This document shows positions 1-30,637 of a DNA stretch of 30,637 nucleotides, one piece after another. Where the stretch lies: positions 1-30,637 of IMG/VR virus record IMGVR_UViG_3300045825_000051; one strand, given 5' to 3'. Both the position numbers and the translations under genes were made by a program. A model generated the notes under the pieces. It did no database searches and was not told where the DNA came from. It was given only the letters and a program-made list of their open reading frames with translations. Numbering within the stretch: position 1 is the stretch's first letter; each line of letters opens with the position of its first letter. The stretch comes from a virus.

Positions 1-50
1 ACGATAAGCAGAGTTGTGCGGGCTTCCTTTTCTATATCATCTAAGTTCAT
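1..50 (-). CDS. Partial hypothetical protein, 5' end only
   Basis: The ATG at 50-48 opens a leftward frame that leaves the window after 16 codons, beginning MNLDDIEKEARTTLLI. The stop of the upstream 26-codon gene overlaps this start (ATGA), which supports real translation by coupling. Too little is visible to name a family. The charged, helical start resembles many small phage early proteins, but that is only an impression. It is the last visible gene of the leftward operon served by the promoter at 328-356. Confidence 0.45.
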   Translation of the reverse strand, partial: MNLDDIEKEARTTLLI

Positions 51-127
51 ATTGATTGCACCAACAGCCATGCAACAAAGGTTGAAAACATCACGGCCAC
101 TATTATTGTTTCGGTAAGGTCACTCAT
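47..127 (-). CDS. 26-residue single-pass membrane peptide
   Basis: The frame reads MSDLTETIIVAVMFSTFVAW and then LLVQSI before TGA. After a short polar N-terminus (residues 1-6) nearly everything is hydrophobic, enough for one membrane-spanning helix. A good Shine-Dalgarno sequence (TTGGAG, about 7 nt upstream) precedes the ATG, and the stop overlaps the ATG of the next gene (ATGA). Both argue for a real gene despite its size. The promoter at 328-356 lies about 200 bp upstream on the same strand. I do not recognise a family. Small phage membrane peptides can act in lysis control, superinfection exclusion or host takeover, but nothing here chooses among these. Confidence 0.55.
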   Translation of the reverse strand: MSDLTETIIVAVMFSTFVAWLLVQSI

Positions 128-327
128 TTTGCTCTCCAAGTTAGTTAAAAAGTCCGGTTATGGTTCCGGTTTCGCTCAAGGCTCGATGGACAGTTAAGCC
201 ATGCTTTGCGAACAATTTTTGCTACATCCACTCACCGCGCTCTTTTTGATTCGGCCTTGCAATGCCGATCAACTGCTGTCGTGTGTTGCGGTTTGTTGCT
301 GGCTCGCTTTGTTCAGTGAGTAGGTGC

Positions 328-356
328 AGTATAGTAGCTATATTAAAATTATGCAA
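328..356 (-). promoter_or_regulatory. Leftward sigma-70 promoter with embedded palindrome
   Basis: On the minus strand TTGCAT (351-356) and TATACT (328-333) are separated by exactly 17 bp. The spacer and -10 contain the palindrome TATAG-N3-CTATA (330-342). The 18-bp box TTTAATATAGCTACTATA (330-347, minus strand) recurs with one mismatch inside the rightward promoter at 8772-8799. The promoter lies just past the end of the helicase gene and reads toward the 26-residue membrane peptide. The 200-bp leader between them (128-327) has an 18-bp near-palindrome, TCGGCCTTGCAATGCCGA (251-268), and no convincing gene. Confidence 0.65.
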
Positions 357-365
357 GTATTATTT

Positions 366-1706
366 TTAAAATAATTTTAATGCTTTCAGTAATGCGGATT
401 GCACAACGCCTTTGTCGGCAAGAACAGACATTACACGCTGATCCAGGCAACCATTAACAACTATATGTATTATTCGTACGGGTCGTTGCTGGCCTTGTCG
501 GCGCAGTCTTGCGTTAAATTGCTGATAATTTCCTAGCGACCACGTTAAACCAAACCACACGGCAACACATCCGCCGAGTTGTAAGTTGATACCATGCCCA
601 GCACTGGCAGGATGTGCAAGCAGTAGTTTTATACCGCCATCATTCCAGCGCGTGATTGTGTTTGGGTTCTTATCTAGTGCCACAGCCACAGGGAAGCGAG
701 TCAGTAACCGAGCAAGGTCGGACTTGTAGTTGTAAGCAATCAGGATATTTTCATCTGGATTGCTTTCGATTATCTCAGCAAGTGCATCGAGTTTAGCCGT
801 ATGTAGCTCTTCAAAATTGTGTAGATCGTCGGTATAAATTGCGCCATTGCACCACTGCAATAATTTATTCGCCAATACCGCAGCGGTTACAGCTTCAACC
901 TCTTCGCCGCTCGGCAACTCTGCAAATAGCGAGGCTTCAAACTCTTTATATTGTTTTAGGACTTTCGCTGGAAGTTGTACGGTTTCAACTAAATCAATTC
1001 GTTCGGGTAGTTCAAGATAATCCTCGGAACTCATGCTTAAAACTTTATCGGCTATGAGTCCGTGTATTTTATCTGCGCTACCTGTTCGTGGCGTGAATTT
1101 ATACCCCATAAAGTCACACTCAAAAAAGCGCGATTTATACCCGCCCATTGTTCGCCCTAGTCTCTCGCCAAAGTCGATCATATAAAGCTGTGACCATATA
1201 TCCAGCAACCCATTGGGCGATGGCGTACCGCTCAATAAAATAAAGTGCGTGGTATCGGGCAGTGTGCGCTTTAATGCTTTAAAGCGTTTAGACGATGGAT
1301 TTTTGAATGAGTCGCTTTCATCGATTACAACACAATCGAACGGCCATTTTTTGCCGTAATATAAAACCAACCATTCTATATTCTCGCGATTTATTACAAA
1401 CGCATCCGCCGTAACCATTAGTGCGGCCATGCGCTCGCGCTCTGATCCAGTACATACGCTCACACGCAAATGCGCGAGGTGTAGCCATTTTGCGCTCTCT
1501 TGTCGCCATACAGAATTAGCAACTCGCAACGGAGCAACGATCAACACGCGACGTACCGCGCAGCCGTCGAGCAAGTCACTAATTGCGGTCAGTGTGGAAA
1601 CGGTCTTGCCTAAACCCATATCGAGATATAACGCGCAACGCTTTTCCGATTTTATAAAGGCAATTGCCCTGTGTTGGTACTCATGCAAATCATCAAGGGA
1701 AGGCAT
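366..1706 (-). CDS. SNF2-like superfamily 2 DNA helicase
   Basis: Predicted 446-residue ATP-dependent DNA translocase or helicase of the SNF2/DEAD-like kind found in phage replication modules. Visible motifs in order are: Q-motif-like start (LHEYQ), Walker A GLGKT (31-35), DEAH-box variant DESD (129-132), motif III-like LLSGTP (157-162), motif V AGHGINLQ (from 369), and motif VI QFNARLRRQGQ (396-406) with both arginines. Both RecA-like lobes are therefore present. The ATG at 1706 is preceded by GGAGGG at about 6 nt and overlaps the end of the VRR-NUC gene by 14 nt, indicating coupled translation. Neighbours (nuclease, polymerase, SSB) place it in DNA replication or recombination. The precise substrate is not evident. 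Confidence 0.9.
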   Translation of the reverse strand: MPSLDDLHEYQHRAIAFIKSEKRCALYLDMGLGKTVSTLTAISDLLDGCAVRRVLIVAPLRVANSVWRQESAKWLHLAHLRVSVCTGSERERMAALMVTADAFVINRENIEWLVLYYGKKWPFDCVVIDESDSFKNPSSKRFKALKRTLPDTTHFILLSGTPSPNGLLDIWSQLYMIDFGERLGRTMGGYKSRFFECDFMGYKFTPRTGSADKIHGLIADKVLSMSSEDYLELPERIDLVETVQLPAKVLKQYKEFEASLFAELPSGEEVEAVTAAVLANKLLQWCNGAIYTDDLHNFEELHTAKLDALAEIIESNPDENILIAYNYKSDLARLLTRFPVAVALDKNPNTITRWNDGGIKLLLAHPASAGHGINLQLGGCVAVWFGLTWSLGNYQQFNARLRRQGQQRPVRIIHIVVNGCLDQRVMSVLADKGVVQSALLKALKLF

Positions 1707-1956
1707 ATATACCCTCCAGTGAATTGATTAGCCGTACATCACAACCCAACGCACGGCGTTTCGCGTGGTCGCGCTCTTGTAACTCGGTTGCTGTACATCC
1801 TGGGCGCTTTAATTCAACAAAAATTATTCGTCCATTCGGCAAGGTAACAAGCCGATCAGGTACAGACCTGCGCCCCGGCGATGTGAACTTTTCAGCCATT
1901 CCACCTAATGAGGCAACGTGTTTAACAAAGGCTTTTTCAATTTCTTTTTCTAACAT
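1693..1956 (-). CDS. VRR-NUC domain nuclease
   Basis: An 87-residue single-domain PD-(D/E)XK nuclease of the VRR-NUC family. The active-site pattern is visible: VPDR with D34, then IFVELKR with E48 and K50. GRRSVPDRLV followed by a short strand and FVELKRPG is typical of phage stand-alone VRR-NUC proteins, which act on branched DNA in recombination and replication. I chose the ATG at 1956 rather than one six codons upstream because it overlaps the polymerase stop as TGATG, a translational-coupling arrangement. The gene sits between polymerase and helicase, a common order in phage replication cassettes. A solo domain this short is normal for phages. Confidence 0.88.
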   Translation of the reverse strand: MLEKEIEKAFVKHVASLGGMAEKFTSPGRRSVPDRLVTLPNGRIIFVELKRPGCTATELQERDHAKRRALGCDVRLINSLEGIYAFP

Positions 1957-3725
1957 CACGCACCCACTTCGCAAAGTAGATTTTCAGCGGCGGTTATATA
2001 TTCGGCGTAATCAATATCCGTCGGGAAGTCGCCCAATAGCATCAACGGCTTTGCACCCGCGCTATTAGGTACTCGGTTGCTGTTCGTTTTGTAGTGGATA
2101 CACTCGTCATGGCGTACATCAGTCGAGTAATAAAATCGGATAGCTTTACCAAGATACTCACCTCGCCACGTTGCCCCGCCTGTTACTTTTCGCACGGTTA
2201 CGAATTGCCGAATGTCCTTACACTCGCGGATTGTTTTTTCTATCGGCGTACCTTTTGCGATACACGTAGCAACAGCGGAAAAGATAATAGGGCAATCTGG
2301 ATTCTTTGCAAGTCCAGTCGGTGCAAATATACCCTTTCCTTTTGTCTTTCCGTCCAGCTTCACAGCAACGTAGTTGTTGACATCCCGCGACGCAATCGCG
2401 AAATAGTTAGTACGCTCTAATTCGTATGACGTTTCAAGCTCCCAACCCCACGCAACCGACATTACTGCTTGTTCTACCGACTTTGCGCAATAGACAACAA
2501 TACCATCTGTATTCGCGCTGATAATGTGCGCGCCAACGGATTCAATACGTTCAATCAGCATTAACAGCGCGAGCTGGCCCGTGATGGTTGTCTGTATTAG
2601 TAAATCAGGTGCATAAAGTGCGCTGTATTTACTCCCTAACTTCCCAAAACTACCGTTTACACAAATTTTAAGCGTGTCGGCGGTTACTTTGTCACCATCA
2701 TGTTTGGCCTTTAAGCGTCGGGTAACGATTGATTGATACACGCGCAAGAACGGTTCCCCCATGCTTTTCGGCGCAAGCCGTTGTTGCAGGATTATGCTCG
2801 GATAGTAGCCAGCAACGTCCATGTCAAATAACAGCGTGTTTTCATCGATTCGTACATATTGCGATTTTTCACAGCTATGTAGTCCGCCTATCCCCATTTG
2901 ATACTCAGTCGCGGCGATCATAATTTTCTGATTTTTCAACCATTCAGGCATCTGCACCGCGCCATTCGCGCCAAGCGTAAAGCGTTCAGATATTAGCTTT
3001 TGGAATATCTCGTTTAAATCGCTACGCTGAAAAGTAATAATCTGCGGGTCAAGATACCGGAATATCTCGCTGTCTTTAATATCTGGCTTTTTGTATTTTT
3101 TGCCCGTTTCTTTTGATAGCTCTGAACAGATAACCGTTTCGGCAATCTGCGCATCTGATTTACTGCGAAGGTCTAGCCCATACTGCTCGGACATAGATAT
3201 GCGCAACGCAATTTGCGGTTTAAGCGTGTCGTATAGTAGCTTTGTCGTGTATAAGTCGTTGGCGCAATACTCGCGCATCAATTCGTATTCTGATGGAGAT
3301 ATGCGCGCATCTGGAGTAATTGGCAGGTCTTGTATCTTTTCAGCGTTAAGTCGTCCGCCGTAAATTTTAAGGCTGGACATACCTGGCGCAACTTCTATAA
3401 GGTCAATATGATTCCACGATTTAGGCGTGTGAATACCAGCATCATTACAAATTCGATAACTCGGCAGTTTTGATTTTATGATCGAATCGCATAATGCTTT
3501 AAGTTTGAGATTGTTCCAGCCCGATAGCGCGGCGGTAAGCATGGGCAAGTCAAAAGATAACCCATTAAAGCTGATTGTTGTGTACTTATTCATTAGTGCG
3601 CTAACCGTTTTAATGTCAAACGGCTGCGTATCGTGGAGTTCAAAGCTGCGAATTTTGCCAGTCTCAACGGACAAAAACGAGATTAGAAAATAATTTGAGT
3701 AGCATTCAATATCAAGGATTAGCAT
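1956..3725 (-). CDS. Family B DNA polymerase with 3'-5' exonuclease
   Basis: A compact 589-residue replicative polymerase. The proofreading domain shows Exo I DIE (D5, E7), Exo II NGLSFD (N54-D59) and Exo III YCAND (Y153-D157). The polymerase domain shows a YxGG-like site (YQMGIGG, about 275-281), motif A DVAGYYPSI (D303), motif B KICVNGSFG (K353, N357) and motif C NTDG (D407). In motif C the usual DTD reads NTD; the retained aspartate is the one that binds metal in family B enzymes. Only about 50 residues lie between motifs A and B, so no TPR2-like insertion is apparent and protein priming is unlikely. The start has no Shine-Dalgarno sequence; nine A residues directly precede the ATG. Confidence 0.93.
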   Translation of the reverse strand: MLILDIECYSNYFLISFLSVETGKIRSFELHDTQPFDIKTVSALMNKYTTISFNGLSFDLPMLTAALSGWNNLKLKALCDSIIKSKLPSYRICNDAGIHTPKSWNHIDLIEVAPGMSSLKIYGGRLNAEKIQDLPITPDARISPSEYELMREYCANDLYTTKLLYDTLKPQIALRISMSEQYGLDLRSKSDAQIAETVICSELSKETGKKYKKPDIKDSEIFRYLDPQIITFQRSDLNEIFQKLISERFTLGANGAVQMPEWLKNQKIMIAATEYQMGIGGLHSCEKSQYVRIDENTLLFDMDVAGYYPSIILQQRLAPKSMGEPFLRVYQSIVTRRLKAKHDGDKVTADTLKICVNGSFGKLGSKYSALYAPDLLIQTTITGQLALLMLIERIESVGAHIISANTDGIVVYCAKSVEQAVMSVAWGWELETSYELERTNYFAIASRDVNNYVAVKLDGKTKGKGIFAPTGLAKNPDCPIIFSAVATCIAKGTPIEKTIRECKDIRQFVTVRKVTGGATWRGEYLGKAIRFYYSTDVRHDECIHYKTNSNRVPNSAGAKPLMLLGDFPTDIDYAEYITAAENLLCEVGA

Positions 3726-3753
3726 TTTTTTTTGGGGGTAGCCCTATAAGTTA

Positions 3754-3775
3754 AAAACCCACTCCAAAGAGTGGG
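3754..3775 (-). terminator. Intrinsic terminator, leftward
   Basis: The inverted repeat CCCACTC (3758-3764) / GAGTGGG (3769-3775) has a 4-nt loop. Read on the minus strand the stem is followed by TTTTTAA, as in a Rho-independent terminator. It lies between the single-strand binding protein gene and the polymerase gene, so it would reduce expression of polymerase, nuclease and helicase relative to the binding protein. Confidence 0.75.
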
Positions 3776-3792
3776 CGTATATTTTACATCAA

Positions 3793-4311
3793 TTAAAATC
3801 CAACTTCGTCATCAAGCATATCAAAATCATTAACGCTGGCAGGTACGCCGCCATCACCAAACGGTTCGCCGTCTGCCGCAAATTGAACGCCTAACAGGTT
3901 GCAGTTGATTCTCTTCCCAAAGCCGTTATCTTGCGCCCACAGTTCGACAACCGCGTTTACATAGCAACCCGAATAAACGCGGTTGTCGTCTTCAGTCAAC
4001 GGCGTTTTGTCTTTGTCGATAACTAAAGGCCGTTTAGCATTCGCGCCCTTGATACTCATACAATCCGCATAACCTTCATACGCGGATTCGTCGCCATCTT
4101 TCAAACAGATTTTATCCGCGCCAAGCTTCGCACCTTTCAAACCGGACTTGATTAGGTCTGCGATTGCTGCTTGAATTTCTTTGATACTCGCGGCGTGCGT
4201 CTTTTTGTTCAGCAAGAATGTTGCTTCGTACTTAGTTTCAGTACCTTGAAAAACAGCTTTTTGAAATAGTGAAGGGAAAGACAAACGGACGTTTTTAATA
4301 GTGATTTTCAT
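3793..4311 (-). CDS. Single-stranded DNA-binding protein (DUF2815, Enc34 type)
   Basis: A 172-residue protein matching the DUF2815 family, whose structurally studied member is the single-strand binding protein of phage Enc34. Hallmarks are the N-terminus KNVRLSFPSLFQKA, the segment YEATFLLNKKTH, the central RPLVIDKD, and the VYSGCYVNAVVELWAQDN stretch of the OB-like fold. The C-terminus is acidic and ends in an aromatic residue (FDMLDDEVGF), as in SSB tails that recruit partner proteins. It should coat single strands during phage replication. AAAGGA lies about 9 nt before the ATG. A terminator follows directly, suggesting this protein is made in excess over the polymerase. Neighbours on both sides are replication nucleases and polymerase. 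Confidence 0.9.
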   Translation of the reverse strand: MKITIKNVRLSFPSLFQKAVFQGTETKYEATFLLNKKTHAASIKEIQAAIADLIKSGLKGAKLGADKICLKDGDESAYEGYADCMSIKGANAKRPLVIDKDKTPLTEDDNRVYSGCYVNAVVELWAQDNGFGKRINCNLLGVQFAADGEPFGDGGVPASVNDFDMLDDEVGF

Positions 4312-4339
4312 TTTCAGTTTCCTTTTAATTTGATTTTAT

Positions 4340-4355
4340 CGTGTCCTGTGACACG
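4340..4355 (-). other. Short hairpin in the leader of the SSB gene
   Basis: CGTGTC (4340-4345) and GACACG (4350-4355) form a perfect 6-bp stem with a 4-nt loop in the 69-bp gap between the DUF2800 and SSB genes. The minus-strand sequence after it (ATAAAATC) is not a U-tract, so it is not a clear terminator. It could protect or punctuate the SSB messenger. Confidence 0.4.
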
Positions 4356-4380
4356 AATAGAACTTTACTACAGCTAAAGA

Positions 4381-5505
4381 CTAAACGCAATCAAAATCGT
4401 TAGTACTTACGTTTATTGCCTGGCGTTTGTCTGATTCTGGTGCAATTGTCGGCGCGCCTTCTGGTTTTATTACGATCTGCTCAAGCAGTCCAGAATGTTT
4501 TTTACCGAGTAACTTTTCAGCTTGTACAACGCTGATTAACTTACGGGTATATAGGTCGTCGCCAAGCAACTCGGTTAAAAGCTCAACCGCAACGGTGTCG
4601 CTAACCCATGCCCGTAAACTACGTCCAGCTACTAGTTTAAAACCGTCGAACGGCGCACCTCTTTCAAGTCGCGATTTAATCAAGTCCTCAACGCTGTCCA
4701 ACCATGCGCAAATCAGTTTTTTACTATCAAGCGCAGCGCGCAGTTGGTCATCTGATAACGTGTCAGGATTCGGCGCGGAAACGTTGTCAAAGCCGCTTAA
4801 AATCGTTTGCTCCGTCAGCCGAAACAAGGCGGGGCAGGTTGCCTTTGCTTTACACCACTGACACGCCTTTTCAGACGGGACGCGGGGAGCATCGTCGGAT
4901 AGTGCCAATTCCGCGCCCTGTTTAATGCGTTCACCCCATAGCATTAACTCGTCGCGGGATAATGACCACTCGCTAATATGGTCTAGTCGTGGCTGGCAGA
5001 TACTCACGGTAACAATTTGAATGTTGTAGATCATGCCAAAGTCGGAAAGTGCACCCAACGCATATAAAATAGCCTGCGTGTTCTCTTCGGCATCAACGCG
5101 GATACCTTTGCCGTATTTAAGGTCTACAATATGTAGTGTATCGCCGTTTAAAATCATCGAGTCACACGTTCCAAACCCATCGCTAACCCAATCGCTAAAG
5201 TCAACACGGGTTTCAACAAGCAACTCACCCTTTATGCTGCGCACGTAATCAACGTATTGCTGCACGTTGCTGACCATTTCGTATGTCACGGTTATGCTAT
5301 CATTTTCAATTAGTGGTTTGCCTTCCCACTCATGGCAGTATCCACCACTATTTAAAACTAACTCGCCCAACTCATGCGCGGCAGTACCTTCGGCGGCGAA
5401 GATACTGGATGTGTTTACAATACCCTGTTCTGCGCGCACGCTACCTGGACAACCTAACCAGCGTGCGCTACCCGACGCGCTCAACTTCGCGTGTGCGATG
5501 CTCAT
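4381..5505 (-). CDS. RecB/Cas4-like PD-(D/E)XK nuclease (DUF2800)
   Basis: A 374-residue protein of the DUF2800 type, related to the RecB/AddB/Cas4 nucleases. Visible motifs are an early cysteine (C19 in WLGCPGS), AAHELGE (H44), GTCDSMI (D115), VDLKYG (D128, K130) and NTQAILYAL (Q144, Y148). A C-terminal cluster, C215-x2-C218-x5-C224, would combine with C19 into a four-cysteine iron-sulfur site, as in AddB and Cas4. It probably trims single-stranded DNA ends during replication or recombination. The ATG at 5505 overlaps the stop of the upstream gene (ATGA). Phage DUF2800 genes usually sit next to DUF2815, as here. Nuclease polarity cannot be read from sequence. Confidence 0.88.
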   Translation of the reverse strand: MSIAHAKLSASGSARWLGCPGSVRAEQGIVNTSSIFAAEGTAAHELGELVLNSGGYCHEWEGKPLIENDSITVTYEMVSNVQQYVDYVRSIKGELLVETRVDFSDWVSDGFGTCDSMILNGDTLHIVDLKYGKGIRVDAEENTQAILYALGALSDFGMIYNIQIVTVSICQPRLDHISEWSLSRDELMLWGERIKQGAELALSDDAPRVPSEKACQWCKAKATCPALFRLTEQTILSGFDNVSAPNPDTLSDDQLRAALDSKKLICAWLDSVEDLIKSRLERGAPFDGFKLVAGRSLRAWVSDTVAVELLTELLGDDLYTRKLISVVQAEKLLGKKHSGLLEQIVIKPEGAPTIAPESDKRQAINVSTNDFDCV

Positions 5506-5828
5506 ACCAGTGCACTCAGCTTGTTTTCAATTTCCGCGTATTCGCTAACGGGTATCGTGTCAATCGTGCGGTCTTTCAAAATTGCAACAATTGCCGCCTT
5601 TTTTGTACGATCCGAGCGAACAATACCCATGCACAATGCTTTAAGTTCTTCGGCTGTTGAGTGTGTGGCAGTCGGTTGCTCTGGAGCAGGTGTTTTCACA
5701 ACGGGCACTGGCTTTTCTGCCTTAGCAGGCGTTTCCTTTTGCTCAACGGGTGCGGGTGTTGCAACCATAACAGCAGTGAGTTTTTCAATTACGATGGTTA
5801 ATAATTCAATTTTAGATTCGAGTGACAT
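5502..5828 (-). CDS. Hypothetical protein, first gene of the leftward operon
   Basis: A 108-residue protein with three parts: an N-terminal helix (about 1-22, SLESKIELLTIVIEKLTAV), a Pro/Ala/Lys/Glu linker (about 24-55), and a C-terminal helical domain (about 58-108) ending in IENKLSALV. No enzyme motif is visible. It is first in the leftward replication operon, 34 bp downstream of the -10 element, and overlaps the nuclease gene by 4 nt. A small flexible-linker protein at the head of a replication operon could be an adaptor or loader, but this is a guess. The Shine-Dalgarno sequence is weak (GAAAG). Confidence 0.75.
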   Translation of the reverse strand: MSLESKIELLTIVIEKLTAVMVATPAPVEQKETPAKAEKPVPVVKTPAPEQPTATHSTAEELKALCMGIVRSDRTKKAAIVAILKDRTIDTIPVSEYAEIENKLSALV

Positions 5829-5861
5829 TTTATTTCTTTCATTTTAGTTTTAAGGGGTTTC

Positions 5862-5890
5862 ATTATAATTTGACTAAAAACTTTAGTCAA
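5862..5890 (-). promoter_or_regulatory. Leftward early promoter
   Basis: Minus strand: TTGACT (5885-5890), 17-bp spacer, TATAAT (5862-5867), 11 matches out of 12 to the sigma-70 consensus. It drives the replication operon beginning at 5828. Its -35 box is one arm of the palindrome 5870-5890. Confidence 0.85.
5870..5890. promoter_or_regulatory. Shared operator palindrome between divergent promoters
   Basis: TTGACTAAA-N3-TTTAGTCAA is a perfect 9-bp inverted repeat. The outer TTGACT of each arm is the -35 box of one promoter, so a dimer bound here would block both. The adjacent Cro/YdaS-like gene (5928-6104) is the obvious candidate ligand, which is inference from position. Confidence 0.8.
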
Positions 5891-5898
5891 GCTAAACT
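5870..5898 (+). promoter_or_regulatory. Rightward early promoter
   Basis: TTGACT (5870-5875), 17-bp spacer, TAAACT (5893-5898). It directs transcription of the Cro-like gene 30 bp downstream and probably the primase-helicase. The -10 is weaker than the leftward TATAAT, so the leftward operon should be the stronger one when unrepressed. Confidence 0.75.
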
Positions 5899-5927
5899 AT
5901 GCGCCTATTTTAAAAAAGGGGTTTTGT

Positions 5928-6104
5928 ATGATTAACAAGGTAATTATGTATTTCGGTTCACAGTCCGCGCTCGCAATCGCGCTGGGTGTAACTGAAGGAG
6001 CTGTATCACAGTGGGTGTCGAGCGGTGTTATACCACCCGCCCGAGCGGTACAAATTGAACGAATAACGGACGGAAAATTCAAGGCGATTGACTGGCAAAA
6101 ATAA
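5928..6104 (+). CDS. Cro/YdaS-like helix-turn-helix regulator
   Basis: A 58-residue DNA-binding protein starting MINKVIMYFGSQSALAIALG. It has a helix-turn-helix (about 9-45) of the Cro_YdaS kind: SQSALAIALGVTEGAVSQWV, then SSGVIPPARAVQIERIT, where the segment IPPARAVQIE is highly characteristic of this family. An AAGGGG ribosome site lies about 7 nt upstream. The gene is first on the rightward transcript and next to the divergent promoter-operator, the position of cro in lambdoid phages. It probably represses one or both promoters through the palindrome at 5870-5890. No cI-type repressor gene lies opposite, so it may be the only regulator at this switch. Confidence 0.85.
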   Translation: MINKVIMYFGSQSALAIALGVTEGAVSQWVSSGVIPPARAVQIERITDGKFKAIDWQK

Positions 6105-6133
6105 AACCCGCGAACTGGTCAGGCACGCGGGTT
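6094..6133 (-). terminator. Terminator-like hairpin with leftward U-tract
   Basis: AACCCGCG (6105-6112) and CGCGGGTT (6126-6133) form a perfect 8-bp stem around a 13-nt loop. On the minus strand the stem runs into TTTTATTTTTG; on the plus strand no T-run follows. It therefore looks like a leftward terminator although both flanking genes read rightward. On the rightward transcript it is a strong leader hairpin upstream of the primase gene. Confidence 0.6.
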
Positions 6134-6154
6134 AAGAACAACGTAAACGGGTGA

Positions 6155-6163
6155 ATTATAACA
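6155..6163 (-). promoter_or_regulatory. Possible leftward extended -10 promoter
   Basis: The minus strand reads TGTTATAAT (TG-N-TATAAT) over the primase start. Nearly the same block, with the shared plus-strand sequence GGGTGAATTATA-N-CATGA, is found at 21380-21397, where it serves as the apparent promoter of the antisense HNH gene. No -35 is visible. A transcript from here would meet the leftward hairpin within about 50 nt. Confidence 0.35.
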
Positions 6164-8490
6164 TGAAAATCGCTATTGGAAGTAACGAAACAAGCAGCGC
6201 AATAATACATAAAGACGTAACTTGGCAGCAGATTGTTAAAAAGTACACAACTCATAAAGTAACCTCTAAAAAAGGTGGTGAATACGTTATTGGCGGTGAG
6301 TACAGCGGAAGCGTTCGACGCGAAGAGTTTATGATTGGTCGGTCATTATTGGTGGTTGATATTGATAGCTATCAAGGAGGTATCGACAATCTCGCATTTG
6401 ACTTGTCAATGTTGCCATTCGGTTTTGTCGCGTATTCATCATATAGCCATACATCAGCAAATCCCCGCATTCGCGTTATCGCACAACTATCGCGCATGGT
6501 TACACCGGACGAATATCGTATCATTTCACGCGATATTTGCGCGCAGATGCTTGTACCAATGTCTGCGATAGACGAATGCTCATTTGTACCTAATCAGGCA
6601 ATGTTCGCTCCGCAGCATCCAAAGGGTGGGGAGTTCTGGACAATGGTACAAGACGGTTGTGCTGTTTGTGTACCCAACTCCATTATGTCGCCCGCTGTAC
6701 GCGAGTCTGACGATTTTTGTGTAATGGTTGCATCACAACCATTAGATTTATCGGATATACAGGTTGCTGCGTATTTGGCGGCGTATAACCCTATTGGGTT
6801 AGATTACGATTCTTGGCTGCGTGTCGGAATGGCGGTATGTCATCAGTATAGCGGTGCTTTGACTGGCTTTGATATGTGGGTTGAGTGGTCAAAGCAGGAC
6901 ACAGAAAAGTTTGATTTGAGCGTAATGAGTAGAAAGTGGAAGTCTTTTGGCGGTTCGTCTAATCCGGTTACGATGGCATCCATCATTCAGCATATCAACT
7001 TATCAGGCGCGGTTGTTTCAACTTCTGGAACTTCAGGCGGATGGCTTGAGCAAATTGCAAATTGCGAAGACAAACACGCGTTAGAGCAGCTAATTCAGCA
7101 TGAAATTGCGCGAGATAAATCAATTGGTACGGTAGACCTTGCAGATTTAGAAAGTGCGGTTAAATTGCGCTTCGCCGAGTTTGGTGTAGTGCTTCGCGCA
7201 GACCCATTACGCAAATTATTTAAACCTAAACAAATGCGAGCATTCCCTGATATTGGGGGTGGGGAAACCCCACTCGAAACTATGGATAACCTTCGCGTGG
7301 TTTGTGATAACAATGACATTGTTATTAGGTACAACATGATTAAGAAAGATGACGAGATACTGATAAAGGACACGCAGTGGTCAATTGATAATTCAAAAAA
7401 TGCGTCAATAACCTGGTTGCGCTCGGCGTGTCACAAAGTTGAGATGCGCACAACTAACCTTAAAAACTTTGTAACCCTACTGGCAGATGGCAATCAGTTT
7501 AACCCTGTGGTCGAGTGGGTGAATAGCCGTGAATGGGATGGGGTTAGCCGTCTAAACGACCTATACGCGACGATCACCGAAAACAAAGACCTATGCAGCC
7601 GTGAACTAAAGGAGACGGTTGTACTGCGCTGGATGGTCGGTGCAATCGCTGCGGCGTTTAGTCCAGTGGGGGTTATGGTTCGCGGCGTATTGGTTTTTCA
7701 AGGTGAGCAGTACACAGGAAAAACACGATGGATTGAAGCACTCGCCCCTAAGGAGCTAGACTTGATTAAAACAGGTAGATCATTAGTTGTGCATGATAAA
7801 GATAGCGTAAAGCAAATTTTATCATCATGGATTTCGGAATTGGGCGAGCTGGATGCGACATTCAAAAAATCAGATATTGCCGCGCTGAAAGCGTTTATCA
7901 CTTCCGACATGGACGAATTGCGCAGGCCATACGCAGCGGCAGAGAGCCAATACGCCAGGCGCACTGTATTCGCGGCGTCTGTTAACGATTCTAAATTCCT
8001 CCAGGATGATACCGGCAACAGTCGTTTTATGGTTATCCCTATAATCGCTCTAAATCATGCGCATACGTTAGATATGCAGCAAGTATGGGCGGAAATATAT
8101 GTACTGTGGAAAAGTGGCGAAAAGCATTATTTGAGCGCGGATGAAATGGCAGCATTAAATTCACATAACGAAAACTTTACGGCTACCGACCCAATATTTG
8201 AAATGATTGCGAGTCATCTCAATTGGGAGTCTTTTTCACAGACAACCTGTAAATGGATGCAAGTCTCTGACGTTTTGCGCTGGATTGGTAAAGATAATCC
8301 GTCGAGGTTTGAGTCAATTTCGGCAGGTAAGGCAATCAAAAAAATTAACGGTGGAATTATTCGCAAGTCTCACGGTAAGCAACTTGTTGCTGTTCCCGAC
8401 GCGAAAAATGATTCGCTTTTATCTGAATTCGATAAAAGCAACCATGGGGGTAATAGGTTTGATTACCCCGAAGACCATATACCCTTTTAA
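6163..8490 (+). CDS. Primase-helicase (AEP-like / PriCT / VapE type)
   Basis: A 775-residue multidomain replication protein. The N-terminal part looks like an archaeo-eukaryotic-type primase: LLVVDIDSY (D66, D68), then SYSHTSANPRIRVI (H96, R102). A PriCT-like domain follows (about 195-275, with DYDSWLRVGMAVCHQYSG). The C-terminal half is a VapE/SF3-type ATPase: WDGVSRLNDL, Walker A GEQYTGKT (514-521), and SSWISELGELD as the Walker B region. It should prime and unwind at the phage origin. I prefer the ATG at 6163 to the GTG at 6151 because GGGTGA gives it a ribosome site and the GTG has none. The repeat-rich candidate origin begins inside its last codons. Confidence 0.88.
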   Translation: MKIAIGSNETSSAIIHKDVTWQQIVKKYTTHKVTSKKGGEYVIGGEYSGSVRREEFMIGRSLLVVDIDSYQGGIDNLAFDLSMLPFGFVAYSSYSHTSANPRIRVIAQLSRMVTPDEYRIISRDICAQMLVPMSAIDECSFVPNQAMFAPQHPKGGEFWTMVQDGCAVCVPNSIMSPAVRESDDFCVMVASQPLDLSDIQVAAYLAAYNPIGLDYDSWLRVGMAVCHQYSGALTGFDMWVEWSKQDTEKFDLSVMSRKWKSFGGSSNPVTMASIIQHINLSGAVVSTSGTSGGWLEQIANCEDKHALEQLIQHEIARDKSIGTVDLADLESAVKLRFAEFGVVLRADPLRKLFKPKQMRAFPDIGGGETPLETMDNLRVVCDNNDIVIRYNMIKKDDEILIKDTQWSIDNSKNASITWLRSACHKVEMRTTNLKNFVTLLADGNQFNPVVEWVNSREWDGVSRLNDLYATITENKDLCSRELKETVVLRWMVGAIAAAFSPVGVMVRGVLVFQGEQYTGKTRWIEALAPKELDLIKTGRSLVVHDKDSVKQILSSWISELGELDATFKKSDIAALKAFITSDMDELRRPYAAAESQYARRTVFAASVNDSKFLQDDTGNSRFMVIPIIALNHAHTLDMQQVWAEIYVLWKSGEKHYLSADEMAALNSHNENFTATDPIFEMIASHLNWESFSQTTCKWMQVSDVLRWIGKDNPSRFESISAGKAIKKINGGIIRKSHGKQLVAVPDAKNDSLLSEFDKSNHGGNRFDYPEDHIPF

Positions 8491-8518
8491 TATACCCCCG
8501 CTACAAGCCAATAACGGC

Positions 8519-8548
8519 GGGGCTTGCAGGGGATGGGGTAATAGGGGG
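8519..8548 (+). other. G-quadruplex motif
   Basis: Four G-tracts of 4, 4, 4 and 5 residues (8519-8522, 8529-8532, 8535-8538, 8544-8548) are separated by loops of 6, 2 and 5 nt, which fits the standard intramolecular G4 pattern. It overlaps the left arm of the inverted repeat and lies just past the primase-helicase stop. Confidence 0.65.
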
Positions 8549-8656
8549 TATAGAGAATTGAGTTTTAAATATATATAGGGGAAGGTATAGTGTAGTAATA
8601 CATATATATACCTTCCTATAGGCACATAGCAAAACACGCACCCCCTATCACCCCAT
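8533..8656. repeat. Nested inverted repeats around an AT-rich core
   Basis: Outer arms ATGGGGTAATAGGGGGT (8533-8549) and ACCCCCTATCACCCCAT (8640-8656) are 17 bp with one mismatch. Inside them lies a second pair, TATAGGGGAAGGTATA (8574-8589) and TATACCTTCCTATA (8607-8620), perfect apart from a 2-nt bulge. The DNA between is AT-rich (ATATATA tracts). The nested layout could extrude a cruciform or fold as a long RNA. No open frame with a ribosome site is present. Confidence 0.7.
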
Positions 8657-8753
8657 TACCCCCGAATGGCAAAAAAGCTTTATAAAACAATAGTTTAAGG
8701 CGGGGGTATATGAATTTAATCAATTTACTTGCAAATTTGTATACCCCTTGTAA

Positions 8754-8799
8754 TATTTATAGTAAATATAGTTGACATTTAATATAGTTACTATATAAT
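8754..8799 (+). promoter_or_regulatory. Rightward promoter with two palindromes
   Basis: TTGACA (8772-8777, exact consensus), 16-bp spacer, TATAAT (8794-8799, exact consensus). TATTTA-N3-TAAATA (8754-8768) lies just upstream, and TATAG-N3-CTATA (8783-8795) overlaps the spacer and the -10. The 18-bp box TTTAATATAGTTACTATA (8778-8795) matches 17 of 18 positions in the leftward promoter at 328-356. It drives the 53-residue gene 38 bp downstream. Two palindromes on a consensus promoter imply repressor control. Confidence 0.85.
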
Positions 8800-8836
8800 T
8801 AACACATCGAAGCAAAACAAACAAAAGGGGAACAAG

Positions 8837-8998
8837 ATGGATGCCAAGACTACAAAAATAGCAAGTGAACTTGTCGCAATGTACGACGCCGCAGTTAACG
8901 CCGAAAACTTGGCAGAAATGGAACGTATTGTTGGTATCGTAACATCGTGCCCTAATCGCCCTTTGAAGCGCGAAGTTATGCGATTGCTTGATTTGTAA
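8837..8998 (+). CDS. Small hypothetical early protein, 53 residues
   Basis: Starts MDAKTTKIASELVAMYDAAV and ends REVMRLLDL. It is predicted to be all-helical and soluble, with a mid-protein Cys-Pro (SCPNRP) turn between two helices. An AAGGGG ribosome site stands 6 nt before the ATG, and a consensus promoter lies directly upstream, so expression is likely strong and early. I do not recognise a family. Position as first gene after the origin-like region and ahead of the regulator genes suggests a host-takeover or regulatory role, which is inference only. Confidence 0.7.
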   Translation: MDAKTTKIASELVAMYDAAVNAENLAEMERIVGIVTSCPNRPLKREVMRLLDL

Positions 8999-9034
8999 TA
9001 GAAGTTTAAAAAACTAAACGATCAAGTCCGAGCC

Positions 9035-9154
9035 ATGCGCAAAAAACATCTTGCGTATGTTATCGGATACGAAACACTGGCTAAAATGTTTAACTGCGGA
9101 ATATCAACTGCGCGTGATATTTGCACCTACAGAACGAGAAAAAACGTATTATAA
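9035..9154 (+). CDS. Very small possible helix-turn-helix protein, 39 residues
   Basis: Starts MRKKHLAYVIGYETLAKMFN and ends RTRKNVL. The stretch YETLAKMFNCGISTARDICT resembles a helix-turn-helix, with a basic C-terminus, so DNA binding is possible. There is no clear Shine-Dalgarno sequence. Only 36 bp separate it from the 53-residue gene on the same transcript. Its stop is just before the extended -10 promoter of the XRE gene. The length and weak start keep confidence low. Confidence 0.4.
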   Translation: MRKKHLAYVIGYETLAKMFNCGISTARDICTYRTRKNVL

Positions 9155-9160
9155 TTATAT

Positions 9161-9176
9161 ATACATGCTACAATAA
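9161..9176 (+). promoter_or_regulatory. Extended -10 promoter (ATGCTACAAT class), copy 1
   Basis: ATACATGCTACAATAA contains TG-C-TACAAT (9166-9174), an extended -10 element. The identical 16 bp occurs at 18158-18173, and the core ATGCTACAAT again at 19481-19490. No convincing -35 is present, as is common with extended -10 promoters. It lies 26 bp ahead of the XRE gene. Confidence 0.65.
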
Positions 9177-9201
9177 TCACATAATCAACGGTGAGGTGCA
9201 C

Positions 9202-9378
9202 ATGACAAAAGAAGAATTTAAGGAAGCGCGTGATAAACTCGGGTGGGATGTTTACGAGGCTGGAAAAAAGCTAGGCGTGACATTCGGGATGATCTACAAA
9301 TACCAGTCCGGAGAGTGTGCTATCAGCAAAACGGTTGAAATACTCATATCTAAATCTTTGAAGGAGATAGCAAAATGA
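9202..9378 (+). CDS. XRE-family helix-turn-helix regulator
   Basis: A 58-residue protein, MTKEEFKEARDKLGWDVYEA and onward, with a helix-turn-helix at about 14-45: LGWDVYEAGKKLGVTFGMIY followed by KYQSGECAISKTVEILI. It is a minimal one-domain XRE/Cro-type DNA-binding protein. I use the ATG at 9202, which has GAGGTG about 4 nt upstream, rather than an upstream non-ATG start. It has its own extended -10 promoter and overlaps the ParB-like gene by 4 nt (ATGA). It is a candidate ligand for the TATAG-N3-CTATA palindromes at 330 and 8783, untested. Confidence 0.8.
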   Translation: MTKEEFKEARDKLGWDVYEAGKKLGVTFGMIYKYQSGECAISKTVEILISKSLKEIAK

Positions 9379-10097
9379 GAATTGAAATGGTTGATGTAAC
9401 GCGAATCAAGTTTGATCCGGCATACCAGCGTCCGCTTGATCTTAATCGCGTTTCGCGTATTGCCAAGAACTTCAAGGAAGGAGCTGCAAAGGCTGTATCA
9501 CTGTCCGAGCGTGCCAATGGTGACTTGTTTAACTATGACGGCAATCACACGGTTCATGCTTGTATTTCAATTGGTATGACGTACGTTCCGGCTGTGATCG
9601 TATCAGGTTCTCAAGCGCAGGAAGCGGAGTGGTTTAACGCCATTCAGGAGGGGAGTAAGCGATTGATGGTTCGTGATCGGCAGCGGGCAGGGGTGATGTT
9701 CAATGATGAAATTGCATGCCGTGCAAAAAACGTGTTGGATAAGTACGGTCTGCAAATTTCAACAGGCAGCACTCATGCGCATAAAACTGGAGCGATCGGT
9801 GCAATTCGCACTTATGCAAAGCAGGATTATCCATCATTGATTCTGGCGATGGATGCGATTCAGTCGCTATGGATTGACGATGAATGCGCATGGACTGGTG
9901 TAGTTATTCGCGGGATGTATGAGATAGCTAAATCTGGAAAAATTAATGATGTTTTGAAAATGGCAAAAACCAAAAAGATCACGCCGCGTAGGATATTGGA
10001 CACGGCGGCGGCAATGCAAGAATCAAAAGGAACATCTGGAAGCGGAGCGGGGGCGGCAAAGCGCGCAATTTATAAATTATGTGGGATTGAAAAATGA
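9375..10097 (+). CDS. ParB/sulfiredoxin-fold protein (DUF6551-like)
   Basis: A 240-residue protein whose N-terminal 80 residues match the ParB N-terminal fold: IKFDPAYQRPLDLNRVSRIA, then the SLSERANGDL strand and YDGNHTVHA, the counterpart of the ParB nucleotide-binding DGQHR box. Here the usual arginine after the histidine is a threonine (T59). The rest (about 85-240) is helical and ends in a Gly/Ala-rich tail. Phage proteins of this kind occur beside DNA-modification and terminase genes, and members of the wider fold bind CTP or act as nucleases. Catalysis cannot be assigned. It overlaps its neighbours by 4 nt on both sides, so it belongs to the XRE-methyltransferase operon. Confidence 0.75.
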   Translation: MRIEMVDVTRIKFDPAYQRPLDLNRVSRIAKNFKEGAAKAVSLSERANGDLFNYDGNHTVHACISIGMTYVPAVIVSGSQAQEAEWFNAIQEGSKRLMVRDRQRAGVMFNDEIACRAKNVLDKYGLQISTGSTHAHKTGAIGAIRTYAKQDYPSLILAMDAIQSLWIDDECAWTGVVIRGMYEIAKSGKINDVLKMAKTKKITPRRILDTAAAMQESKGTSGSGAGAAKRAIYKLCGIEK

Positions 10098-10291
10098 GCG
10101 TATTACAACAGCTTAAAACCCTGCGAGATCGGCGCATAACTGAATTGAAAAAAACTGAGGTTGTTCCTGGTTTTTTCTGGATTGGAAAAGACGATCAATC
10201 ATCCCAGCGGATTAAAATTGAAATCGCCCGGTACAACGAGCAGATACGCCGGATTGAATCGGGTGGTGAGTATTGTAGGAGGGCGGCGTGA
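10094..10291 (+). CDS. Small hypothetical protein upstream of methyltransferase
   Basis: A 65-residue basic protein beginning MSVLQQLKTLRDRRITELKK and ending in CRRAA. Two helices rich in Arg/Lys and Gln (about 1-20 and 35-55) flank VVPGFFWIGKD. It overlaps the ParB-like gene (ATGA) and the methyltransferase (GTGA). A strong AGGAGG near its end (10277-10282) serves the next gene. No family recognised; a small coiled or nucleic-acid-binding protein is possible. Confidence 0.65.
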   Translation: MSVLQQLKTLRDRRITELKKTEVVPGFFWIGKDDQSSQRIKIEIARYNEQIRRIESGGEYCRRAA

Positions 10292-11025
10292 ATGAGCTGG
10301 CACTTTTTGCAGGGGGGGGAGGTAGCGTGTTGGCCGCAGGATTGCTTGGATGGCGCACCGTCTGCGCTGTTGAAATTGATTCCGGAGCAAGAGGAATCAT
10401 GCTCGACCGCCAGAGAGACAGAGTTATCGAGCAATTCCCTATCTGGGATGATATCAGGACATTCGACGGTAAGCCATGGCGCGGACACGTTGATGTTATC
10501 ACCGGCGGATTCCCATGCCAGGACATTAGTCAATGCGGAAAAGGCGAAGGTCTTGACGGCGCTAGATCAGGATTGTGGAGCGAACAAAAACGAGTCATTT
10601 GCGAAGTTAAGCCACGACTCGTTGTTGTGGAAAACAGCCCAATGCTCACTGTTCGAGGACTTGGAGTTGTCCTTAGAGACTTGGCCGGAATGGGGTTTGA
10701 TGTCCGGTGGGGAGTGTTTCGAGCTTCGACCATTGGAGCGGCACACCATCGAGCGCGGATTTTCCTACTTGCTTACACCGACAGCGCAATCTTGGAAAGC
10801 ATGGACATTCCGAAACCCGCTTGCATTGATACGAAAAAATCACGCAGACGGCAATCTGCAAGAGCAATTGATGCGGCTCTACCAGCGGATGACTACGCCG
10901 CGATGCCAAGAGATTCTGATGATGTGGCCAGAGGGATGGACGGACTCAAAGCCACTGGCAATGGATGGGTTCCTGCAATGGCAGCGGGAGCAGTTTATCA
11001 ATTGTGCAAAGGAATAGCAGCATGA
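10288..11025 (+). CDS. DNA (cytosine-5) methyltransferase, compact
   Basis: A 245-residue m5C methyltransferase. Motif I (LALFAGGGGS with AVEID), motif IV with the catalytic cysteine (GGFPCQDIS, C77), motif VI ENS (115-117), motif VIII HHRARIF (153-159) and motif X-like TGNGWVP (223-229) are present in order. Only about 60 residues lie between motif VIII and the end motif, so the target-recognition region is unusually short. Cognate restriction enzymes are not visible; a solo phage methyltransferase usually protects phage DNA from host restriction. The start is GTG at 10288, 5 nt after AGGAGG. The stop overlaps the next gene (ATGA). Nearly the whole gene is overlapped by a second open frame (10292-11017). 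Confidence 0.9.
   Translation: MNELALFAGGGGSVLAAGLLGWRTVCAVEIDSGARGIMLDRQRDRVIEQFPIWDDIRTFDGKPWRGHVDVITGGFPCQDISQCGKGEGLDGARSGLWSEQKRVICEVKPRLVVVENSPMLTVRGLGVVLRDLAGMGFDVRWGVFRASTIGAAHHRARIFLLAYTDSAILESMDIPKPACIDTKKSRRRQSARAIDAALPADDYAAMPRDSDDVARGMDGLKATGNGWVPAMAAGAVYQLCKGIAA
10292..11017 (+). CDS. Overlapping open frame nested in the methyltransferase (+1 frame)
   Basis: A 241-codon ATG-to-TAG frame lies entirely within the methyltransferase gene, shifted by +1. The same AGGAGG (10277-10282) sits 9 nt before its ATG. The product has protein-like segments: SPADSHARTL (70-79, opposite the catalytic GGFPCQD), SFAKLSHDSLLWKTAQCSLF (102-121), ETWPEWGLMSGGECFEL (129-145), LTPTAQSW (161-168) and WPEGWTDSKPLAMDGFLQWQ (212-231, opposite motif X). 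From memory, annotated phage and prophage proteins carry SHARTS, WKTSQ, ETWPRWGMMRNGE and GWTDLKPLATDKF patterns of this kind; I cannot verify that here. It may be a genuine second protein or a frame kept open by methyltransferase codon constraints. Confidence 0.5.
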   Translation: MSWHFLQGGEVACWPQDCLDGAPSALLKLIPEQEESCSTARETELSSNSLSGMISGHSTVSHGADTLMLSPADSHARTLVNAEKAKVLTALDQDCGANKNESFAKLSHDSLLWKTAQCSLFEDLELSLETWPEWGLMSGGECFELRPLERHTIERGFSYLLTPTAQSWKAWTFRNPLALIRKNHADGNLQEQLMRLYQRMTTPRCQEILMMWPEGWTDSKPLAMDGFLQWQREQFINCAKE

Positions 11026-11225
11026 CCGGCCCCATCACATCCCCCCATCGCGGCATAGGCAACCTGCTAGGCCGTATGCACGACCAGGCTATGCGCGACA
11101 CACTTGGAATGCCTGATGCAACACGTCGCCGGTGCTGGTACGGCAATCACAGTTCACTGATAGCTGGCGGCGCTTATTTCGGCGGGAAGTGGGCGTGCGT
11201 TAAATGCAAGGAGGTGGCGAAATGA
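11022..11225 (+). CDS. Small zinc-ribbon-like protein, 67 residues
   Basis: Starts MTGPITSPHRGIGNLLGRMH and ends in WACVKCKEVAK. A CWYGNH motif and a CVKC motif about 25 residues later could together bind one zinc ion (Cys/His then Cys-x2-Cys). The ATG at 11022 overlaps the methyltransferase stop, and its own stop overlaps the next ATG (both ATGA), so it is translated in the same chain. No family recognised. Small zinc ribbons are frequent between replication and packaging genes of phages. Confidence 0.65.
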   Translation: MTGPITSPHRGIGNLLGRMHDQAMRDTLGMPDATRRRCWYGNHSSLIAGGAYFGGKWACVKCKEVAK

Positions 11226-11419
11226 GCGACTGTTGCGATGATTCACAATCCGCTGAAGATTTGATGTTAAAATCAGCTCTAAGCGTTAGACAACCTCATC
11301 TGAGGTCGGTAGGAGCGTGCTATAACTGCGGCGATGAATGTCACGGATGCTTCTGCTCCGCTGAATGTGGAAATGACTGGGAGGTCAGAGCAATGGCGCG
11401 TACACGAAATGGAAGCTAA
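11222..11419 (+). CDS. Cys-rich zinc-ribbon protein, 65 residues
   Basis: The C-terminal half holds CYNCGDECHGCFCSAECGND (33-52), with several Cys-x2-Cys or Cys-x3-Cys pairs typical of small zinc ribbons. The N-terminal half (SDCCDDSQSAEDLMLKSALS) is acidic and helical. Phage TraR/DksA-like or DUF2116-like ribbons have a similar layout, but the match is not good enough to name. An AGGAGG-like site (AGGAGGTGG) lies just upstream of the ATG at 11222. The 3' end overlaps the start region of the small terminase gene. Confidence 0.65.
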   Translation: MSDCCDDSQSAEDLMLKSALSVRQPHLRSVGACYNCGDECHGCFCSAECGNDWEVRAMARTRNGS

Positions 11420-11831
11420 ACCACTAACTCCAAAGCAGGAGAAATTCGCGCAAGGCGTAGCGTCTGGTATGAGTCAGGCGGATGCTTATCGGGCTGCTTT
11501 CAGTTGTGCAAATTCGTTGCCTGCGACGATACAAAATAAAGCCAGCGCAATGATGAGGCGGGGCGAGGTGCGGGCTAGGGTTGATGAGCTACGCAAGCCA
11601 GCCATTGCAGCTATCGCTATAACCGTTCAGGACTTGATTAGAGAGCTTGAAGAGGCACGAGTGATAGCTATGGCAGGAGAAAAGCCACAAGCGTCTGCAA
11701 TGGTTGCTGCAACGGTTGCAAAGGCTAAACTGTTAGGGCTTGAGGCCCCTACTAAATCTGAGATAGCTGGTTCATTTGAGGTTATTGCCCCTTGGCTCAA
11801 GTCAAATATACAAGACCGCAATCAGGGATAA
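11409..11831 (+). CDS. Terminase small subunit
   Basis: About 140 residues beginning MEAKPLTPKQEKFAQGVASG. The pattern LTPKQEKFAQGVASGMSQADAYRAAF is the N-terminal helix-turn-helix region of phage small terminases, which bind the packaging site and recruit the large subunit. ASAMMRRGEVRARVDELRK follows as the usual second helical segment, and the C-terminal part (about 75-140) should drive oligomerisation. The gene directly precedes the large subunit and overlaps it by 40 nt. The start is uncertain: ATG 11409 fits family length, but its ribosome site is weak; an in-frame ATG at 11373 with GTGGAA upstream is an alternative. Confidence 0.85.
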   Translation: MEAKPLTPKQEKFAQGVASGMSQADAYRAAFSCANSLPATIQNKASAMMRRGEVRARVDELRKPAIAAIAITVQDLIRELEEARVIAMAGEKPQASAMVAATVAKAKLLGLEAPTKSEIAGSFEVIAPWLKSNIQDRNQG

Positions 11832-13144
11832 ACTCTTACGAGCCTCGCGGGGCTTTTAAGTCATTCCACAATCGCCCTAACCGATGGGCGGTTCTTGTTT
11901 GCCATCGAAGAGCAGGAAAGACTGTTGCCTGTGTTGCTGATCTCGTTTTCTCAGCTCTATTCACACAAAAGAAAGATGCGCGATTCGCGTACATCGCACC
12001 GCTATACAACCAAGCGAAGGACGTAGCGTGGTTGTATATCAAGATGCTCACGTCTGACATTCCAGGTATCGAATACAATGAATCAGAGCTACGCGCAGAC
12101 TTCAAAAACGGTGCGCGCATTCGCCTATACGGGGCTGACAATCCTGACCGTCTGCGCGGATTGTATCTCGATGGTATCGTGCTTGATGAATATGCGGACA
12201 TGACGCCGCGCATGTGGGGGGAAGTTGTGCGCCCTGCGCTATCTGACCGCAAAGGCTGGGCTGTGTTTATTGGCACACCGAAAGGACATAACTCATTCTA
12301 TGACCTGTGGCAGAGAACTGTTGATGTGCCTGAGTGGTATAGGCTTATGCTGAAGGCCAGCACATCAGAACTGATTGACCGTGCAGAACTAGCTGCTGCA
12401 AAGTGCGAAATGACGGATGACCAGTACGACCAGGAATATGAATGCTCATTCCAAGCCGCTATCCAAGGCGCGTATTACGGAAAAGAGATTAACGCTTGTG
12501 AGATTGAAGGGCGTATAACTTCGGTTGCATACGATCAGGAACTGAAAGTCTACGCATCATTCGATATTGGATGGAGCGACGACACGTCTATCTGGTGGTG
12601 GCAAATGGTCGGTGGCGAGATTCACATAATCAATCATTTTTCATCAAATGGCGAAAATGTGCAGTTTTATGTGGAAAAGCTGCTAGAATTCGGGTATAAA
12701 TATGCACAATTTGGAAACAAGCCTTTTATCTGGTTGCCGCATGATGCTAGAGCACAGACGTTGGCAGCAGCAGGAAAATCAGTACAGCAGCAGTTTTTAG
12801 AGGGCGGCTTTGCATCTAGAATCGTGCCTAGCTTGAGTTTGCAAGATGGAATACAGGCGGTTCGTAAGACGTTGCCCAAGTGCTGGTTTGACCGTGATAA
12901 CTGCGCAGACGGCATTAACGCATTATCGCTGTATCGCAGAGAGTTTGACGAAGATAGAAAAGTATTCAGAGATAAGCCATTGCATGACTGGACTTCTCAT
13001 GCTGCAGACTCGTTTAGAATGTTGGCAGTAGCATGGCAGGAAGATTACAAGCCGCTTCCTAAACCTGAGGCAAAGTTTCCACTGGAGCGCACCTTTGCCG
13101 AAATGGTTAAGGCTCAACGAGCAAAAAGATTAAGCGAAGAATAA
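11792..13144 (+). CDS. Terminase large subunit
   Basis: A 450-residue DNA-packaging motor and nuclease. ATPase motifs: Walker A HRRAGKT (38-44), Walker B GIVLDEYADM (128-137, D132 E133) and coupling motif FIGTP (159-163). RNase H-like nuclease acidic residues: D258 (ASFDIGWSDD), D318 (WLPHDA) and D406 (HDWTSHAADSFR). The start appears to be TTG at 11792 with GAGG about 10 nt upstream, since no ATG precedes the Walker A site. This gives a 40-nt overlap with the small subunit. It cuts concatemeric DNA and pumps it into the prohead through the portal encoded next. Confidence 0.95.
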   Translation: MAQVKYTRPQSGINSYEPRGAFKSFHNRPNRWAVLVCHRRAGKTVACVADLVFSALFTQKKDARFAYIAPLYNQAKDVAWLYIKMLTSDIPGIEYNESELRADFKNGARIRLYGADNPDRLRGLYLDGIVLDEYADMTPRMWGEVVRPALSDRKGWAVFIGTPKGHNSFYDLWQRTVDVPEWYRLMLKASTSELIDRAELAAAKCEMTDDQYDQEYECSFQAAIQGAYYGKEINACEIEGRITSVAYDQELKVYASFDIGWSDDTSIWWWQMVGGEIHIINHFSSNGENVQFYVEKLLEFGYKYAQFGNKPFIWLPHDARAQTLAAAGKSVQQQFLEGGFASRIVPSLSLQDGIQAVRKTLPKCWFDRDNCADGINALSLYRREFDEDRKVFRDKPLHDWTSHAADSFRMLAVAWQEDYKPLPKPEAKFPLERTFAEMVKAQRAKRLSEE

Positions 13145-13172
13145 CCCCGTCGAACGATGGCAAGGATAAGCG

Positions 13173-15479
13173 ATGAAAGCAGAGTACGAGAGCAAGGATG
13201 ACTTAGGCACGGACGACAAGGGCATTCAGCGTAAGTGGCTGCTTGAATTAAAGCTGGCTGATAAGCGGGAATCTAACTGGCGCAAGACTTCTAAGACAAT
13301 CCTCGAAAAGTATCGCGGCACGAATCGCAAGAAAAACAGCTTTAATATTCTCTGGTCAAACACGGAGACTTTAGCTCCTGCTGTCTATAACGCACTCCCA
13401 AAACCCGACGTTCGCCGCAGGTTCAAAGACGCTGACCCAATCGGCAAAGCTGTATCTGAAGTAATCTCACGTTGCCTTGAGTTCTCAATCGACATTGAAC
13501 AGTTTGATACCGCAATCAAACAAGACTTGCTCGACATGCTGTTGCCTGGTCGTGGCGTTTCGCGCATTCGGTACGTCCCTTCATTTACTCAGGTTGGCTC
13601 AACTGATGAAGAGGAGAAAGAATCCGAATCTGATGAGCTAATGGAGTCCGAAAACTCAGAAGAACTGTGCTGGGAGCAGGTTGTTATTGAGCACGTTCAA
13701 TGGGACGATTTCCGTATGTCAGCAGGTAAGACATGGGAGGAAGTAAGCTGGATTGCATTCCATCACCGCATGAGCCGTGAGGATTTGATCGAAAAGTTTG
13801 GCAAGGCTGGCGAGGTAATGAAGCTGGACGATACAAATGATGAGGACGTGAACAAAGAAGATGACGACACGGCAGAAGCGTTTAAGACAGCTACCGTGTG
13901 GGAGATATGGGATAAGGAAGAAAAGCAGGTAATTTTTATCTCGCCCAACGCAGCCAAGCCGCTCAAGATGGTTGATGACCCGTTACAGCTTACCAACTTC
14001 TACCCTATCCCTCGGCCACTGTACGCAATCAACGACACATCAACCATGATTCCACTGGCGCTATACAGCCAGTACATGGAGCAGGCGGACGAACTCGACC
14101 GCATCTCTACCCGTATCAATAAGCTGATCGATGCGCTTAAAGTGCGCGGTATCTATGATTCAACCATGAGCGAAGTATCGGAACTGCTCAAGGGTAACGA
14201 CAATGACCTGATACCAGCGCAGAATGCGGCAGCATGGCTTGAGCGTGGCGGGATTGAGAAGGCTATCTGGATGATGCCTATCGACAAGGCCGCGCAGGTA
14301 ATTACTATCCTGACTCAGCAGCGCGAAGCGTGCAAGAACGTAATCTATGAGATAAACGGTCTAGGTGACATTCTGCGCGGCGCGTCAAATGCCAATGAAA
14401 CACTTGGGGCACAGCAAATCAAACAGCAATGGGGAACGATGCGCATATCCACACTGCAGCGCGAATTGCAGCGTTATATCCGCGATGTGATGAGGATTAT
14501 GGCAGAGTTAATCAGCGAGAAATTCCAGCTTGAAACTCTGCAAAAAATGACCGGTTTGAACTATCCTACTGAGGCGCAGGTTCAACAGCAAGAGCAACAG
14601 TTCCAGATGCAGATGATGCAGTACCAGCAGCAAGCGCAGATGATGCAGGCACAAGGCCAGCAAGTACCACCTGCACCACAACAGCCACAAAAACCGCCTT
14701 TCACATGGGAATCAATCCAAGAGGTAATGAAAGATGATTGCCAGCGCACCTACAAGATTGACGTTGAGACTGATAGCACTATCGGATCAACCATCCAGGA
14801 GGACATGCAAGGTCTGACGCAACTGCTCACTGGAATCACTCAGTTTATGGCTGGCGTAGGCCCTGCAATCCAGATGGGTGCACTTCCAATGGAAGCCGCG
14901 AAGGAAATCATGTTAACCATCGTGCGACGTTCTAAGATGGGTAATGCCGTGGAAGATGCGCTGGACAAAATGGAAAAGCCACAAGCTCCACCCGATCCAC
15001 ACGCGGCAGAGCAGGCCAAGCAACAAGCTGATATGCAGAAGCATCAGGCGGAGATGCAAGCCAAGCAGCAAGATTCACAGGCCAGCCAGCAACTTGAACA
15101 AGCTAAACTCCAGCAGGAAATGCAGCTAGAGCAATTCCGCGCACAGAATGCAGCACAGACTGAGCAGTTACGCGCCCAGGCAGATGCACAAGCCAGCGAA
15201 GCACAAGCACAAGCTACTATGCAGGTAGAGCAGTTTAAAGCGCAATTATCAGCACAGATAGAAGCAGATAAAATGCAGCATGAACTGCAACTGGAAGCGA
15301 TGCGGTTAGAGCGCACGCAAGAGTTTGATAGATGGAAAGCTGAACTCGATGCGTCTACCCGCATTATGATTGCGCAGATTAGCGCAAAGACCACGATGGA
15401 TAGTACAATGTACGCAGCAGAGCAAGCAGCCAATAAAGAGGTTTCCGAATCATTTAACGAAGCAGAAGGGAAAGAATAA
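13173..15479 (+). CDS. Portal protein with Gln-rich coiled-coil tail
   Basis: A 768-residue portal, the ring at the capsid vertex through which DNA passes. The position after the large terminase and the N-terminal segments WSNTETLAPAVYNALPKPDV and RRRFKDADPIGKAVSEVISR match podovirus-type portals. A Gln/Met-rich linker covers about 468-509, and the C-terminus (about 608-749) is a long Gln/Ala-rich coiled coil with charged heptads, comparable to the C-terminal barrel of P22-type portals. An acidic stretch (about 148-170) is also visible. The ATG at 13173 follows AAGGAT. The stop overlaps the next start (TAATG). Confidence 0.9.
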   Translation: MKAEYESKDDLGTDDKGIQRKWLLELKLADKRESNWRKTSKTILEKYRGTNRKKNSFNILWSNTETLAPAVYNALPKPDVRRRFKDADPIGKAVSEVISRCLEFSIDIEQFDTAIKQDLLDMLLPGRGVSRIRYVPSFTQVGSTDEEEKESESDELMESENSEELCWEQVVIEHVQWDDFRMSAGKTWEEVSWIAFHHRMSREDLIEKFGKAGEVMKLDDTNDEDVNKEDDDTAEAFKTATVWEIWDKEEKQVIFISPNAAKPLKMVDDPLQLTNFYPIPRPLYAINDTSTMIPLALYSQYMEQADELDRISTRINKLIDALKVRGIYDSTMSEVSELLKGNDNDLIPAQNAAAWLERGGIEKAIWMMPIDKAAQVITILTQQREACKNVIYEINGLGDILRGASNANETLGAQQIKQQWGTMRISTLQRELQRYIRDVMRIMAELISEKFQLETLQKMTGLNYPTEAQVQQQEQQFQMQMMQYQQQAQMMQAQGQQVPPAPQQPQKPPFTWESIQEVMKDDCQRTYKIDVETDSTIGSTIQEDMQGLTQLLTGITQFMAGVGPAIQMGALPMEAAKEIMLTIVRRSKMGNAVEDALDKMEKPQAPPDPHAAEQAKQQADMQKHQAEMQAKQQDSQASQQLEQAKLQQEMQLEQFRAQNAAQTEQLRAQADAQASEAQAQATMQVEQFKAQLSAQIEADKMQHELQLEAMRLERTQEFDRWKAELDASTRIMIAQISAKTTMDSTMYAAEQAANKEVSESFNEAEGKE

Positions 15480-15697
15480 TGGCAACTCCAGATCAGATTC
15501 AAGCGGTAATTGACCCAGACGGTAGCGACTTAGAGTGTAATCTTGTTCGGACGCTTCACGTTGACGCAACCTACGACGAGCATTACATTGTAGGCGGAAC
15601 TCCTCCTTATTCCGGTAAGTCACGTTGGGTACGCACTACCGCATCCGATACAGCGGCAGTTCAGGGCGCAGCAATCCTAACGGCAATGGCGCTGTAA
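15479..15697 (+). CDS. Small hypothetical protein after the portal
   Basis: A 72-residue protein, MATPDQIQAVIDPDGSDLEC and onward, ending AAILTAMAL. It looks like a small alpha/beta protein with no Cys pairs or membrane segment. It begins within the portal stop (TAATG) and ends 2 nt before the next gene, so it belongs to the head operon. No family recognised; a virion accessory role is a guess from position. Confidence 0.65.
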   Translation: MATPDQIQAVIDPDGSDLECNLVRTLHVDATYDEHYIVGGTPPYSGKSRWVRTTASDTAAVQGAAILTAMAL

Positions 15698-15699
15698 CT

Positions 15700-16071
15700 A
15701 TGCTGGTTTACAAGTGCAAAACTTGTGGCAGTATTGGCGGCGATGAAGATACGCCATTCGCCACTCCAATATGCTGCGGAGTAGAAAAAGGTACAACGCA
15801 CATCGAAGGCCGCACCGCGTCAGTGTTCGTTATGCAGTCGTACCAGTCTCCGGTTGACGGTCGGTGGATTGATACGCCACGGCAGCGCAGGATTGATCTG
15901 GCTAACTCAGGCTCAAGGGAATGGGAAGGGCGAGAGCAGGAAACGAAATACGCCCAGCAGCGTGAAAAGGACTTTGACAAGATGTTGGACAAGTCGGCTG
16001 AAGTCGCAGCGGTGGAATCATGGCATGCTTTGCCGTCAGAGACTCGCAAGGTGTTAGAATCTGGGGGTTGA
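15700..16071 (+). CDS. Head-region protein with N-terminal zinc-finger motif
   Basis: A 123-residue protein beginning MLVYKCKTCGSIGG. C6-x2-C9 and a later ICC pair (about 24-26) suggest a small zinc-binding knob. The middle segment VMQSYQSPVDGRWIDTPRQR then RIDLANSGSREWEG resembles a pattern I know from uncharacterised phage proteins encoded between portal and scaffold (Y-x-S-x2-DG-x-I-x-S/TR-x4-DL). The C-terminal part is charged and helical (about 70-123). I chose the ATG at 15700 because the zinc motif then starts the protein, although its ribosome site is weak. Confidence 0.7.
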   Translation: MLVYKCKTCGSIGGDEDTPFATPICCGVEKGTTHIEGRTASVFVMQSYQSPVDGRWIDTPRQRRIDLANSGSREWEGREQETKYAQQREKDFDKMLDKSAEVAAVESWHALPSETRKVLESGG

Positions 16072-16144
16072 TTTATTTATTGAAGTGTAGTAGTGTTCTT
16101 TTATCGCTGATAAGCGAAATAATCCTCTAACTGGAGATTTCAAA

Positions 16145-17137
16145 ATGGAATTAGATCAGGCAACCCTGACCGCACCCGAAGAAGAAAAAGTCGTTTCGAT
16201 GGATGACACTATCGGCGACGCATGGCGTGAGATTCAATCTCGCGGCAATCAAGATCGTGACGAAGGCGGCAAGTTTGCTGCTAAAGAATCCGAGCCAGTA
16301 GAAACTACCGAAGAACAAACAGAATTACCAGCGGAAGAAACGCCAGCGGAAGAAACCGCCCCGGCAATCAAGGCCCCATCAAGCTGGAAGAAAGAGGCGC
16401 AAGCAAAATTCGCCACACTCCCGCCTGATATTCAAGCCGAAGTGATGCGCCGCGAAGGTGACATGCACCGTGGCTTGGAATCGTACAAGCAACACGCAGA
16501 ACGCGCCCAAGCCTATGAGCGTGCATTCACTCCTTATATGGATACCATCAACAAGCTAGGCATAGCGCCCGAAGTGGCAGCGTCTGAGCTTATGAAGGTA
16601 GATCACTCTTTGCGCTATGGCTCACCGGCTGATAAGGTGGCGATGGTTACGAAGATCATCAAAGATTATGGAATTGACCCGGCATGGTTTGATTCTGCCA
16701 ATATCCCGCAGGCTAATCCTCAAGTGGACTATCTGCAAAACGAATTGCAAGCAATCAAGGCTCAACAGGCGCGATTGCAGCAAGAATCACAAACACGCGA
16801 AACGGTATCGCTTAACAACGATATTGCGTCTTTTGCGAAGAACAACGAGCATTTTGAAGCAGTCCGTGACCGTATGGCTGACCTTTTACAAGGCGGAGCG
16901 GCCAAGACACTCCAAGAGGCTTACGAAACTGCTATATGGGCTGACCCGTCCGTCCGTGCGTCTATTATTGCTAAACAGCAATCTGAAGAACGCGCAAAGG
17001 CTGCACAAAAAGCCTCAGAAGCGAAAAAACTAGCGTCAACTAATGTTCGGGCAAGAGGGACTATCCCAGCACAAGCGGCAGTTGGCACAATTGAAGATAC
17101 CATTCGTGCCAGAGCTAAAGAACTCGGCATGTATTAA
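16145..17137 (+). CDS. Capsid scaffolding protein
   Basis: A 330-residue, mostly helical, strongly charged protein immediately before the coat gene, the usual place for scaffold. The N-terminal 75 residues are acidic and low-complexity with repeated PAEET. The segment SSWKKEAQAKFATLPPDIQA (79-98) followed by EVMRREGDMHRG recalls phage scaffold proteins with an SW(K/R)KE...LPP..Q....RE signature. A coiled coil rich in Gln/Ala lies at about 195-225, and the basic C-terminus (about 285-330) would be the coat-binding end. It guides prohead assembly and is then lost. An AACTGGAGATTT ribosome site precedes the ATG. Confidence 0.85.
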   Translation: MELDQATLTAPEEEKVVSMDDTIGDAWREIQSRGNQDRDEGGKFAAKESEPVETTEEQTELPAEETPAEETAPAIKAPSSWKKEAQAKFATLPPDIQAEVMRREGDMHRGLESYKQHAERAQAYERAFTPYMDTINKLGIAPEVAASELMKVDHSLRYGSPADKVAMVTKIIKDYGIDPAWFDSANIPQANPQVDYLQNELQAIKAQQARLQQESQTRETVSLNNDIASFAKNNEHFEAVRDRMADLLQGGAAKTLQEAYETAIWADPSVRASIIAKQQSEERAKAAQKASEAKKLASTNVRARGTIPAQAAVGTIEDTIRARAKELGMY

Positions 17138-17149
17138 GGAGAATAAATC

Positions 17150-18133
17150 ATGGCATCACCAGCAACTAGTATCATACCAGCGTGGTCGGAGCTTGCTTCT
17201 ACCACGTACCGTGCACACTCGAAAGAGGTTGCTGACCAAGTAACTAAACATAACGCACTTTTCCGTCGTTTGACTGAAAAAGGCCGTACCCGTATTGAAG
17301 ATGGCGGTCTTACCATCGTTCAGCCGCTCGATTACCAAGCGAACAGCACATACCAGCGTTATTCAGGCTACGACACGCTGAATATCAATGCTGTTGACGT
17401 TCTGACCAGTGCTGAGTTTCCATGGCGTCAAGTTGCCGTTAACGTAGCTGCGTCTGGCCTGGAACTGCGTACCAACTCCGGAGAAAATCGCATCATCAAC
17501 TTCACGAAGTCCAAAGTGAAAAATGCTATGCGCTCGATGGCTAACGGCCTGTCTGTTGATATGTACTCTGACGGTACAGCAGCAAATCAAATCGGCGGCT
17601 TGCAAGCTCTGATTTCAGACGCTGGTACTGGTACTATCGGCGGAATCAACGCTGCGAACTGGCCTTTCTGGAAGAACATTGTGCAATCTGCTGCTGCTCC
17701 TTTGCAGGGCGGTGCGGCCATCACTCCAAGCGCAAGCACCATCGAATCACTGATGTTGCCTTTGTGGTTGAAGCTGACACGTGGTGTGGACATGCCTGAC
17801 ATGATCGTTATGTCTGACGACTACTTCACCATGTACGAACAGTCACAGACCAGCATGAAGCGTTACACAAGCAAGGAAGATGGCGCAGGCGGTATGATCT
17901 CGATGAAGTACAAGAATGCTGACGTGTTCTTTGATACATCAGGCGGTATCCCAGGCGCTCATGCTTACTTCCTGAACACTGACTATCTGGAGTGGTGCGT
18001 ACATCGTGACGCAAACATGACCATGATGGATGAACTGCGCTCCGTTAATCAGGACGCAGTCGTTATCCCGGTTCTCACCCAGGGAAATCTTTTAGTAAGC
18101 GCACGATTCCTGCAAGGAGTTTGCAAGTCCTGA
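17150..18133 (+). CDS. Major capsid protein
   Basis: A 327-residue protein directly after the scaffold gene, with AAGGAG upstream. It starts MASPATSIIPAWSELASTTY. An N-terminal helical arm, the segment ADQVTKHNALFRRLTEKGRT, and a later PDMIVMSDDYFTMYEQSQTS in the region that forms the axial domain fit HK97-fold coat proteins of about this length. It ends in VIPVLTQGNLLVSARFLQGV. No maturation-protease gene is visible upstream. Position, length and composition make this a confident call, although I cannot name the exact capsid family. Confidence 0.9.
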   Translation: MASPATSIIPAWSELASTTYRAHSKEVADQVTKHNALFRRLTEKGRTRIEDGGLTIVQPLDYQANSTYQRYSGYDTLNINAVDVLTSAEFPWRQVAVNVAASGLELRTNSGENRIINFTKSKVKNAMRSMANGLSVDMYSDGTAANQIGGLQALISDAGTGTIGGINAANWPFWKNIVQSAAAPLQGGAAITPSASTIESLMLPLWLKLTRGVDMPDMIVMSDDYFTMYEQSQTSMKRYTSKEDGAGGMISMKYKNADVFFDTSGGIPGAHAYFLNTDYLEWCVHRDANMTMMDELRSVNQDAVVIPVLTQGNLLVSARFLQGVCKS

Positions 18134-18157
18134 TTGTATATATAGCGTAAGCCTTTC

Positions 18158-18173
18158 ATACATGCTACAATAA
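18158..18173 (+). promoter_or_regulatory. Extended -10 promoter (ATGCTACAAT class), copy 2
   Basis: The 16 bp ATACATGCTACAATAA is identical to 9161-9176. It lies 25 bp after the coat stop and 22 bp before the HNH gene, whose AAAAGGAGG site follows. It could drive the HNH gene and the head gene after it. Confidence 0.6.
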
Positions 18174-18194
18174 GACTCTTTAAAAGGAGGATTT

Positions 18195-18653
18195 ATGGCA
18201 AAAGGCGTGTACGAAAGAGCCAGCTTAAAAGTAAGGTTTGAGCAAAAGGTATTAAAAGTTGATTCTGGTTGTCATGAGTGGCAGTCAACTCTTCACCGAG
18301 ACGGGTATGGAAAAGTTTGGGTAATTGATAGGCAGGTTCCGGCGCATCGTGCTTCCTATCAGTTATATAAAGGCGACATACCGGCAGGAATGATGGTGCT
18401 GCACACTTGCGATAATAGAAAATGCGTTAATCCAAATCATTTGTATGCTGGCGATGCAAAGCAGAACACCGCTGACAAGATAGCCAGATGCCAATTTTAT
18501 GGGAGAATGAAAATACCATTTGAAACAATAACTGAAATTAGGCGCTTATATGCAACAGGTAATTTTACGCAAAATGAATTAGCTGCAAAATACGGTATCG
18601 GGCAAACGCAAGTGTCCCGATACATATTAAACAGACAACGAATTTTAAAATAA
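18195..18653 (+). CDS. HNH homing-type endonuclease with C-terminal HTH
   Basis: A 152-residue stand-alone HNH endonuclease. The HNH_3-type core reads GCHEWQ (25-30), HRASYQLYKGDIPAG (51-65), LHTCDNRKCVNPNHL (69-83) with H70 and the C-VNPNH end. A helix-turn-helix tail (about 113-148, NELAAKYGIGQTQVSRYI) probably gives target specificity. AAAAGGAGG precedes the ATG. It is wedged between the coat gene and the next head gene with its own promoter, as expected for a free-standing homing endonuclease that cuts phages lacking it. Gene order around it would be intact without it. Confidence 0.9.
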   Translation: MAKGVYERASLKVRFEQKVLKVDSGCHEWQSTLHRDGYGKVWVIDRQVPAHRASYQLYKGDIPAGMMVLHTCDNRKCVNPNHLYAGDAKQNTADKIARCQFYGRMKIPFETITEIRRLYATGNFTQNELAAKYGIGQTQVSRYILNRQRILK

Positions 18654-18668
18654 TTAAGGAGCATTAAA

Positions 18669-19448
18669 ATGACTGTAGCCTCATCGCAATATCCACTCGT
18701 TGGCTCTGCCACTTGTGGAAACTCATCTTCGTTCATCGAAGTTGCCGACAACGATACACTTTACACGCCTTCGATTCCTGTCGGCACTATCGTTGATTTT
18801 AATGACCCGTACTACGGAGCAATCAAGGCTATTCGCCTTTGCGTACCGAAGAACACAACCGCAATTAAAGTTGGTACTCAGGCTGTTTACAGTGCTGCTG
18901 CAAATGCTGGCATCACCAGCAACTACAGCTACGTAATCAACCCTGTAACAGCTAACCAGTGCCGTCCGCTGGCTATCTCAATCAATGCTGTGCCTTTGAA
19001 TGCATCCTTTGCTCAATACGCATGGTTTGCATTGGCTGGTACGTTGCCTGTTTGGGCTTTGGCTGCTACGGCAATCAATACGCCGGTGTATATCTCCGCA
19101 ACTGCTGGTGCTGCTTTTGTAACATTGACAGCAGGCCGTCAGTTGGTTGGCGTTAATCCGGTGGTTGCTGCTACGGGTACTGTCACCAAGACTGCCACAA
19201 TTGTTTCTGGCAACCCTATTGTTCAGGTGGCTAGCTCTGACGGATTGTTTGTCGGACAAAGCACAACCGGCGCAACGGCGGCAGCTTCGTTGATTACTGC
19301 AATCTCGGCAGATGGTCGCAGCGTAACACTGGCTGCGAACGCAAACGCAACGGGCGTCGTGTCTTTGGTCGCAACCAACAACGATGCTACCAACTTCTTC
19401 CCGATATGCCAGTTCAACTTCCCCTTCAACCAGGGTAACGTGACCTAA
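18669..19448 (+). CDS. Head structural protein, possible decoration protein
   Basis: A 259-residue Ala/Thr/Val-rich protein with few charged residues and regular alternating hydrophobic patterns, suggesting beta structure. It starts MTVASSQYPLVGSATCGNSS; no signal peptide is expected. It follows the coat gene (after the inserted HNH gene) and ends at a strong terminator, so it closes the head transcription unit. Composition and place fit a capsid decoration or head-fibre protein. The segment GTVTKTATIVSGNPIVQVAS and later repeats of Thr-Ala-Val resemble immunoglobulin-like virion domains, but I cannot confirm that. Confidence 0.7.
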   Translation: MTVASSQYPLVGSATCGNSSSFIEVADNDTLYTPSIPVGTIVDFNDPYYGAIKAIRLCVPKNTTAIKVGTQAVYSAAANAGITSNYSYVINPVTANQCRPLAISINAVPLNASFAQYAWFALAGTLPVWALAATAINTPVYISATAGAAFVTLTAGRQLVGVNPVVAATGTVTKTATIVSGNPIVQVASSDGLFVGQSTTGATAAASLITAISADGRSVTLAANANATGVVSLVATNNDATNFFPICQFNFPFNQGNVT

Positions 19449-19455
19449 TCATTCT

Positions 19456-19480
19456 CCCCCTCTTCGGAGGGGGTTTTCTT
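19456..19480 (+). terminator. Intrinsic terminator with UUCG tetraloop
   Basis: CCCCCTC (19456-19462), loop TTCG (19463-19466), GAGGGGG (19467-19473), then TTTTCTT. This is a 7-bp GC-rich stem closed by C-G over the very stable UUCG loop. It ends the head transcription unit 7 nt after the stop of the head protein gene. Confidence 0.92.
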
Positions 19481-19490
19481 ATGCTACAAT
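19481..19490 (+). promoter_or_regulatory. Extended -10 promoter (ATGCTACAAT class), copy 3
   Basis: ATGCTACAAT begins directly after the terminator U-tract, giving TG-C-TACAAT. The gene it serves starts 45 bp downstream. The terminator-promoter tandem resets transcription between head and connector genes. Confidence 0.6.
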
Positions 19491-19534
19491 GGCATAATAA
19501 AATCCATTTATGGCAACCCATAGGAGTAGTTAAA

Positions 19535-20140
19535 ATGATTCAATCAGCAAGAATGCCGTATGTTCGCTTTGATACCGAAGTTATCACGTCTAAAGATGCA
19601 GAAGGCCATACGGTTTACGCAAATAAGATAATGGCGTATATCACATCGGCAGGCTCAAAAGATGAGCTAGTGAAAGATGCTGATGAGTGGGTAAATGGAC
19701 TGCGTGAAAAGTCAATGACTCGCGGCCCGTTTGATTCAGCGGCTAATGAATATGACGCATGGTATGACCGATTCAGCAAGATGCTGCAAAGCTACAAAGA
19801 CGGTAACGGAATGGATCACGATGGCACACCATTACGCGCAAGTCTCGCATTCTCTCCGGCAGAGATTGCGCAGTGCGAAGCGGTTAAAATCTTCACGCTG
19901 GAATCGTTGAGCGTATGCAACGAGGAAAGCATCAGTCGCATGGGTATGGGTGGAAGAGCTTTGAAACAGAAGGCCGAAAAGATTCTGCTAAACTCTGAAG
20001 GCTCAAAGGTTGCTGAAGAAAATGCGGCACTCAGAATCAAGGTTGATGAATTGACGGCAAAGGTTGAGCAACTGCTGACGCTGGCAGCAAGCGAGCCAAA
20101 GAAGCGCGGGCGGCCTAGGGCAGACGCAGACGAAGAGTAA
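19535..20140 (+). CDS. Connector-region protein with AT-hook-like C-terminus
   Basis: A 201-residue protein starting MIQSARMPYVRFDTEVITSK, with TAGGAG about 8 nt upstream of the ATG at 19535. It includes GTPLRASLAFSPAEIAQCEA and NEESISRMGMGGRALKQKAE, a pattern I know from uncharacterised podovirus proteins encoded between coat and adaptor genes (MPYVRFE, DGTPL, ALSPAE, IGMGARDLK). A short coiled coil (about 160-182) precedes the C-terminal KKRGRPR, an AT-hook-like minor-groove binding motif. A role contacting packaged DNA at the vertex is possible, but is inference. Confidence 0.75.
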   Translation: MIQSARMPYVRFDTEVITSKDAEGHTVYANKIMAYITSAGSKDELVKDADEWVNGLREKSMTRGPFDSAANEYDAWYDRFSKMLQSYKDGNGMDHDGTPLRASLAFSPAEIAQCEAVKIFTLESLSVCNEESISRMGMGGRALKQKAEKILLNSEGSKVAEENAALRIKVDELTAKVEQLLTLAASEPKKRGRPRADADEE

Positions 20141-20158
20141 ATATGAAAGGGTAGTAAC

Positions 20159-20866
20159 ATGAGTATGCTTACAATGGTTCAATCGGTATGTGTACGGCTG
20201 GGGCTACCCTCACCCAATGCAGTTGCAACATCAACAGACAACCAGTATCTTCAATTGCTCGCGCTACTCAATGAGGAAGGCGCAGAGTTATCTAATCGCA
20301 CACAGTGGCAAGCTCTACAGAAAGAGGCTTCATTTGTAACGGTTGCTGCTGAGATTCAAGGAGCAATCGCCACTATTTGCCCTGGTCTTGATTACGTTGT
20401 AAACGACACGATCTGGAATCGCACCATCCGCAGGCCAGTATTCGGGCCATTGGGTGCGCAGTATTGGCAACAACAAAAAGCCATGTTCACGGCTGGCCCG
20501 TGGAATCAATATCGGATTGTAGGCGATCAGCTTAAATTCTTCCCTGCCCCGGCTGCTGGTCAAGATTGCTATTTTGAGTATTCATCCAAGGCATTCGCAA
20601 CAGATAGCACTGGCGCAACGCCTAAAACTGCATTTACAGCAGATTCAGATTTAAGCCTGCACAGCGAAGACATTATGACACTCGGTCTGATATGGCGTTG
20701 GAAGGCTAATAAAGGGCTTGATTTTGGCACGGACTATCAGAAGTATGAAAACCGCGTAATCAATGCGATGGGGCGCGATGCTGCAAAGCCTGTTTTGAAT
20801 TGCGGTGAAGCCAGATACGATATCATGCCTGTAATAATGGTTGCATCTGGCTCGTGGGCTGTTTAA
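20159..20866 (+). CDS. Head-to-tail adaptor, P22 gp4-like
   Basis: A 235-residue protein of the gp4/adaptor kind that seats below the portal and closes the head after packaging. The N-terminus TMVQSVCVRLGLPSPNAVAT, then QYLQLLALLNEEGAELSNRT and later FFPAPAAGQDCYFEYSSKAF, is typical of phage adaptor proteins in the P22-like arrangement (adaptor then gp10-like hub). The later GLIWRWKANKGLDFGTDYQK segment also matches. Its stop codon overlaps, tail to tail, the stop of the antisense HNH gene by 4 nt. The ATG at 20159 has AAAGGG upstream. Confidence 0.8.
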   Translation: MSMLTMVQSVCVRLGLPSPNAVATSTDNQYLQLLALLNEEGAELSNRTQWQALQKEASFVTVAAEIQGAIATICPGLDYVVNDTIWNRTIRRPVFGPLGAQYWQQQKAMFTAGPWNQYRIVGDQLKFFPAPAAGQDCYFEYSSKAFATDSTGATPKTAFTADSDLSLHSEDIMTLGLIWRWKANKGLDFGTDYQKYENRVINAMGRDAAKPVLNCGEARYDIMPVIMVASGSWAV

Positions 20867-21357
20867 ATATGAGTCCAACTCTTGCGTTGAATAATATTGG
20901 CGATTGTTTGAGGGTTTGCATTCATTTCCTTGGCTATTTTGGAAATACTACCGCGCGTGCCATCATACGATCCTCTTATGTAGTAAATATCTTTGTCTTG
21001 AAAAATGCTGACGGGGTTTTGTTGGCCTCTCGGCATTTTCTTACCAAGAACATCAAACGAATAATTAACATTTTCCTTGGATGTCATCCATTCAAGATTT
21101 TCAATCCTGTTATTAGACCGATTGCCGTCTTTATGGTTGCATTGCATATCCGCACGATCACCGATAAACGCAGCCAGTACAAGCCTATGAACGTAATGAT
21201 TTTTTTTAATATTATTCTTGCACAGGCATATTCTGCAATACATATCACTTCTTCTATCAAAAGAAAGAATTTTTCCGTATCTGTTTTTTATATCTCCATA
21301 ATTAGACACAAAATAAATCCCTTCGTAGTTGAATACATCGCGCCATTCTTTGCTCAT
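20863..21357 (-). CDS. Antisense NUMOD4-HNH homing endonuclease
   Basis: A 164-residue stand-alone homing-type endonuclease. NUMOD4 region: EWRDVFNYEGIYFVSNYGDI (4-23). HNH core: HRLVLAAF (57-64), then CNHKDGNRSNNRIENLEWMT (73-92) with H75, N79 and N83. A C-terminal helix-turn-helix (about 135-160, SISKIAKEMNANPQTIANII) would bind the target. The ATG at 21357 has TAGGAG upstream on the minus strand and an extended -10 promoter beyond it. It is the only minus-strand gene in the structural arm and fits between adaptor and hub genes with a 4-nt tail overlap, the mark of a mobile insertion that spares both neighbours. Confidence 0.92.
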   Translation of the reverse strand: MSKEWRDVFNYEGIYFVSNYGDIKNRYGKILSFDRRSDMYCRICLCKNNIKKNHYVHRLVLAAFIGDRADMQCNHKDGNRSNNRIENLEWMTSKENVNYSFDVLGKKMPRGQQNPVSIFQDKDIYYIRGSYDGTRGSISKIAKEMNANPQTIANIIQRKSWTHI

Positions 21358-21385
21358 AATATCAACTCCTATATTAGATGGGTGA

Positions 21386-21394
21386 ATTATACCA
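21386..21394 (-). promoter_or_regulatory. Extended -10 promoter of the antisense HNH gene
   Basis: The minus strand reads TGGTATAAT, an exact extended -10 (TG-N-TATAAT), 29 bp before the HNH start. No good -35 is visible. The surrounding block recurs at 6149-6166. Confidence 0.65.
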
Positions 21395-21416
21395 TGATAG
21401 AAAAGGATATGCGCAA

Positions 21417-22943
21417 ATGAAAATCCCAACAAACACCCGCCGCACCTCTCGCACAATCTCGCTACCAGCTCCAGTTGGTGGACTCAATGCGCGTGATTCT
21501 TACGCTGATATGAAAGCCACGGACGCGGTGAAGATGGAGAATTGGTTTCCTATCCCAATGAGCGTACAGCTACGGGCTGGATGTACGGTTCATGCCAGTG
21601 GGTTGGGTGCTTCTGTAGATACCGTAATGGCATATAACGCAGGAAGCACTCAGAAACTCATTGCAGTGGCGGGGACGAACTTTTATGACTGCACGGCTGC
21701 TGGGGCGGTTGGTGCTGCGGTAACGACCTGCACCAATTCACGTTGGCAGCATGTCAACATGGCAACGGCTGGCGGATACTTTTTATCATGTGTGAATGGC
21801 GTGGATGCGCCAAAGTTGTTTGACGGAACAACATGGAGCAATCCAGCGATTACAGGCGTGACCGTAACCGATCTAATAACGGTCACGGTACACATGAATC
21901 GTCAATGGTTTGTGCAAAAAAACACAATGAAAGTGTGGTATCTGCCTGTTAATTCCATCGCAGGTGCTGCTGCATCAATTGACTTTTCAGGGCTATTCAA
22001 GCGTGGAGGGTATCTCATGTCTATGGGTAGCTGGACGATGGATGCGGGTTCTGGAATGGATGACCATGCTGTATTCATCTCTAGCGAGGGGGAGGTTGCT
22101 GTTTATCGCGGCACTGACCCGGCAAGCTCGACCACATGGGCGCTCGTTGGCGTTTACTATATCGGTGCGCCAATTGGTCGTAGATGCCTGTCTCAGTACG
22201 CTTCAGACCTGCTGATTATCTGTCAGGATGGTTTAATGCCGATGTCTAAGGCGTTAATGTCTAGCCGCGTTAGCAACAAGGTTTCTCTGTCGGATAAAAT
22301 ACAGCACTTAACCAGCCAGGATATTACGGATTTCGGAGCAAACTTCGGATGGCAGTGCAGATTGTACCCTCAGACCAACATGCTGATTCTCAATGTACCC
22401 GCTGGTAATAATGCTAATTATCAATATGCAATGAATACCATAACCGGGTCGTGGTGCAAATTCACCGGATGGAATGCACAATCTTGGGAGTTGTACAAGG
22501 ATCAAATATACTATGGTGATGGAGCAGGGAATGTATGCCTTGCGTGGTACGGCACAAGCGATAACGGCGCGAATATCAATAGCGAAGTAGTGCAAGCCTT
22601 TCATTATTTTGGTTCGCAGAATCTCAAACATTTCAAACTGTCGCGCCCTATATTCAACGCAAATACGTCAAATGTAGGATTAACAATCGGGTTGAATTTT
22701 GATTTTAATTTCAATGAGCCACTATCCAGCCCAACAGTAGGTTCTGCATCTATAGCAATGATCTGGGGTACATCAAAATGGAATGTGGGAGCATGGGGAG
22801 CATCTGATGCAGTATATCAAAACTGGCAGACCTCAGGAGGAATCGGATACTGTGCAGGAATGCACATATCCACAGCATCAAATTCCGCGTCTGTATCATG
22901 GCAATCAACAACGCATATATTCGAGGTAGGGAACGGGCTATGA
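21417..22943 (+). CDS. Tail hub / packaged-DNA stabilisation protein, P22 gp10-like
   Basis: A 508-residue beta-rich protein. The N-terminus ISLPAPVGGLNARDSYADMK with VKMENWFPIP is the standard start of gp10-like hub proteins (PA-x-GGL-N-RD ... A-x-x-LENWFP). Later segments IGRRCLSQYASDLLIICQDG and GSWCKFTGWNAQSWELYKDQ fit the same family. It joins the adaptor to the tail needle and fibres and keeps DNA inside. I chose the ATG at 21417 (AAAAGGA upstream) over a start 13 codons earlier. It follows the adaptor gene in the normal order, interrupted only by the antisense HNH gene. The stop overlaps the next start (ATGA). Confidence 0.85.
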   Translation: MKIPTNTRRTSRTISLPAPVGGLNARDSYADMKATDAVKMENWFPIPMSVQLRAGCTVHASGLGASVDTVMAYNAGSTQKLIAVAGTNFYDCTAAGAVGAAVTTCTNSRWQHVNMATAGGYFLSCVNGVDAPKLFDGTTWSNPAITGVTVTDLITVTVHMNRQWFVQKNTMKVWYLPVNSIAGAAASIDFSGLFKRGGYLMSMGSWTMDAGSGMDDHAVFISSEGEVAVYRGTDPASSTTWALVGVYYIGAPIGRRCLSQYASDLLIICQDGLMPMSKALMSSRVSNKVSLSDKIQHLTSQDITDFGANFGWQCRLYPQTNMLILNVPAGNNANYQYAMNTITGSWCKFTGWNAQSWELYKDQIYYGDGAGNVCLAWYGTSDNGANINSEVVQAFHYFGSQNLKHFKLSRPIFNANTSNVGLTIGLNFDFNFNEPLSSPTVGSASIAMIWGTSKWNVGAWGASDAVYQNWQTSGGIGYCAGMHISTASNSASVSWQSTTHIFEVGNGL

Positions 22944-23344
22944 TCGTATTAGACCGACAAGATGAATTGGGCGAATGGCTGGCTAGTCGCACTGGTGGTA
23001 TATATATTACGGGTTCGGGTCGTTATATAGGACTGGAGAAGAACGGGGTTATTACTTCGGTTGCAGGGTTTGAAGATTACAACGGCGCATCAATTCGCGG
23101 GCATTTAGCAGTTGATGACAACCGGATGGATAAAAAGTGGATGAAATTCTGCTTTGAGTATGTGTTCTGCCAACTGAAAGTTAAAAAGCTGATAGGGCTG
23201 GTATCAAGCGCAAACACGAAGGCATTGCGTCTTGACAAGCATTTCGGGTACATCGAAGAGGGTATTATCAAGGATGCTGCACCAGATGGCGACTTGCATA
23301 TTCTGACTATGACAAAAGAACAGTGTAGGATATTGAATAAATAA
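22940..23344 (+). CDS. GNAT-like acetyltransferase, podophage type
   Basis: A 134-residue protein resembling GNAT-fold proteins found beside gp10-like genes in many podoviruses. The conserved region is FCQLKVKKLIGLVSSANTKA followed by LRLDKHFGYIEEGIIKDAAP and DGDLHILTM, the acetyl-CoA-binding and last-strand region of GNAT proteins. Substrate is unknown; virion or host protein modification is possible. The ATG at 22940 overlaps the hub gene stop (ATGA). An ATG 14 codons upstream is in frame but would extend 46 nt into the hub gene. The gene ends in DNA that also supplies the -35 of the next promoter. Confidence 0.75.
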   Translation: MIVLDRQDELGEWLASRTGGIYITGSGRYIGLEKNGVITSVAGFEDYNGASIRGHLAVDDNRMDKKWMKFCFEYVFCQLKVKKLIGLVSSANTKALRLDKHFGYIEEGIIKDAAPDGDLHILTMTKEQCRILNK

Positions 23345-23361
23345 TAAAGTTGTGGTATAAA
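23333..23361 (+). promoter_or_regulatory. Promoter ahead of internal virion protein genes
   Basis: TTGAAT (23333-23338), 17-bp spacer, TATAAA (23356-23361), with TGG before the -10 giving an extended -10 (TGGTATAAA). The -35 lies in the last codons of the GNAT-like gene. A 7-bp hairpin with one bulge (CAAG-g-TGG / CCA-CTTG, 23367-23385) follows in the leader. Confidence 0.65.
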
Positions 23362-23428
23362 GTCGTCAAGGTGGCGACCCACTTGAGCAACAATCATGCT
23401 GAGAAGCAGAACAGTTGAAAGGTTTAAA

Positions 23429-24445
23429 ATGGGTTCCAAGTCGTCACCTCCACCAGCTCCAGACTACACCGGCGCAGCAAATGCCACAGCAGCCGGTAAT
23501 TTAGCCGCAGCGCAAGCAACCACAGCGGCTAATCGCGTCAATCAAGTTGGGCCGAATGGGTCGCTAACTTACACTCAAGCAGACCCAGCGAATGCAAACA
23601 GCCAGTGGACAGCTACTCAAACTCTATCACCTGCTCAGCAAGCACTGCAAAATATACAAGGTTCGCTTTCTCAGCAGTATGGGAATATCGCGCAATCTGG
23701 CTTAAATGGCGCAGCTTCTGCGCTATCTAATCCGACTATAGATCAAACACAACTCGCAGCGATGCCGCAAAATGCAGGCACAACTACGCAAGATGCAATG
23801 ATGGCGCGGCTTGCACCACAGCAAGCAATCCAAACAAAGGCACTCGATACGCAGCTTGCCAACCAAGGTATTCAGCAAGGCTCTGAGGCATGGCAGAATG
23901 CCAAAACGCAACAAGGCCAGCAGCAGAATGACCAGCAGAATCAAGCGGCATTGCAAGGCATCCAAACAGATATGCAGGCTCGCAATCAAGGTATTGCAAA
24001 TCAGACAGCAATTCTCAATCAGCCACTCAATACAATCAACGCTCTGCGCACTGGCTCTCAGGTTAGCGGGCAGAATTATGTAAACCCTGCACAGCAGCAG
24101 GGCGTAGCTGGACCTGATTTACTCGGCGCTACGACTGCGACAGGGCAGTATAATCAAGGGTTATACAACTCTCAGCAATCTAGCGCGAACTCCATGACGA
24201 GCGGATTATTCGGTCTAGGCTCTGCGGCCTTGATGTGCGATAGGAGGTTAAAAACAAATATCGTAAAAGTCGGGGAGTCGTTCGGTCTTCCGGTTTACAG
24301 TTTCTTTTATAAAGACGCTGATAAATATGGCGGTGGAGTTCGGTTCGGCTTTATGGCTGATGAGGTTCAATCTCTGTTCCCTGACGCAATTGTGCATACG
24401 GATGACGGATTTATGGCTGTTGATTACTCTAAGATAGGTGCGTGA
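23429..24445 (+). CDS. Virion protein with C-terminal S74-type chaperone domain
   Basis: A 338-residue protein. Residues 1-265 are Gln/Ala/Asn-rich and low in charge (MGSKSSPPPAPDYTGAANAT and onward), as in internal or ejected virion proteins. The C-terminal 70 residues match the peptidase S74 / intramolecular chaperone domain: CDRRLKTNIVKVG (270-282), FGFMADEVQSLFPDA and AVDYSKIGA at the end. In S74 proteins the first residue of this motif is the catalytic serine, paired with the lysine five residues on (K275); here it is cysteine (C270). The domain may self-cleave or only help folding. The ATG at 23429 has GAAAGG upstream. Confidence 0.75.
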   Translation: MGSKSSPPPAPDYTGAANATAAGNLAAAQATTAANRVNQVGPNGSLTYTQADPANANSQWTATQTLSPAQQALQNIQGSLSQQYGNIAQSGLNGAASALSNPTIDQTQLAAMPQNAGTTTQDAMMARLAPQQAIQTKALDTQLANQGIQQGSEAWQNAKTQQGQQQNDQQNQAALQGIQTDMQARNQGIANQTAILNQPLNTINALRTGSQVSGQNYVNPAQQQGVAGPDLLGATTATGQYNQGLYNSQQSSANSMTSGLFGLGSAALMCDRRLKTNIVKVGESFGLPVYSFFYKDADKYGGGVRFGFMADEVQSLFPDAIVHTDDGFMAVDYSKIGA

Positions 24446-24446
24446 T

Positions 24447-25763
24447 ATGTCACAGCAATCAACCTACGAACAAGAGATACTAGGCGCACAGCAACAAAAG
24501 GCGCTGGCTCAAAAACTGCGAGAATCTGCAAAGACTCCAGATGGTCAGATGGTATCTGGATGGTACGTTGCGCCTTCAATCACTCAACATCTTGCAACGC
24601 TATTGCAGACGTATAGCGGCAAGAAAGGTATGGAAGAGGCAGACCAGAAGATTAAAGACCTGCAAGCAGGACAAGCTCAAAAAGAGCAAGCATATATAGC
24701 AGGGATGCCATCGGCTACCGTTACGCCTGCGGTGGATGCACGCACTGCTCCAGTGTTTGAAGATAGCGCAAGTCGTCTTGCCAATGCGCTTACACAAGGC
24801 GCACAGCCTAACCTGTCACCAACACAAGCAAATGCAGACGCGATGCAGCCAAACGTGATTGCAGACGCTTTGCGAACCCAATCACAACAGACATTGCCTG
24901 TGCAGACAGGTACACAGCAAATCTCCGCGCAGCCTGAAAAGACCACCCAGCCTAATATTGAGGACTATCTTAAATACGCGATGAATGCGCCTAATGACCG
25001 GACTGCGCAGCTCGTGCAGTTGTTGGGCGTTAATCGTCAGAACTCGGTAGACAAGCGGGATGCAGCGCAGAGTGCCGCTGATCTTAAACGTGAAACAACT
25101 ACACAGCAAATTGAAGCGAAACGCCAGCATGACGCAGATATGATTGCACAATCGGAGCGCGAATCTCGCAGGGATGCGGCTTTGCGTCAATCACTGGCAT
25201 CATTTGCACAGGCTAACAAGCCTGCCCAGCCTGACAAGTCAGATCAATGGAAATACGATTCAGGTTCTGATACATGGGTTCAGCCTCCGAACGCGCAATT
25301 TCCACAAGGCCGATCCACGCAACCGGCTGGGAAAATAGCCGCTGTGCAGAACTTCGACTCGTTGGCTAAAGAATTGCTTGGTGACGACACACACAAAGGG
25401 CTGATTGATAAAGTACAGTCAGGTGGATTCATGGGTATAAAAGGTGTTCTCGCTGGCGCAACAGACAAAGACAACGCGGATAACTTTAACAATATTCGCG
25501 AATCAATGTCAGCAGAGTATCGAAAAATATTCCGCATCCCTGGCGAAGGCGCTCTGTCTGATAACGAACAGGCTCAATACGGCGTGCAGTTACCGAACAT
25601 AAAAAACAATCCATCAGTTAATAAAGCGATTGTGATGCGCGGAGCGGAAAGAGCGCGTAATGCACTCCAATTAGGCAATAACCCGATCAGTGGGCAAGGT
25701 GGGACTGTGTCTACTGGACAGATTAAGCCTGCTAGCGGCGCTAAATTCTTAGGATTTGAATAA
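24447..25763 (+). CDS. Internal virion / ejection-type protein
   Basis: A 438-residue protein of Gln/Ala/Thr-rich composition, starting MSQQSTYEQEILGAQQQKAL. Residues about 1-75 are helical, the middle (about 90-180) is low-complexity, a charged coiled coil covers about 195-245, and the C-terminal part (about 295-420) is more globular (AKELLGDDTHKGLIDKVQSG, then FRIPGEGALSDNEQAQYGVQ). The RIPG-x-GALS-x-x-EQ pattern is common in phage internal proteins encoded next to lytic or ejection proteins. It starts 1 nt after the upstream stop and ends in TAATG, overlapping the next gene. An ejection role is inferred from order and composition. Confidence 0.7.
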   Translation: MSQQSTYEQEILGAQQQKALAQKLRESAKTPDGQMVSGWYVAPSITQHLATLLQTYSGKKGMEEADQKIKDLQAGQAQKEQAYIAGMPSATVTPAVDARTAPVFEDSASRLANALTQGAQPNLSPTQANADAMQPNVIADALRTQSQQTLPVQTGTQQISAQPEKTTQPNIEDYLKYAMNAPNDRTAQLVQLLGVNRQNSVDKRDAAQSAADLKRETTTQQIEAKRQHDADMIAQSERESRRDAALRQSLASFAQANKPAQPDKSDQWKYDSGSDTWVQPPNAQFPQGRSTQPAGKIAAVQNFDSLAKELLGDDTHKGLIDKVQSGGFMGIKGVLAGATDKDNADNFNNIRESMSAEYRKIFRIPGEGALSDNEQAQYGVQLPNIKNNPSVNKAIVMRGAERARNALQLGNNPISGQGGTVSTGQIKPASGAKFLGFE

Positions 25764-27613
25764 TGCCTATCGCACGATTCCAACTGCCTGACGGAAAGAT
25801 AGCGCGGTTTGAAGTGCCTGACGGGACTACGCCAGAACAGGCGCATGAAATGATGGCAGCGCATTTTAGTGCTCCACAATCTGCACCGAAGCAGGAAAGC
25901 CGATCATCATGGTTAGGCACAATTAATCATGATGCAGCAAATGCGATAGTTGGTGGTGTAACGGGGGCGGCAAAGCTAGTGTCTGCGGTTCCTGACTGGA
26001 TTGCTACGAAAGCAGGAATCGACAATTCATATTTAGGCGCACAGCATCAAGCCGCATTAAATCAGAATCAGCTAGGTCGTGACATTGGCGCTGATCCAGA
26101 ATCAATTGCATATAAGGGCGGCGAGATTGCCTCGCAAGTTGCAGGTACGGCTGGAATAGGCGGAATTCTAGCGAAAGCTCCAATGCTTGCGCAAGCTGCG
26201 CCTAAACTTGCTGCGGCTATTGAGTCTGGCGGGTTTTCACTTGGGAAGAATGCCATTCCTGCGGCAACGGTAGTCGGTAAGATTACGGATGCTGCAACTC
26301 GTGTTGCTGGCGGTGCGATTACCGGCGCGGCTTCAGGTGGTGTAATCAATCCTGCTGAAACTCTAGCAAGCACGGCAATCGGCGCGGCATTACCTGGTGG
26401 TGGCGCTTTACTTGGGGCTGGTCGCCGGGCTGTATCTCCTATTTTTACACCATCAGATAGCGCAATACGCAATCTTGAATTGGCAGCGGGTGGACGAGAA
26501 AAGCTGGCTTTTGCTTTGCGCAATGCTGAACACGCTAATCAATCAATGCCACTAGGTCAATCAGTGACAATGGGGCAGGGTTCTCGGAATGAAGGTATCG
26601 CGGCACTTGAGCGAGCAGCCAAAGGAAACAATGCAGCAGCTTTTCAGGACATATACAGCAGCCAGCGTGGTGCTATGGCGGAAGCTTTGGATTCAATGGC
26701 TGGAACTGACGCGCTACGCAATAAGATCGTAGCTAATCGAAAGGCTATGACTGAGCCTTTATATGCAGAAAATGCACAAATGATGCATCAAGGCGAAGAT
26801 ATAAGCGCGATTATGGATGCAGCTCCTAAGTCTATGGTGAAAGAAGCCACAGATAATGCACGAATGCGCGGGGATGCAAATATAGTAGCAGATGAAACTG
26901 GCAATTCATATTCAGGCGGATTAGTAGATGCTTTACGCAAACGATTATCATCTGCAAAAGATATGGCTTTTCGTGCAAGTGACACGGATAGCGCAACTGC
27001 TTACGCGGCTATGCTTGACAAGGTGCGTGGATTTCAAGAGGCCAATTCTCCGGCTGCGGCTGAAGCTAATAGGCTATTTCGTGAGCTATCTCCAGACGTA
27101 AACCGTATTGATGTTGCTCGCGCTTTGCGTGACAAGCTGGTTACTCCATTACGTCAAGCAACGGGGCAAGATTTAAAGCTTACCGGCGCGCAATTTGCTC
27201 GCGCAAAGTCAGATGCAGCCGAATTAGTGAGGAAAGAAACAGGGCAAAACCAGACAATTGAGCAGCTTTTTGCAGATACGCCAAAAGACTTAAAACGTAT
27301 TCAAGACGTTGAGAAATTGATAGGTTATCAGTCATATCTAGATCAGGCTGGAACAGGTGCAAACAGCACAACAAATCAGTTGCAGCAATATACCAATCTT
27401 GCAAAATCATTGGGAGGTATGCTAGGTGGCATGGCAGATAAAACAGGAAAAGTAATAAATCATTTTAGCGGAACAGAAGACGCTTTGAATAGGTTGCTAC
27501 AAAATCCGAAGCTGGTTGCAGAAGCATTGCGCAAGGCGGACAGTCGTGGAATGGTTGCAAATCCGACAAACAAATATATTCGTGCTGGAATAACCGGCCA
27601 ATCAAGTAAGTAA
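25763..27613 (+). CDS. Large injected / internal virion protein
   Basis: A 616-residue protein. The first 35 residues, MPIARFQLPDGKIARFEVPD and GTTPEQAHEMMAAHF, form the small N-terminal module widespread in phage ejection proteins. Several Gly/Ala-rich hydrophobic stretches (about 53-70, 118-140, 170-215) could insert in membranes, and a helical charged C-terminal half (about 230-600) follows. No transglycosylase motif is visible. Order after the hub and two other internal proteins fits the P22 or T7 ejection cluster. It starts within the stop of the upstream gene (TAATG). Confidence 0.7.
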   Translation: MPIARFQLPDGKIARFEVPDGTTPEQAHEMMAAHFSAPQSAPKQESRSSWLGTINHDAANAIVGGVTGAAKLVSAVPDWIATKAGIDNSYLGAQHQAALNQNQLGRDIGADPESIAYKGGEIASQVAGTAGIGGILAKAPMLAQAAPKLAAAIESGGFSLGKNAIPAATVVGKITDAATRVAGGAITGAASGGVINPAETLASTAIGAALPGGGALLGAGRRAVSPIFTPSDSAIRNLELAAGGREKLAFALRNAEHANQSMPLGQSVTMGQGSRNEGIAALERAAKGNNAAAFQDIYSSQRGAMAEALDSMAGTDALRNKIVANRKAMTEPLYAENAQMMHQGEDISAIMDAAPKSMVKEATDNARMRGDANIVADETGNSYSGGLVDALRKRLSSAKDMAFRASDTDSATAYAAMLDKVRGFQEANSPAAAEANRLFRELSPDVNRIDVARALRDKLVTPLRQATGQDLKLTGAQFARAKSDAAELVRKETGQNQTIEQLFADTPKDLKRIQDVEKLIGYQSYLDQAGTGANSTTNQLQQYTNLAKSLGGMLGGMADKTGKVINHFSGTEDALNRLLQNPKLVAEALRKADSRGMVANPTNKYIRAGITGQSSK

Positions 27614-27623
27614 GGAGCGCAAA

Positions 27624-28439
27624 TTGCCATATAACGGTTCAGGTACATACACAAGACCAGCAGGCCAGCCAGTTGCTGCGGGAACTATTGCAACGGATAC
27701 AGTTTTTAACACCTATACCGCAGATGTGGCAACGGCGTTGACTAATTGCGTGACGCGTGATGGTCAATCCCCAGCAACAGCCAATTTGCCAATGGGTGGG
27801 AATAAGATCACCGGTCTTTCTGCGGCTACACTCGCAGGGGATGCGGCTCGATACGATGAATTATTGGTTGAAATTAATGCGCGTATTGCTTCCGATGCTC
27901 TGCTTGCTCCATTAGCTAACCCGACATTTACAGGTACTCCTGCTGCTCCTACACCAGCGGGCGGGACTAACACAACTCAGATTGCAACGACTGCTTTTAT
28001 TCAAGCTGCAATAGCATCTTTGCAGACCCCGCCTGGAACGATTATTGATTTTGCATCTAACACTCCACCAACTGGATATTTGGCTTGCCCACAAGTGGCA
28101 ACTGCGATTAGTCGCGCAGCTTATCCTGCACTATTTGCAGCTATTGGAACTACTTGGGGTTCTGGAGATGGTGTTACGACATTTGGTATGCCGTACTTCC
28201 CAGCAGACTACGCAACGGTGCAAGGAAATTCAGTTGTTGGAACAACAACAACCGGAGCGATACTGGCGCATACGCACGTACAGCAATTCTTCACAACAAC
28301 ACCTTCAGGATTACATTTGGCCCAAGCCATTCCAGGTAATTCCGCCACAATATCAAACGAGGGATTATCCACATCATCAACAGGCGGATCTGCAAACTTA
28401 ACCGCTGGCGTTCGTGTTCTAAAGTGCGTGAAAGTATAA
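27624..28439 (+). CDS. Tail fibre with phage collar domain
   Basis: A 271-residue fibre protein. The N-terminal part (MPYNGSGTYTRPAGQPVAAG, then TVFNTYTADVATALTNCVTR and LPMGGNKITGLSAATLAGDA) is the virion-binding stalk start seen in many podophage fibres. FTGTPAAPTPAGGTNTTQIA TTAF is a fibre repeat. The collar domain (about 137-195) reads PPGTIIDFASNTPPTGYLAC, with FGMPYF at its end. It probably contacts the host surface. The start is TTG at 27624, with AAGGAG about 7 nt upstream; no ATG fits. The gene follows the internal protein by 10 nt. Confidence 0.85.
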   Translation: MPYNGSGTYTRPAGQPVAAGTIATDTVFNTYTADVATALTNCVTRDGQSPATANLPMGGNKITGLSAATLAGDAARYDELLVEINARIASDALLAPLANPTFTGTPAAPTPAGGTNTTQIATTAFIQAAIASLQTPPGTIIDFASNTPPTGYLACPQVATAISRAAYPALFAAIGTTWGSGDGVTTFGMPYFPADYATVQGNSVVGTTTTGAILAHTHVQQFFTTTPSGLHLAQAIPGNSATISNEGLSTSSTGGSANLTAGVRVLKCVKV

Positions 28440-28440
28440 C

Positions 28441-29748
28441 ATGCCAAGTTTAACCGAAGATCTTCAGACAACAGTGCGATCATCAACAGGAACGTCGCTG
28501 ACATTTAACGGCGATATCCATGCGCTATTGGATATTCAAAATATTCCACAAGGTCAATTTAACGAGAGAATGATTGCTTATGTAACAACACTTGATGCTA
28601 CGGTCATCACCGCAGCAGGGGCGCTTAATTACGCGCTTTCAAATCCGAATAATTTTGTGTCTGTACTGGCCACCGCCTCCTTCTTCGCCCCATTAACATC
28701 CTCACTGAGCTTATCCAAAGGTACGGGAGTGGCTACGTTTACGCGGGCAACGACTGCTACTGTGATGGGATATGCTCCAACAGCCGTTGCTGGTGATGCA
28801 CAGGTGTTGCTTACTTGTGCAGCAGGCGAGGCTAGGTTTGAAGGTGCACGGCGCGTATCTCAAGGGGTATGGTCTGAGGTATTAAGTGATGGTACAGCAA
28901 TCCCCGCAGCGACACTCAAAGGTTATCTAGCCGAGGGGGCGGCGACTAATTTGTTCCTGAATTCTGCGACGCTGGTCACTCAAACAGTAACCCTTGCGGC
29001 AGGAAGCAACACCTTATCTTTTTACGGTACTGGCACTGTTATATTATCCGGCGTGGCTACAGGTACACTTGTTGGAACTGGCGCAGCAAATAGAGTATCG
29101 CTGACGGTAACTGCTACGGCGGGCGCGTGTGTTGCTACAGTAACTGGAAGTTGCACAAGCGGCCAGCTAGAACTCGGCGCAACAGCAACCTCCTACATCC
29201 CAACCACAACAGTCGCGGTTACGCGGAATGCGGATACAGATACCTACCCGACAGCGGGAAATTTAGTAGCTGCTCAAGGGACATTATATGGTGAGTTTGT
29301 ACCGAATAGCACGGCGCAGTCTTCGATATTTATGATATATATTGATCTAAATAATTACATTGACCTGAGCTACAACTATGTTACACCTCAAGGCTTGATA
29401 CTGAGAAAAAATGTAGCAGGGGTAACTGTAAGTATACAAAGCGCACTCAACGTAATCACAGTTGGAGTGAAAGTCAAGTGGGCATTGAGCTACGGTCCTT
29501 CAGGTTTAAGCCTTGCGCTTAATGGTGTGGTGGTGCATAACGCATCAACAACCGTGCTGGCATCTCTCCCCGTGAATATGCAGTTCATGATGAATCAAAT
29601 TTCAACTGGACAGATTAACAACACTGCGGAGAATCTCCGCCTCTGGACTACTCAACTCACCGCCACCCAACTGGTACAGATCACCACGCCGACTACTTAC
29701 CTCCTCGGCACAACCTTCATTCTCGGAACATCTTCATTAGGAGCATAA
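28441..29748 (+). CDS. Tail fibre / lectin-like protein
   Basis: A 435-residue protein, low in charge and rich in Thr/Ala/Val. GVATFTRATTATVMGYAPTA begins a phage fibre domain in which RATTAT is a recurring motif, and GQLELGATATSYIPTTTVAV (about 241-260) is the typical QLE-G-x-x-x-SYIPT segment. After VTRNADT a concanavalin/LamG-like sandwich follows (about 275-415, GTLYGEFVPN and later LRLWTTQLTATQLVQIT). These domains bind surface sugars. The N-terminus contains SLTFNGDIHALLDIQNIPQG, which may attach to the previous fibre. It starts 1 nt after the preceding stop. Confidence 0.8.
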   Translation: MPSLTEDLQTTVRSSTGTSLTFNGDIHALLDIQNIPQGQFNERMIAYVTTLDATVITAAGALNYALSNPNNFVSVLATASFFAPLTSSLSLSKGTGVATFTRATTATVMGYAPTAVAGDAQVLLTCAAGEARFEGARRVSQGVWSEVLSDGTAIPAATLKGYLAEGAATNLFLNSATLVTQTVTLAAGSNTLSFYGTGTVILSGVATGTLVGTGAANRVSLTVTATAGACVATVTGSCTSGQLELGATATSYIPTTTVAVTRNADTDTYPTAGNLVAAQGTLYGEFVPNSTAQSSIFMIYIDLNNYIDLSYNYVTPQGLILRKNVAGVTVSIQSALNVITVGVKVKWALSYGPSGLSLALNGVVVHNASTTVLASLPVNMQFMMNQISTGQINNTAENLRLWTTQLTATQLVQITTPTTYLLGTTFILGTSSLGA

Positions 29749-29749
29749 C

Positions 29750-30247
29750 ATGGCATTTACAGATGGTAACGTTTTAACAGCAGCACAATTAAATGCGCTT
29801 GCCCCCTTGGCATCACCAACATTAGTCACTCCCGCATTAGGTACACCTGCATCAGGTACGCTGACTAACTGTACGTTTCCAACTCTGAACCAAAGTACAA
29901 CAGGTAACGCAGCCACAGCAACACTGGTAACGACTCGCGTAGTCACCATCACAGACACCGGAACTGCTCCAGTTAATGCTGACATCACTGACTTGTATGA
30001 GATAACAGCACTGGCTCAAGCACTCACCTTTGCAGCTCCAACGGGTACGCTACTCAATGGGCAAGGGCTAATGTACCGCATCAAGGATGTTACTACTGCT
30101 CGTGCGCTGGCGTTCAATGCGATCTTCGTACCTGCTGGTGTTGCACTTCCGACTACCACTGTGCTGGGTAAATGGATGCACCTTGCCTTTATCTACAACA
30201 CCACACTGGTTAAGTGGCAACTCATTGCAGTGGCACAGGAGGCATAA
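29750..30247 (+). CDS. Tail-fibre-type protein
   Basis: A 165-residue protein. It begins MAFTDGNVLTAAQLNALAPL and includes SPTLVTPALGTPASGTLTNC followed by TFPTLNQSTTGNAATATL, a low-complexity module very common in phage tail fibres (LGTPASGTLTNCTFPTLNQ). The C-terminal part (about 70-165) is a small beta domain (LYEITALAQALTFAAPTGTL and WMHLAFIYNTTLVKWQLIAV) of the sort that ends fibre or spike shafts. It starts 1 nt after the previous stop and overlaps the next start (TAATG). Exact attachment is unknown. Confidence 0.75.
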   Translation: MAFTDGNVLTAAQLNALAPLASPTLVTPALGTPASGTLTNCTFPTLNQSTTGNAATATLVTTRVVTITDTGTAPVNADITDLYEITALAQALTFAAPTGTLLNGQGLMYRIKDVTTARALAFNAIFVPAGVALPTTTVLGKWMHLAFIYNTTLVKWQLIAVAQEA

Positions 30248-30637
30248 TGAGGCCAGCTAAGATGATGGCTATGATGCCTAGGGCGGCTGGGGCATCTCTG
30301 TGGTCACAAGTAGTGCTGCAACTGGCTAACGATAGCGCGGCTAATGGATCAAGCACGTTCGTTGACCAGTCCACCTACGCTCATGCGGTCACTGTTACGT
30401 CTGAGACTTACAGCAACACCACGCCTCCGACAGGATTAACAACATGGGCGGCAAGTACTAGCACCAGTTTGCTGTCAATGGCGCACGCTGCTGAGTTGCA
30501 GTTGACAGGCGATTTCACGATTGAGATGACATTGCAGTCAAGTAACATTGCTACAGGAAATTATATTCTGGTGATCAAGGATGCCGCTTTAGCAGGTAAT
30601 TATATTCAGCTTTTTGCTGGCAATCTCTATGTTGCAG
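30247..30637 (+). CDS. Partial LamG-like fibre protein, truncated by window
   Basis: The ATG at 30247 overlaps the upstream stop (TAATG) and the frame stays open for 130 codons to the window edge. It starts MRPAKMMAMMPRAAGASLWS, followed by QVVLQLANDSAANGSSTFVD. LANDSAANGSSTFVDQS and, later, LTGDFTIEMTLQ match the opening of concanavalin/LamG-like domains common in phage tail proteins (pattern L-x-F-D-x-x-x-x-G-x-T-F-x-D). It is the fourth consecutive fibre-type gene. The 3' end is outside the window. Confidence 0.7.
   Translation, partial: MRPAKMMAMMPRAAGASLWSQVVLQLANDSAANGSSTFVDQSTYAHAVTVTSETYSNTTPPTGLTTWAASTSTSLLSMAHAAELQLTGDFTIEMTLQSSNIATGNYILVIKDAALAGNYIQLFAGNLYVA

Follow-up and report, generated by a model that had tools for sequence, protein, structure and literature searches.

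What is the function of the dense array of short repeats directly behind the primase-helicase gene of this virus? The stretch analysed here (the window) covers a virus record of 30,637 bases, which is probably a fragment because genes run off its end. We describe the position and layout of the element, its recurrence among relatives and the covariation of its iterons with the wing of the neighbouring protein. With a probability of about 0.88, we read positions 8446-8747 from sequence comparison as the predicted phage origin, which the adjacent VapE primase-helicase would bind, melt, load with helicase and prime bidirectionally.

Repeat array and putative initiator gene

The window contains exactly four copies of the octamer GGGGTAAT (8447+, 8462-, 8535+, 8655-), all inside 216 bp and in alternating orientation, as the first-pass annotation had described. 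The expected count was 0.40, and four copies were reached by 0/100 shuffles. This description was incomplete: four copies of GGGGTATA (8491-, 8545+, 8703+, 8740-) and one of GGGGTGAT (8647-) are part of the same set. The array comprises about ten GGGGT-type iterons, which surround an AT-rich core and point in either direction, in the order + - - - [+ +] core [- -] + -. Two short iteron sets, 8535+/8544+ and 8647-/8655-, flank the AT-rich region (8553-8639). Eight of the window's 13 GGGGTA hexamers fall inside 310 bp, where 0.05 would be expected from the rate elsewhere. By local-composition scoring the array was not the most extreme k-mer cluster of the window, so the case for an origin rests on conservation.

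The array follows directly on the putative initiator gene, which ends at 8490. The first octamer was indeed located in the last codons of this gene, both the 17-bp and the inner inverted repeat reported earlier were recovered, and no U-tract terminator was found at the element, as stated before. Cumulative GC skew, which had been suggested as a marker of the origin, did not turn at the array. It tracks gene direction in this contig, a fragment, and the G-C minimum of the window lies at 5651, near the gene-direction switch. An Rfam search of the element gave no match. The exact 18-mer GGGGTAATAGGGGGTATA matched four contigs and was rejected, all four matches being judged chance (in a tail-protein gene or unrelated).

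In Pfam, the initiator matched PriCT_2 (PF08707, E 5e-16) and the VapE-like family (PF05272, E 4.5e-50, 170.6 bits against a curated cut-off of 25). Its AlphaFold2 model had a mean pLDDT of 76.8, most of the helicase and C-terminal part exceeding 90. The best structural match was 7pds (Z 26.3, residues 361-753; 380 residues superposed, rmsd 4.8), which was also the sole PDB match by sequence (profile E 7.1e-36). The 7pds title names PriRep1, which we take to be a SaPI protein; the structure is said to be that of Qiao et al. 2022, from a SaPI. By profile and structure comparison, the initiator is an AAA+ helicase with the PriRep fold. Residues 681-748 adopt a winged-helix fold in the model, in the order helix-strand-helix-helix-strand-strand (pLDDT mostly >90). 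On its own, the C-terminal domain gave weak structural matches, mostly to winged-helix DNA-binding domains (best Z 5.3), and no significant match in Foldseek.

By analogy with SaPI Rep, we infer binding, melting, loading and bidirectionality. The C-terminal winged helix would bind the GGGGTAAT/GGGGTATA iterons, the G-rich bases at the iteron start being read by the wing tip and those at the iteron end by the beginning of the recognition helix. The opposed iteron sets may seat helicase assemblies on each side of the AT-rich core, which the AAA+ helicase would melt, loading itself. The loaded primase-helicase would then prime bidirectional replication, as proposed for SaPI Rep.

Several other features of the window were recorded. 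A 53-aa ORF under the promoter at 8772-8799 (8837-8998, +) had no Pfam or PHROGs match. The long ORFs 10288-11025 and 10292-11017 (both +) use different frames of nearly the same stretch; one encodes a C5 cytosine methyltransferase, the other (241 aa) a plausible-looking protein ending ...MMWPEGWTDSKPLAMDGFLQWQ. Either both genes are genuine and overlap, or the frame is at fault. HNH-endonuclease-like ORFs (by eye) lie among the virion genes at 18195-18653 (+) and 20863-21456 (-).

Table 1 Coordinates of the predicted origin, its initiator gene and adjacent features in the window.
Feature	Position	Strand	Evidence
Primase-helicase, putative initiator, 779 aa, PriCT_2 + VapE-like AAA+ helicase	6151..8490	+	Pfam, structure match
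C-terminal winged-helix domain, residues 681-748, predicted iteron reader	8191..8394	+	AlphaFold2 model
Recognition helix start, residues 718-721, second predicted contact	8302..8313	+	Second-ranking window cluster; covariation
Wing tip R738-K739-S740-H741-G742, predicted determinant of iteron class (K-x-H-G with GGGGT)	8362..8376	+	Window scan, rule tests
Iteron 1 GGGGGTAAT, within last codons of primase-helicase gene	8446..8454	+	
Iteron 2 GGGGTAAT	8462..8469	-	
Weak iteron GGGTATAT	8477..8484	-	
Iteron 3 GGGGGTATA	8491..8499	-	
G4-capable run	8519..8548	+	Sole G4 motif of window
17-bp inverted repeat, 94%	8533-8549/8640-8656		
Iteron 4 GGGGTAAT, left pair nearest core	8535..8542	+	
Iteron 5 GGGGGTATA, left pair nearest core	8544..8552	+	
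AT-rich core, predicted melting region, 68% AT vs 53% in window	8553..8639	.	
Inner inverted repeat, 100%, within AT-rich core	8580-8589/8607-8616		
Partial iteron GGGGGT, in right arm of 17-bp inverted repeat	8640..8645	-	
Iteron 6 GGGGTGAT, right side, nearest core	8647..8654	-	
Iteron 7 GGGGGTAAT	8655..8663	-	
Outlying iteron GGGGGTATA	8702..8710	+	
Outlying iteron GGGGTATA	8740..8747	-	
Sigma70-type promoter TTGACA-16-TATAAT, perfect (12/12), facing gene at 8837	8772..8799	+	

Recurrence of the layout behind VapE genes

A search of viral contigs with the single protein returned no relative. Relatives were gathered from viral contigs and bacterial genomes, and 97 non-redundant VapE loci were scored. 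Iteron clusters were called in 530-bp scoring windows, at a 7-mer log10p <= -6 with both orientations present. Such clusters occurred in 47% of the scoring windows beginning 170 bp upstream of the VapE stop (97 loci), compared with about 1% (range 0-4%) elsewhere within 6 kb, overlapping neighbour windows excepted. Across relatives, adjacent same-direction iterons were mostly 8-10 bp apart and the gap between inverted iteron sets had a median of 92 bp. The AT content of the core exceeded that of its own locus in 36 of 39 cases.

The first-pass annotation held that loss of the octamers in close relatives would speak against an origin. The nearest relatives (L014-L016, 62% identity) carry GGGGGTAAT iterons at equivalent places, and L014/L015 also retain the core motifs TATATAGGG and CTTCCTATAG. 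Remoter relatives keep the layout with different iterons (GTGACAT, AGGGTAAC, AGGGCATT, GGGGTCA, AGTGCA and others), and there the repeat changes together with the wing of the protein. At the sequence level, the layout is common to lineages and the repeat is lineage-dependent.

The iteron module tracks the VapE gene through differing gene neighbourhoods. In several relatives it is followed by a VRR-NUC-like nuclease and a helicase, 3' of the origin on the plus strand, whereas in the window both lie elsewhere on the minus strand (nuclease by eye), in a block that also encodes a DNA polymerase and other replication genes (366-5828). L014 also has a TTGACA shortly past its origin.

Among cultured phages, arrays with this layout stand behind the VapE helicase in Streptococcus PH15 (CGGTAGCA, 10 copies), Enterococcus phiFL4A (GGATAC, 12 copies), Yersinia YeP5 (AGACAACC, 7 copies) and Corynebacterium StAB (GGAACAAC, 6 copies). 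Paenibacillus Bloomfield has an iteron array of nine CTGCAACA copies, in which the right-hand set was not seen. A similar array follows the VapE helicase of the satellite Javan739, and the layout is matched in S. thermophilus SW30 and phiARI0460-1. No such array was found in Lactococcus 1358, Cellulophaga phi3:1, Bacteroides BT638P6 or ctype202, and no iteron array stands behind the related gene in the cultured relatives Mano, Mica, FoX3, Persinger, PPpW-3 and ECO1230-10. The array behind the VapE gene is therefore common, not universal. A DNA-level search of cultured phages for the origin sequence gave no hit. Related helicases were seen in cultured phages of Proteobacteria (L006, L009, L010, L011, L012, L013), with no iteron array behind the gene.

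Wing tip and iteron class

Iteron similarity followed C-terminal-domain similarity when the helicase was accounted for (partial 0.189, 0/500 permutations); the converse, iteron against helicase similarity with the C-terminal domain accounted for, was not clear (0.063, p 0.118). Covariation picked out residues 739-742 at the wing tip and residue 721, where the recognition helix starts; residue 721 covaried with iteron base 8. Averaged over all positions, mutual information differed little between the C-terminal and helicase parts; the signal is confined to few positions. When 378 four-residue windows were scanned across both parts, those at the wing tip ranked 1 and 2 (0.83 and 0.80, median 0.45), followed by an overlapping window and then by windows at the recognition-helix start.

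A first wing rule was fixed before new loci were fetched. Of the 45 non-redundant loci then collected, 18 combined a prediction with a clear class, and the rule was right for 17 of the 18, many of the prospective AGGG loci coming from one broad clade. As coded, this rule failed at L200, where a KRTHNG wing goes with GGTG iterons, and it was refined as a result: K-x-N-G predicts AGGG, K-x-H-G predicts GGGG, R-S/A-N-G predicts AGTG and R-T predicts GGTG. The refined rule, partly written after the first prospective set was seen, fits 53 of 54 (all non-redundant loci with a call), against 40 of 54 by nearest helicase relative. A second, small new set gave 3/3. The wing was readable in 82 loci, 28 of which gave no iteron call. 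Genomes of one bacterial order contained mostly remote relatives, so they provided no further test set and were left out of the test sets. The phage studied here fits the rule with a K-S-H-G wing and GGGG iterons, its locus having belonged to the rule-deriving set.

We consider it fairly probable that VapE-type phage initiators follow a code in which the wing tip sets the iteron start according to the refined rule and residue 721 the iteron end. The repeat class follows the wing tip, which links the initiator to the repeats. Together with the VapE-adjacent clusters and the layout of Sfi21 and the PICIs, this covariation favours the first-pass suggestion of an origin recognised by the primase-helicase.

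Wing and iteron might match through shared ancestry alone, both being inherited without any contact, and the element could then still be an origin. The loci have common descent, phylogeny was controlled for by nearest-neighbour and rank-based comparison, and class is also partly predicted by the whole C-terminal domain (0.77) and by helicase neighbours (0.67). We nevertheless regard this explanation as unlikely: in 14 of 14 loci whose nearest helicase relative differs in class, the wing agrees with the iterons that the locus itself carries, and two parts of the domain that are expected to touch DNA stand out among the 378 windows. In the natural pair L071/L316, the helicase regions are 96% identical, the wings read SHG and SNG, and the iterons are GGGG and AGGG, respectively.

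It is quite improbable that the repeats are instead operators through which a regulator (Cro/YdaS-like, 5928-6104; HTH, ~9196-9378; or the primase) controls the promoter at 8772-8799. The last iteron lies 25 bp to the left of this perfect promoter, there are small HTH genes close by, and initiators often autoregulate. However, most iterons flank the AT core rather than the promoter, their sequence tracks the primase's own wing residues, and the array accompanies VapE genes in differing neighbourhoods.

A G-quadruplex or large stem-loop, acting as an origin by secondary structure (cf. pRN1, BIP-1) or as a transcription end, is the least credible reading: the G4 motif and the 17-bp inverted repeat both exist, and stem-loops behind primase-helicase genes have been proposed as pRN1 origins (PMC4234260), but the inverted repeat is made of iterons that face opposite ways, the layout is retained in iteron classes that lack G runs (ATGTCAC, AGTGCA), and there is no U-tract. 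The G-quadruplex motif noted at first pass is present; a role for it found no support, and it was rejected as a conserved origin part, with G4 motifs in 9/62 related origins. The G4 run is probably a by-product of the G-rich iterons.

Comparison with known replicons

Phage origins are seldom recognised from sequence. If the predicted origin is true, the origins of many VapE-helicase phages could be found, and the initiator would indicate which iteron class each of them uses. If the wing-tip code is also true, origin specificity would be readable from the protein sequence, and the compatibility of phage and satellite origins could be predicted. Natural pairs of near-identical helicases with different wings make this specificity directly testable. 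In the literature covered, with most subscription journals outside it, we found no report of a wing-to-iteron code, nor any that describes such origins as typical of VapE phages in general. The layout is already known from PICIs; the novel part would be the proposed wing-to-iteron code, which appears to be new.

Replicons with an origin directly 3' of a primase-SF3 helicase-winged-helix gene, as predicted here, include the pRN1 ORF904 replicon and phage BIP-1, where an origin with stem-loops was proposed behind such genes (PMC4234260). They differ in that the stem-loop is the proposed recognised feature, without iterons. SCCmec Cch2 has a putative origin with repeats 3' of the helicase gene, bound by the helicase's C-terminal domain (PMC7581432), which resembles our prediction. 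It differs in its three AAGTG direct repeats, its D5-like helicase and its location on a chromosome cassette. In Streptococcus phage Sfi21 (NC_000872), a 302-bp non-coding region directly behind a D5-type primase/helicase gene is annotated as the origin. As in the window, paired iterons stand on each side of an AT-rich core behind the helicase/primase gene, whereas the iteron is AGTAAC and the helicase of the Pox_D5/DUF5906 type, not VapE.

The PICI/SaPI rep-ori (Ubeda 2007, as cited in PMC7581432) has a layout in common with this element, including the position 3' of the initiator gene. The C-terminal domain of SaPI Rep recognises iterons 3' of its own gene (PMC7581432), and the iteron-flanked layout has been described in PICIs and termed unique there (PMC6092414). 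Here, the layout occurs with a different iteron sequence in a phage that carries polymerase and virion genes of its own. The window carries terminase, portal and DNA polymerase genes, whereas PICI satellites lack virion genes and depend on a helper; it is thus a phage, and only the origin type is common with PICIs. Given the phages found here and Sfi21, the layout has a wider distribution than PICIs. A layout called satellite-specific also occurs in phages, and this bears on where satellites got their replicons.

What the first reader, a model, noticed from the sequence alone, without database searches (positions are those of the whole stretch)
10292..11017. A full-length second reading frame inside the cytosine methyltransferase gene
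A 241-codon ATG-to-stop frame runs +1 to the methyltransferase over about 98% of its length. With equal codon use the chance of no stop in 241 codons is about 1 in 100,000; a proper null must use this gene's codons. Both frames share one AGGAGG at suitable spacing (GTG at 5 nt, ATG at 9 nt). The second product contains SPADSHART opposite the catalytic PCQ loop and GWTDSKPLAMDGFLQW opposite motif X. I recall similar patterns (SHARTS, WKTSQ, ETWPRWG, GWTDLKPL) in annotated phage proteins, often themselves labelled methylase. If both are made, one locus yields two unrelated proteins, possibly a methyltransferase plus a partner or anti-restriction factor.
Basis: partly seen in the sequence, partly recalled or inferred. 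Interest (0 to 1): 0.85.

Follow-up and report, generated by a model that had tools for sequence, protein, structure and literature searches.

The report
One methyltransferase written in two frames
In this phage and in many relatives, one stretch of DNA read in two frames appears to encode the two halves of a single DNA-modifying enzyme, one for chemistry and one for target recognition, so half of the enzyme is easily missed when genomes are annotated.

Summary
In detail: a 241-codon +1 frame (ALT, 10292-11017) covers 98.4% of a C5 cytosine methyltransferase gene (MT, 10288-11025). For this gene alone chance is not excluded (54 of 20,000 codon shuffles stay open). Comparison decides: of 67 non-redundant genes (the window's and 66 found with MT as query) 66 have no internal +1 stop (2 stops seen, 345 expected), whereas 39 C5 methyltransferase genes sampled from bacterial genomes sit at chance (673 seen, 687 expected). 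ALT's start codon, silent sites and substitution pattern are conserved.

ALT is not an unrelated protein. MT keeps motifs I-VIII and X but lacks a recognition region and motif IX; ALT supplies them. ALT and the in-frame C-terminal half of a single-chain actinophage methyltransferase fall into one PHROG. After motif VIII, ALT is the better-conserved frame. Best explanation: a two-subunit C5 methyltransferase, catalytic and specificity halves overprinted on one DNA.

Two-polypeptide C5 enzymes (M.AquI, M.EcoHK31I) are known, so this is a new variant of a known kind: near-total overlap, starts 4 nt apart, common in phages and prophages. Translation and activity are untested.

The parts
10277..10282 (+). 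AGGAGG ribosome-binding site shared by both starts (5 nt to GTG, 9 nt to ATG)
   Evidence: SD-like sequence within 14 nt upstream in 138 of the homologous loci (loose patterns)
10288..11025 (+). MT: C5 cytosine methyltransferase catalytic subunit, motifs I-VIII and X, 245 aa, GTG start
   Evidence: PF00145 4-182/324 E 3.9e-29; phrog_363 E 1.4e-53; aligns with canonical and single-chain enzymes only through motif VIII
10292..11017 (+). ALT: +1-frame specificity subunit, 241 aa, ATG start
   Evidence: phrog_1008 E 5.9e-14; conserved open frame, start and selection
10306..10323 (+). MT motif I (FAGGGG)
10513..10521 (+). MT motif IV, catalytic PCQ
   Evidence: invariant in A2
10630..10638 (+). MT motif VI (ENS)
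   Evidence: E and N invariant in A2
10744..10758 (+). MT motif VIII (HHRAR)
10769..10885 (+). ALT recognition-like region, begins LLTPTA (LPTP-type module); MT frame here is a poorly conserved linker
   Evidence: (dSN/dNS 0.47)
10886..10954 (+). ALT motif IX-like segment (MTTPRCQEILMMWPEGWTDSKP)
10957..10974 (+). MT motif X (GNGWVP)

Best explanation
The locus encodes one C5 cytosine methyltransferase as two polypeptides from two frames of the same DNA. Frame 0 (MT) makes the catalytic subunit: motifs I-VIII and motif X. Frame +1 (ALT), started 4 nt later from the same ribosome-binding site, makes the specificity subunit: LPTP-type recognition modules and motif IX. The two should assemble into an enzyme with the M.HhaI-like layout, presumably protecting phage DNA from host restriction. 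Shown here: both frames are conserved and under purifying selection; MT lacks, and ALT carries, the specificity half. Inferred: translation of ALT, heterodimer formation, the need of both for activity, the role of the LPTP modules in recognition, and protection.
For: (1) Open and started frame: 2 stops seen against 345 expected in 67 genes; ATG at the ALT position in 143 and GTG in 4 of 159 loci; the Asn codon there is AAT 140 of 140, elsewhere in these genes AAC 716, AAT 506 (loci not thinned for relatedness). (2) Controls: 39 C5 methyltransferase genes from bacterial genomes, 673 seen and 687 expected, two of them members of this family; terminase 104 seen and 111 expected. (3) Selection: ALT pair identity 0.41 against 0.27 in codon shuffles; dNN/dNS 0.57 window-type, 0.33 K1G-type, 0.83 terminase. 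(4) Frame dominance switches after motif VIII: dSN/dNS 5.4 (codons 8-110), 2.05 (110-165), 0.47 (recognition/IX); K1G-type 14.7 before the ALT start, then 2.7, then 0.57; terminase 12.8. (5) ALT is the missing half: against single-chain actinophage enzymes it aligns at motif IX, E 4e-8, score 63.7, while 15 codon-shuffled controls score 27.5-32.7; K1G-type ALT E 2e-7 over recognition modules and IX; MT aligns only through VIII. (6) Intermediates: Fancypants gp73 and Sanjuju gp4 have everything in one frame; Alma gp83/gp82 and Dylan gp7/gp6 are split with the second half in +1; Diva gp49/gp50 is nested. Alma gp82 matches the C-terminal half of Fancypants gp73, 38% over 171 aa, E 3e-26. (7) Independent library: Fancypants gp73 hits phrog_363 and, with residues 249-407, phrog_1008; window MT hits 363, window ALT hits 1008.
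Against: No ribosome, peptide or activity data. AlphaFold2 gives ALT alone no confident fold (pLDDT 56, pTM 0.27). Against ordinary bacterial C5 methyltransferases the motif IX match is weak (E 0.27 and 0.076), and codon-shuffled ALT also aligns at that place, far more weakly, so part of the signal comes from the MT frame. The +2 frame also shows raised pair identity (0.374 against 0.267), since conserved third bases help it too. The N-terminal third of ALT has no seen counterpart in the single-chain enzymes and only mild constraint (dNN/dNS 0.65 for codons 8-110). Seven loci have MT interrupted by in-frame stops while ALT stays open, which an obligate pair does not predict unless these are recent losses.
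Confidence: 0.85

Rival explanations
1. Programmed frameshift. Ribosomes start in MT and shift to +1 after motif VIII, giving a single chain of motifs I-VIII, recognition modules and IX; ALT has no start of its own.
For: Frame dominance switches near motif VIII; in single-chain relatives the same order of parts lies in one frame; a G-run length difference in L018-L021 joins the two frames in the DNA, though earlier, near MT codon 85.
Against: In the window type the +1 frame is stop-free upstream of motif VIII too (0 seen against 46, 84 and 103 expected in three segments) and the ALT start codon is kept. A shift would lose motif X, which MT keeps in frame 0. No slippery site was sought systematically.
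Confidence: 0.07
2. ALT is a separate protein with another job (regulator, anti-restriction or anti-defence factor) that only overlaps the methyltransferase.
For: ALT alone has no Pfam, NCBIfam or PDB match worth using; its N-terminal third has no known counterpart; ALT stays open in seven loci with interrupted MT.
Against: Its C-terminal part matches the specificity half of single-chain methyltransferases, and MT lacks exactly that half.
Confidence: 0.05
3. ALT is not translated; silent-site and stop conservation come from RNA or DNA constraint or codon bias.
For: No expression data exist here.
Against: Stops are avoided in the +1 frame only (+2 frame 932 seen, 828 expected), the start codon is kept, constraint follows ALT codons, and ALT is homologous to a protein part that other phages encode in frame.
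Confidence: 0.02

Closest known systems
M.EcoHK31I (YGGCCR; two polypeptides)
   Same: Large subunit has motifs I-VIII and X, motif IX sits on the small polypeptide (passages of PMC3404938). From recall only: the small-subunit gene lies inside the large-subunit gene in another frame.
   Different: There the recognition domain is predicted on the large subunit; here recognition-like modules and the constraint lie in ALT. Here the overlap is near total with starts 4 nt apart. The EcoHK31I sequence was not at hand, so homology was not tested; the original paper is not held.
M.AquI (CYCGRG; two polypeptides)
   Same: Catalytic motifs on one polypeptide, distal recognition part and IX on another (PMC3404938 passages). 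Alma gp83/gp82 and Dylan gp7/gp6 look like this.
   Different: In AquI motif X is on the small subunit; in the window it stays on MT.
Single-chain actinophage C5 methyltransferases (Fancypants gp73, Sanjuju gp4)
   Same: Same motifs, LPTP modules and EWMM-type motif IX.
   Different: All in one frame.
K1G and Diva type nested pairs ('Mte8-like protein', 'g49 internal gene')
   Same: Second +1 ORF already annotated by depositors; ALT profiles of the window and K1G types are related (E 9e-14).
   Different: ALT starts inside MT, not at its start; the deposited names do not say what the second product does.
ShiLan-type hidden HNH endonuclease in phage methylases (PMC11855218)
   Same: Out-of-frame ORF inside a phage methylase gene (abstract and passages).
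   Different: There the ORF fills an inserted mobile element; here it spans the methylase itself and is a methylase part.

Membership tests
C5 cytosine methyltransferase (PF00145) | Catalytic motifs I, IV (PCQ), VI (EN), VIII | tested here: met
   MT: PF00145 4-182/324 E 3.9e-29; PCQ and EN invariant in A2
C5 cytosine methyltransferase (PF00145) | Recognition domain and motif IX in the same chain | tested here: not met
   MT aligns only through VIII. IX pattern in +1 only in 55, 59, 77 and 70 of 80 loci (window-type viral, window-type genomes, K1G, Diva); same frame only in 1, 0, 0, 1; both in 1, 0, 0, 3; undecided in 23, 21, 3, 6
C5 cytosine methyltransferase (PF00145) | Motif X | tested here: met
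   GNG at 10957, G-N-G invariant in A2
M.EcoHK31I-type two-polypeptide enzyme | Large subunit I-VIII and X, motif IX on the other polypeptide | tested here: met
M.EcoHK31I-type two-polypeptide enzyme | Predicted recognition domain on the large subunit | tested here: not met
   Region after VIII is constrained in ALT more than in MT (dSN/dNS 0.47); LPTP modules in ALT. That these modules recognise DNA is inferred
M.EcoHK31I-type two-polypeptide enzyme | Second gene nested in another frame (recalled for EcoHK31I) | tested here: met
M.EcoHK31I-type two-polypeptide enzyme | Both polypeptides needed for activity | not testable with these tools
   needs expression
M.EcoHK31I-type two-polypeptide enzyme | Sequence homology to EcoHK31I itself | not tested
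   sequence not at hand; paper not held
M.AquI-type split enzyme | Second subunit carries IX and X | tested here: not met
   X is in the MT frame; met in Alma and Dylan
ShiLan-type hidden HNH element | HNH domain in an insertion | tested here: not met
   No Pfam family for window ALT at E 1, no HNH among ALT relatives; ALT spans conserved MT motifs
phrog_1008 | Profile match | tested here: met
   window ALT E 5.9e-14; 104 of 105 ALT proteins at E 0.001

The most novel reading that the evidence does not exclude
A large, old class of phage C5 methyltransferases is an obligate heterodimer whose catalytic and specificity halves are written over each other on one DNA. Selection hands over from one frame to the other after motif VIII and back at motif X, and recognition modules are exchanged in the +1 frame while frame 0 carries a tolerant linker. 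The window type extends this to nearly full-length overlap with twin start codons, coupling the amounts of the two subunits.
Probability: 0.72. Interest if true: 0.82.

Novelty: new variant of a known kind. Interest (0 to 1): 0.74.

Why it matters
If right, many phage and prophage cytosine methyltransferases are annotated, and may be cloned and tested, with half of the enzyme missing, and PHROG families 363 and 1008 are two halves of one enzyme. It is a long, widely conserved same-strand overlap in DNA phages, with a natural series from one-frame to split to nested to almost fully overlapped forms. That makes an old question testable: how overlapping genes arise, here apparently by a domain changing frame rather than by invention of a new protein (inference). 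Relatives lie in cultured phages (N15, BASEL phages, K1 phages), so tests are practical.

Tried and rejected
Tried: Pfam, NCBIfam and PDB sequence searches with ALT gave no usable match, PADLOC only scattered weak ones. AlphaFold2 of ALT alone gave no confident fold, so no fold search was made with it. A regex classification of MT/ALT intactness (second half) proved unreliable because its motif X pattern missed many genuine motifs; I do not use those counts. The motif IX census uses a strict pattern and leaves 23 of 80 and 21 of 80 window-type loci undecided; in its bacterial set (39 loci) 20 were on the other strand and 14 undecided, 3 had IX in frame and 2 in +1, so it says little about bacterial enzymes. 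In the placement test best placements at evident motif IX sequences that my locator missed were not counted. PMC6070908 (passages) does not mention an internal gene.

Considered and rejected: chance or codon bias; HNH insertion as in ShiLan; anti-restriction factor. ALT living apart from MT was looked for: all 29 hit loci (17 of 299 genomes) overlap an MT frame, but a +1 reading of a related MT would be found in any case, so this proves little.

Literature: ten searches found no paper describing a conserved +1-frame specificity subunit across phage C5 methyltransferases; the library lacks most subscription papers. Passages read: PMC11855218, PMC8008677, PMC5582158, PMC6070908, PMC3404938, PMC3439449, PMC6456624; all others seen only in search listings. 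The nesting of the M.EcoHK31I genes is recalled.

Full report
WHAT IS THERE. The window is a 30.6 kb virus record with tailed-phage genes: a VapE-like primase-helicase (6151-8490) and small and large terminase subunits (11334-11831, 11792-13144). Between them lies a gene of 245 codons (10288-11025, GTG) matching the C5 cytosine methyltransferase family, but only profile positions 4-182 of 324. In its +1 frame an ATG-started ORF of 241 codons (10292-11017) covers 98.4% of it. One AGGAGG serves both starts at 5 and 9 nt. I call the two products MT and ALT. In PHROGs MT hits phrog_363 (E 1.4e-53) and ALT hits phrog_1008 (E 5.9e-14), both labelled DNA methyltransferase.

IS IT MORE THAN CHANCE. 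For this gene alone, shuffling synonymous codons leaves the +1 frame open in 54 of 20,000 trials (mean 4.0 stops): unlikely, not impossible. Relatives decide. After dropping loci with a broken, short or truncated MT frame and near-duplicates (90%), 75 genes in all have 5 +1 stops against 376 expected, with 1034 against 919 in the +2 frame. The window's gene and the MT-found ones alone (67 non-redundant of 77) have 2 against 345, and 66 have none where 0.2 are expected. Avoidance holds in every segment: 0 of 46, 0 of 84, 0 of 103 and 2 of 103 seen of expected (65 genes). In the best 80 MT-found loci from bacterial and archaeal genome assemblies, 73 have both frames open, 2 have ALT stops towards the 3' end and 5 have MT interrupted.

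CONTROLS. 39 C5 methyltransferase genes taken from bacterial genomes by Pfam profile have 673 +1 stops against 687 expected; two of them (L375, L378) are members of this family and have 2 against 11. The terminase gene of this phage and relatives (6 non-redundant of 11) has 104 against 111, and no excess third-base conservation, 0.347 against 0.357 expected; in MT the same measure is 0.544 against 0.309. So neither the fold nor, in this one other gene, phage codon usage explains the open frame.

IS ALT UNDER SELECTION. Among 23 MT-found loci less than 70% identical, ALT pair identity is 0.412 against 0.274 (sd 0.002) in codon shuffles that keep MT unchanged; the +2 frame is raised too (0.374 against 0.267), because conserved third bases help both. 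In 23 of 240 columns ALT is more conserved than MT by over 0.1, for example a Met at 96% where MT Asp is 57%. The ALT start is kept: ATG in 143 and GTG in 4 of 159 loci at that position; MT codon 2 is Asn AAT 140 times and AAC never, while elsewhere in these genes AAC is commoner (716 to 506). These counts are not corrected for common descent. An overlap-aware substitution count (my own simple version, 79 independent pairs) gives ALT dNN/dNS 0.57 (0.51-0.63), and 0.33 (0.27-0.38) in 7 pairs of a second methyltransferase type; terminase read the same way (5 pairs) gives 0.83.

WHICH FRAME RULES WHERE. The ratio of MT-silent/ALT-changing to MT-changing/ALT-silent substitutions (dSN/dNS) is about 13 in terminase, where only frame 0 matters. 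In the window type (29 pairs that I picked from the 79 as close and full-length) it is 5.4 over codons 8-110, 2.05 over 110-165 and 0.47 (0.32-0.60) after motif VIII, so there ALT is the better-kept protein. In the second, distant type (phage K1G and relatives, 7 pairs) it is 14.7 before the ALT start (few changes, wide interval), then 2.7, then 0.57. Column entropies in 43 sequences agree: ALT is the better conserved at its motif IX (1.32 against 1.76 bits), MT at motif X (1.11 against 1.69) and in motifs I-VIII; in the recognition stretch both vary alike.

WHAT ALT IS. The ALT C-terminus (consensus NPxWxEWLMGWPxGWTDL) looked like C5 motif IX, which MT lacks. Profile comparison with 37 bacterial enzymes places both ALT types at motif IX, but weakly (E 0.27 and 0.076); a placement test puts them there in 14 and 18 of 37 proteins where about 1.6 is expected. 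The decisive link came from actinophages. Fancypants gp73 and Sanjuju gp4 carry motifs I-VIII, then LPTP modules, then an EWMM-type motif IX and motif X, all in one frame. In Alma (gp83/gp82) and Dylan (gp7/gp6) frame 0 ends after motif VIII and an overlapping +1 ORF carries LPTP modules, IX and X. Alma gp82 matches the C-terminal half of Fancypants gp73 (38% over 171 aa, E 3e-26). In Paenibacillus phage Diva a nested +1 ORF, deposited as 'g49 internal gene', carries LPTP-like modules and IX while frame 0 keeps X. Ten single-chain enzymes as a profile match window-type ALT at motif IX with E 4e-8 (score 63.7), against 27.5-32.7 in 15 codon-shuffled controls, and K1G-type ALT over two modules plus IX with E 2e-7. 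MT matches them only through motif VIII (E 1e-37). Independently of my alignments, PHROG places Fancypants gp73 in phrog_363 and its residues 249-407 in phrog_1008, the families of MT and ALT.

STRUCTURE. A model of a single-chain relative (L452, 9 sequences) is confident for the IX-X end and much of the catalytic part (not residues 71-90 and 115-143) and disordered in the LPTP stretch (187-304); it aligns with M.HhaI at Z 21.8, rmsd 4.0, 253 residues, from model residue 1 to 429. ALT alone gives no confident fold, as might be expected of part of an enzyme, but that is inference.

HOW WIDESPREAD. In 75 non-redundant K1G-type genes, 69 have no +1 stop between MT codon 41 and 22 codons from the end; the other six have one or two there, four of them only near the 3' end. 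A K1G-type ALT query finds 218 phage records, N15 gene 58 and four BASEL phages (Bas73, 74, 76, 77) among the listed ones. Depositors annotated both frames in K1G and fTaEco01 ('C-specific methylase' or 'methyltransferase' plus 'Mte8-like protein') and in Diva. In most of the regions that I opened only one frame is annotated, and of two related Vibrio phages one has MT annotated, the other ALT as a hypothetical protein.

HOW IT LIKELY WORKS. Ribosomes bind one site and start at either of two codons 4 nt apart, giving both subunits from one message. MT brings AdoMet binding and the catalytic Cys; ALT brings recognition modules and motif IX. Together they would make a normal C5 enzyme, presumably guarding phage DNA. 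The mechanism fits the two-polypeptide enzymes M.AquI and M.EcoHK31I, in the latter of which motif IX alone sits on the small subunit (PMC3404938 passages). That EcoHK31I's small gene is nested in another frame is recalled, not seen. I do not call this a member: the recognition region seems to lie on the other polypeptide here, and homology to EcoHK31I was not tested.

AGAINST. No expression data. Seven loci keep ALT although MT is interrupted. In more distant relatives (Porphyromonas, Bacteroides, Sulfitobacter and Stenotrophomonas phages; L108, L110, L114-L116) the first 20-40 codons of the ALT frame hold stops, though the later part with motif IX is open, so the full-length overlap is a feature of the window type, not of all. 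The N-terminal third of ALT remains unexplained.

VERDICT. New variant of a known kind, interest 0.74.

Noticed in passing
L018-L021, around MT codon 85: A G-run differs in length from intact relatives, so that the MT N-terminal part runs into the ALT C-terminal part. Possibly slippage, phase variation or assembly error.
   Followed up: partly
L085, L090, L216, L228, L238, L244, L262: MT frame interrupted by in-frame stops while ALT stays open, in L244 at the catalytic loop; intact copies exist in relatives.
   Followed up: partly
L107 and L112 (Vibrio phages OP918135, MG592600): Opposite frames were annotated in two related phages; the gene is a methyltransferase in one and a hypothetical protein in the other.
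   Followed up: yes
window 10312-10319: A run of 8 G inside MT motif I, a slippage-prone tract near the start of both frames.
   Followed up: no
ALT frames of L229 and L262: The ALT recognition region contains several recurring modules (WPTP-type, NYNR-SGDGLAT-type) in varying number, suggesting module exchange or several specificities.
   Followed up: partly
L439 (Mycobacterium phage Llama gp74/gp75): A C5 methyltransferase that is one gene in Spikelee is annotated as two genes after a frame change.
   Followed up: partly
window 9375-10097: DUF6551 / ParB-like protein upstream of the methyltransferase.
   Followed up: no
L449, L450 (actinophage loci): Matches to the single-chain enzyme are several hundred bases longer than the query, perhaps an inserted element as in ShiLan.
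   Followed up: no
N-terminal third of ALT, window 10292-10620: Stop-free and started in relatives, but with no seen counterpart in single-chain enzymes and only mild amino-acid constraint; role unexplained.
   Followed up: partly
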